From: Lachnospiraceae bacterium
GTDB taxonomy: Bacteria; Bacillota; Clostridia; Lachnospirales; Lachnospiraceae
Direction of reading: 5' to 3'
Assembly (NCBI GenBank): GCA_022800815.1
Contig: JAAWRC010000030.1
Span: forward strand, 1 to 43,281
Length of the DNA stretch: 43,281 nucleotides
Every line of letters begins with the position of its first letter. Positions within the stretch are counted from its first letter, which is position 1. Positions 1 through 43,281 of the stretch are shown one piece after another. The notes under the pieces were generated by a model, which was not told the origin of the DNA, did not search any database, and saw only the letters and a list, made by a program, of their open reading frames with translations. Made by a program: the position numbers and the translations under genes.

Positions 1-77
1 TTGCTGAACCCGATCTCCCGACCGAGCTTTACTGCCTGAATTTTGAACTCCTTGTCATAAACTTTCTTCTGTGCCAT
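1..77 (-). CDS. IS3-family transposase OrfA, N-terminal fragment cut by the window edge
   Basis: The 25 visible residues begin MAQKKVYDKEFKIQAVKLG, which is the usual start of the helix-turn-helix OrfA of IS3-family insertion sequences in Clostridia. OrfA binds the IS ends and is joined to the OrfB integrase by frameshifting; here only the first codons fall inside the window. The start at 77 is set by a GGAGG site on the minus strand about 8 bases upstream. A consensus promoter lies directly upstream. The rest of the element, including OrfB, must lie left of the window. Whether the IS is intact cannot be judged. Confidence 0.7.
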   Translation of the reverse strand, partial: MAQKKVYDKEFKIQAVKLGREIGFS

Positions 78-101
78 TTCCTAACCTCCATTATCACTTC
101 T

Positions 102-130
102 TTTATAAATCTGTGAAGTGGAAGTGTCAA
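102..130 (-). promoter_or_regulatory. promoter of the IS3-type orfA
   Basis: On the minus strand, TTGACA (125-130) and TATAAA (102-107) are separated by exactly 17 bases. It points into orfA and lies 25 bases from its start codon. It may lie in the left end of the IS or be formed at the insertion junction. Confidence 0.55.
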
Positions 131-151
131 GTATTATGATACAACATCATT

Positions 152-934
152 TTATCCAAGCGCCACATCCAGGGCCATCATGACCGTAAACCCTGCCGCA
201 AACAGGAGGGTCCCTATATTAGAGTGCTTCCCAGCCGACATCTCCGGGATCAATTCCTCCACCACCACATAGACCATGGCCCCGGCCGCAAAGCTCAGCA
301 GATAGGGCAAAAGCGGAACTAAAAAGCCCGCCGCAAGCATGGTCAGCACCGCCCCCATCGGCTCCATCACTCCGGAGAGCGCACCGTAGAGGAAAGCCTT
401 TCCCTTGCCGACGCCCTCTGCCCGCAGGGGCATGGAGATGATCGCCCCTTCAGGGAAATTCTGGATGGCAATCCCGAGTGAAAGCGCCAGAGCGCCCATG
501 GCGGTGATCCCGGTCTCCCCGGAGAGCCACCCGGCATAGACCACGCCCACCGCCATGCCCTCCGGCAGGTTGTGGAGCGTCACCGCCAACACCAATAAGA
601 CCTGCTTCTGCAGACTGCTTTTGGGCCCCTCTGCCTTGCTGCTGTTCATGTGGAGGTGGGGGACTGCCCGGTCCAGCAGCAGAAGGAACAAAATACCGAG
701 CCAGAAACCGGCGACAGCTGGGAGGAACGACAGCCTCCCCATAAACTCCGACTGCTCCATGGCAGGGATCAGCAGGCTCCAGATGGAAGCTGCTACCATG
801 ACACCCGCCGCAAAGCCCGTCAGCGCCCTCTGTACCCCCCAGTTCAGCTTGTTTTTCATGAACAGCACACAGGCCGAGCCCAACATCGTTCCCAGGAACG
901 GGAGCAGGATGCCCTGAAACACTTCCCTCTGCAT
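152..934 (-). CDS. ZIP-family divalent metal transporter (ZupT-like)
   Basis: An integral membrane protein of 260 residues that takes up divalent metals such as zinc, iron or manganese into the cytosol. It shows the two ZIP metal-site motifs HNLPEG (121-126) and QNFPEG (158-163) in consecutive membrane helices, a conserved EEL near 227, and a short His-containing loop (PHLHM, 92-96) between helices 3 and 4. About eight hydrophobic segments fill the rest, and the length is normal for the GufA/ZupT branch. The start at 934 is preferred over an upstream ATG at 970 because GGAGGTGATGCC precedes it directly. The stop of a tiny HMA-like ORF lies four bases upstream, so the two are probably translationally coupled. 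Two DtxR/MntR-like operators sit at the promoter, which suggests iron or manganese control. Confidence 0.88.
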   Translation of the reverse strand: MQREVFQGILLPFLGTMLGSACVLFMKNKLNWGVQRALTGFAAGVMVAASIWSLLIPAMEQSEFMGRLSFLPAVAGFWLGILFLLLLDRAVPHLHMNSSKAEGPKSSLQKQVLLVLAVTLHNLPEGMAVGVVYAGWLSGETGITAMGALALSLGIAIQNFPEGAIISMPLRAEGVGKGKAFLYGALSGVMEPMGAVLTMLAAGFLVPLLPYLLSFAAGAMVYVVVEELIPEMSAGKHSNIGTLLFAAGFTVMMALDVALG

Positions 935-938
935 GGCA

Positions 939-1052
939 TCACCTCCTGCCGAAGAGCCCTTTCCTCTCATATTTTACCGGAAAGGCATTCCTTACCGCTT
1001 CATTGATATGAGCCTCGCACACGCCTTCCACTCTCACCGTTATTTTAACCAT
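939..1052 (-). CDS. 37-residue HMA-domain remnant upstream of the ZIP transporter
   Basis: A short reading frame starting MVKITVRVEGVCEAHINEA with a good ribosome site (GAGAGGGAATCCTA before ATG). It matches the first half of small heavy-metal-associated (HMA) domain proteins common in Clostridia, but the metal-binding loop is shortened: only one cysteine (C12) remains where a CxxC pair is expected. The second half, after FPVKY, is replaced by a short basic tail. It ends four bases before the ZIP start codon. It may be a decayed gene kept for translational coupling, or a real peptide. I see no metal-binding capacity of the normal kind. The family assignment is from recalled resemblance. Confidence 0.5.
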   Translation of the reverse strand: MVKITVRVEGVCEAHINEAVRNAFPVKYERKGLFGRR

Positions 1053-1078
1053 TAGGATTCCCTCTCTTTCCATCATGA

Positions 1079-1092
1079 TTAGTATGTGCTAA
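1079..1092 (-). promoter_or_regulatory. operator-like palindrome, distal copy
   Basis: Minus strand TTAGCACATACTAA: the form TTAGC-N4-ACTAA, near-palindromic. A second copy with the same arms lies 44 bases away (centre to centre) over the transcription start. The arms resemble sites of the DtxR/MntR metal regulators, which is an inference. Confidence 0.5.
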
Positions 1093-1122
1093 CTTTTGTT
1101 TTTTATTTTAACGGCCACTGTA

Positions 1123-1136
1123 TTAGTAACAGCTAA
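1123..1136 (-). promoter_or_regulatory. operator-like palindrome at the ZIP transcription start
   Basis: Minus strand TTAGCTGTTACTAA, the same TTAGC-N4-ACTAA pattern as the copy at 1079-1092. It starts about 10 bases downstream of the -10 box, so a bound repressor would block transcription. Likely regulator: a DtxR-family iron or manganese sensor (inference). Confidence 0.5.
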
Positions 1137-1146
1137 CTTGAATTTC

Positions 1147-1176
1147 ATTATAACCATTTCCCGGAGCTTTTGTCAA
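1147..1176 (-). promoter_or_regulatory. promoter of the HMA-remnant/ZIP operon
   Basis: Perfect boxes on the minus strand: TTGACA (1171-1176), an 18-base spacer, TATAAT (1147-1152). It drives the HMA remnant and the ZIP gene. Confidence 0.7.
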
Positions 1177-1276
1177 GACAACATAAACCGGCCCGGGAAA
1201 TTTTTTGCGGCTCCGGCTTTCCCTGTGCCGGCTTCCAACCGATGGCCTCCTCAGCGTTTGGTTGTGTGCTGTTGAT

Positions 1277-1460
1277 TCATGAATTTCTCTCACACGAAAA
1301 CAACTGCTCCACGGACAGCAGGCCGACGATCCCGCCGTCAGCCCGCACAACGCCCCTGATAGGAGGATCCCCGTTCAAAGGATAAGCGGCATATTCCGTA
1401 TCAATATCAATAACCAAGATAACCTCGTCCACCACAGCGCATATTTTGGACGCCCCATAT
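1277..1460 (-). pseudogene. CheW-like domain remnant
   Basis: The minus-strand translation contains ICAVVDEVILVIDIDTEY and, further on, PPIRGVVRADGGIVGLLSVE followed by QLFSCE. This resembles the C-terminal half of CheW-type coupling proteins (the VDxVxEVL and IRGVAxxDGxLxxLLDxxxLL segments). No N-terminal half, start codon or ribosome site is present, and it abuts a MATE remnant in another frame. The stretch appears to be a decayed junction of two former genes. The CheW assignment rests on a short match and is tentative. Confidence 0.35.
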
Positions 1461-1469
1461 AATTGTGGA

Positions 1470-1745
1470 AGCATTTCACCGCAAATTCCTCATACAGTGC
1501 GGATTCCGTCCCGAAAATTCGGATCAGCGGCAGGGGGAAGGCCATGTACACCACCCACGCCGCCGCCCTGACAATGGTGGCAGACATCAGTATCAGCCGA
1601 AGGGTCTTCTTTACCCGGTCGAACTTCTCCACCCCGTAATTATTTGATGTTCTTGAAGCGGAACAGATAAGCCACGTTCAGCACCAGATTGAGGAACTGG
1701 CTGATGATCGTCGCCAATTTTCCGATTGCCTGAGAAAGCCCCATT
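1470..1745 (-). pseudogene. MATE-family efflux transporter remnant
   Basis: Two pieces in different frames on the minus strand read like the middle of a MATE multidrug exporter: IGKLATIISQFLNLVLNVAY followed by LFRFKNIK and a stop at 1640, then, after a frame change, NNYGVEKFDRVKKTLRLIL and onward through WVVYMAFPLPLIRIFGTES. Both match the order seen in intact MATE proteins, with a deletion between them. There is no full-length frame. The region 1177-1745 therefore holds gene debris only, apart from the mgtC promoter on the opposite strand. Confidence 0.55.
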
Positions 1746-1755
1746 GTGATATGAT
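1726..1755 (+). promoter_or_regulatory. promoter of mgtC
   Basis: TTGCCT (1726-1731), 18-base spacer, TATGAT (1750-1755). It lies within the MATE debris and leaves a leader of only about 15 bases before the mgtC start. Confidence 0.45.
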
Positions 1756-1776
1756 GAAGAAAAAGGGGGACACGCC

Positions 1777-2457
1777 ATGTTTTTCACAGGCCTGACAGAA
1801 TGGACACCGGGAAACCTGATCCTCAGGATCGTGGTTTCCCTCATACTCGGATCTCTGATCGGAATCGACCGGGGCGCCAAAAAGCGGGGCGGCGGGGCCC
1901 GGACGGACGCCGCCGTCTGCCTGGGGGCGACGCTGGTGATGATGACCGCCCAGTACATCGAGCTGGTCTTTCCGGGAAAGGCGGACATGGCCAGGCTGGC
2001 GGCTCAAGTGATCAGCGGCGTGGGTTTCCTGGGCGCCGGCTCCATCATCATCTCCGGCCATCAGATCAAGGGCCTGACCTCCGCCGCCAGCATCTGGATC
2101 TGCGCCTGCATCGGGCTGGCCGTGGGCATCGGCTTCGTGGACGGCGCCGTGGTTCTGACCCTGATTCTCCTGGCCGGGCTCCACGTGCTGCCCCACATCG
2201 AGCGCTCCGTCTACCGGCACTCCCGCTACATCCGCCTCTATACGGAGGTCCGGGAGAGCGGGACCGTCGCCGTGCTGCTCCACAAGTTAAAGGTGGACGG
2301 CTGCGAGATCGACATGTACGACATCACCAGGCCCGGGACCAGCGGCCAGTCCTTCACCGTCCGCATCACCGCCCATCTCCCGAAGCACCTGTCCAAGGAG
2401 AGCTATCTGGAAACCCTGGCCGGACTTGACGGGATCTTATTCGTGGACACCATGTAA
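1777..2457 (+). CDS. MgtC/SapB family membrane protein
   Basis: A protein of 226 residues. The N-terminal part (about 1-130) is the hydrophobic MgtC/SapB domain: ILGSLIGIDRGAKKRGGGAR with the conserved Arg-rich loop, the VISGVGFLGAGSII segment, and GLTSAASIWICACIGLAVGI. The C-terminal part (about 140-226) is a soluble ACT-like domain. MgtC proteins sit in the inner membrane; some affect magnesium homeostasis or inhibit ATP synthase, but the exact role of this subgroup is not established. The start is set by AAAGGGGGACACGCC before ATG. It stands alone between gene remnants and the converging cstA operon. No magnesium-type riboswitch was seen in its very short leader. Confidence 0.85.
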   Translation: MFFTGLTEWTPGNLILRIVVSLILGSLIGIDRGAKKRGGGARTDAAVCLGATLVMMTAQYIELVFPGKADMARLAAQVISGVGFLGAGSIIISGHQIKGLTSAASIWICACIGLAVGIGFVDGAVVLTLILLAGLHVLPHIERSVYRHSRYIRLYTEVRESGTVAVLLHKLKVDGCEIDMYDITRPGTSGQSFTVRITAHLPKHLSKESYLETLAGLDGILFVDTM

Positions 2458-2488
2458 ACGGCTGTTTCCGATCTCTCCGCACGCAGGC

Positions 2489-2518
2489 AGGGCGGCTCCG
2501 AACTCCCGGAGCCGCCCT
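2489..2518. terminator. stem-loop between converging mgtC and cstA
   Basis: A perfect 11-bp GC-rich stem (AGGGCGGCTCC / GGAGCCGCCCT) with an 8-base loop between two convergent genes. The position suits a bidirectional terminator, but neither strand has a good T-run after the stem. Confidence 0.5.
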
Positions 2519-2546
2519 GTACCATTGCATTCAAAATCTCAGATTT

Positions 2547-4262
2547 TTAGTTTGCCTTCTTCTTCGCCGCCTGGGTCCGGAAGGTCTGGATGCCCTCCAC
2601 CACCAGGACGATGGCCAGAATCGCCATGGCCGCTGCGAAAATAAGCTGGAACCAGTCGCCCCAGGCCGCCGTGCCGCCGCCGATCATACCGATCTTGGTC
2701 TTCACGGTGATCACCAGGCTGGTCAGTGTTGCCGCCAGCATGAACACCATGGGAATGTAGAACATCTTGTTATTCTTGCCCACGTTGCCCAGCCATGCCG
2801 CCACCGCCATCAGGGCGATACCTGCAAGGAGCTGGTTGGCCGCACCGAAGAGTCCCCAGATCTGGCTGAGGCTAAGTCCGCCCAGAACACAGCCGATGAT
2901 GACCATCATAGCCGTGCCCACAAGGGGATGGGCCAGCGCCTTGCGGATACCGGCCGCATCCTTGTATGTACTCTCCCCGTCCTTTAAGAACAGCTCCGAG
3001 AACATGAACCGGGAGAGACGGGTGCCGGTATCTAAGGAGGTCAGCGCAAACACGGAAACCGCCAGAGTTAAAAGCGCATAGATGGTGCCGTACACATGAG
3101 TGGTCTCCCCGCTGAACATGAGGGCGATGCCGCCTGCAAACGCTGCGGAGGGAGAGCCGAAACCGCCTTCCAGATATTTGTCAAACACCATGCCGACGGC
3201 GATCAGGGCCACGATGCCCAGCGCAGACTCAATCAGCATGGAACCATAGCCGATGGCCTTGGCATTCTTCTCGTTGTCAAGCTGCTTGGAAGAAGTGCCG
3301 GTGGAGATCAGGCTGTGGAAACCGGAACAGGCGCCGCAGGCCACGGTGATGAACAGGGCCGGGAACAGAGTTCCGATCTTGGTACTCCAGCCTGTGAAGG
3401 CCGGGATGGTGAAGGTGGTGCTTCCCGTGAAGGCAGAGATCAGAATTCCGACCACGGCCAGCGCCATCATGGCGTACAGCAGGAAGCTGGACAGGTAGTC
3501 ACGGGGCTGCAGCATGATCCACACGGGGATCAGGGAAGCCACCGTGATATAGAGGCCGATGAAGACGATCCACTGGATGCGGCCCATGGCAAGGCCCACG
3601 TTCAGGCCCAGGGCCACGATGGCCACGATGCCGACCAGGCCGATGATGGTCGCCGGAACCGTCTTCACGCCGAAACGGTTGGTCAGGATGCCATAAACAA
3701 TCGCCAGCAGGATAAACAGCACGGAGATCATGGCCGTGGTCTGATTACCGGTGGGATTGGTGGTAAAGCCAAAGGTCACGTCCGCATCCGCCGCCGTAAA
3801 GAACGTGCCCGCCACAACATTTACAAAAGATGCGATGACCAGGATCAGAACCAGCAGGGCAAAGATGATGAACAGCTTCTGCGCCCTCTTGCCCATGGAA
3901 TCCTTGATGATCTCGCCCACGGATTTACCCTCGTGGCGAATGGAGGCAAACAGGGAACCGAAGTCCTGCAGGCCGCCGAAAAAGATACCGCCGATGATAC
4001 ACCAGAGGAATACGGGAACCCAGCCGAACACAGACGCCTGGATCGGGCCGTTGATGGGGCCTGCTCCGGCGATGGAGGAAAAATGGTGTCCCATCAAAAC
4101 TGCCGGGGGCGCCGCCACATAGTCCACGCCGTCTTCCATTTCCAGTGCGGGCGTCTTTCTCTTCGGGTCAATGCCCCACTGCTTCGCCAGCCAGGAGCCA
4201 TAGAAAACATAGCCGATGACCAGCAGAACAATTGCAACTACGATGATAAGTAATGCTGTCAT
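2547..4262 (-). CDS. cstA: CstA-family carbon starvation protein / peptide or pyruvate transporter
   Basis: A very hydrophobic protein of 571 residues with many membrane helices. The N-terminus carries the CstA signature: YVFYGSWLAKQWGID, then PAVLMGHHFSSIAGAGPING, and a long CstA core follows (ACSGFHSLISTGTSSKQL near 310-330). Family members (CstA, BtsT/YjiY) import peptides or pyruvate when carbon is short. Which substrate applies here cannot be read from sequence. The length fits the shorter Firmicute type rather than the roughly 700-residue E. coli form. The start is supported by AAGGAGAATGAAAC before ATG. It is the last gene of an operon with two unknown genes. Confidence 0.88.
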   Translation of the reverse strand: MTALLIIVVAIVLLVIGYVFYGSWLAKQWGIDPKRKTPALEMEDGVDYVAAPPAVLMGHHFSSIAGAGPINGPIQASVFGWVPVFLWCIIGGIFFGGLQDFGSLFASIRHEGKSVGEIIKDSMGKRAQKLFIIFALLVLILVIASFVNVVAGTFFTAADADVTFGFTTNPTGNQTTAMISVLFILLAIVYGILTNRFGVKTVPATIIGLVGIVAIVALGLNVGLAMGRIQWIVFIGLYITVASLIPVWIMLQPRDYLSSFLLYAMMALAVVGILISAFTGSTTFTIPAFTGWSTKIGTLFPALFITVACGACSGFHSLISTGTSSKQLDNEKNAKAIGYGSMLIESALGIVALIAVGMVFDKYLEGGFGSPSAAFAGGIALMFSGETTHVYGTIYALLTLAVSVFALTSLDTGTRLSRFMFSELFLKDGESTYKDAAGIRKALAHPLVGTAMMVIIGCVLGGLSLSQIWGLFGAANQLLAGIALMAVAAWLGNVGKNNKMFYIPMVFMLAATLTSLVITVKTKIGMIGGGTAAWGDWFQLIFAAAMAILAIVLVVEGIQTFRTQAAKKKAN

Positions 4263-4281
4263 GTTTCATTCTCCTTCTTTT

Positions 4282-4782
4282 TTAGAATATATTGCTAACA
4301 AGCTTTCTAAGGCTTTGGCCCTGGCGGTTTGCGGCCACTCGCCCGGAAGAAAGCTCGACGGCAATCAAACGGTAATGGCTCCATCCCTGAAATCCGAGAC
4401 GGTAGCTTTTATAATGCTTGGTTTTCGGAATCACGGAGAATACGGCTTCCTCTATGTGATCTGCCAAAATCACCAGGACGATGTCCGTGTTCCGATGGTT
4501 GGCGTGGGGCTTTACCCGGGCAAGGCCCTTCTCCCAGGCCGCCGTATCAAAAACGGAAAACCCGGCCGCATCCAGTCGGTCCGCCGTGGCAAAATAAACA
4601 TACTCTTTGGAATCGGCCTCCGCAAGCCTGGCACTCTTCACCAGAAAATACTGCTCGTCGTGGAGGGAAAACTCCGCCTCCGCCGCAAAGGGCTCCGTCA
4701 CCTGCTCCCGGCGGACGTCATAGTACCGCTCAAAGGAGCGGAGCAGCTTCTCAAGCTTCCCAGTCCTTTCTTGTTCCGTCAT
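4282..4782 (-). CDS. conserved protein of unknown function, middle gene of the cstA operon
   Basis: A soluble protein of 166 residues with no signal peptide or membrane segment. I do not recognise a characterised family with certainty; the pattern YFLVKSARL..EYVYFA.....HANH..TDIVLVILAD...GWSHYRLIAVELSSGRVAANR resembles an uncharacterised Firmicute domain that I recall under a DUF number (possibly DUF8052). Conserved-looking residues are H104 and H107 of the KPHANH segment and the GWSHYR motif. It begins nine bases after the 123-residue gene and ends 19 bases before cstA, so it is almost certainly co-transcribed. A role linked to the transporter is an inference from position only. Confidence 0.7.
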   Translation of the reverse strand: MTEQERTGKLEKLLRSFERYYDVRREQVTEPFAAEAEFSLHDEQYFLVKSARLAEADSKEYVYFATADRLDAAGFSVFDTAAWEKGLARVKPHANHRNTDIVLVILADHIEEAVFSVIPKTKHYKSYRLGFQGWSHYRLIAVELSSGRVAANRQGQSLRKLVSNIF

Positions 4783-4791
4783 GTCCGTGGA

Positions 4792-5163
4792 TCACTCCCT
4801 CTCCTTCGCAGGCTTCGCCGTGAAATCCGCATCCGGGATCCGCTTTCTCAGCTCCTCCACCAGCCCCTTGGCCGCCCTGGTCCCCGGAAGCCCGATCTGG
4901 GCCAGTTCCTCCGTCTCCGAGCAGATCACGAGGTGCTCCACCTGGAGATCCCCCTTCCCGCAGCAGAGCTTTGCAGGCACCAGCATCACCCGGCGGAACG
5001 CCCTGCGGATGCTGGAATAGGAAATATAATAAACCTTCCGGCCCTTCTTGAAATACAGGTGCGCCTCACCCAGCCGCACCACGCCGATCTCCCTGGCCTC
5101 TCCGTATTCCGCCGCCAGGCTCTCCTGATTTTCCTCTGATTCTTTCAACGGATAAAACTTCAA
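4792..5163 (-). CDS. conserved protein of unknown function, first gene of the cstA operon
   Basis: A protein of 123 residues starting MKFYPLKESEENQESLAAEY, with a TTG start at 5163 supported by GGAG nine bases upstream. The pattern of alternating hydrophobic strands (EIGVVRLGEAHLYFKKGRK, VYYISYSSIRRAFRRV) followed by a C-terminal helix looks like a small PH-like beta-barrel domain, which is a guess from strand pattern alone. There is a CC pair at about 67-68 (KLCCGK). It is the first gene of the operon with the 166-residue protein and cstA, behind a clear promoter. No function is assigned. Confidence 0.65.
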   Translation of the reverse strand: MKFYPLKESEENQESLAAEYGEAREIGVVRLGEAHLYFKKGRKVYYISYSSIRRAFRRVMLVPAKLCCGKGDLQVEHLVICSETEELAQIGLPGTRAAKGLVEELRKRIPDADFTAKPAKERE

Positions 5164-5201
5164 CGCTTTACACTCCTAAATTTTTCCGATTTGACTTTAT
5201 T

Positions 5202-5230
5202 ATAATATCAAACCATTTATACTTTTTCAA
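5202..5230 (-). promoter_or_regulatory. promoter of the cstA operon
   Basis: Minus strand TTGAAA (5225-5230), 17-base spacer, TATTAT (5202-5207), in a very AT-rich stretch. A TATAAT overlapping three bases further downstream is an alternative -10. Confidence 0.5.
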
Positions 5231-5316
5231 TAATTTTTTTATATATTTTTTAGATTTTCCTCCGCACAGTCCCTCCACAGGGCCCGATTTCCCATTTTTC
5301 CCGCCGGCCTTGCGGC

Positions 5317-5455
5317 TCAGTCCAGCAAACGCCCCTCCCGGTAAGACCATTCCAGATAGCTCGGGTTCTCATAATAGACTCCGGTCCTGAAATCCGAAAT
5401 CTCATCGCTGATAAAAGAAGAAAATATGCGGATCAGTTCCTCCGTCTCCTCTCAA
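5317..5455 (-). pseudogene. C-terminal remnant of a paralogue of the 6122-6586 gene
   Basis: The minus strand encodes about 44 residues (ETEELIRIFSSFISDEISDF, then RTGVYYENPSYLEWSYREGR and a stop at 5317). This aligns with the end of the plus-strand protein at 6122-6586 (LFEAYHSFISDKIDDYNSSV, then FYDAPQ). An in-frame stop precedes it and there is no start, so only a tail is left. It lies on the opposite strand, on the other side of luxS. The rest of 5164-5316 is AT-rich promoter DNA and unrecognised sequence. Confidence 0.5.
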
Positions 5456-5472
5456 ATACAAGCAAAAAACAC

Positions 5473-5501
5473 TTGCGAAGAGCGAGAACTATGTGTAAAA
5501 T
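5473..5501 (+). promoter_or_regulatory. promoter of luxS
   Basis: TTGCGA (5473-5478), 17-base spacer, TAAAAT (5496-5501). It gives a leader of about 48 bases. No SAM or SAH riboswitch was recognised in it. Confidence 0.4.
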
Positions 5502-5555
5502 CAGAGAAAAAGAGTTTGTGATCCATAGTTATCGATACAAGAAAGGACAATCATC

Positions 5556-6035
5556 ATGGAAAAAATCGCCAGCTTCACCGTCAACCATTTAACCCTGCTT
5601 CCCGGCCTCTACGTCTCCCGCAAGGACCACGTGGGGGACAACGTCATCACCACCTTCGACATCCGCATGACCCGCCCCAACTACGAGCCGGTCATGAACA
5701 CGGCGGAACTCCACACCATCGAGCACCTGGGGGCCACCTTCCTCCGCAACCACCCCGTTTACGGGGCCAAGACCATCTACTTCGGCCCCATGGGCTGTCG
5801 GACCGGCTGCTACCTTCTTCTGGCCGGGGACTACGAGTCCAGGGACATCGTGCCCCTCATGCGGGAAATGTTCACCTTCATCCGGGATTTCAGTGAGGAG
5901 GTGCCCGGCGCCAGGGCCAGGGACTGCGGCAACTACATGGACATGAACCTGCCCATGGCCAATTACCTGGCAGACCGCTATCTGAGAGAGGTGCTGGAGG
6001 GGATCGGGGAGGACCGGCTGATTTATCCGGAATAA
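5556..6035 (+). CDS. luxS: S-ribosylhomocysteine lyase (autoinducer-2 synthase)
   Basis: Cytosolic metalloenzyme of 159 residues that cleaves S-ribosylhomocysteine to homocysteine and the autoinducer-2 precursor DPD, as part of the activated methyl cycle. The metal ligands H53 and H57 in HTIEH, and C124 in DCGNYMDM, are present, as are E56 and the catalytic-type C81 in MGCRTG. Full family length, with a ribosome site AGAAAGGACAATCATC before ATG. It has no metabolic partner gene next to it; no pfs (SAH nucleosidase) is in the window. Instead it is directly followed, with no spacer, by the tail of a DUF3990-like gene. It appears to be a cassette that replaced the front of a toxin-type module. 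Confidence 0.95.
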   Translation: MEKIASFTVNHLTLLPGLYVSRKDHVGDNVITTFDIRMTRPNYEPVMNTAELHTIEHLGATFLRNHPVYGAKTIYFGPMGCRTGCYLLLAGDYESRDIVPLMREMFTFIRDFSEEVPGARARDCGNYMDMNLPMANYLADRYLREVLEGIGEDRLIYPE

Positions 6036-6125
6036 TTCAAATACCCTACCCACCAGATCAGCTTTTGCAGCGAGAAAGCCCTGCGCTGCCTGGAATTCGT
6101 ATCCTGGGAGGAGGTGAAACCGTGA
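6036..6125 (+). pseudogene. C-terminal remnant of a DUF3990-like (ADP-ribosyltransferase-type) toxin
   Basis: Immediately after the luxS stop, the plus strand reads QISFCSEKALRCLEFVSWEE and then VKP and a stop. This resembles the C-terminus of DUF3990 proteins (QISF-T-ALxxLxF pattern), which I recall as ADP-ribosyltransferase-like proteins encoded in small toxin-antitoxin-type modules of Clostridia. The N-terminal catalytic part is absent. The fragment overlaps the next gene by four bases (GTGA), which preserves the original operon junction. Assignment is from memory of the family. Confidence 0.45.
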
Positions 6126-6586
6126 TCGGAAGGGAAAATAAAAAAGACAATGACCTTTTCTTTACCTGCAGTCTGATCGAGTATATCTCCAGAAAGACCA
6201 GAAACCGGCGGGCCGACGTGGTCGACGCACTGGGCAGGGCCTCCATCGAAAAAATATACGATCTGGCCGACGTATATCACAGCGACAACCTGGATACGGT
6301 CTGTGAAGACTTCATCGAGAAGGCAGGAATCCGGGAAGGAACCTTTGACAACGTGTCCGCCGCCCGCTACGCCGTTCCCAGCCATTGGGACATTGGAAAA
6401 GTTTACAAACGCCTGATCCTGGGAATCGCCAAGACAAAGGAGATCCCCGTGGTCGACGCCCTGTTCGAAGCCTACCACTCCTTCATCAGCGACAAGATCG
6501 ACGACTACAACAGCAGCGTATTTTACGACGCACCGCAAAATATCCTGAATGCGTTTCTGGACGGGAAATTCGAGCAAAATGTATAG
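6122..6586 (+). CDS. uncharacterised protein, surviving member of a DUF3990-type module
   Basis: A protein of 154 residues with a GTG start at 6122, backed by GGGAGGAGGTGAAACC just upstream. It is soluble and mostly helical: DLFFTCSLIEYISRKTRNRR, then a segment RADVVDALGRASIEKIYDLA and VPSHWDIGKVYKRLI. I recall similar proteins beside DUF3990 genes in Lachnospiraceae, which fits the DUF3990-like tail that overlaps its start by four bases. It may therefore be a cognate antitoxin or accessory left behind after loss of the toxin. A C-terminal paralogue fragment lies inverted at 5317-5455. No function is established. Confidence 0.6.
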   Translation: MIGRENKKDNDLFFTCSLIEYISRKTRNRRADVVDALGRASIEKIYDLADVYHSDNLDTVCEDFIEKAGIREGTFDNVSAARYAVPSHWDIGKVYKRLILGIAKTKEIPVVDALFEAYHSFISDKIDDYNSSVFYDAPQNILNAFLDGKFEQNV

Positions 6587-6634
6587 TGTAGACGGAGGAA
6601 GCCTGATCTTTTTCCTTCCGGGGACCGCTCCCAA

Positions 6635-6663
6635 TTAGGGAAACGCTGATCAAAGCGTTTCCC
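6635..6663. repeat. palindromic repeat, degenerate copy 1 of the TTAGGGAAACG family
   Basis: Stem GGGAAACGCT (6638-6647) / AGCGTTTCCC (6654-6663). The left part TTAGGGAAACG is shared with the copy at 12616-12650. Confidence 0.55.
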
Positions 6664-6727
6664 GCGCCGGATTTGCGCTGCGAAGCGGCATATTCCTTTG
6701 CAAATCCGTGTGCCTCTGCCAGAGGCG

Positions 6728-6762
6728 CTAAGGAAACGGTGATTTAATCAACGTTTCCTTAG
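6728..6762. repeat. palindromic repeat, copy 2 of the family
   Basis: A 35-base element with a perfect 11-bp stem CTAAGGAAACG / CGTTTCCTTAG and a near-palindromic centre TGATTTAATCA. It is identical at 31 of 35 positions to the copy at 12616-12650. Confidence 0.65.
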
Positions 6763-6766
6763 AAAA

Positions 6767-6830
6767 CGACGCAGCGGTACTAAGGAACTTCCGGCGCTCA
6801 CGCTTGGAACTTCCTAAGGACCGGCGTCAT
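6767..6830. repeat. large imperfect hairpin next to the palindromic repeats
   Basis: GACGCAGCGGT...GGAACTTCC pairs with GGAACTTCC...CCGGCGTC; about 15 of 18 central positions pair. Together with the two preceding hairpins it fills most of the 357-base gap 6587-6943 between convergent genes. No protein gene is seen there. A further short stem GGCGGC/GCCGCC lies at 6901-6915 without a T-run. Confidence 0.45.
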
Positions 6831-6943
6831 TTTATGTCCCCTGCAGGAAAAGCTCAGGCTTCCTCCTGGTTCTCGGAGCAAGGCAGGACAGGGGCTCGCC
6901 GGCGGCTTCGCCGCCTCGGCCCGCCCGTTACAGGAACAGGATA

Positions 6944-7651
6944 CTACAGGAACAGGGTGCGGTCCAGGAGGGCCAAAAGGGTCAGGTGGACCGGGTAAAA
7001 GAAATAGAAGAAATATTTCCGCACCAGGGCGCCGGCCGCCGTCTTCGGTTCCCTGCCGCCCTTCTCCCCGTTATAGAGAAGGAGGAAGGGCAGGGCGGCC
7101 AGGGCGTAAACCTCCAGTCCTCCCATGAAGACCATGACCAGGCCCACGCTGACGCACATGGCCAGGGGGCGGAACCGGAAATAATAGAACAGAAAAATCA
7201 TCAGCACGCCCTCCGCCCCGTAGTCACAGCGGATGAGATAGGCCAGGCACAGCGCAGAGACCACGGTCATGATGGCATAGACGGGCTGGGTATTCGCCAG
7301 GAAGCGGTTGTACAGGTACAGGAGTAAAAGGCCGATGAACAGCGTAAAAAACACGTTCTGATAGTCCGGGTGCCAGAGACGCCGGAACACCACCAGGTCA
7401 AAGGGAAGCTCGGAGACCAGGGCGAAGGCCCCCAGCCGGAGCAGGTATTTCTTTACGTCCCTCGTGTGATAAAAGCCCTCCACCAGAAGGAAACAGAAGA
7501 TGGGGAAGGCAATCCGCCCGACGATGCGCATGGTCCGCCAGACCTCCGTGGAAACTCCGGGAGAGAGCACGATCCCCAGATGGTCGATGAACATGGTGAC
7601 GACGGCGATCCATTTCAGAGTCCTGCCGTTCAAAATCTTTTTCCCTTCCAT
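6944..7651 (-). CDS. TraX-family integral membrane protein
   Basis: A hydrophobic protein of 235 residues. It begins with the TraX-type segment LNGRTLKWIAVVTMFIDHLG (conserved MxxDHxG) and continues with VGRIAFPIFCFLLVEGFYHT and about seven to eight membrane helices. TraX acetylates F-pilin in plasmids, but most chromosomal Firmicute members have no assigned substrate and are assumed to be membrane acyltransferases. The start at 7651 is chosen because GAGGAAACAGTCGGT precedes it; a longer frame to 7798 would overlap the upstream gene. It lies last in an operon after xth and the GlgX-like gene, 64 bases behind the latter. Confidence 0.8.
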   Translation of the reverse strand: MEGKKILNGRTLKWIAVVTMFIDHLGIVLSPGVSTEVWRTMRIVGRIAFPIFCFLLVEGFYHTRDVKKYLLRLGAFALVSELPFDLVVFRRLWHPDYQNVFFTLFIGLLLLYLYNRFLANTQPVYAIMTVVSALCLAYLIRCDYGAEGVLMIFLFYYFRFRPLAMCVSVGLVMVFMGGLEVYALAALPFLLLYNGEKGGREPKTAAGALVRKYFFYFFYPVHLTLLALLDRTLFL

Positions 7652-7715
7652 ACCGACTGTTTCCTCTTTTCCCAACACTTCTCCGCCTTCCCTATTTCCG
7701 CTTCTCTTCCTGCGC

Positions 7716-9599
7716 TCATTTTGGAGCTTTCTGCCTGTTCTGGCCCGCCTTCCCGCAGACGCTTTCCGCCCGGGCGGCTTCTGTCCTCTCGCAGGCACCC
7801 TCCTTTGGCACGGTCTCTTCCTTTTTCACCCCGTCGGAGACCAGCACCACGACGCTCCTGGCGTTCAGCTCGAAGGTGTCCTGATCCTCCAGGGCTCCCG
7901 GCCCCTCAAAGATCCCGTTCTGCTCCTCCGCCGAAGTGTCCACCGCCAGCCGCCAGAGGCCGTCCGTGTGGGGAAGGGAGAACACATGGGGCTCCCAGTG
8001 CATGTTGAACATCAGGTAAATGTCCGCATCCTCCGCAAACTTCCCGCTGTAATAGAACCCAAGCTGCCTCCGGTAGGCCTCGTACTGAGGATACCAGGGG
8101 GACTCGCCGTGGACGGAAAAGTCCGGACAGCCCACCCCCAGGTAATCCATTCCCATAAGTCCGCCCTCCTTGTGGAGCATGGGATGGGCTTTCCGGAACC
8201 GGAGCATATAGCCGGCGAACCGGAAAATATCCTCCCCGAATTTCCCGCCCCTCCAGTTCACCCAGCCGGTGGGATTGTCCTGGCAGTAGGCATTGTTGTT
8301 CCCGTCCTGGGAATTGCCCCGCTCGTCCCCGGCCAGGATGAGGGGCATCCCCTGGGCCATGGCGAGGAACACCCAGGCGTTGCGGAGCTGTTTTTTGCGG
8401 AGCTCCAAAATCCGCTTCTTCCGCACGGGACCCTCCACGCCACAGTTCCAGCTATGGTTGTAATCGGAACCGTCCCGCCCGTTCTCCCCGTTGGCCTCGT
8501 TGTGCTTCCGGTCATAGGAGACCATGTCGGCCATGGTGAACCCGTTGGTGTTCGCCATGAAATTGACCTTGCCGACGGCCCCGCCGTTCTCCCGCATCTG
8601 GTATGCGGCCGACTGGAGCATGTCCTCGTCCCCCTTTAACAGCCGGCGCATGTCCGTCTGAAAATCCTCCTGGTAACAGGCCAGATGGCGGTTTTTCCCC
8701 GCCGCTTCCCCGCAAAAAGCCCCGGAAAAAAGCTTCACCCCCGCAAGGGCCGGATCAGCCGCCGCAGCCCGGCTGTCAAAATTTCCGGAAACGTGGATCC
8801 CGTCCACCCGGTACTCCCCCGCCCAGTGGCGCAGACAGGCAAGCTGGAGGGCCGTTCCCATCTCCGGCCCAAAATGAAGCTCCACGGCAAGCTCCAGGTC
8901 ATTTTCATGGAAAATCTTCACAAGCTCCTTGAACTGGACGTCCGGCGGCGTCTCCCGCCCTCCCTTCACGCAGTAGGACGCCTTCGGGGCGAAGCAGTAA
9001 GCCGGGCCGTACCCCCAGAAATTGAGCTTCCCGCCGCCAATCACCTCCGAAAACTCGTCCGGCAGCACAAGCTCCGCCATGGTGACCCCAAGGCCCTTCA
9101 GATAAGGAATCTTTTCCACGATTCCGGCAAAGGTTCCCTTGTTCTTCACGCCGGAAGAGACATGCCTGGTAAAGCCCCGCACATGGAGCCGGTAAATCAC
9201 CGTATCCTCAAAGGAATGGCCGGGCGCCCGGTCCCCTCCCCAGTCGAATCCGTCCTTCAGAAACCCATAACGGACCCGTCCCTCCGCCTCTCCCCATTTT
9301 TCCCGTCCCGTCACCACCGCCGCACACACGTCCGGGACAGGGCTGCCCTCCACGGAAAGGCTGTACTCAAAGGCCGACGGATCAAAGCCGGAAAGCGCCA
9401 TGTAGCGGATGTTCCCCAGCCTGCATTCCTCCGGGAACACAAAGACCCCCGTCTCCCGCTCCCTGCCCTTCCGGTACAGATGAAGTCTGGCCGTCCCCTC
9501 AAGCTCTGATACGAACGACACGTATACACGTCCCTTTTCCACCCTTGTGCCCAGCGGAAACGGTCCCGCCCCCGAGGCCTCTGCTTTTATCTTCCCCAC
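7716..9599 (-). CDS. GlgX/pullulanase-like GH13 protein with all catalytic residues replaced (probable pseudoenzyme)
   Basis: A protein of 627 residues with an N-terminal CBM48-like domain (about 1-120), a GH13 barrel (about 130-500) and a C-terminal beta domain. The GlgX identity is clear from segments such as NFWGYGPAYCFAPKASYC, SYDRKHNEANGENGRDGSD and ERGNSQDGNNNAYCQDNPTG. Yet the four GH13 active-site motifs are changed. Motif I has LDIVLNH replaced by VELHFGP. Motif II has GFRFD replaced by GIHVS, so the nucleophile Asp is S271. Motif III has IAEPW replaced by FSGAF, so the acid Glu is G293. Motif IV has AHDGF replaced by NTNGF, so the Asp is N352. Part of domain B is also missing. The frame is intact with a GTG start and a GGAGG site, so it is expressed but probably cannot hydrolyse glucan; a glycan-binding or regulatory role is an inference. 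It sits between xth and traX. Confidence 0.85.
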   Translation of the reverse strand: MGKIKAEASGAGPFPLGTRVEKGRVYVSFVSELEGTARLHLYRKGRERETGVFVFPEECRLGNIRYMALSGFDPSAFEYSLSVEGSPVPDVCAAVVTGREKWGEAEGRVRYGFLKDGFDWGGDRAPGHSFEDTVIYRLHVRGFTRHVSSGVKNKGTFAGIVEKIPYLKGLGVTMAELVLPDEFSEVIGGGKLNFWGYGPAYCFAPKASYCVKGGRETPPDVQFKELVKIFHENDLELAVELHFGPEMGTALQLACLRHWAGEYRVDGIHVSGNFDSRAAAADPALAGVKLFSGAFCGEAAGKNRHLACYQEDFQTDMRRLLKGDEDMLQSAAYQMRENGGAVGKVNFMANTNGFTMADMVSYDRKHNEANGENGRDGSDYNHSWNCGVEGPVRKKRILELRKKQLRNAWVFLAMAQGMPLILAGDERGNSQDGNNNAYCQDNPTGWVNWRGGKFGEDIFRFAGYMLRFRKAHPMLHKEGGLMGMDYLGVGCPDFSVHGESPWYPQYEAYRRQLGFYYSGKFAEDADIYLMFNMHWEPHVFSLPHTDGLWRLAVDTSAEEQNGIFEGPGALEDQDTFELNARSVVVLVSDGVKKEETVPKEGACERTEAARAESVCGKAGQNRQKAPK

Positions 9600-9660
9600 A
9601 TTTTCCTCCTTGTCGTCACGCCGAAGCGTTCATCCTGCTGTCTCTCCTGCTGCAATTCAC

Positions 9661-10422
9661 TCATATGTCGATCAAAAGCTCCACGGGGCAATGGTCGGAG
9701 CCGGTAACTTCCGTGTGGATGGCCGCACCTAAAAGCCTGTCCTTAAGCGCTTCCGACACGCAGAAGTAATCGATCCGCCACCCAGCGTTTTTCTCCCTGG
9801 CCCGAAACCGGTAGGACCACCAGGAATAGATCCCCTCCTGATCCGGATAAAAATAGCGGAAAGTGTCGATAAAGCCCGCCGCAAGGAGCGCCGTGAACTT
9901 CCCCCGCTCCTCGTCGGTAAAACCGGCGTTCTTCCGGTTGGTCTTGGGATTCTTTAAGTCGATCTCCTTATGGGCCACGTTTAAGTCCCCGCAGAAGATC
10001 ACCGGTTTTTTCCCCTCCAGCCCTTTTAAATAGCCCAGGAAGGCGTCCTCCCACTCCATCCGGTAGGGAAGCCTCGCCAGCTCATTCTGGGAATTGGGCG
10101 TGTAGCAGGTCACCAGGTAATGACCCGGATATTCCAGGGTGATGACCCGCCCCTCCCGGTCGTGCTCTTCCTTTCCGATCCCATAAAAAACGCTGAGCGG
10201 CTCTTCCTTTGTAAAAACCGCCGTCCCCGAATACCCCTTCTTCTGCGCATAATTCCAATACTGATGATACCCCTCCGGAGAAAGGTCGATCTGCCCCTCC
10301 TGGAGCTTCGTCTCCTGCAGGCAGAACACGTCTGCGTCCGCCTCCATAAAATACGTCTCAAATCCCTTGGTCACACAGGCCCTGAGGCCATTGACATTCC
10401 AGGAAATTAATTTTTTTACCAT
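9661..10422 (-). CDS. xth: exodeoxyribonuclease III / AP endonuclease
   Basis: A protein of 253 residues of the exonuclease-endonuclease-phosphatase fold that cuts abasic DNA 5' to the lesion and removes 3' blocking groups in base excision repair. Motifs in order: [10 protein letters not shown] (6-15), LQETKL (metal-binding E37), [30 protein letters not shown], and the terminal GSDHCPV with the catalytic His. Family length is normal. The start at 10422 is chosen for its GGAGG site 7 bases upstream, in preference to an upstream ATG at 10482. A consensus promoter lies just ahead. It heads a three-gene operon with the GlgX-like pseudoenzyme and traX. Confidence 0.93.
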
Positions 10423-10441
10423 ATTTTTTCCTCCAGACTTT

Positions 10442-10470
10442 ATTATAAACGATACCGGGAATGCGTTCAA
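10442..10470 (-). promoter_or_regulatory. promoter of the xth operon
   Basis: Minus strand TTGAAC (10465-10470), 17-base spacer, TATAAT (10442-10447), about 20 bases from the start codon. Confidence 0.65.
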
Positions 10471-10692
10471 GAAAAAACGCAAATTAACCGGAAATCCGCC
10501 ATTCCTCGATCAGACAGGAATGGTTCAGGTAATGTCCCATAAACTTCCCGCCTCCATCCTGCAAAAATGTTCCATTCTTCCGTTTATCATACCACAGCAA
10601 AACCTCCCCAGGCAATGCCAAAATCGTCCCCTCCGCGAAATCCTTTGAAATTCCGCTTGCAAAATCCTCATTTTCCTGTAAAATAAGACTAT

Positions 10693-10729
10693 AGCAGACG
10701 ACATAAATCTTTTCTTTATGGCGTCTGCT
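10693..10729. repeat. long hairpin 1 between xth and the ABC-F gene
   Basis: AGCAGACGACATAAA pairs with TTTATGGCGTCTGCT over 15 positions with one mismatch and a 7-base loop. It is the first of three consecutive hairpins in this gap. Confidence 0.6.
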
Positions 10730-10733
10730 GCGC

Positions 10734-10778
10734 CGATTTTTGCTGCGCATAAGCGCAGAATCTACCTTACAAAAATCG
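10734..10778. repeat. nested hairpin 2 between xth and the ABC-F gene
   Basis: Outer stem CGATTTTTG / CAAAAATCG (9 bp) encloses an inner stem CTGCGC / GCGCAG. Confidence 0.6.
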
Positions 10779-10798
10779 TGCGCTTCCCCCCGGAGGGT

Positions 10799-10836
10799 CT
10801 ATAGTAAACGGCAAATATTTTTGCCGTTTACTATAG
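10799..10836. repeat. perfect 17-bp inverted repeat (hairpin 3)
   Basis: CTATAGTAAACGGCAAA and its exact reverse complement, separated by four bases. Directly before it stands CCCCCGGAGGG (10787-10797), the same word that precedes the largest hairpin of the cluster at 33207-33364. The hairpins lie upstream of the ABC-F promoter, so they are not in its transcript. The 460-base gap between xth and the ABC-F gene holds these hairpins and two promoters; I see no gene in it. Confidence 0.65.
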
Positions 10837-10866
10837 TTGCGAGATACGGTCAGCGGACCATATAAT
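10837..10866 (+). promoter_or_regulatory. promoter of the ABC-F gene
   Basis: TTGCGA (10837-10842), 18-base spacer, TATAAT (10861-10866). It gives a very short leader with AAAGGA as ribosome site. Confidence 0.55.
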
Positions 10867-10883
10867 AAAGAAAGGATTTTTTT

Positions 10884-12524
10884 ATGATCAGTGCAAACAA
10901 CGTCACACTCCGCATAGGAAAAAAGGCGCTTTTCGAGGATGTGAATATCAAATTTACAGAAGGGAACTGCTATGGCTTAATCGGGGCCAACGGCGCAGGA
11001 AAATCTACGTTTCTCAAGATCCTCTCGGGCCAGTTGGAATCCACCAAGGGGGACATTGCCATTACCCCCGGACAGAGGCTTTCCTTTTTGCAGCAGGATC
11101 ACTTTAAGTACGACGACTGCGTGGTCCTCGACACGGTCATGATGGGGAATCCCCGCCTGGTGGAGATCATGAAGGAGAAGGACGCCATCTACGCCAAGCC
11201 GGATTTCTCCGACGAGGATGGCATCCGGGCGGCAGACCTGGAGGCGGAGTTTGCGAATATGAACGGCTGGGAGGCGGAGTCCGACGCCGCCACCCTCCTA
11301 AACGGCCTGGGGATCGACCCGTCGCTCCACTACTCCCTCATGAAGGACCTGGTGGGCAATGACAAGGTGAAGGTACTCTTAGCACAGGCCCTCTTCGGAA
11401 ACCCCGACATCCTGCTCCTCGACGAGCCCACCAACCATTTGGACCTGGACGCCATCGCCTGGCTGGAAGAATTTTTGATCAACTTCGACAACACGGTGAT
11501 CGTGGTCTCCCACGACCGGTACTTCCTCAACAAAGTCTGCACCCACATTGCGGACATCGACTATGCGAAGATCCAACTGTACGCCGGAAACTACGATTTC
11601 TGGTACGAATCCAGCCAATTGATGATCAAGCAGATGAAGGAGGCCAACAAGAAAAAAGAGGAGAAGATCAAGGAGCTGCAGGAATTCATCCAGCGGTTCT
11701 CCGCCAACGCCTCCAAGTCCAAGCAGGCCACCTCCAGGAAGCGTGCCCTGGAAAAGATCCAGCTGGACGAGATCAAGCCCTCCAGCCGCAAATACCCCTA
11801 CATTGATTTCCGTCCCGAGCGGGAGATCGGGAACGAAGTCCTGGTGGTGGAGAACCTGTCCAAGACCGTGGACGGCGTAAAGGTACTGGACAATCTCTCC
11901 TTCATCCTGGGCAGAAGCGACAAGGTGGCCTTCGTGGGCTCCGACGAGCTCGCCAAGACCACCCTCTTCCAGATTTTAGCCGGAGAGATGGAGCCCGATG
12001 AGGGCACCTACAAGTGGGGCGTCACCACCTCCCAGGCCTACTTTGCCAAGGACAACACCCATGAATTTGACAACGACCTGACCATCGTGGACTGGCTGAC
12101 CCAGTTCTCCCCGGTGAAGGACGTGACCTACGTCCGGGGCTTCCTGGGGCGGATGCTCTTCGCCGGCGACGACGGCGTGAAGAAAGTGAAAGTCCTCTCC
12201 GGAGGCGAGAAGGTCCGCTGCCAGCTCTCCAAGATGATGATCCAGGCCACCAACACCCTGATCTTAGACGAACCCACCAACCATCTGGACATGGAGTCCA
12301 TCACCGCCCTCAACAACGCCCTGATCAAGTATCCCGGCGTGGTGCTCTTCTCCTGCCATGATCACCAGTTCGTCCAGACCACGGCCAACCGGATCATGGA
12401 GCTGACCCCCGGCGGCCTGATCGACAAGATCACCACCTACGACGAGTACCTGGAGAGCGACGAGATGGCCAGGAAGCGCCAGAAGAGCTACAGCCTCTCC
12501 GCCTCCGATGCCGAGGACAATTGA
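10884..12524 (+). CDS. ABC-F family ATPase (YbiT-like), ribosome-associated
   Basis: A protein of 546 residues with two ABC domains and no membrane segments, as in ABC-F proteins that act on the ribosome as translation factors or in antibiotic protection. Domain 1 has Walker A GANGAGKS (34-41) and Walker B ILLLDEPTNHLD. An interdomain linker rich in Lys and Glu follows (KQMKEANKKKEEKIKELQEF). Domain 2 has LSGGEKVRCQLSKM and LILDEPTNHLD. Two motifs are degenerate: the first signature reads LVGNDKV, and the second Walker A reads GSDELAKTT, lacking the usual GxxGxGK. I recall similar deviations in YbiT-like clostridial members. It is monocistronic with its own promoter and a strong terminator. 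A resistance role cannot be claimed from sequence. Confidence 0.88.
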   Translation: MISANNVTLRIGKKALFEDVNIKFTEGNCYGLIGANGAGKSTFLKILSGQLESTKGDIAITPGQRLSFLQQDHFKYDDCVVLDTVMMGNPRLVEIMKEKDAIYAKPDFSDEDGIRAADLEAEFANMNGWEAESDAATLLNGLGIDPSLHYSLMKDLVGNDKVKVLLAQALFGNPDILLLDEPTNHLDLDAIAWLEEFLINFDNTVIVVSHDRYFLNKVCTHIADIDYAKIQLYAGNYDFWYESSQLMIKQMKEANKKKEEKIKELQEFIQRFSANASKSKQATSRKRALEKIQLDEIKPSSRKYPYIDFRPEREIGNEVLVVENLSKTVDGVKVLDNLSFILGRSDKVAFVGSDELAKTTLFQILAGEMEPDEGTYKWGVTTSQAYFAKDNTHEFDNDLTIVDWLTQFSPVKDVTYVRGFLGRMLFAGDDGVKKVKVLSGGEKVRCQLSKMMIQATNTLILDEPTNHLDMESITALNNALIKYPGVVLFSCHDHQFVQTTANRIMELTPGGLIDKITTYDEYLESDEMARKRQKSYSLSASDAEDN

Positions 12525-12544
12525 GGTTCTATCCGTCTCCATTC

Positions 12545-12590
12545 ATTCTGTCTGCACGGCTGCAGGTCGGCCGTGCAGACAGAATTTTTT
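12545..12590 (+). terminator. intrinsic terminator of the ABC-F gene
   Basis: A perfect 16-bp stem (ATTCTGTCTGCACGGC and its complement) with a 9-base loop, followed by TTTTTT. Confidence 0.9.
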
Positions 12591-12615
12591 AACGCAGTTC
12601 AAATTCATTTCCACA

Positions 12616-12650
12616 TTAGGGAAACGATGATTTAATCAGCGTTTCCTTAG
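12616..12650. repeat. palindromic repeat, copy 3 of the TTAGGGAAACG family
   Basis: A 35-base element with 31 of 35 positions identical to the copy at 6728-6762; the arms TTAGGGAAACG and CGTTTCCTTAG flank TGATTTAATCA. It lies between the ABC-F terminator and the hicAB promoter. Confidence 0.65.
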
Positions 12651-12736
12651 ATTCCTAATCATCTCCGTAATCTTCCCTGTCCTTACATTTTCGACTCAAA
12701 TTAATGAAAAATCTTTTATCTTCCCATAAGTTTTTG

Positions 12737-12765
12737 TTTACTTTACGTAATTTACGTAATATAAT
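12737..12765 (+). promoter_or_regulatory. hicAB promoter with two TTACGTAA operators filling the spacer
   Basis: TTTACT (12737-12742) and TATAAT (12760-12765) are 17 bases apart. The spacer consists of two 8-bp palindromes TTACGTAA (12743-12750 and 12752-12759) separated by one base. This is the expected place for binding by the HicB ribbon-helix-helix domain. Confidence 0.7.
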
Positions 12766-12779
12766 AAAGGAGAAACTAA

Positions 12780-12998
12780 ATGAAACAGCGAGACTTAATA
12801 AAAAAACTAAAAGTCGCCGGATACAAAGTCAAGCGAAATGACGGCGGACACACCATCTATGAAAAAGAAGGCGGACGTCCGGTGCAAGTTCCAAGACACC
12901 GGGAAATCAATGAAAACACTGCCAAAGCAATTCTCAAGGCGGCAGGCTTGAGCGAAACATTTGCTCCAAACCACAAAAAAGGAGGTTCCGATTTATGA
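12780..12998 (+). CDS. hicA: HicA-type mRNA interferase toxin
   Basis: A basic protein of 72 residues of the HicA (YcfA) family: a small dsRNA-binding-like fold that cleaves mRNA when freed from its antitoxin. It shows KQRDLIKKLKVAGYKVKRND, then GGHTIYEKEG with the catalytic His (H24), and VQVPRHREINENTAKAILKA. Length is normal. It has a good ribosome site (AAAGGAGAAACTAA) and a promoter with a double operator. The stop overlaps the start of hicB by four bases (ATGA), so the pair is translationally coupled, with the toxin first as is usual for this type. Confidence 0.92.
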   Translation: MKQRDLIKKLKVAGYKVKRNDGGHTIYEKEGGRPVQVPRHREINENTAKAILKAAGLSETFAPNHKKGGSDL

Positions 12999-13375
12999 CA
13001 GAATTTGTATATCCGGCCGTTTTTCACACAAACGAAGACGGTTCTTTTACAATCACCTATCCCGATCTGCCCGGTTGCATCAGCGAGGGAAACTCATTGG
13101 GAAATGCCATGTACATGGCACAGGCGGCCCTGACACAATGGATCGAATATCTTATGGACAAAAAAGAACCCATACCAACAGCAAGTGACCTGAAAAGTAT
13201 CAAAACCATGCCGGACGAATTCGTCACTCTGATCCGTGCGGACATCCGGGACAAACGTGCCGTAAAACGCACTGTCAGCATTCCCAAGTGGATGGACGAC
13301 CAAGTAACCGAATCCGGCTTAAGCCTGTCCCGCGTCCTGCAGGACGCCTTAAAAAAACGCCTGAATCTCGGATAA
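12995..13375 (+). CDS. hicB: HicB-type antitoxin with C-terminal ribbon-helix-helix DNA-binding domain
   Basis: A protein of 126 residues. The N-terminal half is the HicB domain (YPAVFHTNEDGSFTITYPDL, then PGCISEGNSLGNAMYMAQAA), a partly degraded RNase H fold that blocks HicA. The C-terminal part (about 90-126) reads AVKRTVSIPKWMDDQVTESG, followed by LSLSRVLQDALKKRL, a ribbon-helix-helix domain that should bind the TTACGTAA operators upstream. It represses its own operon in known systems. The last codons (from 13357) form half of a terminator stem used by the converging symporter gene, so the end of HicB is constrained by two functions. Confidence 0.92.
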   Translation: MTEFVYPAVFHTNEDGSFTITYPDLPGCISEGNSLGNAMYMAQAALTQWIEYLMDKKEPIPTASDLKSIKTMPDEFVTLIRADIRDKRAVKRTVSIPKWMDDQVTESGLSLSRVLQDALKKRLNLG

Positions 13376-13392
13376 ATCCGAGATTCAGGCGT
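13357..13392 (-). terminator. intrinsic terminator of the symporter gene, embedded in the 3' end of hicB
   Basis: A perfect 16-bp stem ACGCCTGAATCTCGGA with its complement and a TAAA loop that contains part of the hicB stop codon. On the minus strand it is followed by TTTTTTT, which makes it a full terminator for the symporter. On the plus strand there is no good T-run, but the stem may still protect or end the hicAB mRNA. Confidence 0.8.
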
Positions 13393-13433
13393 CACAAAAA
13401 TCATTTCATTTTCATTCTCCAATCCAGATAACC

Positions 13434-14657
13434 TCAGCCGGCCCTCTTCGCTTCCTTCTTTTCCTCCAGCTTCGTCACGATGATCGCACAGGCTGCGTCG
13501 CCGGTGATGTTGACGGTGGTGCGGCCCATGTCGAAGATCCGGTCCACACCGGCCACCAGGGCAATTCCTTCCACCGGCAGTCCCACGCTCTGAAGCACCA
13601 TGGCCAGCATGATCATGCCCGCACCGGGCACGCCCGCCGTTCCGACGGAGGCCAAGGTCGCCGTGAGAATGATCGTGAGCTGCTGGGGCAGCGTCAGGGA
13701 AATACCGAAGCAGGAGGCGATGAAGATCGCACACACACCCTGGTAGATGGCGGTGCCGTCCATGTTGATGGTTGCGCCGAGGGGCAGGGTGAAGGAGGCG
13801 ATGTCCCTCCTTGCGCCAAGCTTCTCCGAGCACTCGATATTCAGGGGCAGCGCTCCCACGGAGGAGGAGCTGGAGAAGGCCATCATCATGGCCGGGAACA
13901 TCCCCTTGAAGAATTTGAGGGGGCTTAAGCCGCCCATCAGCTTCACCGTGGAGGAGTAAACCAGCACCGCATGGAGAATGTAACCGACGTAAGCCACCAA
14001 AAGAACCATGGCCAGGCTGCCCAGGATCTTGGGGCCGTTCTCCGCAACCACGGGCGTGATCAGGGCGAACACGCCGATGGGGCTTAAGGCAATGATAAAG
14101 GACATGATCTTCATGGAAACCTCGTTGGCACTCTCCATGAACTTGCCGAAGGCCTCCCCCTTCTCTCCCGCCAGAATGATGCCGAAGCCGAAGAACAGGG
14201 AAGCCACGATCACCTGCAGCATGGTGGCGCTGGCGAAGGGCTCAATGATGTTGCTGGGGAAGATCGCAACGATGGTGTCCATGAGGCTGGGCGCTTCCTT
14301 GGCCTCGTATTCCAGGTTGGAGACCTCCAGCACCGGGAACCCTCCCTTGAAAAGATTGGCCAGGACCAGGCCGATCACGATGGCGAAAGCCGTCGTACAC
14401 AGGTAGTATATGACCGTCTTCACGCCGATGCTCCCCACCTTGCGGATGTCCTTCATGGAGATCACTCCGCTGATGATGGAGAAAAACACGATCGGCACGA
14501 CGATAAACTTGATCAGGTTCAGGAAGATCGTTCCGAAGGGCTTTATGTAGTCGACGGCGATCTTAGGCGCCCCCATAAAGCACAGACCTGCGATGATACC
14601 CAGTGCCAGACCGATGAAGATTTGAAGCGGCAGTGCAATTCGTTTCTTCTTTTCCAT
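13434..14657 (-). CDS. dicarboxylate/amino acid:cation symporter (DAACS family)
   Basis: A membrane protein of 407 residues of the GltP/DctA/EAAT family that imports glutamate, aspartate, serine/threonine or C4-dicarboxylates with sodium or protons. Family motifs are all visible: the serine-rich AFSSSSSVGALPL hairpin, LPLGATINMDGTAIYQG, the ASVGTAGVPGAGMIML segment and DRIFDMGRTTVNITGDA near the C-terminus, which binds substrate. Length is normal. The exact substrate is not decided; the R in DMGRTTVN is typical of acidic-substrate carriers. Start supported by AAGGAGTAACGAGT before ATG. It is monocistronic with its own promoter and terminator. Confidence 0.9.
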   Translation of the reverse strand: MEKKKRIALPLQIFIGLALGIIAGLCFMGAPKIAVDYIKPFGTIFLNLIKFIVVPIVFFSIISGVISMKDIRKVGSIGVKTVIYYLCTTAFAIVIGLVLANLFKGGFPVLEVSNLEYEAKEAPSLMDTIVAIFPSNIIEPFASATMLQVIVASLFFGFGIILAGEKGEAFGKFMESANEVSMKIMSFIIALSPIGVFALITPVVAENGPKILGSLAMVLLVAYVGYILHAVLVYSSTVKLMGGLSPLKFFKGMFPAMMMAFSSSSSVGALPLNIECSEKLGARRDIASFTLPLGATINMDGTAIYQGVCAIFIASCFGISLTLPQQLTIILTATLASVGTAGVPGAGMIMLAMVLQSVGLPVEGIALVAGVDRIFDMGRTTVNITGDAACAIIVTKLEEKKEAKRAG

Positions 14658-14705
14658 ACTCGTTACTCCTTTTCCACCGTTTCACGGTTCACATGATATG
14701 ATTCC

Positions 14706-14734
14706 AGTTTACTAAATTTTCTGTGTTTTTGCAA
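14706..14734 (-). promoter_or_regulatory. promoter of the symporter gene
   Basis: Minus strand TTGCAA (14729-14734), 17-base spacer, TAAACT (14706-14711). Confidence 0.5.
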
Positions 14735-14822
14735 GCCGTTTTTCTGTTTTTTCGAAAAAAATACAAAAATTCTGAATTTCAAACCGTTGATCCGATCTGT
14801 CAGGCCCTTGTCCAGAAAACAA

Positions 14823-14834
14823 ATTGTCGACAAT
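14823..14834. promoter_or_regulatory. possible GntR-type operator upstream of the symporter
   Basis: A perfect 12-bp palindrome ATTGTCGACAAT about 90 bases upstream of the -35 box. It resembles sites of FCD-type GntR regulators of organic acid genes. No such regulator is in the window, so this is tentative. Confidence 0.3.
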
Positions 14835-14883
14835 ATATTTTTTCAAAAAAAATTTTTCCATCCCAACTTGTTTCAAAATTTTC

Positions 14884-14914
14884 AAAAAAAACAGGAAGGC
14901 CACGACGGCCTTCC
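14884..14914 (-). terminator. intrinsic terminator of the fol-pheA-ppx-ppk operon
   Basis: Stem GGAAGGCC / GGCCTTCC with a 5-base loop, followed on the minus strand by TGTTTTTTTT. It lies 15 bases after the ppk1 stop. Confidence 0.85.
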
Positions 14915-14929
14915 CGCTCTCTATTCTCT

Positions 14930-17137
14930 CTATACATCCTCCGGCCTCTCCCTGGGAATGAAAGTCCGACCGGATGTAAGCTGCTCTTTCTTCTTCTTTA
15001 ATTCCTCCGCCGCCCGAATGGCTTCCTCCGAAAAGACCGCCTGGGAATCCACCAGGGCCTTGCCCCGCTTATCCGGCTTCTCGTAGGTGCCGTCCGGCAT
15101 GAGGATGTGGGAGCGGACGTTGTCGGCAAGCTCCGTCTCCAGAATGTGGAGGGCCTGCTCCTTGTTCTCCTCCACCTCCACCGGGAAGAGAAGCTCCACC
15201 CGCCGGTCCAGGTTCCTGGGCATCCAGTCGGCGCTCCCCATATAGATCTCATAGCTTCCGCCGTTCCCGAAATAGAAGATCCGGCTGTGCTCCAGGAAGG
15301 TTCCCACGATGGAACGAACCGTGATATTGTCGCTGACCCCGGGGATTTTGGTCTTTAAGCTGCAGATCCCCCGGACGATCAGGTCGATCTTCACCCCCGC
15401 CGCCGAGGCTTTGTAAAGCTCCTCGATGATCACCGGGTCACAGAGGGAATTCATCTTCGCAATGATCCTGCCCTCATAGCCCTGGGACACGCACTTGACC
15501 TCCCGGCGGATCAGCGCCACGAACCGGTTCTTGAGCCACAGAGGCGCCATGGAAAGCTTGTTCCAGGAAAGGGGCTCCGAATAGCCGGAAAGCATGTTGA
15601 AGACGGCGCTGGCGTCCTCCCCCACCGCCCGGTCGCAGGTCATGATTCCCGTGTCCGTGTAGAGCTTCGCCGTGGAATCGTTGTAATTGCCCGTGGCCAT
15701 GTGGACGTAGCGGCGGATGCCGTCCTCCTCCCTGCGGACCACCAGGCAGATCTTGCAGTGGGTCTTAAGGCCCAGAAGGCCGTAGATCACGTGGCAGCCC
15801 GCCTGCTCCAGCCTCTTGGCCCAGATGATGTTGTTCTCCTCGTCAAACCGTGCCTTAAGCTCCACCAAAACCGTCACCTGCTTGCCGTTCTCCGCCGCCC
15901 TCGCTAACGCCGCCACGATGGGCGAATGGCCGCTCACCCGGTACAGAGTCTGCTTGATGGCAAGAACCTGGGGATCCGAAGCCGCCTGCTTCACAAAATC
16001 CACCACCGGATCAAAGGACTCATACGGGTGGTGCAGGAAAATATTCCCCCTGCGGATGTTGGCAAAAATATCGTCCTCGCCTGCAAACTCCGGGACGATC
16101 TGAGGCTTCCAGGGCTTCTGCTTCAGATGGTCAAAGCCCTCCTCCCCGTAGAGCTTCATGAGAAACGTCAGGTCCAGGGGGCCGTTTATAAAGAAGATCA
16201 CGTCGTCCTTGATGGCAAACTCCTTTTTGAGGATCTTTAAGAGCCGCTTGTCGATCCCCTCCTCCACCTCCAGACGAATCACCTCGCCCCACTGCCTCCG
16301 CTTTAACTGCCGCTCGATCTCCTTTAAGAGGTCCTCCGCCTCCTCCTCGTCGATGGGCAGGTCGGCGTTTCGCATGATCCGGTAGGGATGGGCGCAGACG
16401 ATCTCATAATTGAGGAACAGCCGGTCCATATTCCGCTCAATGATCTCCTCCAGCAGGATGACGGAGCGAGTCCCGTCTTTTCCCCCCGGAAGCTCCACGA
16501 TGCGGGGGAGCACCGCCGGCACCTGCACCGTGGCAAACTCCAGCGCTCCCTTTTTCTCGCCGTCCTTTTTTTCGTTCTCCTTCTTGTCCCCGTCCTTCTT
16601 ATCCCCGCCCTTCTTTTTTTTGAGCAGGGCCGCAATGTTCAGGCTCTTGTTGCGGACCAGGGGAAAGGGCCTGGACGAATCCACGGCCATGGGCGTCACC
16701 ACCGGGTAGACATTCGTCTCAAAGTAGTCGTCCACGAAGGCCGCCTGCTTTTCGTCGAGCTGCTCATGGTGGGAAATGACCTCGATCCCCTCTTTCTTGA
16801 GGAGCGGCAAAAGCGACCGGTTCCAGGTGGAATACTGGACGTCCACCAGCTCGTGCATGCCCCGGCCGATGGCCTCAAGCTGCTCCCCGGCCGTCATCCC
16901 GGCAATGTCCCGCCCCTTGTAATCCGCATGGACCATGTCCTTTAAGGAAGCCACCCGCACCATGACAAATTCATCCAGGTTGGAGGCGGTGATGGACAGG
17001 AACTTCAGCCGCTCAAACAGCAGGTTGTTCTTGTCCCTGGCCTCGCTCAAGACCCGGTGGTTAAACTGGAGCCAGGAAAGCTCCCGGTTTTCAAAATATT
17101 CGACCTTCCGAAAATCCCTCTCTTCTCCCATGGTCAC
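14930..17137 (-). CDS. ppk1: polyphosphate kinase 1
   Basis: A protein of 735 residues that makes inorganic polyphosphate from ATP, reversibly. The N-terminal domain begins YFENRELSWLQFNHRVLSEA; the catalytic domains contain AIKQTLYRVSGHSPIVAALA, LVELKARFDEENNI and GLKTHCKICLV with the autophosphorylated-type H460, then HMATGNYNDSTAKLYTD. Unusual is a Lys-rich insertion at residues 173-197, with 14 Lys plus Asp and Glu. The start at 17137 is a GTG overlapping the ppx stop (GTGA); an ATG two codons on has better spacing from the GGGGG site. It is the last gene of the operon, directly coupled to ppx. In Lachnospiraceae this pairing controls polyphosphate synthesis and breakdown together (inference from context). 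Confidence 0.93.
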   Translation of the reverse strand: MTMGEERDFRKVEYFENRELSWLQFNHRVLSEARDKNNLLFERLKFLSITASNLDEFVMVRVASLKDMVHADYKGRDIAGMTAGEQLEAIGRGMHELVDVQYSTWNRSLLPLLKKEGIEVISHHEQLDEKQAAFVDDYFETNVYPVVTPMAVDSSRPFPLVRNKSLNIAALLKKKKGGDKKDGDKKENEKKDGEKKGALEFATVQVPAVLPRIVELPGGKDGTRSVILLEEIIERNMDRLFLNYEIVCAHPYRIMRNADLPIDEEEAEDLLKEIERQLKRRQWGEVIRLEVEEGIDKRLLKILKKEFAIKDDVIFFINGPLDLTFLMKLYGEEGFDHLKQKPWKPQIVPEFAGEDDIFANIRRGNIFLHHPYESFDPVVDFVKQAASDPQVLAIKQTLYRVSGHSPIVAALARAAENGKQVTVLVELKARFDEENNIIWAKRLEQAGCHVIYGLLGLKTHCKICLVVRREEDGIRRYVHMATGNYNDSTAKLYTDTGIMTCDRAVGEDASAVFNMLSGYSEPLSWNKLSMAPLWLKNRFVALIRREVKCVSQGYEGRIIAKMNSLCDPVIIEELYKASAAGVKIDLIVRGICSLKTKIPGVSDNITVRSIVGTFLEHSRIFYFGNGGSYEIYMGSADWMPRNLDRRVELLFPVEVEENKEQALHILETELADNVRSHILMPDGTYEKPDKRGKALVDSQAVFSEEAIRAAEELKKKKEQLTSGRTFIPRERPEDV

Positions 17138-18663
17138 GCCCCCTTCTTTTTCTTGAGCACCGGCCGGATGCCGTAGACCTCTTCAAAGAAATCCGCCCGG
17201 TGACTGAACATCGCCTCCTCCAGCAGGATGCTCTCCGGCGAGGAGGTGGTGATGAACATCTGCTGGTCCTTGACGGAAATGCGCACGTCCTTGAACTTCT
17301 GCTTCTGGCTCCGGTCCATGGCGTTGCCGATCTTTAAGATCGCCGTCAGCTTGGCGATGGTGATCCGCATGGACTTGTTTAAGCTCACGTCCCCGGTGGT
17401 GTAGTCAAACTCCATGGTGTTGTACTTCACCACGTTGGCAATAATCACCCGCTCCTTGTGGGACATGCCGATGATCTCCGTGGAGAGAATGATGTTGTAG
17501 GCGCACTCCCCCGGCGTCTTCATGCTGATGTAATTGCCGCAGTCGTGGAGAATGGCGCTGATCTGCAGAAGCAGCCGCTCCCGCTTCCCCAGGCCATGAT
17601 ATTTCTTCATGCCGTCAAAAATGTTTAACACGTTCTTCTCCAGAACGGCCGAATGATCCCGGTCGCTCATGTAGCGCTTGGCGATGTTCCGGGCCGCCAC
17701 CAGGATGTCCTTGGAAAAGTCGTGGGCAAAGTGGATGAGCTTCTTCTGCTCCGCAAATTCCGCCACGATCCCGTCCCCTAAGCGCACTCCCGGAAGCCAG
17801 ACCATCTCCGCCTCCGTGGCGTCGATGAGCCTCTTATAGACCATGGCCCCCGGCACCACCAGGGAGACAAACTCCGAGGGGATGTCGTACTTCTCGGCGA
17901 TCTGGTCCTCGCCCATGTTCCGCAGATCCTCGTAAAACTCCATGAACTCCTCGGCACTGATCCTCTGCTTGTCCGCATGGGCGCCCCTCCCCAGGTACAT
18001 GGCGCAGACGCCGGTGGCAATGATGTTCTTCACGTTCCGTTCCTTCAAAAACAGCTTCTTAAAGGCGGTGATCTCATTGTCAATGAGCTCCTGGGCCAGC
18101 TTTTTCCGGTCCTCGGCCATCCCCCCGATCCGGGCCAGGATCTGGTGGATCCTGAGGGCCCCCAGCTTCAGGTTCTGGGTCGTCACCAGGGCGTCCTTGT
18201 CAAAGAGGGAGATCTGGGTGCTGCCGGAGCCCACCTCCACGATGGCCGTCCCCTTCTGGATGATGTTGTTGAATTCATTCTCCTTGGCCGCAATGGCCTT
18301 GTAGCAGAGGAACCGCTGCTCCGAATTGCTGAGGACGTCGATCTCGATGCCGGTGCGCACCCGGATCTGGTCCAGGACCACCTCCCGGTTCTCTGCCTCC
18401 CTTATGGCGCTGGTCCCGTAGGCCCGGTAATTCTCCACCTGGTACTCTGCCATGACCAACTGGAACCGGTGCAGGAGCCTGCACATCTCGTCCACCCGCT
18501 CATAGCTGATGATGCCCCTCTCATAGGTATCCCGCCCAAGCCCGATGACCTTTCTCAGCCGCTCCAACTGGACGATCCCCCTCTTGGGCGAGATCTCGTA
18601 AATGGTGAGCTCCAGCTCGTAGGAGCCCACGTCGATCGCCGCAAACGCCGTAACAGACGCCAT
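17134..18663 (-). CDS. ppx: Ppx/GppA-family exopolyphosphatase
   Basis: A protein of 509 residues of the sugar kinase/actin-like Ppx-GppA family, which releases phosphate from polyphosphate ends or hydrolyses pppGpp. The N-terminal phosphate loop is AAIDVGSYELELTIYEI; the second loop is IVEVGSGSTQISLF, where GGGSTE is more usual. The C-terminal part has an HD-like domain with ILHDCGNYISMKTPGE and SHKERVIIANVVKY, as in long Ppx proteins. Overlap of four bases with ppk1 favours a polyphosphate function, though pppGpp cannot be excluded. It follows the DUF815 gene by 18 bases, within the long folate/phenylalanine operon. Confidence 0.88.
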   Translation of the reverse strand: MASVTAFAAIDVGSYELELTIYEISPKRGIVQLERLRKVIGLGRDTYERGIISYERVDEMCRLLHRFQLVMAEYQVENYRAYGTSAIREAENREVVLDQIRVRTGIEIDVLSNSEQRFLCYKAIAAKENEFNNIIQKGTAIVEVGSGSTQISLFDKDALVTTQNLKLGALRIHQILARIGGMAEDRKKLAQELIDNEITAFKKLFLKERNVKNIIATGVCAMYLGRGAHADKQRISAEEFMEFYEDLRNMGEDQIAEKYDIPSEFVSLVVPGAMVYKRLIDATEAEMVWLPGVRLGDGIVAEFAEQKKLIHFAHDFSKDILVAARNIAKRYMSDRDHSAVLEKNVLNIFDGMKKYHGLGKRERLLLQISAILHDCGNYISMKTPGECAYNIILSTEIIGMSHKERVIIANVVKYNTMEFDYTTGDVSLNKSMRITIAKLTAILKIGNAMDRSQKQKFKDVRISVKDQQMFITTSSPESILLEEAMFSHRADFFEEVYGIRPVLKKKKGA

Positions 18664-18681
18664 GGATACACCCCCTTGTTT

Positions 18682-19953
18682 TTACCTTCTCGTTCCCTTA
18701 AGATACGTAATGAACTGAACTGCCGTGCGGCCGGAGATGCCGCCGTGGGAGAGTTCCCACTTGTTGGCCAAAAGGAGAAGCTCCTCCTCCGGCATATCGA
18801 TCCCGGCCCGCCTCGCAAGGGTCGTCACGATCGCCCTAAACTCCTTCGGCTCCGGCCTCCCGAAATAGATGGTGACGCCGAAGCGGGAGGAGAGGGACAG
18901 CTTTTCCTGGACCGTGTCGGAGCGGTGCATGTCCTCCCGGACCTCCTCCTTGTCGCTGAAATTCTCCCGGATCAGGTGCCTCCTGTTGGAGGTGGCGTAG
19001 ATCAGCACGTTCCCCGGCTTCACCTCCAGGCCCCCCTCGATGATGGCCTTTAAATATTTGTAATCCACCTCAAATTCTTCAAAGGACAGATCGTCCATGT
19101 AAATGATAAATTTATAATTCCGGTTCTTGACCTGGGCGATCACGTCGGAGAGGTCCTTGAACTGATGCTTGTAGATCTCGATCATCCGCAGGCCCTTATC
19201 ATAATATTTGTGGAGAATGGCTTTTATGCTGGAGGATTTCCCCGTGCCGCTGTCCCCAAAGAGCAGGCAGTTGTTGGCCTCCCGCCCCTCCACGAAAGCC
19301 TCCGTGTTCTCGATGAGCTTTCTCTTCTGGCTCTCATATCCCACCAGGTCGTCCAGATAGACGTGCTCGATATTTTTGATGGGAACAATTTCGGCCCGTC
19401 CCTTCCTGTGCTCCACCCGGAAGGCTTTATGAAGGCCGAACTTCCCCACGCCGAACCGGCGGTAAAATTCTGTAAGGATGGAATGCCATTGTCCGTCGGT
19501 ATCCGCCGCAGAAAGGGACTCCGAGAGAGCCTGGATGTCGTCCCGGATCCGGCGGTTGAAAACCTGGCTGTGGGTTCCGGCGCTCTCATAAGCCTTTAAA
19601 AAACCAAACACCCGGACGTCAAGACATTCGTCCAAATCCTCCAGATCATATTCAAACCATTCCCGGAAGATGGAAAAATCATGGAGAGCCAGGGCATTGA
19701 CCGTCCCCTCCACCGCCCCCCGGATCTCGCAGGCCGTGCTGAAAGCGTTCTCATTTGTAGCTAGAACATACGCCAGAAAGTCATGCCACAGATTTCCCTT
19801 AAAGCCGTGGGCCGCCGAAAACTCCACCAGTTTCCCGGCCGTCTCGTAAGGGTCAAAGGGAGCCTCCGCCCCCTGCTCCATAAACGCCGCCATGGCCTCC
19901 AAAATATCCGGATGCCCGGGCTCCCGGTACAGAATCAGTTCTTTTATCTTCAT
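18682..19953 (-). CDS. DUF815-family AAA+ ATPase
   Basis: A protein of 423 residues. The C-terminal two-thirds is an AAA+ domain of the DUF815 type: VYLDDLVGYESQKRKLIENT, Walker A FGDSGTGKSS (232-241), Walker B FIIYMDDLSFE (283-293), YATSNRRHLI, and SLSSRFGVTIYF with the arginine finger region. The N-terminal roughly 180 residues are helical and not recognised. DUF815 ATPases are widespread but have no firm function. No partner protease or substrate gene is visible. It lies between pheA and ppx with gaps of about 20 bases, so it is co-transcribed with both. A link to phosphate or stress physiology is a guess from the neighbourhood. Confidence 0.85.
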   Translation of the reverse strand: MKIKELILYREPGHPDILEAMAAFMEQGAEAPFDPYETAGKLVEFSAAHGFKGNLWHDFLAYVLATNENAFSTACEIRGAVEGTVNALALHDFSIFREWFEYDLEDLDECLDVRVFGFLKAYESAGTHSQVFNRRIRDDIQALSESLSAADTDGQWHSILTEFYRRFGVGKFGLHKAFRVEHRKGRAEIVPIKNIEHVYLDDLVGYESQKRKLIENTEAFVEGREANNCLLFGDSGTGKSSSIKAILHKYYDKGLRMIEIYKHQFKDLSDVIAQVKNRNYKFIIYMDDLSFEEFEVDYKYLKAIIEGGLEVKPGNVLIYATSNRRHLIRENFSDKEEVREDMHRSDTVQEKLSLSSRFGVTIYFGRPEPKEFRAIVTTLARRAGIDMPEEELLLLANKWELSHGGISGRTAVQFITYLKGTRR

Positions 19954-19974
19954 CAGCCTTCATTCCTTTGTCTG

Positions 19975-21117
19975 TTATTTCATTCCGGACACGTAATTCC
20001 CCAGAATCCGGAAATAATTGGCTTCCTCCAAAATCCCCCGGAGCGCATTCTTTACCCCCGCATCCCCCAGGTTGCCCTCGAAATCCACGAAGAAGCGAAA
20101 CTCCCAGGGCCGCCCCAGAATGGGCCTGGACTCCAGCTTTAACATATTCAACCCGTTGTAGGTCAGATGGGACAGCATGTTGTAGAGGGCCGCATTCTCA
20201 TGCTTCGTCTCAAAGCAGACACTCAGCTTGTTGGCCGAAGCCTCATAGAGCTTCCTGCTGGCCACCACGATGAACCGGGTGGTATTCCCCCTGTGGTTCA
20301 TAACATTCTCATCCAGAACCTTTAAGCCGTAAAGCCTGCCCGCCATCTCACTGGCAATGGCCGCCCGGGCTTTGTCCCCGGTCTCCTTCACCTCCTTGGC
20401 AGAGAGGGCCGTGTTCCCCGTGCTGTGCCTGGTCCACTCCTTATGCTCGTCCAGATAGGTGCTGCACTGCATAAGGCCCTGGGGATGGGAGTATACCAGT
20501 TTAATATCAGAAAGCTCTGCCCCTGGAAGCCCCAAAAGCACATGGTCCACCTTCACGCAGGTCTCTCCCACGATATAATTGTCAAATTTCACCAGCAGGT
20601 CATAGATGTCCGCCACACTTCCCGCCGAAGAATTCTCAATGGGAAGCACCGCAAAGTCCGCCGTCCCTGCGCAGAGTGCCTTCATGGCGTCGTCCCAGGT
20701 CTTCACGTTGAAAAGCTTTGCCCGCTCCCCGAAAAACTGCAGGGCCGCCGCATGGCTGTAGGCCCCCTCCACGCCCTGGTACACCACCTTCGCCCTGGAT
20801 TTGGGAAGGTTCGGCACCATCTCAAAGGGAAGCCCGGTGACCACGCCGTGGTCGGCCAAAAGTTCATACTGGAGCTTGCGGCTCATGGACATGATCTGGG
20901 TAAAAAGCTCATGGACCCCGTAGCGGGTAAAATCCGACCCGGCCAGCTCCGAGAGGGCCGCCAGCTTTTCCGTCTCCCGCTTCCGGTCAAGGACCTGCAT
21001 CCCCGTCTTAATCTTATACTCCGCCACCGCCCTGCAAAGCTCCATCCGCTTCTCAAAAAGCTCCACCAGATTTTTGTCAATCTCGTCAATCTCGTTCCTG
21101 ATCTCCTTTAAATCCAT
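19975..21117 (-). CDS. pheA: bifunctional chorismate mutase / prephenate dehydratase
   Basis: A protein of 380 residues carrying out two steps of phenylalanine synthesis: chorismate to prephenate, then to phenylpyruvate. The chorismate mutase helices are at 1-85 (MDLKEIRNEIDEIDKNLVEL and so on). The dehydratase domain begins VYQGVEGAYSHAAALQFF (about 112) and has the diagnostic TRF motif in NHRGNTTRFIVV. The ACT domain at the end (GLNMLKLESRP, WEFRFFVDFEG) keeps the ESRP motif for feedback inhibition by phenylalanine. The start at 21117 is set by GGAGGAAAGTG and overlaps the folBK stop by one base. No attenuation leader exists because the gene is internal to the operon. Confidence 0.95.
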   Translation of the reverse strand: MDLKEIRNEIDEIDKNLVELFEKRMELCRAVAEYKIKTGMQVLDRKRETEKLAALSELAGSDFTRYGVHELFTQIMSMSRKLQYELLADHGVVTGLPFEMVPNLPKSRAKVVYQGVEGAYSHAAALQFFGERAKLFNVKTWDDAMKALCAGTADFAVLPIENSSAGSVADIYDLLVKFDNYIVGETCVKVDHVLLGLPGAELSDIKLVYSHPQGLMQCSTYLDEHKEWTRHSTGNTALSAKEVKETGDKARAAIASEMAGRLYGLKVLDENVMNHRGNTTRFIVVASRKLYEASANKLSVCFETKHENAALYNMLSHLTYNGLNMLKLESRPILGRPWEFRFFVDFEGNLGDAGVKNALRGILEEANYFRILGNYVSGMK

Positions 21118-21956
21118 CACTTTCCTCCACACGCCGCCGTCTTTTCCAAAAGCTCTTCCAGGAGCGTTTTGACCCGCTTATTTAAAACCGGATGAACCTT
21201 GTAGGGTGCGATCTGCGCCAAAGGCTCCAGCACGAAGAGACGCTTCTCAATCTCCGGGTGGGGCACTGCAAGCTCCTCCGTCTCCAAAATTTTATTCCCA
21301 TAAAAAAGCAGATCCAGATCCAGGGTCCTTGGCCCCCAGTGGATCAGCCGCTCCCGTTTTTCCCTTCGTTCCGCCTCGTGAAGCACCTCCAAAAGCTCAT
21401 GGGGAGTGAGGAGGGTATCAAGCTCCAGACAGCCGTTTAAGAACTCCTCCTGCTCCACGCCGCCGTAGGGCTCCGTGACAATCATGTCCGAGATCCGGCC
21501 CAGACGGATCCGCTTTTCCTCTTTAAGCGCCTGGATCCCCGCCTCGATGTGGGCCCTCCGATCCCCCATGTTGGACCCGAAGGCCACGTAAGCCTTGTGC
21601 CAGCTCCGCTCAATCTTCACCGAAACCGTCTCCAGGGGCAGGCCCACCGGCGCCCAGGGCTTCTTGATCTCCAAAACAATGCCCTTCATGAGCGGAAAGG
21701 TAAACAGCAGGTGCTCCGCCAGTTCCTCCGCCGCCGCCTCGATGAGTTTTTTCGTGTGGGCTTTCATGTAAGAGGTGATCTCCCCCGCCACCAGTCCGTA
21801 ATGGATGGAATGCTTAAGCTCGTCGCTCACTCCCGCCTTTCTCGTGTCGCCAAGAAGCTCTGCGCTCACCAGAAACTTCTGTCCCAGCTTGTTTTCCTCC
21901 GGAAATACGCCGTGGTTGGCGAATACCTCCAGGTTCTTTATGGTAATCCTGTCCAT
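21117..21956 (-). CDS. folBK: FolB-FolK fusion: dihydroneopterin aldolase and HPPK
   Basis: A fused enzyme of 279 residues. The first about 115 residues are dihydroneopterin aldolase (ITIKNLEVFANHGVFPEENK, with the Tyr of SIHYGLVAGEI); the rest is 6-hydroxymethyl-dihydropterin pyrophosphokinase (AYVAFGSNMGDRRAHIEAGI and WGPRTLDLDLLFYG). They convert dihydroneopterin to the pyrophosphorylated pterin that FolP uses. Such fusions are common in Clostridia. The start at 21956 is preferred over an ATG at 21968 because GGAGGAAACG precedes it. It follows folP with a 92-base gap that contains a small hairpin GTGAAC/GTTCAC (22026-22045). Confidence 0.94.
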   Translation of the reverse strand: MDRITIKNLEVFANHGVFPEENKLGQKFLVSAELLGDTRKAGVSDELKHSIHYGLVAGEITSYMKAHTKKLIEAAAEELAEHLLFTFPLMKGIVLEIKKPWAPVGLPLETVSVKIERSWHKAYVAFGSNMGDRRAHIEAGIQALKEEKRIRLGRISDMIVTEPYGGVEQEEFLNGCLELDTLLTPHELLEVLHEAERREKRERLIHWGPRTLDLDLLFYGNKILETEELAVPHPEIEKRLFVLEPLAQIAPYKVHPVLNKRVKTLLEELLEKTAACGGK

Positions 21957-22048
21957 CGTTTCCTCCATGCCGTGTACGATTTATGGCATTGCATGCCCCA
22001 CCTGATCGGGTACAAACAGGTATGGGTGAACCGCCTTTTGTTCACTCC

Positions 22049-22858
22049 CTATGCCCGCAGAATGGCCTCCGTCATCTTGATGGCCCTGGCGTTTTCCTTC
22101 ACGTCATGAACCCGCACAAAGGCGCAGCCCTTCATCACGCCCATAACCGTGGTCACCAGCGTCCCCTCCACCCGGTCCGTGGCGGGAAGATCCAGGGTCA
22201 GACCAATCATGGACTTTCTGGAAGTGCCAAGCAGCACCGGGTAGCCAAGTTCGTCCAAAATCTCCAGGCGGTTCATCAGGATCAGGTTGTGCTCGTAGGT
22301 CTTTCCGAAACCCATACCCGGATCCAGAATGATCTTGTCCTCCGCCACCCCCGCCGCTCTCGCAAGCTCCGCCGACCGGAGAAGGTCCGTCTTCACCTCC
22401 TCCAGGTAATTTTCATACACAGGCTCCTTCCGGTTGTGCATGAGACAGCAGGCCGCCCCGGTTTCAGCAATCACCCGGGCCATGTTCTCGTCATATTTAC
22501 AGCCCCAGATATCATTGACCAGGACCGCCCCGGCCCGAAGGGCCGCCTCCGCCACGCCGCTCTTATACGTGTCCACAGAAATGGGAACGTCAAACCGCTC
22601 CCCCACTGCCTCAATGACCGGCGCCACTCTGGCGATCTCCTCCTCGTCCGGAAGAATGGTCCCGTAGCCGGGCCTGGTGGACTCCCCGCCGACATCAATG
22701 ATATCCGCACCGTCCTTAATCATTTCCTCCACATGGGAAAGGGCCGCATCCAGCCGGTTCCATTTCCCTCCGTCTGAAAAAGAATCCGGCGTCACATTGA
22801 GGATCCCCATAAGGTATGTGTGCCTTCCGATCTCAAAATCCCGATTTCCGATCTTCAC
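22049..22858 (-). CDS. folP: dihydropteroate synthase
   Basis: A TIM-barrel enzyme that joins the pterin pyrophosphate with p-aminobenzoate to form dihydropteroate; it is the target of sulfonamides. Motifs in order: LMGILNVTPDSFSDGGKWN, DGADIIDVGGESTRPG, VPISVDTYK, LVNDIWGCKYDE, DPGMGFGKTYEHNL, and VLLGTSRKSMIGLTL. The start at 22858 (GTG) has a good GGAGGCAGAAG site; an alternative GTG at 22879 overlaps the upstream stop by four bases and would add seven residues. Length about 270 residues is normal. It sits between the HD gene and folBK in the folate operon. Confidence 0.94.
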   Translation of the reverse strand: MKIGNRDFEIGRHTYLMGILNVTPDSFSDGGKWNRLDAALSHVEEMIKDGADIIDVGGESTRPGYGTILPDEEEIARVAPVIEAVGERFDVPISVDTYKSGVAEAALRAGAVLVNDIWGCKYDENMARVIAETGAACCLMHNRKEPVYENYLEEVKTDLLRSAELARAAGVAEDKIILDPGMGFGKTYEHNLILMNRLEILDELGYPVLLGTSRKSMIGLTLDLPATDRVEGTLVTTVMGVMKGCAFVRVHDVKENARAIKMTEAILRA

Positions 22859-22875
22859 CTTCTGCCTCCATCCCG

Positions 22876-23358
22876 TCACCGCTTCACACTATAGTTCTTC
22901 CGCTCCATGGGCCAATTGCAGGATTCCTGCGCCTTGCAGGCAAAACAAGCCCTGGAACCCTTGTCCGCCTCATAAAGGATCTTCGCCAGCGGCTTGTCTC
23001 CAGCCGCCTCCTTGGAACGGTGGCCGCCCACAGCCTCCAGCATCTGGGCACACTCCTCCTCATCAAACCCACAGTCCATGAGAACCGTCTCGGCGATCAG
23101 AGCCCCCGCCTTGTCATGGGGCATCCCCGTCTCATACTGGCTGGCTCTGCCAATGTCATGGAGCAGAGCTGCCCCGTAGACCACGTCCTTCCGAATGGGA
23201 AGCCCCTCCTCCAACACGGCAATATAAGCCAGCCTCGCTACATTCAAAAGGTGGTCAATGTCGTGGCGGCAATACATCCGATCCCGCTCCAGGCGGCTTA
23301 ACTTTTTCATCTCCCTGATAAATACTTCATGCTGAATAATTCGGTTTACCCGTTCCAT
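22876..23358 (-). CDS. HD-domain phosphohydrolase in the folate operon; candidate dihydroneopterin phosphate phosphatase
   Basis: A soluble protein of 160 residues with the HD metal site: CRHDIDHLLNVARLAYIAV (metal H and D), AALLHDIGRASQYETG (the HD pair) and MPHDKAGALIAE. Near the C-terminus it has a cluster ACFACKAQESCNW that may bind a metal. HD proteins are metal-dependent phosphohydrolases. Its position, 21 bases after folE and overlapping the folP region, is exactly where an enzyme removing phosphates from dihydroneopterin triphosphate is needed; no Nudix-type FolQ is present in the operon. Archaeal MptB, which acts on a related pterin phosphate, is also an HD protein. The function is an inference; a house-cleaning nucleotide hydrolase is possible too. 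Confidence 0.8.
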   Translation of the reverse strand: MERVNRIIQHEVFIREMKKLSRLERDRMYCRHDIDHLLNVARLAYIAVLEEGLPIRKDVVYGAALLHDIGRASQYETGMPHDKAGALIAETVLMDCGFDEEECAQMLEAVGGHRSKEAAGDKPLAKILYEADKGSRACFACKAQESCNWPMERKNYSVKR

Positions 23359-23379
23359 AAATTCCTCCTGCCCTTTCCC

Positions 23380-23940
23380 TTATCCCTGACGCAGCATGGC
23401 GAACACTCTCTCGCCGAGAGCCGGTTCCTCTTTAAAGACACCCCTGCAGACATAAGTCATGGTCTTTGCCCCCGGCTTCCTGATCCCCCGCATGGTCATA
23501 CACATATGCTCCGCCTCAATGACCACCATGGAGCCCTTCGGTTTCAGATGGGTCATCAGCGCATCGGCAATCTGGGCCGTGAGCTGCTCCTGGATCTGGG
23601 GGCGTCTGGCATAGGCCTCCACGGTGCGGGCCAGCTTGCTGAGGCCCACCACCCGGCCGTCCGGCACGTAGGCCACATGAGCCTTTCCATAGAAAGGAAG
23701 CAGGTGATGTTCGCACATGGAATAAAGGGCAATGTCCTTCTCCAGCACGATCTCATTTCCCGCCGCAGGAAAAGTTTTGGAAAGGTGAACCGCCACCTCC
23801 TCGTCCGTACCGCCGTAAATCTCCTCACACATCCTGGCGATCCGGTCCGGCGTTCCCAAAAGCCCCTCCCTGTTCACATCCTCGCCAATGCCCTCCAGCA
23901 AAAGGCGTACCGCCGCTTCCACTTTTTCTCTGTCAATCAT
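23380..23940 (-). CDS. folE: GTP cyclohydrolase I
   Basis: A protein of 186 residues that converts GTP to dihydroneopterin triphosphate, the first step of folate synthesis. It shows the zinc and catalytic motif [20 protein letters not shown], then [20 protein letters not shown], the QEQLT segment (usually QERLT), and [12 protein letters not shown] with the second cysteine ligand. The length is the usual one. Its start overlaps the folC stop by eight bases, so the two are coupled. It precedes the HD gene. Confidence 0.95.
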
Positions 23941-25243
23941 GGATACTCTCCTTCAGGGCCTTTGACAATTCACCCAGATACGAAAGCGAGCCAAAGGCCA
24001 CGATCACGCCGTCCTCCCCCGCCTGGGAAAGGGCATCCCTCACCGCCTCTCTTATGCTGCTTTCCACCTGCACCCTCCCGCAAAATCCGATCGCTTCCGC
24101 CCGTTCCTCGATCCAGGACGAAAGCGCCTCCCCGGAGAGCGCCCTGGGACTTTCCGGCGTCACCGTATAGATCCGTTCCGCCAAAGGCGCCGTGATCTCT
24201 ACGATCTTTCGGTAATCCTTATCTGCCAATATCCCCATTATATATATCATTCTTTTGTTTGGGAAATACAGGTTCAGAGAATCCTTAAGCCGCCAGGCCG
24301 CCTCCGGATTGTGGGCTCCGTCGATGAGAAACACCGGCCTGTCCGAAAGCTTTTCAAACCGACCCGGCCATCTCACAGATGCCATCCCCTCATAAACTGC
24401 ATTCTCTTCCATATCATAGCCCAAATTCCGGAGAATTTCAACTACTTCAAGAGCCGTACAGGCGTTTATTATCTGATATTTTCCGGCCAGCGGTATTTTT
24501 ACATTCCGAAACCCTTGATAGTGGAAACGGCTCCCGCAAAGTCCCGTCTCCACAATCTCCGCCTCCTCCGGGACAGACACCGTAAGGGGCGAGTGCTTCT
24601 TTACGCAGAGCTCCCGGATGACCTTCGTCACGGTCTCCCCCTGGCCGCAAAGGACCGTGGGCCGCCCCTCCTTGATGATGCCTCCCTTGACCCTAGCAAT
24701 CTCCTCCAGGGTATTCCCCAAAAACTGCATATGGTCCATGCTGACGGAGGCGATCACGCTGCAGACCGTGGTCTTCACCACATTGGTGGCGTCCCCCTCC
24801 CCGCCCATCCCGGTCTCCAGGGCCACCAGGTCACAACCCTGTTCCATAAAATACAAAAAGGAAACCGCCGTCTCCGTCTCAAAGGCCGTCGGGTGGGAAA
24901 GCCCCTCCGCTTCCATCTCTTCGCTTACCCGCCGCACCCGGCTTATGAGCCTGGCCGCATCCTCCTCCGAAATGCTCTCGCCGTTCACCTGAATCTTTTC
25001 ACAATAAGAAAACACCGACGGGGAATTGTAGCGTCCCACCCGGTATCCCGCCGCCTGGCACACCGAAGCGATAAGTGCCAGGGTAGAGCCCTTCCCGTTG
25101 GTCCCCGCAATGTGGATAAAGGAAAGCCCGTCCTGGGGGTTCCCAAGCCTCTTTAAAAGCTCTTCCATGACAGAAAGGCCCAGGGATATTTTCTTCGTCC
25201 GTGTAATCTCTTCGATATATGATTCTGCTTCCATAAAATTCAT
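23933..25243 (-). CDS. folC: folylpolyglutamate synthase / dihydrofolate synthase
   Basis: A Mur-ligase-type enzyme of 436 residues that adds glutamate to dihydropteroate and to folates. It carries the P-loop [19 protein letters not shown] (about 43-61), the substrate loop [57 protein letters not shown], and [15 protein letters not shown] at the start of the C-terminal domain. Length is normal. It is the first gene of the long minus-strand operon with a GGAGGATC site before ATG and a promoter upstream. Confidence 0.94.
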
Positions 25244-25327
25244 GATCCTCCTCCGCCCAAATCACCACTTCATTCCTGCGCCCCTGATCTCCCACAGCCT
25301 GGCGCCACATCCTACTTATCTTATCAC

Positions 25328-25356
25328 ATCTTATCACAGGAATCCGGCGAGGACAA
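25328..25356 (-). promoter_or_regulatory. promoter of the folC to ppk1 operon
   Basis: Minus strand TTGTCC (25351-25356), 17-base spacer, TAAGAT (25328-25333). A direct repeat of TGTGATAAGA covers the -10. This is the only promoter I can point to for the nine-gene run down to 14930; internal promoters are not excluded. Confidence 0.45.
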
Positions 25357-25415
25357 TCCGAAATATTTCCACAAAACCTGGCATAAATTCCCTCGTCCCC
25401 ACCCATACTGATACC

Positions 25416-25820
25416 ATGGAAAATAATTTTATCAAATGCGGGCTTGCAGGCTGGTCCGCCGAACTGTGTTACAGCAGCCTGATCGCTAGAACCAGGGACC
25501 ATGACAAGCGGCTCATGGGACAGACCTCCCTTTACATGTTCCCCATTTACGGCATGGCGGCCGCCATCGGCCCCATCCGGCAGAAGCTCTGTGCCCACAG
25601 CGAGCTTTTAAAGAAAAGCACGATCTGCCGCGGCGGCATCTACACGGGGCTGATTTTTTTAACAGAATACTGCACCGGCTGGCTTCTCCGGAAAGCCGGA
25701 CGCTGCCCCTGGGATTACAGCCAGGCAAAGCTCAACGTGGACGGCCTCATCCGCCTGGACTTTGCCCCCTTCTGGTTCGCACTGGGGCTCTTCTTCGAGC
25801 GCTGCACCGCCGCATCCTAA
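25416..25820 (+). CDS. small membrane protein of the putative ABC-transporter type IV family (PF06541-like)
   Basis: A protein of 134 residues. Several hydrophobic stretches (TSLYMFPIYGMAAAIGPI, GGIYTGLIFLTEYCTGWLL) and the pattern CPWDYSQAKLNVDGLIRLDF followed by a Trp-rich helix match the small integral membrane family that Pfam calls putative ABC-transporter type IV. Despite that name no transport role is proven. A recognisable ribosome site is lacking before the ATG, so the start is uncertain. It stands alone between divergent folC and the tetR operon. A hairpin TATGAAAG/CTTTCATA at 25864-25883 follows it without a strong T-run. Confidence 0.7.
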   Translation: MENNFIKCGLAGWSAELCYSSLIARTRDHDKRLMGQTSLYMFPIYGMAAAIGPIRQKLCAHSELLKKSTICRGGIYTGLIFLTEYCTGWLLRKAGRCPWDYSQAKLNVDGLIRLDFAPFWFALGLFFERCTAAS

Positions 25821-25889
25821 TTTCCTCTGCATGGCAAGGTCCTGCACCTGCCATAAAGGTAGATATGAAAGCTTGCTTTCATACTTCTC

Positions 25890-25918
25890 TTGACTTCTTC
25901 CTCCATCTCCGTTATAAT
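25890..25918 (+). promoter_or_regulatory. promoter of the tetR-ABC-FtsX operon
   Basis: TTGACT (25890-25895), 17-base spacer, TATAAT (25913-25918). Confidence 0.7.
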
Positions 25919-25934
25919 TAAATCGTTTGATTTA
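25919..25934 (+). promoter_or_regulatory. likely operator of the TetR regulator
   Basis: A perfect 16-bp palindrome TAAATCGTTTGATTTA immediately after the -10 box; a further half-like copy GTTGATTTA follows at about 25940-25948. The position suits autorepression. Confidence 0.6.
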
Positions 25935-25970
25935 AAACAGTTGATTTAGTTTGAGAATGGAGGAGATTGC

Positions 25971-26552
25971 ATGCCGCCAAAGGCAAAGTTTTCAAGGGAC
26001 GAAATCATAGAGGCCGCATTTGGACTTGTCCGGGCAGAAGGCCCCACCGCCTTGACCTCAAGGGCGCTGGGCCAAGCCCTCGGCAGTTCGGCAAGACCGA
26101 TCTTTACCGTATTTCGGAATATGGAAGAGGTGGCACAGGCCGTGACAGACGCCGCCAAGTCCCTTTATCGGAAGTACATAAAGAAAGGATTGTCCACAAG
26201 TCCCGCCTTCAAGGGGGCAGGCACCCAGTACATCCTTTTCGCCGTCAGCGAACCAAAGTTGTTCCAGCTTCTTTTTATGACAGAGCACAGGCAGATTCCC
26301 AACCTGGCAGGGGTGCTGCCCCTCATCGACGACAGTTACGAACAGATCCTTTCCTCCATTCAAACAGATTACCACCTGGAGGAAGGGCCTGCCAGGCGGC
26401 TGTACCAGCATCTGTGGATCTACACACACGGCATCGCAGCCCTCTGTGCCACCAATATGTGCCGTTTCACGGAGGAAGAAATCAGCGGAATGATGACAGA
26501 GGTATGCAGGAGTCTTCTAACAACAATGAAAGCGGGAAACGATCATGATTAA
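25971..26552 (+). CDS. TetR/AcrR-family transcriptional regulator
   Basis: A protein of 193 residues. The N-terminal helix-turn-helix is FSRDEIIEAAFGLVRAEG followed by TALTSRALGQALGSSARPIF and TVFRNMEEV, with a small deviation from the usual SxxTxYxHF. The C-terminal ligand domain contains PKLFQLLFMTEH and a WIYTHGIAALCATNM segment typical of TetR proteins with DUF-type C domains (TetR_C_33-like). The ribosome site GGAGGAGATTGC precedes ATG. It overlaps the ATPase gene by eight bases and probably represses the operon through the palindrome at the promoter. Confidence 0.85.
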   Translation: MPPKAKFSRDEIIEAAFGLVRAEGPTALTSRALGQALGSSARPIFTVFRNMEEVAQAVTDAAKSLYRKYIKKGLSTSPAFKGAGTQYILFAVSEPKLFQLLFMTEHRQIPNLAGVLPLIDDSYEQILSSIQTDYHLEEGPARRLYQHLWIYTHGIAALCATNMCRFTEEEISGMMTEVCRSLLTTMKAGNDHD

Positions 26553-27237
26553 GGTGACGGATATTACAAAATCTTACGGGAGCAGGGAAAACCGGTTTCC
26601 GGTGTTAAAGGGCATCAGCCTTGAGATCAAGGACGGTTCTTTTGCCGTCATTTTAGGAGCCTCCGGTGCCGGAAAGTCCACACTTCTCAATGTGATTTCC
26701 GGCCTGGAGCCTCCGGATGGTGGAAGGATTTTGTACGATGACACGGACATTACCCTCCTCTCCGACCAGGCACTCACAAAATTCCGCAAAGAAACCGTTG
26801 GTTTTATCTTCCAGCAATACTTTCTGCTGCCCAATATGAATGTGGAACAAAACGTGAAAATGGGGGCTGACTTGGCGGGGAATCACCAATACAAAGCCGT
26901 GATTCAGGCGGTCGGACTTGGGGAAATGCTACATAAATATCCCGCTGAAATTTCCGGCGGCGAGCAGCAGAGGGTTTCCATCGCAAGAGCCCTGGCAAAG
27001 AATCCAAAGGTTCTCTTTCTTGACGAACCCACAGGCGCTCTGGACGAGCGTACAGGCAGACAGATCCTGGACTATCTCTCCGGGCTCCAAAAAGAATACG
27101 GTTTTACAATGGTCATGGTGACCCATAACCGGAACATTGCCGAAATGGCAGACACGGTGATCCACATGAACAGCGGAAAAATTTCCGAAATTGATACGAG
27201 AGAAACTCAGAAGACTGCTTACGAGATTGGCTGGTGA
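26545..27237 (+). CDS. ABC transporter ATP-binding protein (MacB/LolD/FtsE type)
   Basis: A cytosolic ATPase of 230 residues that should pair with the following FtsX-like permease. Motifs: Walker [22 protein letters not shown]-loop [18 protein letters not shown], signature [15 protein letters not shown], Walker [17 protein letters not shown] and the switch His in VMVTHNRNI. The profile is that of the MacB/Lol/BceA group, which handle lipoproteins, peptides or act in mechanotransmission. It overlaps its neighbours on both sides (8 and 4 bases). Confidence 0.92.
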
Positions 27238-28391
27238 TTATTATGGTAGTAGGAATCAAAGATACGTCAAAGCTCCTTGGAATTTTGGTGATCGTTTTTT
27301 GCGCCGTGCTGGTATGCACGATGTTTCTGAATTATCGAATGGATCTTTCCGCCATGGAACAGGAAATCACGTTCGGACAGATGCGGATTTTCTATGAAGC
27401 CCAGTTATCCACGGCAACCGTCGTCTGCGCCGTCAGCGGAGGCTGTCTGCTCCTTACCTCCGGTGTTATGCTTCTGTTTTATATCCGGTATTATATTGAC
27501 ACCCACAAAAAAGAACTTGGCATCTTAAAAGCTCTGGGTTACTCCGGCTTAAAGATCGCCAAACATTTCTGGGTCTTTGGCAGCAGCGTCTTTTTGGGCG
27601 CAGCCCTCGGCTTTCTGGGAGCTTTCGGGCTGATTCCGTCCTTTTATCAGGTGCAGAATGCAGATCAATTCCTGCCCGAAATTCCGATACACCTGCATCC
27701 CTCGCTCTTTGCCTTTCTGGTACTCCTGCCGACGGCCGCCTTCGCCGCTCTCGCCGTCGGTTTTGCCTGGCAGAAGTTAAACATGCCGGTGATCCGCCTC
27801 TTAAAAGACAGTCTGTACCACTCTGCTAAAAGCAAAAAACGAAAGACTGTCCCTGTGAGCAGCCGCCCTTTTTTGGAGGACCTCAAAACAAATACCAGAA
27901 GGGACAAAAAGATCCTGGTGTTTTTCATTTTGTTTGCTTCCTTCTGTTTCTCCTCCATGACACAGATGTCCGCCGGCATGAAGGATTTAGGAAGTGTCAT
28001 GATGGGCGCCATGATGCTTTTAATCGGGCTCGTACTGGCCTGCACCACCCTGTTCCTCGCCATCACGACTGTCATTAACGGCAATAAAAAGACCATCGCC
28101 ATGATGCGGGTGTTCGGTTATTCCCAGAGAGAATGCTGTCAGGCGATCCTGGGCGGATACCGGCCTGTGTCCTATGTGGGCTTTGCCCTGGGGACCGTCT
28201 ATCAGTATGCGCTGCTCCGGATTATGGTGGACCTTGTCTTCCGGGATGTTGAACAGATTCCGGTTTACCGATTTGACGTTCCTGCCATGCTCCTCTCCCT
28301 GGCCGCCTTTATCGTGACCTATGAGCTTGTAATGCTTCTCTATTCCAGACGGATCGGCAGAATTTCCGTAAAAGAGATTATGCTGGAATGA
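27234..28391 (+). CDS. FtsX-like ABC transporter permease
   Basis: A membrane protein of 385 residues. The start is a GTG overlapping the ATPase stop (GTGA), with an in-frame ATG three codons on. There are two FtsX-like halves: TM near 12-32, then a short extracellular stretch, TMs near 62-83, 112-133 and 160-180, with the coupling motif KKELGILKALGYSGLKIAKH; the second half has TMs near 228-245, 253-275, about 310 and 340-365, with NGNKKTIAMMRVFGYSQREC. It lacks the large periplasmic domain of MacB and is shorter than BceB (about 650). With the ATPase and TetR gene it forms a three-gene exporter module of unknown substrate; a peptide antibiotic role is only a guess. Confidence 0.85.
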   Translation: MIIMVVGIKDTSKLLGILVIVFCAVLVCTMFLNYRMDLSAMEQEITFGQMRIFYEAQLSTATVVCAVSGGCLLLTSGVMLLFYIRYYIDTHKKELGILKALGYSGLKIAKHFWVFGSSVFLGAALGFLGAFGLIPSFYQVQNADQFLPEIPIHLHPSLFAFLVLLPTAAFAALAVGFAWQKLNMPVIRLLKDSLYHSAKSKKRKTVPVSSRPFLEDLKTNTRRDKKILVFFILFASFCFSSMTQMSAGMKDLGSVMMGAMMLLIGLVLACTTLFLAITTVINGNKKTIAMMRVFGYSQRECCQAILGGYRPVSYVGFALGTVYQYALLRIMVDLVFRDVEQIPVYRFDVPAMLLSLAAFIVTYELVMLLYSRRIGRISVKEIMLE

Positions 28392-28395
28392 AAAA

Positions 28396-28423
28396 TTCCG
28401 GGAGACCCCAAAGTCCCCCGGAA
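28396..28423. terminator. weak stem-loop after the FtsX-like permease
   Basis: TTCCGGG pairs with CCCGGAA around an 14-base loop; no T-run follows. It lies between two convergent genes. Low confidence. Confidence 0.3.
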
Positions 28424-28473
28424 CTCCTGCAGCCAGGCCGCTTCCGTCACCCATTTCCGTAGATGGCGGCCTC

Positions 28474-29013
28474 TTAATAATTCTCTGCGTGAACCTCAAA
28501 ATACGCCTGCGGATGGGCGCAGACAGGGCAGACCTCCGGTGCGTTCGTGCCGACCACAATGTGTCCGCAGTTGCGGCACTCCCATACCTTGACCTCGCTC
28601 TTCTTAAACACCTCCGCCGTCTCCACATTCTTTAAGAGGGCACGATAACGCTCCTCGTGATGCTTCTCAATGGCGCCCACCATGCGGAACTTGGCCGCCA
28701 ACTCCGGAAAGCCTTCTTCCTCCGCCGTCTTGGCAAAGCCCTCATACATATCTGTCCACTCGTAATTCTCCCCGTCTGCGGCGGCACCCAGGTTCTCGGC
28801 CGTGGAGCCAATCCCCTGAAGCTCCTTGAACCACATCTTGGCATGCTCCTTCTCATTGTCCGCCGTCTTTAAAAACAGGGCCGAAATCTGCTCAAAACCT
28901 TCCTTCTTCGCCTTGGAAGCAAAGTAAGTATACTTGTTCCTCGCCTGGGATTCCCCGGCAAAAGCCGCTTCCAGGTTCTTCTCGGTCTGCGTTCCCGCAT
29001 ACTTGTTCCCCAA
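28474..29013 (-). CDS. rbr: rubrerythrin
   Basis: A protein of 179 residues that reduces hydrogen peroxide in anaerobes. The ferritin-like diiron domain has [34 protein letters not shown], and [15 protein letters not shown]; the C-terminal rubredoxin-like domain has [12 protein letters not shown] and [14 protein letters not shown]. The start is a TTG at 29013, supported by GGAGG eight bases upstream and by the typical beginning [15 protein letters not shown]. No PerR box was recognised. A two-tier hairpin (29044-29094) lies in its upstream region. Confidence 0.94.
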
Positions 29014-29043
29014 ATTTTTATCCTCCGTTTCCTCAAAATGGTC

Positions 29044-29094
29044 AAGCAGTTCCTTTCATCGCAAAACACGCTTCCGCTCATGAAAGCACTGCTT
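29044..29094. other. two-tier stem-loop between the SDR and rubrerythrin genes
   Basis: AAGCAGT pairs with ACTGCTT and, inside it, TTTCAT pairs with ATGAAA. It could be an mRNA structure in the rbr leader or a weak terminator of the polyol operon; on the minus strand no T-run follows. Confidence 0.35.
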
Positions 29095-29134
29095 TTCTTC
29101 CTGGTAATCGCAAAATGCAAAACCTCAACGCGAC

Positions 29135-29902
29135 TTAGAAACAGGTATAGGCGCCGTCCACGATGATATCGCTCCCGGTGGTATAACCGGAGGCATCGCT
29201 GGCCAGGTACAGGATGGCCGGGATCAGCTCTTCCGGCTTGCCCATCCGGTGCATGGGCATCAGCGGCATCCAGGCGTCCTTAAGCTCCTGGGGCGTGTCC
29301 ACGGACATGGGAGTCGCAATATATCCGGGGCTCAAACTGTTGACCCGGATCCCGTACTCCGCCCACTCCAGAGCCAGAGAGCGGGTCATATGCATCACGC
29401 CGGCCTTGGAGGCATTGTAAGAGCACTGCCACTGAGGGATGTTGGCGATGGTGCCGGACATGGAAGCCATGTTGATGATGCTCCCGTGAATCTTGTTGTC
29501 CACCATGATCTTCGCCACGGCACGGGCCATAATGTACTCGCCGGTCAGGTTCACGTCGATGACCTCTCTCCAGTCCTCGATGGAAGCCTCAAAGGTTCCC
29601 TGATGCTTGCAGATGCCCGCATTGTTGAACACCACGTCGATGTGTCCGGATTTCTTCATGATCTCGGCCAGGGCAGCGTCCACGTCCGCCTCCTTCGTCA
29701 CGTCCGCGCGCACGAAATAGCACTTGCCGCCCTCGGCCTTGATCTTCTCGATGGTCTCATCCGCATTGCTCCTGGCAATGATGACCACCTCTGCGCCCGC
29801 CTTGGCAAGCCCGATGGCCACCACCTGCCCGATGCCGCGGCCTCCGCCCGTCACGATCGCAACCTTCCCGGATAACCCAAACACTTCATCCAAATAGCTC
29901 AT
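29135..29902 (-). CDS. short-chain dehydrogenase (SDR), probably acting on a sugar or polyol
   Basis: A protein of 255 residues with the classical SDR layout: VAIVTGGGRGIGQVVAIGLA at the nucleotide site, VFNNAGICKHQG (NNAG), the catalytic SMSG...YNASKAG with Ser, Tyr and Lys, and VNSLSPGYIATPMS. It resembles the gluconate 5-dehydrogenase/arabinitol dehydrogenase type SDRs. The start at 29902 has better spacing from its GGAG site than the ATG at 29908. It follows the zinc polyol dehydrogenase by 93 bases and is under the same promoter, so the two likely act on linked polyol/ketose intermediates. The substrate is not determined. Confidence 0.88.
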   Translation of the reverse strand: MSYLDEVFGLSGKVAIVTGGGRGIGQVVAIGLAKAGAEVVIIARSNADETIEKIKAEGGKCYFVRADVTKEADVDAALAEIMKKSGHIDVVFNNAGICKHQGTFEASIEDWREVIDVNLTGEYIMARAVAKIMVDNKIHGSIINMASMSGTIANIPQWQCSYNASKAGVMHMTRSLALEWAEYGIRVNSLSPGYIATPMSVDTPQELKDAWMPLMPMHRMGKPEELIPAILYLASDASGYTTGSDIIVDGAYTCF

Positions 29903-29995
29903 AATCATTCTCCTTTTCTATTTTCTATATAATCTTGTGATGATGTTGTTCTCTGAAACAATCCCGCTTTCCTGACCCGATTCTGTAAAAAACGC

Positions 29996-31051
29996 TTACA
30001 GATCTTTGTTGATCTTAATCACGCCCTTGACGATCTCCGCCTTCTTGTTGATGCTGTCGTCCATGGCCCTCTGGGCGTCGTCCAGATCAAAGATATCCGT
30101 GACGATCCCTTTCAGATTGACCTTGCCCGCCGCCACGGCCTCGATGGCCATGGGATAAATATGGCGATAACGGAACACGGTCTTGAAGGTCAGCTCCTTG
30201 TCCAATGCCAGGCTGATGGGAAGAGTCAGCTCGCCGCTCTTGGAATAGCCCACCAGCACGATGGTGGCTCCCTTCCTGGTACAATGGATGGCCTGCCTGG
30301 TGGTGATCTCCGTACCGGCCGTCTCGATGACCAGATCCGCACCCTTTCCGCCGGTGAGCCGCATCACTTCCTCCACCATGTCCACGTTTTTGCTGTTGAT
30401 GACCCCGGTGGCTCCCAGCTCCATGGCCTTCTCCAGACGCTTCTCCATGATATCGACCACGTAGACCTTGGACACGCCCATGGCCTTGCAGGCCATCATG
30501 GACACCAGGCCGATGCAGCCGGAACCGGTGACGACAGCCGTCATGCCCGCCTGGGCTCCCCCCTGCCTTGCCGCATGGAAGCCGACCGCCAGGGGCTCAA
30601 TCAGCGCCCCCTCCAGGGTGCTCACATTCTCCGGAAGCTTGAAGCAGAGCGCCGCTTCATGGGCCACATACTCCTGGAACACGCCGTCTACGGGAGGCGT
30701 CGCAAAAAATACCACGTCCGGGCAGAGATTGTATTTCCCCTCCCGGCAGAACTCACAATGGCCGCAGGTCTTCCCGGGCTCCAGGGCCACCCTGTCCCCC
30801 ACTGCAAGATGCGTGACGTCCTCGCCCACCTCGACCACCACGCCGCCGGGCTCATGCCCCAGCACAAAGGGCGGTTCCACCACATAGTCTCCAATGCGTC
30901 CCGTCTCATAATAATGAATGTCGGAACCGCAGATGCCCACGTAGTCCAGCTTCACCAGCACCTCGTTCGCCTTCGGCTTCGGAATCTCCCTCTCTGTAAA
31001 CCCCATCTTGCCGATGCCTTCCATCACTGCAACTTTCATTTTGCCTTCCAT
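29996..31051 (-). CDS. zinc-dependent polyol dehydrogenase (sorbitol/xylitol/L-iditol dehydrogenase type)
   Basis: A medium-chain dehydrogenase of 351 residues that oxidises a polyol such as sorbitol or xylitol to a ketose with NAD. Catalytic zinc ligands are C41 in VGICGSDIHYYETGRIGDYV and H66-E67 in LGHEPGGVV. The structural zinc site is CGHCEFCREGKYNLC (96-110). FFATPPVDGVFQEYVAH and IEPLAVGFHAARQG are characteristic of sorbitol dehydrogenases. The Rossmann motif is VVTGSGCIGLVS. The start has GGAGGGTAAGATC. It lies just downstream of a ROK repressor gene, with a promoter and a 28-base operator in between. Confidence 0.9.
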   Translation of the reverse strand: MEGKMKVAVMEGIGKMGFTEREIPKPKANEVLVKLDYVGICGSDIHYYETGRIGDYVVEPPFVLGHEPGGVVVEVGEDVTHLAVGDRVALEPGKTCGHCEFCREGKYNLCPDVVFFATPPVDGVFQEYVAHEAALCFKLPENVSTLEGALIEPLAVGFHAARQGGAQAGMTAVVTGSGCIGLVSMMACKAMGVSKVYVVDIMEKRLEKAMELGATGVINSKNVDMVEEVMRLTGGKGADLVIETAGTEITTRQAIHCTRKGATIVLVGYSKSGELTLPISLALDKELTFKTVFRYRHIYPMAIEAVAAGKVNLKGIVTDIFDLDDAQRAMDDSINKKAEIVKGVIKINKDL

Positions 31052-31091
31052 GATCTTACCCTCCTTGTGATCTTTGGCAGCCCCTCAGGCA

Positions 31092-31119
31092 CACTTTTAT
31101 AAAAAGCTTTATTGAAGTG
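31092..31119 (-). promoter_or_regulatory. operator for the polyol operon, probably bound by the ROK repressor
   Basis: Two 12-base arms (CACTTCAATAAA and, inverted, CACTTTTATAAA) match at 10 positions around GCTT. The site lies about 5 bases downstream of the -10 box. Confidence 0.55.
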
Positions 31120-31124
31120 GCTTT

Positions 31125-31153
31125 ATTATCCCACCAAACCACCCTCATGTCAA
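31125..31153 (-). promoter_or_regulatory. promoter of the polyol dehydrogenase operon
   Basis: Minus strand TTGACA (31148-31153), 17-base spacer, GATAAT (31125-31130). Confidence 0.75.
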
Positions 31154-31212
31154 GTCCCCGTGGGCAAATTTCATAAAATTTTTCCGCCCGTGCGGCCGAA
31201 GTATTCCGACCC

Positions 31213-32334
31213 TTACAAAATCCCGTCAAAATATTCCTCGATAAAGCGGATTCCCGCCCCGATGGCCGCCGCCTCGTGCTTATACCGCCCCGTCCGCACG
31301 TAATTCTCATTGGAATCAAAAATCCGGTACTCGGAAAGCTTGTCCTCCAGCGCCCCCAGATGGCGGTCCATGTACCCGCCCACGTAGCCGCCCAGGACCA
31401 CGTCGCAGTCAAAAGCCATCCGAAGATTGGTGATGGCGATGGCGAGAAAATTCAGATACTCCCGCCACACCGTCTGATAGACCGGATTTTCCTCCAAAAG
31501 CCCCTTGAAAAACGCATCCAGGTCATCCCCGGCCCAACGGGCCAGTACGCCGGCCGCACAGTAGGTGTCCATGCAGCCCTCTCTTCCGCAGTAGCAGCGT
31601 TTCCCCCCCGGCACCAGGATCATATGTCCAAACTCCGCCCCCCGGAAATGGGTCCCCTTGTAAATTCTCCCGTTCATATAAATGGCGCCGCCCACGGTAT
31701 TGCTCAGAGAGAGATAGACCGTGTCCCGGCTGCTGCCCCGAAGCTCCGCATAGGCGGCGCTGTTGGCGTCGTTCCGAAACCAGGTCCGCCAGGGAATGTG
31801 GCGGGATATTTTGTCCAGCCCGTAATTTTCCACTTTCAGCACGTGGGACTGGGGCATTCGTCTCTGCTCTTCGTCCACAATGCCGGGAATGGAGATTCCC
31901 ACGCCCAAAAGCCGCCCCCTGTCCACCTGGCATTTCTCCAAAAACAAATCCAGCATCTCCCCCAGGTTTTGATAATACCTCTCATTATCCTCAAATGCGC
32001 AGCGCACCCTCTTTTTCCCGCAGACCTTCCCGCCTGCGTCAAGAAGCACAAAACTGACATGGTTTCCCGTAATATCCAACCCCGCCGCATACCGGACTTC
32101 GGCCACGATGGACAAGGCCTTCGCCTTCCTGCCTCCGGTGGATTCGTATTCCCCGGCCTCCCGGATGACCCCCTCCTGCAAAAGCTCCTTCACCCGCTGC
32201 AAAACCGTGGGCATGGACAGATTTAACTCCGATGCGATCTCCTGCTTGGAGGCCTCCCCGTGTTGATAAATATATTTTGCAATCTTTATCTTATTCAGCC
32301 GTTTTGTCTCCGCATTGCTCCCCTTCTGTTCCAT
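31213..32334 (-). CDS. ROK-family transcriptional repressor (XylR/NagC type)
   Basis: A protein of 373 residues. The N-terminal winged helix-turn-helix (about 14-72) reads KIKIAKYIYQHGEASKQEIA and LSMPTVLQRVKELLQEGVI. The ROK sugar-kinase-like domain begins GLDITGNHVSFVLLDAGGKV, and the zinc motif is GHMILVPGGKRCYCGREGCM (His plus CxCGxxGC). The kinase DxGGT motif is degenerate, as is usual for repressors of this group. It directly follows the hisA-like gene with no gap and precedes the polyol operon, which it most likely controls. The ligand is unknown. Confidence 0.88.
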   Translation of the reverse strand: MEQKGSNAETKRLNKIKIAKYIYQHGEASKQEIASELNLSMPTVLQRVKELLQEGVIREAGEYESTGGRKAKALSIVAEVRYAAGLDITGNHVSFVLLDAGGKVCGKKRVRCAFEDNERYYQNLGEMLDLFLEKCQVDRGRLLGVGISIPGIVDEEQRRMPQSHVLKVENYGLDKISRHIPWRTWFRNDANSAAYAELRGSSRDTVYLSLSNTVGGAIYMNGRIYKGTHFRGAEFGHMILVPGGKRCYCGREGCMDTYCAAGVLARWAGDDLDAFFKGLLEENPVYQTVWREYLNFLAIAITNLRMAFDCDVVLGGYVGGYMDRHLGALEDKLSEYRIFDSNENYVRTGRYKHEAAAIGAGIRFIEEYFDGIL

Positions 32335-33117
32335 TCATGACTCCTCTTTCATCCACGCAAGAACCTTCTCATACTCCAGGCTTCCGCCGAACAAATCCAG
32401 CGCACTCCCCACCGTCACGTCCACCCGGCCTCTTCCCAGGCGCTTCACCGCCTCAAGATCCGAAAAACTTCCCACCCCTCCGGCATAGGTCACGGGAATT
32501 TCCACATAATCTCCCAAAAACGCAACCAGTTCTTCCTCCACGCCGGAGGCCTTCCCCTCCACGTCCACCCCGTGGACCAAGAACTCGCTGCAAGAGTCCG
32601 ATAAACGGGACAGGGTTTCCCGGTTTACCGGAACCTCCGTAAACCTCTGCCAGCGGTCGGTGACGATGTAATAAACTCCTTCCCGCTTCCGGCAGCTGAG
32701 ATCCAAAACCAGACGGTCCCGTCCCACGGCCCCCACGAGCCGTCTCAGGTTTTCCTCCTGAAACCGCCCGTCCCGGAACACGCAGGAGGTCACAATCACA
32801 TGGGAGGCCCCCATGTCGAGGAACTCCCCCGCATTCCCCTCATGGATCCCGCCGCCGGCCTGGAATCCGCCCGGCCAGGCCGCCAGCGCCCGACTTGCCT
32901 GCTCCCTCGTGGCCTGGTAATGTTCAGAGCCCTCCAGGTTCAGCAGAATCACGTGGCCCCCAGAAAGCCCGTCCCTCTTATAAAATTTTGCATAAAAGGC
33001 GGCGTCCCTTTCCGACACAAAATTTTCCTCCGCCAGGGCGCCCTCGTCCCTTAAGCTTCCGCCCACGATCTGCTTCACCTTTCCGTTGTGAATGTCAATA
33101 CAAGGCCTGAATCTCAT
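32335..33117 (-). CDS. hisA: ProFAR isomerase of the eukaryotic type (HisA/HIS6-like)
   Basis: A TIM-barrel enzyme of 260 residues for the fourth step of histidine synthesis. It matches the yeast HIS6 type rather than the common bacterial HisA: CIDIHNGKVKQIVGGSL, ENFVSERDAAFYAKFYKRDG, GGGI, SHVIVTSCVF, RDRLVLDLSCRKREG, FLVHGVDVEG, YAGGVGSFSDLE and VDVTVGSALDLFGGSLEY are all in the same order. The start at 33117 is set by GGAGGAAGAAGCC. No other his genes are present in the window. It is instead immediately followed by the ROK repressor. Confidence 0.88.
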   Translation of the reverse strand: MRFRPCIDIHNGKVKQIVGGSLRDEGALAEENFVSERDAAFYAKFYKRDGLSGGHVILLNLEGSEHYQATREQASRALAAWPGGFQAGGGIHEGNAGEFLDMGASHVIVTSCVFRDGRFQEENLRRLVGAVGRDRLVLDLSCRKREGVYYIVTDRWQRFTEVPVNRETLSRLSDSCSEFLVHGVDVEGKASGVEEELVAFLGDYVEIPVTYAGGVGSFSDLEAVKRLGRGRVDVTVGSALDLFGGSLEYEKVLAWMKEES

Positions 33118-33206
33118 GGCTTCTTCCTCCACACAATCAATCTTTCTCTCTCCATGGCCGGGGAAAAGCAGCAAATTTTCCTGCCGTCCCTCTGCATATA
33201 TAAAAT

Positions 33207-33229
33207 AGAATCCTGCCGCGCAGGATTCT
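33207..33229. repeat. hairpin A of the 33.2-kb cluster
   Basis: AGAATCCTG / CAGGATTCT, 9 bp perfect, loop CCGCG. A smaller stem GTCGC/GCGAC follows at 33243-33256. Confidence 0.55.
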
Positions 33230-33282
33230 CCACCTACGGCGGGTCGCTCTGGCGACATGATCCCGTTCCGCCGCAGGGCGAT

Positions 33283-33335
33283 CCCCCGGAGGGCTTTCCA
33301 CCGTATAGGGAACGAAGTTTCCTATACGGTGGAAA
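33283..33335. repeat. CCCCCGGAGGG followed by a 19-bp inverted repeat
   Basis: The word CCCCCGGAGGG (33283-33293) stands directly before arms 33295-33313 and 33317-33335 (TTTCCACCGTATAGGGAAC against its complement), with one mismatch and a 3-base loop. The same word precedes the perfect repeat at 10799-10836, so both belong to one type of element. Confidence 0.6.
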
Positions 33336-33337
33336 AA

Positions 33338-33364
33338 CCGGAGATGCAAAAAGCGCATCTCCGG
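33338..33364. repeat. hairpin D of the 33.2-kb cluster
   Basis: CCGGAGATGC / GCATCTCCGG, 10 bp perfect, 7-base loop. The 315-base gap 33118-33432 between ribU and hisA holds this hairpin cluster and no gene. Confidence 0.55.
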
Positions 33365-33432
33365 CTGATTCTCACGGTAAAAATCCCATCCCAGGCTCTT
33401 TTCCCCTCCAAAACCAACATGAAAACAGAGCC

Positions 33433-34254
33433 TCATAGCTGCGGTGAGCTCTTTCCGGACACTTTTCCGGAATCGCCGGCCTGTTTTATTATAACACGGA
33501 TCCGTTTATAAATCAAAACCGTAATAAGAGAAACCATAATTCCTTTTAACAGATTGAAGGGCAGCACAGCAAAGAGCACAAAGCTCCAGATGCCCGTGAT
33601 GGCCGGGTTGACCGCCGTCCCCATGCCGACAAGCCCCGCCAGGCTGTCCCCGGAAAAAAGCTGTAGTACGTTCATCAGGGCCACGCCCGCCGCCAGGATC
33701 ACGATCTCCACCGCCATGCCCACCAGGATGGGATGGCTCCCTTTCTCCCAGCCATAAAAGAAGAACACCGGGAAAGCGATGGCCGCCGTAAAGACCCCCA
33801 TGACCAAGAATCCCTGCCAGGCTCCCTCGAATGCCTGGGCATAGGTGGGCAGGAGCACGTAAGCATTCAGGAAACAGCCCACGAAAGCCATGGTGAGCGT
33901 CCCCACCACCAGGCCGAGGATCGCTCCCTTCCTGGTCCGGTTCTTCGCATAGATCATGGCCGCCGGAATCACCAGGGCGCAGCCGATCAGCAGGTTGGCC
34001 CAGTCGCCCACCCCCATGGTGGTGGAACCCTTCAGCAAAAGCTTCAGGACAATCTTCAAAGCCTCGATCACGAATCCGGCCGCAGGTCCCATGGAAAACG
34101 CCCCCACAAGCACCGGGACCTCACTGAAATCCAGCTCGTAAAAAGGCGGTGCGAACCAGAGCGGGAACTCCAGATACATCAGTACTGCGGCCACCGCCGA
34201 CAGCACCGCAATGGTGACCAGGTTTTTCACAGTGAGAAGTTTTTCTCGTTTCAT
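33433..34254 (-). CDS. ribU: ECF transporter S component for riboflavin (RibU)
   Basis: A membrane protein of 273 residues with about six helices. The beginning LVTIAVLSAVAAVLMYLEFP, then PFYELDFSEVPVLVGAFSMG and EALKIVLKLLLKGSTTMGVG, is the signature of RibU. It captures riboflavin outside the cell and works with the shared ECF ATPases and T component, which are not in this window. The start at 34254 has AGGAGGAATTC. An FMN riboswitch and terminator lie directly upstream, which confirms the substrate. A polar C-terminal tail of about 20 residues (GDSGKVSGKSS) is longer than usual. Confidence 0.93.
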   Translation of the reverse strand: MKREKLLTVKNLVTIAVLSAVAAVLMYLEFPLWFAPPFYELDFSEVPVLVGAFSMGPAAGFVIEALKIVLKLLLKGSTTMGVGDWANLLIGCALVIPAAMIYAKNRTRKGAILGLVVGTLTMAFVGCFLNAYVLLPTYAQAFEGAWQGFLVMGVFTAAIAFPVFFFYGWEKGSHPILVGMAVEIVILAAGVALMNVLQLFSGDSLAGLVGMGTAVNPAITGIWSFVLFAVLPFNLLKGIMVSLITVLIYKRIRVIIKQAGDSGKVSGKSSPQL

Positions 34255-34281
34255 GAATTCCTCCTTGCCGTTCTTCCAAAG

Positions 34282-34314
34282 CAAAAACCCCGCATACCGT
34301 GTCGATATCCGGGG
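34282..34314 (-). terminator. riboswitch-controlled terminator of ribU
   Basis: Minus strand CCCCG...CGGGG with internal pairs (GAT/ATC type), followed by TTTTTG. It lies between the FMN aptamer and the ribU start, as in the OFF-type riboswitch. Confidence 0.8.
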
Positions 34315-34388
34315 CAGAGTCCTCTCTCCGTTTTCCAGCCTCCCGCATAAGACCCACGCCATGAGCCTGTGCAGCCGCTGCAAACCGT

Positions 34389-34498
34389 CTTCTCTCATCC
34401 AGACTATACTGTCGGTCCCGGAATCCAACCGGGTCAGCCGCCAAAGGCAGCTCGCGGACTATACCGCCGGTGGGGACTTTCACCCCGCCCCGAAGAAC
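34389..34498 (-). promoter_or_regulatory. FMN riboswitch (RFN element)
   Basis: Minus-strand RNA contains the conserved blocks of the RFN aptamer: TTCTTCGGGGCGGGGTGAAA, then CCCACCGGCGGTATAGTC and CGCGAGC, then CCGACAGTATAGTCTGGATG and AGAGAAG. FMN binding should end transcription at the terminator at 34282-34314 and lower riboflavin uptake. Confidence 0.95.
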
Positions 34499-34520
34499 TT
34501 TTTTAATTTTTACGTTTTTC

Positions 34521-34549
34521 ATTATAAAACCAATAATCAAAGAAATCAA
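34521..34549 (-). promoter_or_regulatory. promoter of the FMN riboswitch and ribU
   Basis: Minus strand TTGATT (34544-34549), 17-base spacer, TATAAT (34521-34526). Confidence 0.65.
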
Positions 34550-34594
34550 GGTTTTTTTGAGGTTTTCCGTTCAAACTCCGCCCTGGCAATCCCA

Positions 34595-34623
34595 TAGACT
34601 TTGCGCCTGGATTGTGGTATACT
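34595..34623 (+). promoter_or_regulatory. promoter of the Crp/Fnr regulator
   Basis: A weak -35 TAGACT (34595-34600), 17-base spacer, and an extended -10 TGGTATACT (34615-34623). Confidence 0.45.
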
Positions 34624-34685
34624 GTCGGCATCCTGCCCGGGAAGCAGGAAAGGACAGACAGCATGCCAAAGAAAAGGGAACCGCC

Positions 34686-35363
34686 ATGAAAAACCATCGG
34701 AAACCAGAAGAGCTCTGGCTCCTTGCGGACTGCAAAATTGAGACAAAACAGCATTTTCTGGAAGAGGGAACACTCGTCTCCTTCCACAAGGATCGTTTAT
34801 GTCTAAGCGCCGGCGACAACAACCACAGCCTGTACTTTATTTTGGACGGCAAGGCCAGCATTTACAACCTGACCAAGACCGGCGGAAGGAAGATTCTCTT
34901 TGTGCTGGGTCCTGGCAACCTGGCCAATGAGAGCGTCACGCAGGATTACAACAGCATCTTCTGCGAAACCCTGGAGCCCTGCCAGTTCTTCAAAATTTCC
35001 AGAAAGCTCTTTCTCTCCCTCATGGAGCATGATTTTGCCTTGGCCCGTGCCCTGCTCGGTTATCAGGAGCAGAAGATCCGGCGGCTGGAATACCAGTTAA
35101 AAAATACCGTGGGGAACTTCTACCTGGAACGGAAAATGGCCTCAAAGCTCTGGAAGCTGGCCAGGGATTTCGGTATCCCCACGGATCAAGGCATCCTCAT
35201 CGACATGGAGCTTCCGGTCACCTTCTTAGCCGACCTTCTCGGCTCCCCGAGGGAGAACACCTCCAGAGCCTGCAGGAAATTCTGCAGCCTCGGGCTGATT
35301 CTCATGGACAAAAAGAAGATCGTCATTCCGAACATGGAAAGCTTGAAGCTCTGGAAAAACTAA
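34686..35363 (+). CDS. Crp/Fnr-family transcriptional regulator, likely activator of asrABC
   Basis: A protein of 225 residues. The cyclic-nucleotide-binding-like beta barrel is about 25-115 (SLYFILDGKASIYNLTKTGG, RKILFVLGPGNLANES); the dimer helix follows; the C-terminal helix-turn-helix is VTFLADLLGSPRENTSRACR (about 178-197). There is no Fnr-type N-terminal cysteine cluster, only scattered Cys (C16, C40, C94, C99), so the signal is unknown. The start at 34686 has a weak site GGGAACCGCC. It lies directly upstream of asrABC in the same direction, and a perfect Crp-type palindrome lies between them. Confidence 0.85.
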   Translation: MKNHRKPEELWLLADCKIETKQHFLEEGTLVSFHKDRLCLSAGDNNHSLYFILDGKASIYNLTKTGGRKILFVLGPGNLANESVTQDYNSIFCETLEPCQFFKISRKLFLSLMEHDFALARALLGYQEQKIRRLEYQLKNTVGNFYLERKMASKLWKLARDFGIPTDQGILIDMELPVTFLADLLGSPRENTSRACRKFCSLGLILMDKKKIVIPNMESLKLWKN

Positions 35364-35379
35364 AATCCAAAAAACCGGA

Positions 35380-35411
35380 ATTCCGTGACATTTATCACGG
35401 AATCTTTTTTT
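35380..35411 (+). promoter_or_regulatory. Crp/Fnr-type operator upstream of asrA, also shaped like a terminator
   Basis: ATTCCGTGA-CATTTA-TCACGGAAT is a perfect 9-bp inverted repeat containing GTGA-N6-TCAC, the core of Crp/Fnr sites. It is followed by CTTTTTTTA, so the RNA from the regulator gene could terminate here. Its centre (35391.5) lies at -41.5 if transcription of asrABC starts at 35433, as a -10 TAAACT at 35421-35426 would give. Confidence 0.65.
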
Positions 35412-35530
35412 ATGATGCGCTAAACTATAAAAAGACAATATACCAGGCGATTGCGAAATTCCAAATGATAAAACAAATTTTGTGTTTTCGTAATCATTTG
35501 AGAATACGTACTGCGGAAAGGAGAATGCCA

Positions 35531-36538
35531 ATGGGATACCAGATTCCAAGGGAAGCTGCCGACCAGTTGTTTGGGTGGCTTGCAGAACACTATGAAATCC
35601 TTGCTCCGAAGGTTTTTGCCGGGGAAGGATGTTTTTCCGACACGGATGTCACCCGCTACGGAACCGTCCGCTCCCTCTCGGAAATCGAATTTGACAAAAA
35701 ATCCGACTACTCATTTAAGGAAGCCCTGCTCCCCGTCAACGAGACGTTGTTTTACTTTACGGAGGACCAGGAGACCGTGCCCGCCGCCCCAGGAAAAAAG
35801 CGGCTGGTCTTCCTCAGGAGCTGCGACCTCCACGCCCTTAAGCGGCTGGATGCCATTTACCTGGAAAACGGCAGGGAGGATTTTTACTACAAACGGCTGA
35901 GGGAACATGTGCTCTTTGTGCTGATTGGCTGCCCCGAAAGCTGCGATACCGGCTTCTGCGTTTCCATGGGAACCAGTCAGACCGGGGACTACGACCTCTA
36001 TCTGAAGATTTCCGAAGAGACCGTATGGGCGGACTGCAAATCAGAAGAGCTAAAGGCTTTCTTTGGACGGCTGCCGGACGGGACATGCGCCGAAACGGCC
36101 GTTTCCCCGGAGGCTCCGTCGGAAAACAAGGAGACCGTCACGCTGCCCCCTTCCTTCTCCGAGGATATTTTATCCAACCCCGTCTGGGAGAGCTACGGAA
36201 GCCGCTGCATTGGCTGCGGGCGCTGCAATTTCGTCTGCCCCACCTGCACCTGCTTCACCATGCAGGACATCCATTACCGGGACAATGCAAAAGCCGGGGA
36301 GCGCAGACGGGTCTGGGCCTCCTGCCAGGTGGACGGATACACGGATGTCGCCGGAGGCGGAAGCTTCCGCAAAACCCAGTCAGACCGGCTCCGCTTCAAG
36401 GTACTCCACAAGATCTGCGACTTTGAAAAACGGTTCGGCTTCCAGATGTGCGTGGGCTGCGGACGCTGCGAGGCAGTCTGTCCCGAATACATTTCCTACA
36501 TCAGCCTTATCAATACGCTTGTAAAGGAGGACGCCTGA
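35531..36538 (+). CDS. asrA: anaerobic sulfite reductase subunit A
   Basis: A protein of 335 residues that feeds electrons to the sulfite reductase. It has the hydrogenase-beta/AsrA-type fold with LRSCDLHALKRLDAIYLENG and IGCPESCDTGFCVSMGT, and two 4Fe-4S sites near the C-terminus: CIGCGRCNFVCPTCTCF and CVGCGRCEAVCPEYISY. The start at 35531 is chosen because AAAGGAGAATGCCA gives it correct spacing; the ATG two codons earlier is too close. It is first in asrABC, behind the Crp-type palindrome. Its stop is directly followed by the asrB start. Confidence 0.93.
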   Translation: MGYQIPREAADQLFGWLAEHYEILAPKVFAGEGCFSDTDVTRYGTVRSLSEIEFDKKSDYSFKEALLPVNETLFYFTEDQETVPAAPGKKRLVFLRSCDLHALKRLDAIYLENGREDFYYKRLREHVLFVLIGCPESCDTGFCVSMGTSQTGDYDLYLKISEETVWADCKSEELKAFFGRLPDGTCAETAVSPEAPSENKETVTLPPSFSEDILSNPVWESYGSRCIGCGRCNFVCPTCTCFTMQDIHYRDNAKAGERRRVWASCQVDGYTDVAGGGSFRKTQSDRLRFKVLHKICDFEKRFGFQMCVGCGRCEAVCPEYISYISLINTLVKEDA

Positions 36539-37330
36539 ATGAACAACGAATATCTCCCGTTTCCCTCCCAGGTAAAAGAGGTCATCCGCCATACGGACAT
36601 TGAGTACACCTTCCGCATGGGCTTTTCCGGCGACGTGCGGCCGGGACAGTTTTTCGAGGTTTCCATCCCGAAATTCGGCGAAGCCCCCATCTCCGTCAGC
36701 GGCATCGGGGCGGATACCGTGGACCTCACCATCCGCCGGGTCGGCACGGTCACAAACCAGATCTTCGAGCATTATAAAGGAAGTACCCTCTTCATGCGGG
36801 GGCCTTACGGCAACGGCTTCTATCTGGAAAATTATCTGAACAGAGAGCTTTTCGTAATCGCCGGGGGCACCGGCCTTTCTCCGGTAAAAGGGATTGTCGA
36901 CTATTTTTCTGACCACCCCCAAAAGGTACGAAGCATGACCCTCATTGCCGGCTTCAAATCCCCGTCGGACATTCTCTTCAGGGAAGATTTTGAGCACTGG
37001 GAAAAGACCATGAAGGTGATCCGCACCGTGGACACCGCCCCGGAAGGCTATGAGGGAGCCGTGGGCCTGGTGACAAAATACATCCCGGAACTGTCCGTCA
37101 CCGATCCCGCCCGGTCGGCCTTTGTCATCGTCGGGCCGCCCGCCATGATGAAATTTGCGGCGGCGGAGGTGCTGAAACTTCCGATTCCGGAAGAGAATAT
37201 CTGGATTTCCCAGGAGAGGAAAATGTGCTGCGGCCTGGGGAAATGCGGCCATTGTCGGATCGGTTCCACCTACGTCTGTCTGAACGGCCCCGTGTTCAAC
37301 TATGCCAAAGGCAAATATCTGGTCGATTAG
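36539..37330 (+). CDS. asrB: anaerobic sulfite reductase subunit B
   Basis: An FAD/NAD(P)H-binding oxidoreductase of 263 residues that passes electrons from NADH to AsrA and AsrC. It has the ferredoxin-reductase layout: FAD-binding barrel (1-95, with RRVGTVTNQIFEHYKGS and MRGPYGNGF), the nucleotide motif FVIAGGTGLSPVKGIVDYF, and the C-terminal iron-sulfur motif KMCCGLGKCGHCRIGSTYVC found in this family. Length is as in Salmonella AsrB (about 270). It starts without a gap after asrA, and a GGAGG in the asrA end serves as ribosome site. Confidence 0.94.
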   Translation: MNNEYLPFPSQVKEVIRHTDIEYTFRMGFSGDVRPGQFFEVSIPKFGEAPISVSGIGADTVDLTIRRVGTVTNQIFEHYKGSTLFMRGPYGNGFYLENYLNRELFVIAGGTGLSPVKGIVDYFSDHPQKVRSMTLIAGFKSPSDILFREDFEHWEKTMKVIRTVDTAPEGYEGAVGLVTKYIPELSVTDPARSAFVIVGPPAMMKFAAAEVLKLPIPEENIWISQERKMCCGLGKCGHCRIGSTYVCLNGPVFNYAKGKYLVD

Positions 37331-37341
37331 GAGGTGTATCT

Positions 37342-38313
37342 GTGAGTTTAGATATCAATACAAAGAAAGCCAAGAAAAACGCATACCGGATCAGTAAAGT
37401 CCGGGGAGTCGGCGCCTCCCGCATCCGGGTTCCCGGCGGCTACCTGAAAGCGGAAATCCTCGGCATGGTGCAGAAAATCGCCGAGACCTACGGAAACGGC
37501 ATCGTCCATCTGACCACCAGGCAGGGCTTCGAGATCGAAGGCATCCGCCTGGAGGACATGGATGCCATCAACCAGATGCTCCAGCCCATCATCGAGCTTC
37601 TGGACATCAACCAGACGGATAAAAACGGCGGCTACCCCGCTTCCGGCACCAGGAATGTGAGCGCCTGCATCGGGAACAACGTCTGTCCCTTTGCCAATTA
37701 CAATACGGCAGAATTTGCCAAACGGCTCGAGAAGGCCATCTTCCCCAACGACCTGCACTTCAAGGTCGCACTGACGGGATGCCCCAATGACTGCGCCAAA
37801 GTCCGACTTCACGATTTCGGCATCATCGGGATGACCATGCCCCAGTATGACCCCGCCCGCTGCGTAGCCTGCAAGGCCTGCATCAAGGGCTGCAAAAGCC
37901 TCTCCGTGGACGCCCTGCGCATGGAGAACCACAAAATCGTCCGGGACGAGGAAAAATGTATCGGCTGCGGCGTCTGCGTCACCAAATGCCCCACCAGGGC
38001 CTTCACCAGGAGCAAAAAGAAATATTACCGCCTGTCCATCATGGGGCGAACCGGGAAGCGCAACCCCCGCCTGGGAAAGGACTTCCTCGTCTGGGCCGAC
38101 GAGGACAGCGTCGTGAAGATCATCCTCAATACCTACCGTTTCGTAAAGGAATACATTGACCCCAATGCCCCAGGCGGCAAAGAGCACATCGGCTACATCA
38201 TCGACCGAGTCGGGTTCGAGGAGTATAAAAAATGGGCTCTGGACGGCGTGGAGCTTTTGCCGGAGACCATCGTGAACCAGTGCGTCTACTGGGACGGCAT
38301 CCACTACGATTGA
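37342..38313 (+). CDS. asrC: anaerobic sulfite reductase subunit C (siroheme subunit)
   Basis: The catalytic subunit, 323 residues, reduces sulfite to sulfide. It shows the siroheme/4Fe-4S region NVSACIGNNVCPFANYN and TGCPNDCAKVRLHDFGI, and an inserted ferredoxin with CVACKACIKGCKSLSV and CIGCGVCVTKCPTRAF. VHLTTRQGFEIEGI is the nitrite/sulfite reductase half-domain. GTG start at 37342 with AGGAGGTGTATCT. Its last ten bases overlap the end of the converging MFS gene. The operon is complete (A, B, C); no sulfite transporter is adjacent. Confidence 0.94.
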   Translation: MSLDINTKKAKKNAYRISKVRGVGASRIRVPGGYLKAEILGMVQKIAETYGNGIVHLTTRQGFEIEGIRLEDMDAINQMLQPIIELLDINQTDKNGGYPASGTRNVSACIGNNVCPFANYNTAEFAKRLEKAIFPNDLHFKVALTGCPNDCAKVRLHDFGIIGMTMPQYDPARCVACKACIKGCKSLSVDALRMENHKIVRDEEKCIGCGVCVTKCPTRAFTRSKKKYYRLSIMGRTGKRNPRLGKDFLVWADEDSVVKIILNTYRFVKEYIDPNAPGGKEHIGYIIDRVGFEEYKKWALDGVELLPETIVNQCVYWDGIHYD

Positions 38314-39572
38314 CGGGACATATGATGATATACCCTCCTTGTGAAGAATGCCACCAGGAAGGTGGCCGTCCCGGAGAACAAAATCACGACAAATTCAAGC
38401 CCGTAAAAGGCTTCAAACAAAAACCCGTAAAACCCGTCTCCCAAAGGATGGGCGCACATGTTGACGGCCATGACCAGGGAGATCACCTTCCCCACCAGGG
38501 CGGGCGGCGTCTCCGCCTGGACAAAGGCCATGACCTGCACCGAGAACACGGTGGCAAGGAGCATGATTGCAAAGCTGCAGACAGAAAGCACCAGGAAATT
38601 CCCCATCCCCGAGGGAATGAAGAGCAATGCCCCCGCAATGGGGAAAACGCAGGCCGCACAGGCCATCAGGAGGTTTCCCGCCTTCTGGATCTTTAAGCGC
38701 TTCCCGAAGATTCCCGCCAGAATCCCTCCGGCCAGCCCCCCGGCCGCCAGGCTCCCCTGGGCAAATCCACAGAGCCGGTTGGCCAGGGAGGCCTCCAGGG
38801 GAAACACCTCCGTCACCAGATAGGGAATCCCCACCGTGATCATGGCCGACAAAAACAGGTTGATCCCAAAGGTTACCAGAACCCCCTTCCCCACCACGGG
38901 CTTTTCCTTCCGGATGAAGCGGAAGCTCTCCGAAAAATCCTGCCGGATCATCTCCCCCACACTGCCGCCTCTCTCCCGCTTCCTATGGGGAATGCGGATA
39001 AAGCATTCCATGACGGCCGAGAGAAAGAAACAGACCGCACAGAGAACCAGCACCGGCAAAAGGCCGTAGGCGCTGTACAGAAGGCCGCCGAGCACCGGCC
39101 CCAGAAGGGACGCCAGGGAACTCACCACGTTGATGACCGAGTTGGCCGCCATCAAGTTTTCCTTCTCCACAAGAGCCGGCATGCTGGCCTGCACCGCCGG
39201 CTGATAAGCCCCGGCAATACCATACAAAATCATTAATGTCACCGCCAGGAGCACCGTCAAGCCCTTCCCCGACGAAATGCCTCCCTCTGTGAAAAGCAGA
39301 AAAAAGCCAAACAGCACCGCCGCCGTGAAAAAGTCCAGAACCACCATGATGTTCCGCTTGTTGACCCGGTCTGCGATCATCCCGCCCAGGGGCGAAAGAA
39401 TCATGGACGGCAGGAAGGCGCAGGCCGTCACCATTCCGTAAAGAGCCGCAGAACCGGTCTGGTTGAGCAGATAGAGCGGCAGGGCAAACCGTATGGCCGC
39501 ATTGCCGAAAAGGGAGACGATCTGCCCGGCCACCACCAGGGTAAAGTCCCTGGAAAACAATTTTTTCTCCAT
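38304..39572 (-). CDS. MFS transporter (drug-exporter type)
   Basis: A membrane protein of 422 residues with about twelve helices. It starts MEKKLFSRDFTLVVAGQIVS and has the MFS loop GGMIADRVNKRN between helices 2 and 3. The helix content and the VVSSLASLLGPVLGGLLYS segment (similar to the MefA/Tet(V)-like branch) suggest an exporter of drugs or metabolites. The start at 39572 is set by GGAGGTTTCTAT. It is divergent in control from nothing but lies directly downstream of the TetR gene on the same strand, and a 17-base palindrome covers its promoter region. It overlaps asrC tail to tail by ten bases. Confidence 0.88.
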   Translation of the reverse strand: MEKKLFSRDFTLVVAGQIVSLFGNAAIRFALPLYLLNQTGSAALYGMVTACAFLPSMILSPLGGMIADRVNKRNIMVVLDFFTAAVLFGFFLLFTEGGISSGKGLTVLLAVTLMILYGIAGAYQPAVQASMPALVEKENLMAANSVINVVSSLASLLGPVLGGLLYSAYGLLPVLVLCAVCFFLSAVMECFIRIPHRKRERGGSVGEMIRQDFSESFRFIRKEKPVVGKGVLVTFGINLFLSAMITVGIPYLVTEVFPLEASLANRLCGFAQGSLAAGGLAGGILAGIFGKRLKIQKAGNLLMACAACVFPIAGALLFIPSGMGNFLVLSVCSFAIMLLATVFSVQVMAFVQAETPPALVGKVISLVMAVNMCAHPLGDGFYGFLFEAFYGLEFVVILFSGTATFLVAFFTRRVYHHMSRQS

Positions 39573-39593
39573 ATAGAAACCTCCGTTTTTATA

Positions 39594-39610
39594 ATACCAA
39601 CCGTTGGTAT
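39594..39610 (-). promoter_or_regulatory. likely TetR operator at the MFS gene
   Basis: ATACCAAC-C-GTTGGTAT, perfect 8-bp arms, 21 bases upstream of the MFS start. It shares the ATACC half-site with the palindrome ahead of the tetR gene. Confidence 0.6.
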
Positions 39611-39645
39611 GCATTTCTTTAAAAAAACTTGTTCTCTCCCGAAAC

Positions 39646-40299
39646 CTACTTGTTCCTCTGATAGATCTTTGTCAGCTCCTCCAGTCTCGCCAGCATCTCC
39701 CCGTCGACCACGTCCAGTCCGAAGCCCTTCATCATCTGGGCGAACAAAAGGAATTTTCTCCCAGATGCCTCCGGCGTGTCCTCAAAGACCATGGGATTCA
39801 TCCATACGTTGGCCACCAGGATCACCAGCTCGGCCAGCTCCGCCGGGCAATCCGTCTCGATGGAACCGTCCCGGATCCCCTCTTCAATGATCGGAAGAAT
39901 GTACTGGGGAGCCACCACGTCCGCCGTATCCCGCAGGATGCTGAACAGAAGCTTCGGGTTCTTTCCAATCCCCGGAGCCACCGCAAACAGTTCCTCCTGG
40001 CCGGGCCGCATCAGGGATTCCCGGAAAATGGTCTTTAGCTTCTCCCGGCCGTTCAGATCCTTCCGGTCCCGGATCTTCGCCAGCATCCGGTTGGATCCCC
40101 CCATCAGCTTATCCGTCACCGCCTCCAGGATGTCCTCCTTGGATCTGAAATGGTGATAGATGGCTCCCTTGCTCAGATTCCCCAGCCCGTCAATGATATC
40201 CTGGATGGAAGTGTATTCATAGCCCTTCTCCAGAAACAGACGCAGAGAAACATCCAAAATCCGCTCCACCGTCTCCTCCGGGTGTTTATTTCTAGCCAT
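39646..40299 (-). CDS. TetR/AcrR-family repressor, likely of the MFS gene
   Basis: A protein of 217 residues. The N-terminal helix-turn-helix is ERILDVSLRLFLEKGYEYTS, followed by IQDIIDGLGNLSKGAIYHHF and RSKEDIL, a textbook TetR DNA-binding domain. The C-terminal ligand domain is unassigned. The start at 40299 fits the GGGGAGCAGGGCG site and the typical MARNKHPEETVERIL beginning. Operators of the form ATACC-N-GGTAT lie at its own promoter and at the MFS gene 73 bases downstream, so it should repress both and respond to a transported compound. Confidence 0.9.
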   Translation of the reverse strand: MARNKHPEETVERILDVSLRLFLEKGYEYTSIQDIIDGLGNLSKGAIYHHFRSKEDILEAVTDKLMGGSNRMLAKIRDRKDLNGREKLKTIFRESLMRPGQEELFAVAPGIGKNPKLLFSILRDTADVVAPQYILPIIEEGIRDGSIETDCPAELAELVILVANVWMNPMVFEDTPEASGRKFLLFAQMMKGFGLDVVDGEMLARLEELTKIYQRNK

Positions 40300-40317
40300 C
40301 GCCCTGCTCCCCTTATG

Positions 40318-40332
40318 CATACCGACGGTATG
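40318..40332 (-). promoter_or_regulatory. likely TetR autoregulatory operator
   Basis: CATACCG-A-CGGTATG, a perfect 15-base palindrome just downstream of the tetR -10 box. Confidence 0.6.
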
Positions 40333-40335
40333 TAT

Positions 40336-40365
40336 GTTATACCATACCATTGGCGTGATTGTCAA
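40336..40365 (-). promoter_or_regulatory. promoter of tetR (and MFS read-through)
   Basis: Minus strand TTGACA (40360-40365), 18-base spacer, TATAAC (40336-40341). Confidence 0.65.
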
Positions 40366-40459
40366 GTCCCGCCCTTTTTCTTTTGCGGGCTACCTTTATT
40401 ATACCTGTCCCCGCCCCATTTTACAAGCCGGGCTTTTTGGGGGTTTCTGTCAGCAGAAT

Positions 40460-40510
40460 GCCTTCGGTTTCCGTATTTCTTGCGATAACAAAAATGCGGA
40501 AACCGAAGGC
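40460..40510. repeat. 14-bp inverted repeat between divergent genes
   Basis: GCCTTCGGTTTCCG and its exact complement with a 23-base loop. It lies between the divergent promoters of tetR and the HAD gene, in neither transcript, as do the hairpins near 10.8 kb. Confidence 0.6.
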
Positions 40511-40519
40511 AAGTTTCCC

Positions 40520-40548
40520 TTGCATTTTATCGCACTATATGTTATAAG
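40520..40548 (+). promoter_or_regulatory. promoter of the first HAD gene
   Basis: TTGCAT (40520-40525), 17-base spacer, TATAAG (40543-40548). Confidence 0.55.
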
Positions 40549-40560
40549 ACATGATAGAAC
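40541..40560 (+). promoter_or_regulatory. shared operator-like motif, copy A
   Basis: GTTATA-N8-TAGAAC over the -10 of the first HAD gene. It matches copy B at 41408-41427; over 24 bases around it, 19 are identical. Confidence 0.45.
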
Positions 40561-40585
40561 AAATTTTAATCCAGGGAGGTATCAC

Positions 40586-41251
40586 ATGAAGTTCCAGTAC
40601 GCAATCTTCGACATGGACGGACTGATGTTTGACACGGAGCGCCTGTTCGTCGATTCCTTTATCCAGTATGTCGCTCCACAGACCGGCATGGAGTTTCCCA
40701 GGGAGAAACTGGTCTCCATCATCGGCCTGAACCACGCCTCCACAGTGGAAGTCTTTCCGAAACTCTTCGGGACCAAATATAGCTGCGACGAGTGCTATGC
40801 CATCAGCGAAACCTGGACCAAACGCCATATCGCCGAACACGGGCTGCCCGTAAAGCCCGGCCTTGTGCGGCTTCTGGCCTGGCTCAGGGAAAACGGCTTC
40901 CGGATCGCCGTCGCCTCCTCCTCCGACAGGAGCAAGGTCTCCGCCTACATAGAAAGCGTTCACCTGACGGAATATTTTGACGTCGTCATGGGTGGTGACA
41001 TGGTCACAAGGGGAAAACCGGATCCTCAGATCTTCCTCATGGCGGCAGAGGCCCTGGGCTGTGAAGATCCTGCCTCCTGCGTCGTATTCGAGGATTCCAA
41101 AAACGGTCTCATGGCGGGAAAGGCGGCTGGCATGAACGTGATCATCGTCCCCGACCTTCAGGATCCCACCGAGCTGCTTCCCGGATACGCATTCGCAAAA
41201 GTGAAGACCCTGTCCGATGCAATTCCGGTTCTCTCGGATCTCCAGATGTGA
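40586..41251 (+). CDS. HAD-family phosphatase (beta-phosphoglucomutase-like)
   Basis: A cytosolic hydrolase of 221 residues. HAD motif I is FDMDGLMFDTE (D9 nucleophile, D11 acid), motif II is VASSSD, the lysine is in GKPDPQIF and motif IV in VVFEDSKNG. The alpha-helical cap between residues 15 and 80 puts it in subclass I, with beta-PGM and sugar-phosphate phosphatases. The substrate is not known. The start at 40586 has GGGAGGTATCAC. It has its own promoter and a terminator, and shares an operator-like motif with the next HAD gene. Confidence 0.9.
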   Translation: MKFQYAIFDMDGLMFDTERLFVDSFIQYVAPQTGMEFPREKLVSIIGLNHASTVEVFPKLFGTKYSCDECYAISETWTKRHIAEHGLPVKPGLVRLLAWLRENGFRIAVASSSDRSKVSAYIESVHLTEYFDVVMGGDMVTRGKPDPQIFLMAAEALGCEDPASCVVFEDSKNGLMAGKAAGMNVIIVPDLQDPTELLPGYAFAKVKTLSDAIPVLSDLQM

Positions 41252-41289
41252 CGGGCGCCCCATGCCTCTCTCCTCAAACGCTCCCCCTT

Positions 41290-41344
41290 GCCGGGTTCCC
41301 CGCAGAAAGGTTCTTCCTCTCCCTGCATGGAACCCGGCTTTTCT
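41290..41344 (+). terminator. intrinsic terminator of the first HAD gene
   Basis: GCCGGGTTCC / GGAACCCGGC, 10 bp perfect with a 29-base loop, followed by TTTTCTC. Confidence 0.7.
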
Positions 41345-41375
41345 CAAATCCCATCCCGATATTTTACAAATCCTG

Positions 41376-41404
41376 TTTACAAATTCCTGCAAAAATGATA
41401 ATAT
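41376..41404 (+). promoter_or_regulatory. promoter of the second HAD gene and the EamA gene
   Basis: TTTACA (41376-41381), 17-base spacer, TAATAT (41399-41404). Confidence 0.5.
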
Positions 41405-41407
41405 GAT

Positions 41408-41427
41408 GTTATAGAACATATTATAAC
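41408..41427 (+). promoter_or_regulatory. shared operator-like motif, copy B
   Basis: GTTATA-N8-TATAAC, perfect arms, just downstream of the -10 box. An overlapping palindrome ATGTT-ATAG-AACAT lies at 41406-41419. Confidence 0.5.
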
Positions 41428-41465
41428 AATTTGATCTAAAATTATGGAAAATCACAGGAGAAACC

Positions 41466-42296
41466 ATGAACGAAACCGGCAAACTTCGCATAGCTGCATT
41501 TGACCTGGACGGAACGCTTCTAAATTCCAAAAAGGAACTGCTTCCCTCCACAATCCTCGCCATCCGCCGACTGAAACAAATCGGCGTACAGGTGGTCCTC
41601 GCCTCCGGGCGGCATCCGAAGGGAATCTGGCCCGTTGCCGAATCCCTCTCGCTCACCGGGACGGACAGTTATGTGCTCGGTTTCAACGGCGGGACTGTCG
41701 TTTCTTTAAAAACCGGAGAACGGTTCTTTGACTGCCAGATGGAGCCGGAAACTGCCCGGGCCGTCGCCGATGCCGCCCTCTCCCTGGGGCTCTCCCCGGT
41801 AACCTATACGGAATCCGAACTTCTGTGCCTGGATGACACCGATCAATACGTCCTCTTTGAGGCCGGGCTAAACCGGCTTCCCGTCCGCAAAATTTCCTCC
41901 TTCCGGCGGGACGTCCCGTTTCCCGTCAACAAAGTGCTTGTGGTCGGGGAACCCAGAAAGATTGCGGAGGGCGGTGAATCCGGTCTGCGGGAAGCGGTAA
42001 AAGGATTGTGCACCGTCTCCCAGTCCGCTCCCTGCTTTCTTGAAATCATGCCGAAAGGGATTGACAAAGCCTCCGGTCTCGAAAAACTGCTCGCCCTTCT
42101 CGGCCTCTCCCGTGAAAACCTGGCCGCCTTCGGCGACGGCATGAACGACAAGCCCATGCTCGACTTTGCCGCTGCGGGAGTCGCCATGGGGAACGCCGCC
42201 CCGGCCTTAAAGGCCGGCGCAGACCTGGTCACGGATAGCTGCGACGAGGACGGCATCGCCATCGCCGTCGAACGTCTTTGGGGCACGGGCCCCTAG
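41466..42296 (+). CDS. Cof-type HAD hydrolase
   Basis: A protein of 276 residues, subclass IIB of the HAD family. Motif I is AAFDLDGTLLNSKKELLPST, motif II LASGRHPKGI, the conserved Lys is in EIMPKGIDKASGLEKLL, and motif IV is AAFGDGMNDKPMLDFAAAGV. The alpha/beta cap lies between about 85 and 190. Such enzymes hydrolyse sugar phosphates, flavin or pyridoxal phosphates; the substrate here is not known. The ribosome site is ACAGGAGAAACC. The EamA gene follows after 12 bases, so the two are an operon. Confidence 0.9.
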   Translation: MNETGKLRIAAFDLDGTLLNSKKELLPSTILAIRRLKQIGVQVVLASGRHPKGIWPVAESLSLTGTDSYVLGFNGGTVVSLKTGERFFDCQMEPETARAVADAALSLGLSPVTYTESELLCLDDTDQYVLFEAGLNRLPVRKISSFRRDVPFPVNKVLVVGEPRKIAEGGESGLREAVKGLCTVSQSAPCFLEIMPKGIDKASGLEKLLALLGLSRENLAAFGDGMNDKPMLDFAAAGVAMGNAAPALKAGADLVTDSCDEDGIAIAVERLWGTGP

Positions 42297-42308
42297 AAAG
42301 GAGTTTTT

Positions 42309-43172
42309 ATGTCATTCGCATTCTTCACCGTGCTGCTCGGTTCCTTCCTGTTTGGTTTGGAGCCAGTCATCATCAAACATCTGCAGATGGAAGGATACTC
42401 CTCCTTTTACATTGTCTTCTGGCTGTTCCTCGTCAGCCTGGCCGTCTACGTATTCCAGGCGTCCAGAAAAGAGAGGGTGAAGCCGTCCCTCCCCCTTGCC
42501 ACCTCCATGCTCCTTACCGGTGCGGCCGGGATGGGTATTACCACCCTGTTGCTCACCCTCTCCTACCATTACATCCAGACCAGTACCGCCACCCTCATCC
42601 ATTTTACCTACCCGGTCCTGGTGGTACTCTGCATGAGCCTCCTCTACCACCAGTCCTTCACCAAAAGTAAGGCGGCCGCCTGCATCCTCTCCCTCATGGG
42701 AATGTCATGTATCACCAATTTCACCTTTTCTGGCCGCCTGCCCGGATACCTCCTGGCTTTCCTCTCCGCTGCGACCTATGCCTTTTACGATGTCGCCAAC
42801 GAAAAAGGCCGCTTTGCGAAACTGCCGCCTTATACCAAAATGGCGTTCCTTTCCCTGGGAGTTGTCGTGCTGTTCGGGTTCCTCTGTCTCATATTTCAGA
42901 TCCCCCTTCTCCCCCGCAGACCGCTGGATGCGTTCCTCACCCTGTCCATCGGTCTGATGAACTGCTTCGGCTACGTGGGTGTCATGCATGGTCTGCAGGT
43001 GATCGGCGCCGCAAAAACCGCCTTTGCCGCAACCATGGAGCCGGTGGCCAGCCTGGCCCTCAGCATCCTGGTCTACCACGACACCTTTTCCCCGGTCTCC
43101 TTCCTTGGCATCCTCCTAATCTTCCTCTCCATGTTCGCCATCATGAGACCCTCGGACACCTTCTCCTCTTAA
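42309..43172 (+). CDS. EamA/DMT-superfamily transporter
   Basis: A membrane protein of 287 residues with ten helices arranged as two EamA repeats (about 1-135 and 145-285). The first repeat has LFGLEPVIIKHL and TSTATLIHFTYPVLVVL, and the second KTAFAATMEPVASLALSIL, the region conserved in RhaT/YdcZ-type DMT proteins. They export or import small metabolites; the substrate is unknown. The start follows GAAAGGAGTTTTT. Pairing with a Cof-type phosphatase suggests that the enzyme's product may be exported, which is an inference from position. Confidence 0.88.
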   Translation: MSFAFFTVLLGSFLFGLEPVIIKHLQMEGYSSFYIVFWLFLVSLAVYVFQASRKERVKPSLPLATSMLLTGAAGMGITTLLLTLSYHYIQTSTATLIHFTYPVLVVLCMSLLYHQSFTKSKAAACILSLMGMSCITNFTFSGRLPGYLLAFLSAATYAFYDVANEKGRFAKLPPYTKMAFLSLGVVVLFGFLCLIFQIPLLPRRPLDAFLTLSIGLMNCFGYVGVMHGLQVIGAAKTAFAATMEPVASLALSILVYHDTFSPVSFLGILLIFLSMFAIMRPSDTFSS

Positions 43173-43193
43173 GCCTTTGTATTGAGGGCACTG

Positions 43194-43230
43194 AAAAAGT
43201 CTGATTCTAAAAAAAGAATTGGGCTTTTTT
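43194..43230 (+). terminator. terminator-like hairpin after the EamA gene, possibly the end of an IS
   Basis: AAAAAG...ATTCT pairs with AGAAT...CTTTTT and ends in TTTTTT. The preceding GGGCACTGAAAAAGT resembles the terminal repeats that I recall from IS1182-type elements. Confidence 0.5.
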
Positions 43231-43248
43231 CATTATTGGTATTATAAT
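43219..43248 (+). promoter_or_regulatory. promoter at the right edge
   Basis: TTGGGC (43219-43224), 18-base spacer, TATAAT (43243-43248), leading into the cut-off gene at the edge. Confidence 0.45.
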
Positions 43249-43275
43249 GGAAATATGAGGAGGGAGGCTCCCGAA

Positions 43276-43281
43276 ATGCTG
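43276..43281 (+). CDS. first codons of a gene cut by the window edge, possibly an IS1182-like transposase
   Basis: ATG CTG follows GGAGGGAGG with about eight bases spacing. An ATG at 43255 is in the same frame. IS1182-family transposases in Lachnospiraceae often start ML, and the upstream sequence looks like an IS end, but two codons cannot prove it. Confidence 0.3.

Follow-up and report, generated by a model that had tools for sequence, protein, structure and literature searches.

A lineage-wide GlgX pseudoenzyme of Lachnospiraceae with an erased GH13 active site and a candidate glucan-contact lobe

What keeps a full-length GlgX-like gene open when its product has lost the residues that cut glucan? 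The question is posed by a gene, here called pseudo-glgX, in the window, the whole stretch of 43,281 nucleotides that was analysed (contig JAAWRC010000030.1 of the Lachnospiraceae bacterium assembly GCA_022800815.1). An initial annotation had described an intact frame with a good start and an erased GH13 active site, and had proposed that the gene is selected for a non-catalytic role and has not simply decayed. The features discussed here are as follows, with residues numbered from Met = 1.

7716..9599, minus strand: pseudo-glgX, encoding a GlgX/isoamylase-like protein of 627 aa without a catalytic site (open reading frame, translation)
9605..9611, minus strand: ribosome-binding site AAGGAGG, 5 bases ahead of the GTG start (sequence)
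8697..8882, minus strand: erased catalytic half, residues 240-301, with the remnants of motifs I, II and III and the shortened stretches between them
8253..8543, minus strand: conserved border-lobe block, residues 353-449, reading KHNEANGENGRDG...SWNCGVEG...GDE...GNNNAYCQDN...W
8448..8450, minus strand: codon of Trp384, the mapped counterpart of maize ISA1 Trp578 (SBS2 glucan contact)
6944..7651, minus strand: traX, directly downstream of pseudo-glgX (Pfam TraX 158.9 bits; conserved neighbour; start, ATG 7651, assigned by this analysis)
9661..10482, minus strand: open reading frame of xth (exodeoxyribonuclease III), directly upstream of pseudo-glgX (TIGR00633, 323.5 bits)

An intact frame and an erased catalytic site

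The coordinates, strand and frame of the gene proved correct, with AAGGAGG standing before a GTG start codon at 9599. Against the NCBIfam model for GlgX (TIGR02100) the protein scores 261.3 bits and does not reach the equivalog cut-off of 640.9, just below which some active-type GlgX proteins of Lachnospiraceae also score; in a Pfam search the alpha-amylase cut-off was not reached. Pseudo-GlgX can be aligned (VIA-align) with isoamylases and GlgX proteins of known structure, and the N-terminal beta domain, barrel and C-terminal domain of an isoamylase-type fold are all predicted to be present. Elsewhere in the window lie luxS (5556-6035; Pfam LuxS 205 bits), which is often close to the pseudo-glgX locus in the genus, and adjoining genes for polyphosphate kinase and a Ppx/GppA phosphatase (14930-18663, minus strand; Pfam).

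Eight residues are listed as invariant in active GH13 enzymes in a passage of PMC3787081. Their counterparts in pseudo-GlgX are E240, H242, P245, H269, S271, G293, T351 and N352, and none of the eight is kept. Motif I (DxxxNH) is gone and reads ELHFGP (E240, H242, P245); motif II reads VDGIHVSG, with the Arg replaced by H269 and, in an ungapped reading, the nucleophile Asp by S271; the general acid Glu has become G293, and the HD of motif IV is T351-N352. Every substitution named in the initial annotation is thereby present in the sequence. The losses extend beyond single residues: between motifs I and II, pseudo-GlgX is 44 residues shorter than the genome's other GlgX, and it is shortened again after motif II. 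That second, active-type copy, whose existence had been raised as a check, is encoded on contig C40 of the same genome with its triad complete.

A comparison alignment was assembled from 142 homologues lacking the site (dead proteins) and 62 active-type proteins, with other same-genus copies, fragments and duplicates left out. The expectation that homologues would carry the same substitutions held for the nucleophile and the loop, whose loss is universal, and held in part elsewhere. All 142 dead proteins have a gap at the nucleophile position (an Asp stands at the ungapped neighbour in one), and the columns within the motif I-II stretch are gaps in every dead row, but Glu lingers at the acid column in 18 of the 142 and the motif IV Asp in 28. 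Counted by row, zero, one and two residues of the catalytic triad are kept in 101, 36 and 5 dead proteins, and zero, one, two and three of the eight GH13 invariants in 50, 54, 31 and 7. Among the 138 columns conserved at ≥95% in active-type proteins, 54 keep their residue in ≤35% of dead proteins. Conservation common to both groups (one residue at ≥90% in each) was found at 62 columns, half of which (31) fall in residues 353-449, as do 16 of 28 columns found invariant in alignment A2. The sole newly conserved column found in the dead proteins is D485, in the C-terminal part.

Distribution, ancestry and selection

Within the genus itself, all 11 genomes searched (own genome included) hold a match, and the same-genus rows that were read share the erased-site pattern except for a Glu at the acid column in L014 and L015. 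Some matches contain one or two listed stops, which we take as terminal because the frames used run from stop to stop and are full length. Across the family, taken to be Lachnospiraceae from the named relatives (a few dead relatives carry other names), the dead protein occurs in 123 of 150 genomes, sampled at about one per genus. These carriers comprise 122 genomes with loci L129-L250, two of them cut by contig ends, and G007, in which the gene is split over two contigs; the 27 absences were called from search results alone, and that of G119 is doubtful (best E 6.8e-95). In two overlapping draws from wider taxa, the dead protein was present in 8/10 family members and 0/233 others of the class (243 genomes), and in 2/4 family members and 0/295 others of the phylum (299 genomes). 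Matches outside the family were called non-members by score and length, those of the phylum draw (G556, G620) by these alone; the five that were inspected keep the motif II Asp. Two GlgX-like proteins from two other families of the class (L262, L263) keep this Asp in the odd contexts DGFRIDEAPI and DGFRVDEFPI.

Phylogenetic analysis, with both trees built without plant rows, placed the dead proteins together. In the first tree a single branch separates 26 dead from 66 active-type rows. The second, rooted tree (the window protein, 26 random other dead rows, 29 active-type rows and six outgroup rows) supports the dead clade at 100/100 and does not settle its joining point to GlgX. Pairwise Nei-Gojobori estimates on stop-to-stop frames gave dN/dS values of 0.08-0.20, far below 1, for eight of nine dead pairs, the ninth being saturated; five pairs of the active-type paralogue gave 0.04-0.14.

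These results bear directly on whether the gene is simply a decaying pseudogene whose frame is open by coincidence. The lost site is what such decay would explain, and nothing else is; dN/dS of 0.08-0.20, long open frames across genera and the grouping of the dead proteins in one clade argue so strongly against it that we give it practically no credence. Neither a mutation confined to this copy nor a dN/dS near 1, the computable outcomes named in the initial annotation as contrary to its proposal, was found. The proposal that the gene is selected for a non-catalytic role, and not decaying, is supported: homologues share the loss, an active-type GlgX coexists in the genome and dN/dS lies far below 1. 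We therefore regard pseudo-GlgX, with high confidence, as a lineage-wide and maintained GlgX pseudoenzyme, and since the dead version is kept across most sampled Lachnospiraceae genera, it probably does something other than cutting.

The border lobe and a candidate role

A clue to that function comes from plant isoamylases. In passages of PMC12510319, four mutated residues of the maize ISA1 border lobe are described (R504, N561, W578 and N628), W578 is said to contact glucan in a secondary site, SBS2, and ISA2 is reported to keep SBS1 without SBS2. By our own count, rice ISA1 has the same residue types at a constant offset of 11 (R493, N550, W567, N617). R318, N367, W384 and N434 of pseudo-GlgX align with these four residues, all of which are kept in 121/142 dead and 46/62 active-type proteins; Trp stands at position 384 in 124/142 and 46/62, respectively, leaving 18 dead proteins without it. 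The persistence of the four residues alongside loss of the catalytic site suggests that evolution removed the cutting half but spared the glucan-contact lobe. Conservation of the lobe could also reflect support of the fold and is not necessarily a sign of glucan contact. Judged from sequence and predicted structure, the protein has lost the GH13 catalytic machinery and retains the fold and the border lobe, and purifying selection acts on the gene.

A glycogen-binding scaffold or regulator, the kind of role that the initial annotation had offered as an example, fits with the apparently retained glucan-contact lobe. Binding of alpha-glucan by this lobe is the best-supported candidate mechanism for the dead proteins, and we lean modestly towards it. 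In full, pseudo-GlgX would be a lineage-specific pseudoenzyme of single origin from a GlgX/isoamylase-type debranching enzyme, which would bind branched alpha-1,4/1,6-glucan (glycogen or limit dextrin) without cutting it. The putative binding site is the border lobe, the counterpart of SBS2, with Trp384. As a glycogen-associated adaptor or organiser, the protein may bring other glucan enzymes to the particle or space its chains, by analogy with maize, in which ISA2 and catalytically dead ISA1 variants alter starch. Taken as a whole, this explanation is somewhat favoured.

Ordering of loops 366-382 and 432-443 upon binding was considered and rejected. A first structure model built from 23 rows had given pLDDT below 50 at these most conserved loops, and a model from 120 rows gives 88-97 in ten-residue blocks; the low values are thus an effect of the shallow alignment.

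Genomic setting, rival roles and comparison with known systems

The usual neighbours of the dead gene are traX, DUF5662, DUF1292, uvrD, gltX and an ABC-F gene; none of these is a glycogen gene, which counts against the glycogen-binding reading. A survey of 109 loci outside the genus found DUF5662 downstream in the same orientation in 61, TraX in 32 and TraX then DUF5662 in series in 15, with xth upstream in 19. Of 104 loci whose downstream sequence extends to 1 kb or more, 77 have TraX or DUF5662 following in the same orientation at a distance of ≤400 bp, so the setting beside traX, which the initial annotation had found unexpected, is instead conserved and ordinary for this gene. DUF5662, a family of unknown function that recurs directly downstream in many loci (for example 7706-8260 in L197), is present in 130/150 family genomes and 0/14 controls. 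In G144, whose best match to the dead protein has E 3.8e-5, traX and DUF5662 lie in series with ~1.1 kb upstream of them on the contig; in G025, the contig opens just 51 bases ahead of the traX start (base 52), and the absence of the dead gene may reflect the assembly edge.

Glycogen genes are widespread in the same 150 genomes, and the pattern of GlgA and GlgB given here speaks for the glycogen-binding reading. GlgA was above cut-off in 149 and GlgB in 146; the four that fell short for GlgB (G052, G069, G070, G084) all belong to the 27 non-carriers (Fisher p 0.0009, relatedness uncontrolled), and with both genes so common, the co-occurrence signal rests on these four. Active-type GlgX, counted by score (>335 bits) with the triad itself read in three genomes (G000, G013, G117), occurs in 44, a type I pullulanase over cut-off in 37 and a strong GH133 match in 27. 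Neither pullulanase nor GH133 presence showed a signal relative to the dead protein across the 150 genomes (p 1.0 and p 0.17). On whole contigs, at least nine carriers have a GlgB gene no more than 15 kb from the dead gene, the closest gap among the matches listed being 349 bp (G109, contig C6:101663-105721). Random placement in 3 Mb would put a given GlgB that near in ~1% of cases; the observed proximity exceeds this per-gene expectation, with related genomes and inherited order uncorrected. It is a minority pattern, GlgB occurring in the flanks of 4/109 dead loci with multi-kb flanks and 1/63 active-type loci, the latter mostly from other taxa.

Against this background, other roles for the dead protein can be weighed. 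The fold could have been reused for a non-glucan function, for example as a scaffold that works with TraX, a membrane protein, or DUF5662. The 77 loci with either gene directly downstream, the 15 with both in series and the lack of any traX match in the active-type GlgX loci scanned (a weak control, mostly from other taxa) speak for this reading. Both genes are, however, near-universal in the family (TraX in 140/150 genomes, DUF5662 in 130/150) and also occur without the dead gene, so that the linkage may be plain inherited gene order; we rejected TraX and DUF5662 as working partners on these grounds, real though the gene order is. With the glucan-contact lobe also retained, non-glucan reuse appears doubtful.

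A second possibility stays with glucan and makes pseudo-GlgX an obligate ISA2-like subunit that would join the cell's active GlgX in a heteromer and tune the latter's stability or specificity. The precedent of plant ISA2 (described in part of PMC3787081) and the intact GlgX of the own genome favour it, as do the higher frequency of active-type GlgX in carriers (41/123 versus 3/27, p 0.02) and the location of both genes within ~4 kb in two genomes (G117, G122). Such a subunit would lack its partner in 82/123 carriers, which show no GlgX match above 335 bits (fragmented genes could be missed), and SBS2, reported absent from ISA2, is conserved in the dead proteins; the proposal is improbable, and an ISA1/ISA2-style partnership as the general role is unlikely given those 82 carriers, although some species may have one. 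The two close pairs (L189 of G117; contig C30 of G122) perhaps date from an old duplication or reflect a working link. Least plausible among the functional alternatives is an enzyme with a relocated active site that debranches in genomes without other debranching enzymes. Active-type GlgX, type I pullulanase and strong GH133 are all missing, at thresholds that may overlook divergent pullulanases, from 58/123 carriers, and acids are kept on conserved loops (E372, D376, E389, D425, E426). The same three enzymes are missing from 18/27 non-carriers, the nucleophile and surrounding stretches are gone, and four of the five acids are not new, since they occupy positions shared with active-type GlgX; we consider relocation very improbable. 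These 58 carriers and 18 non-carriers encode GlgA yet, at these thresholds, no recognised debranching enzyme of the three families searched.

If the favoured reading of a glycogen-binding adaptor or organiser is right, the family would offer a bacterial system in which to test the effects of a non-catalytic isoamylase on storage glucans, a role still being worked out for plant ISA2. By homology pseudo-GlgX reads as GlgX, and debranching capacity in Lachnospiraceae may therefore be over-counted; on the scale seen here, the dead protein is present in 123/150 genomes and active-type GlgX in 44, and one review passage credits Blautia obeum with two glgX homologues (PMC10395257). The survey also draws attention to the 58 carriers and 18 non-carriers just described. 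A search of open-access literature found no paper on a dead bacterial GlgX. We tentatively raise the broader possibility that bacteria evolved a non-catalytic isoamylase of their own, a dead GlgX organising the Lachnospiraceae glycogen particle, independently of ISA2 and with the opposite glucan site retained; a dedicated structural protein would then take part in building or mobilising glycogen in this family.

Among known systems, plant ISA2 (GH13_11) is the closest in kind: it too is a non-catalytic isoamylase-type protein that keeps its fold, and in the Lachnospiraceae protein the catalytic residues are lost in one conserved clade. Arabidopsis ISA2, as described in part of PMC3787081, has six of the eight GH13 invariants substituted and two kept, whereas in pseudo-GlgX all eight are substituted and the motif I-II stretch is shortened. 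ISA2 reportedly keeps SBS1 and lacks SBS2, whereas pseudo-GlgX appears to keep SBS2 and the border lobe, and most of its carriers show no active isoamylase-type partner. Compared with bacterial GlgX/TreX (TIGR02100), pseudo-GlgX lacks the catalytic triad and is ~100 residues shorter. The GlgX of S. venezuelae, reported in passages of PMC9530166 as a c-di-GMP-regulated debranching enzyme, shares the fold and is an example of a GlgX with a regulatory ligand site, but it is an active enzyme.
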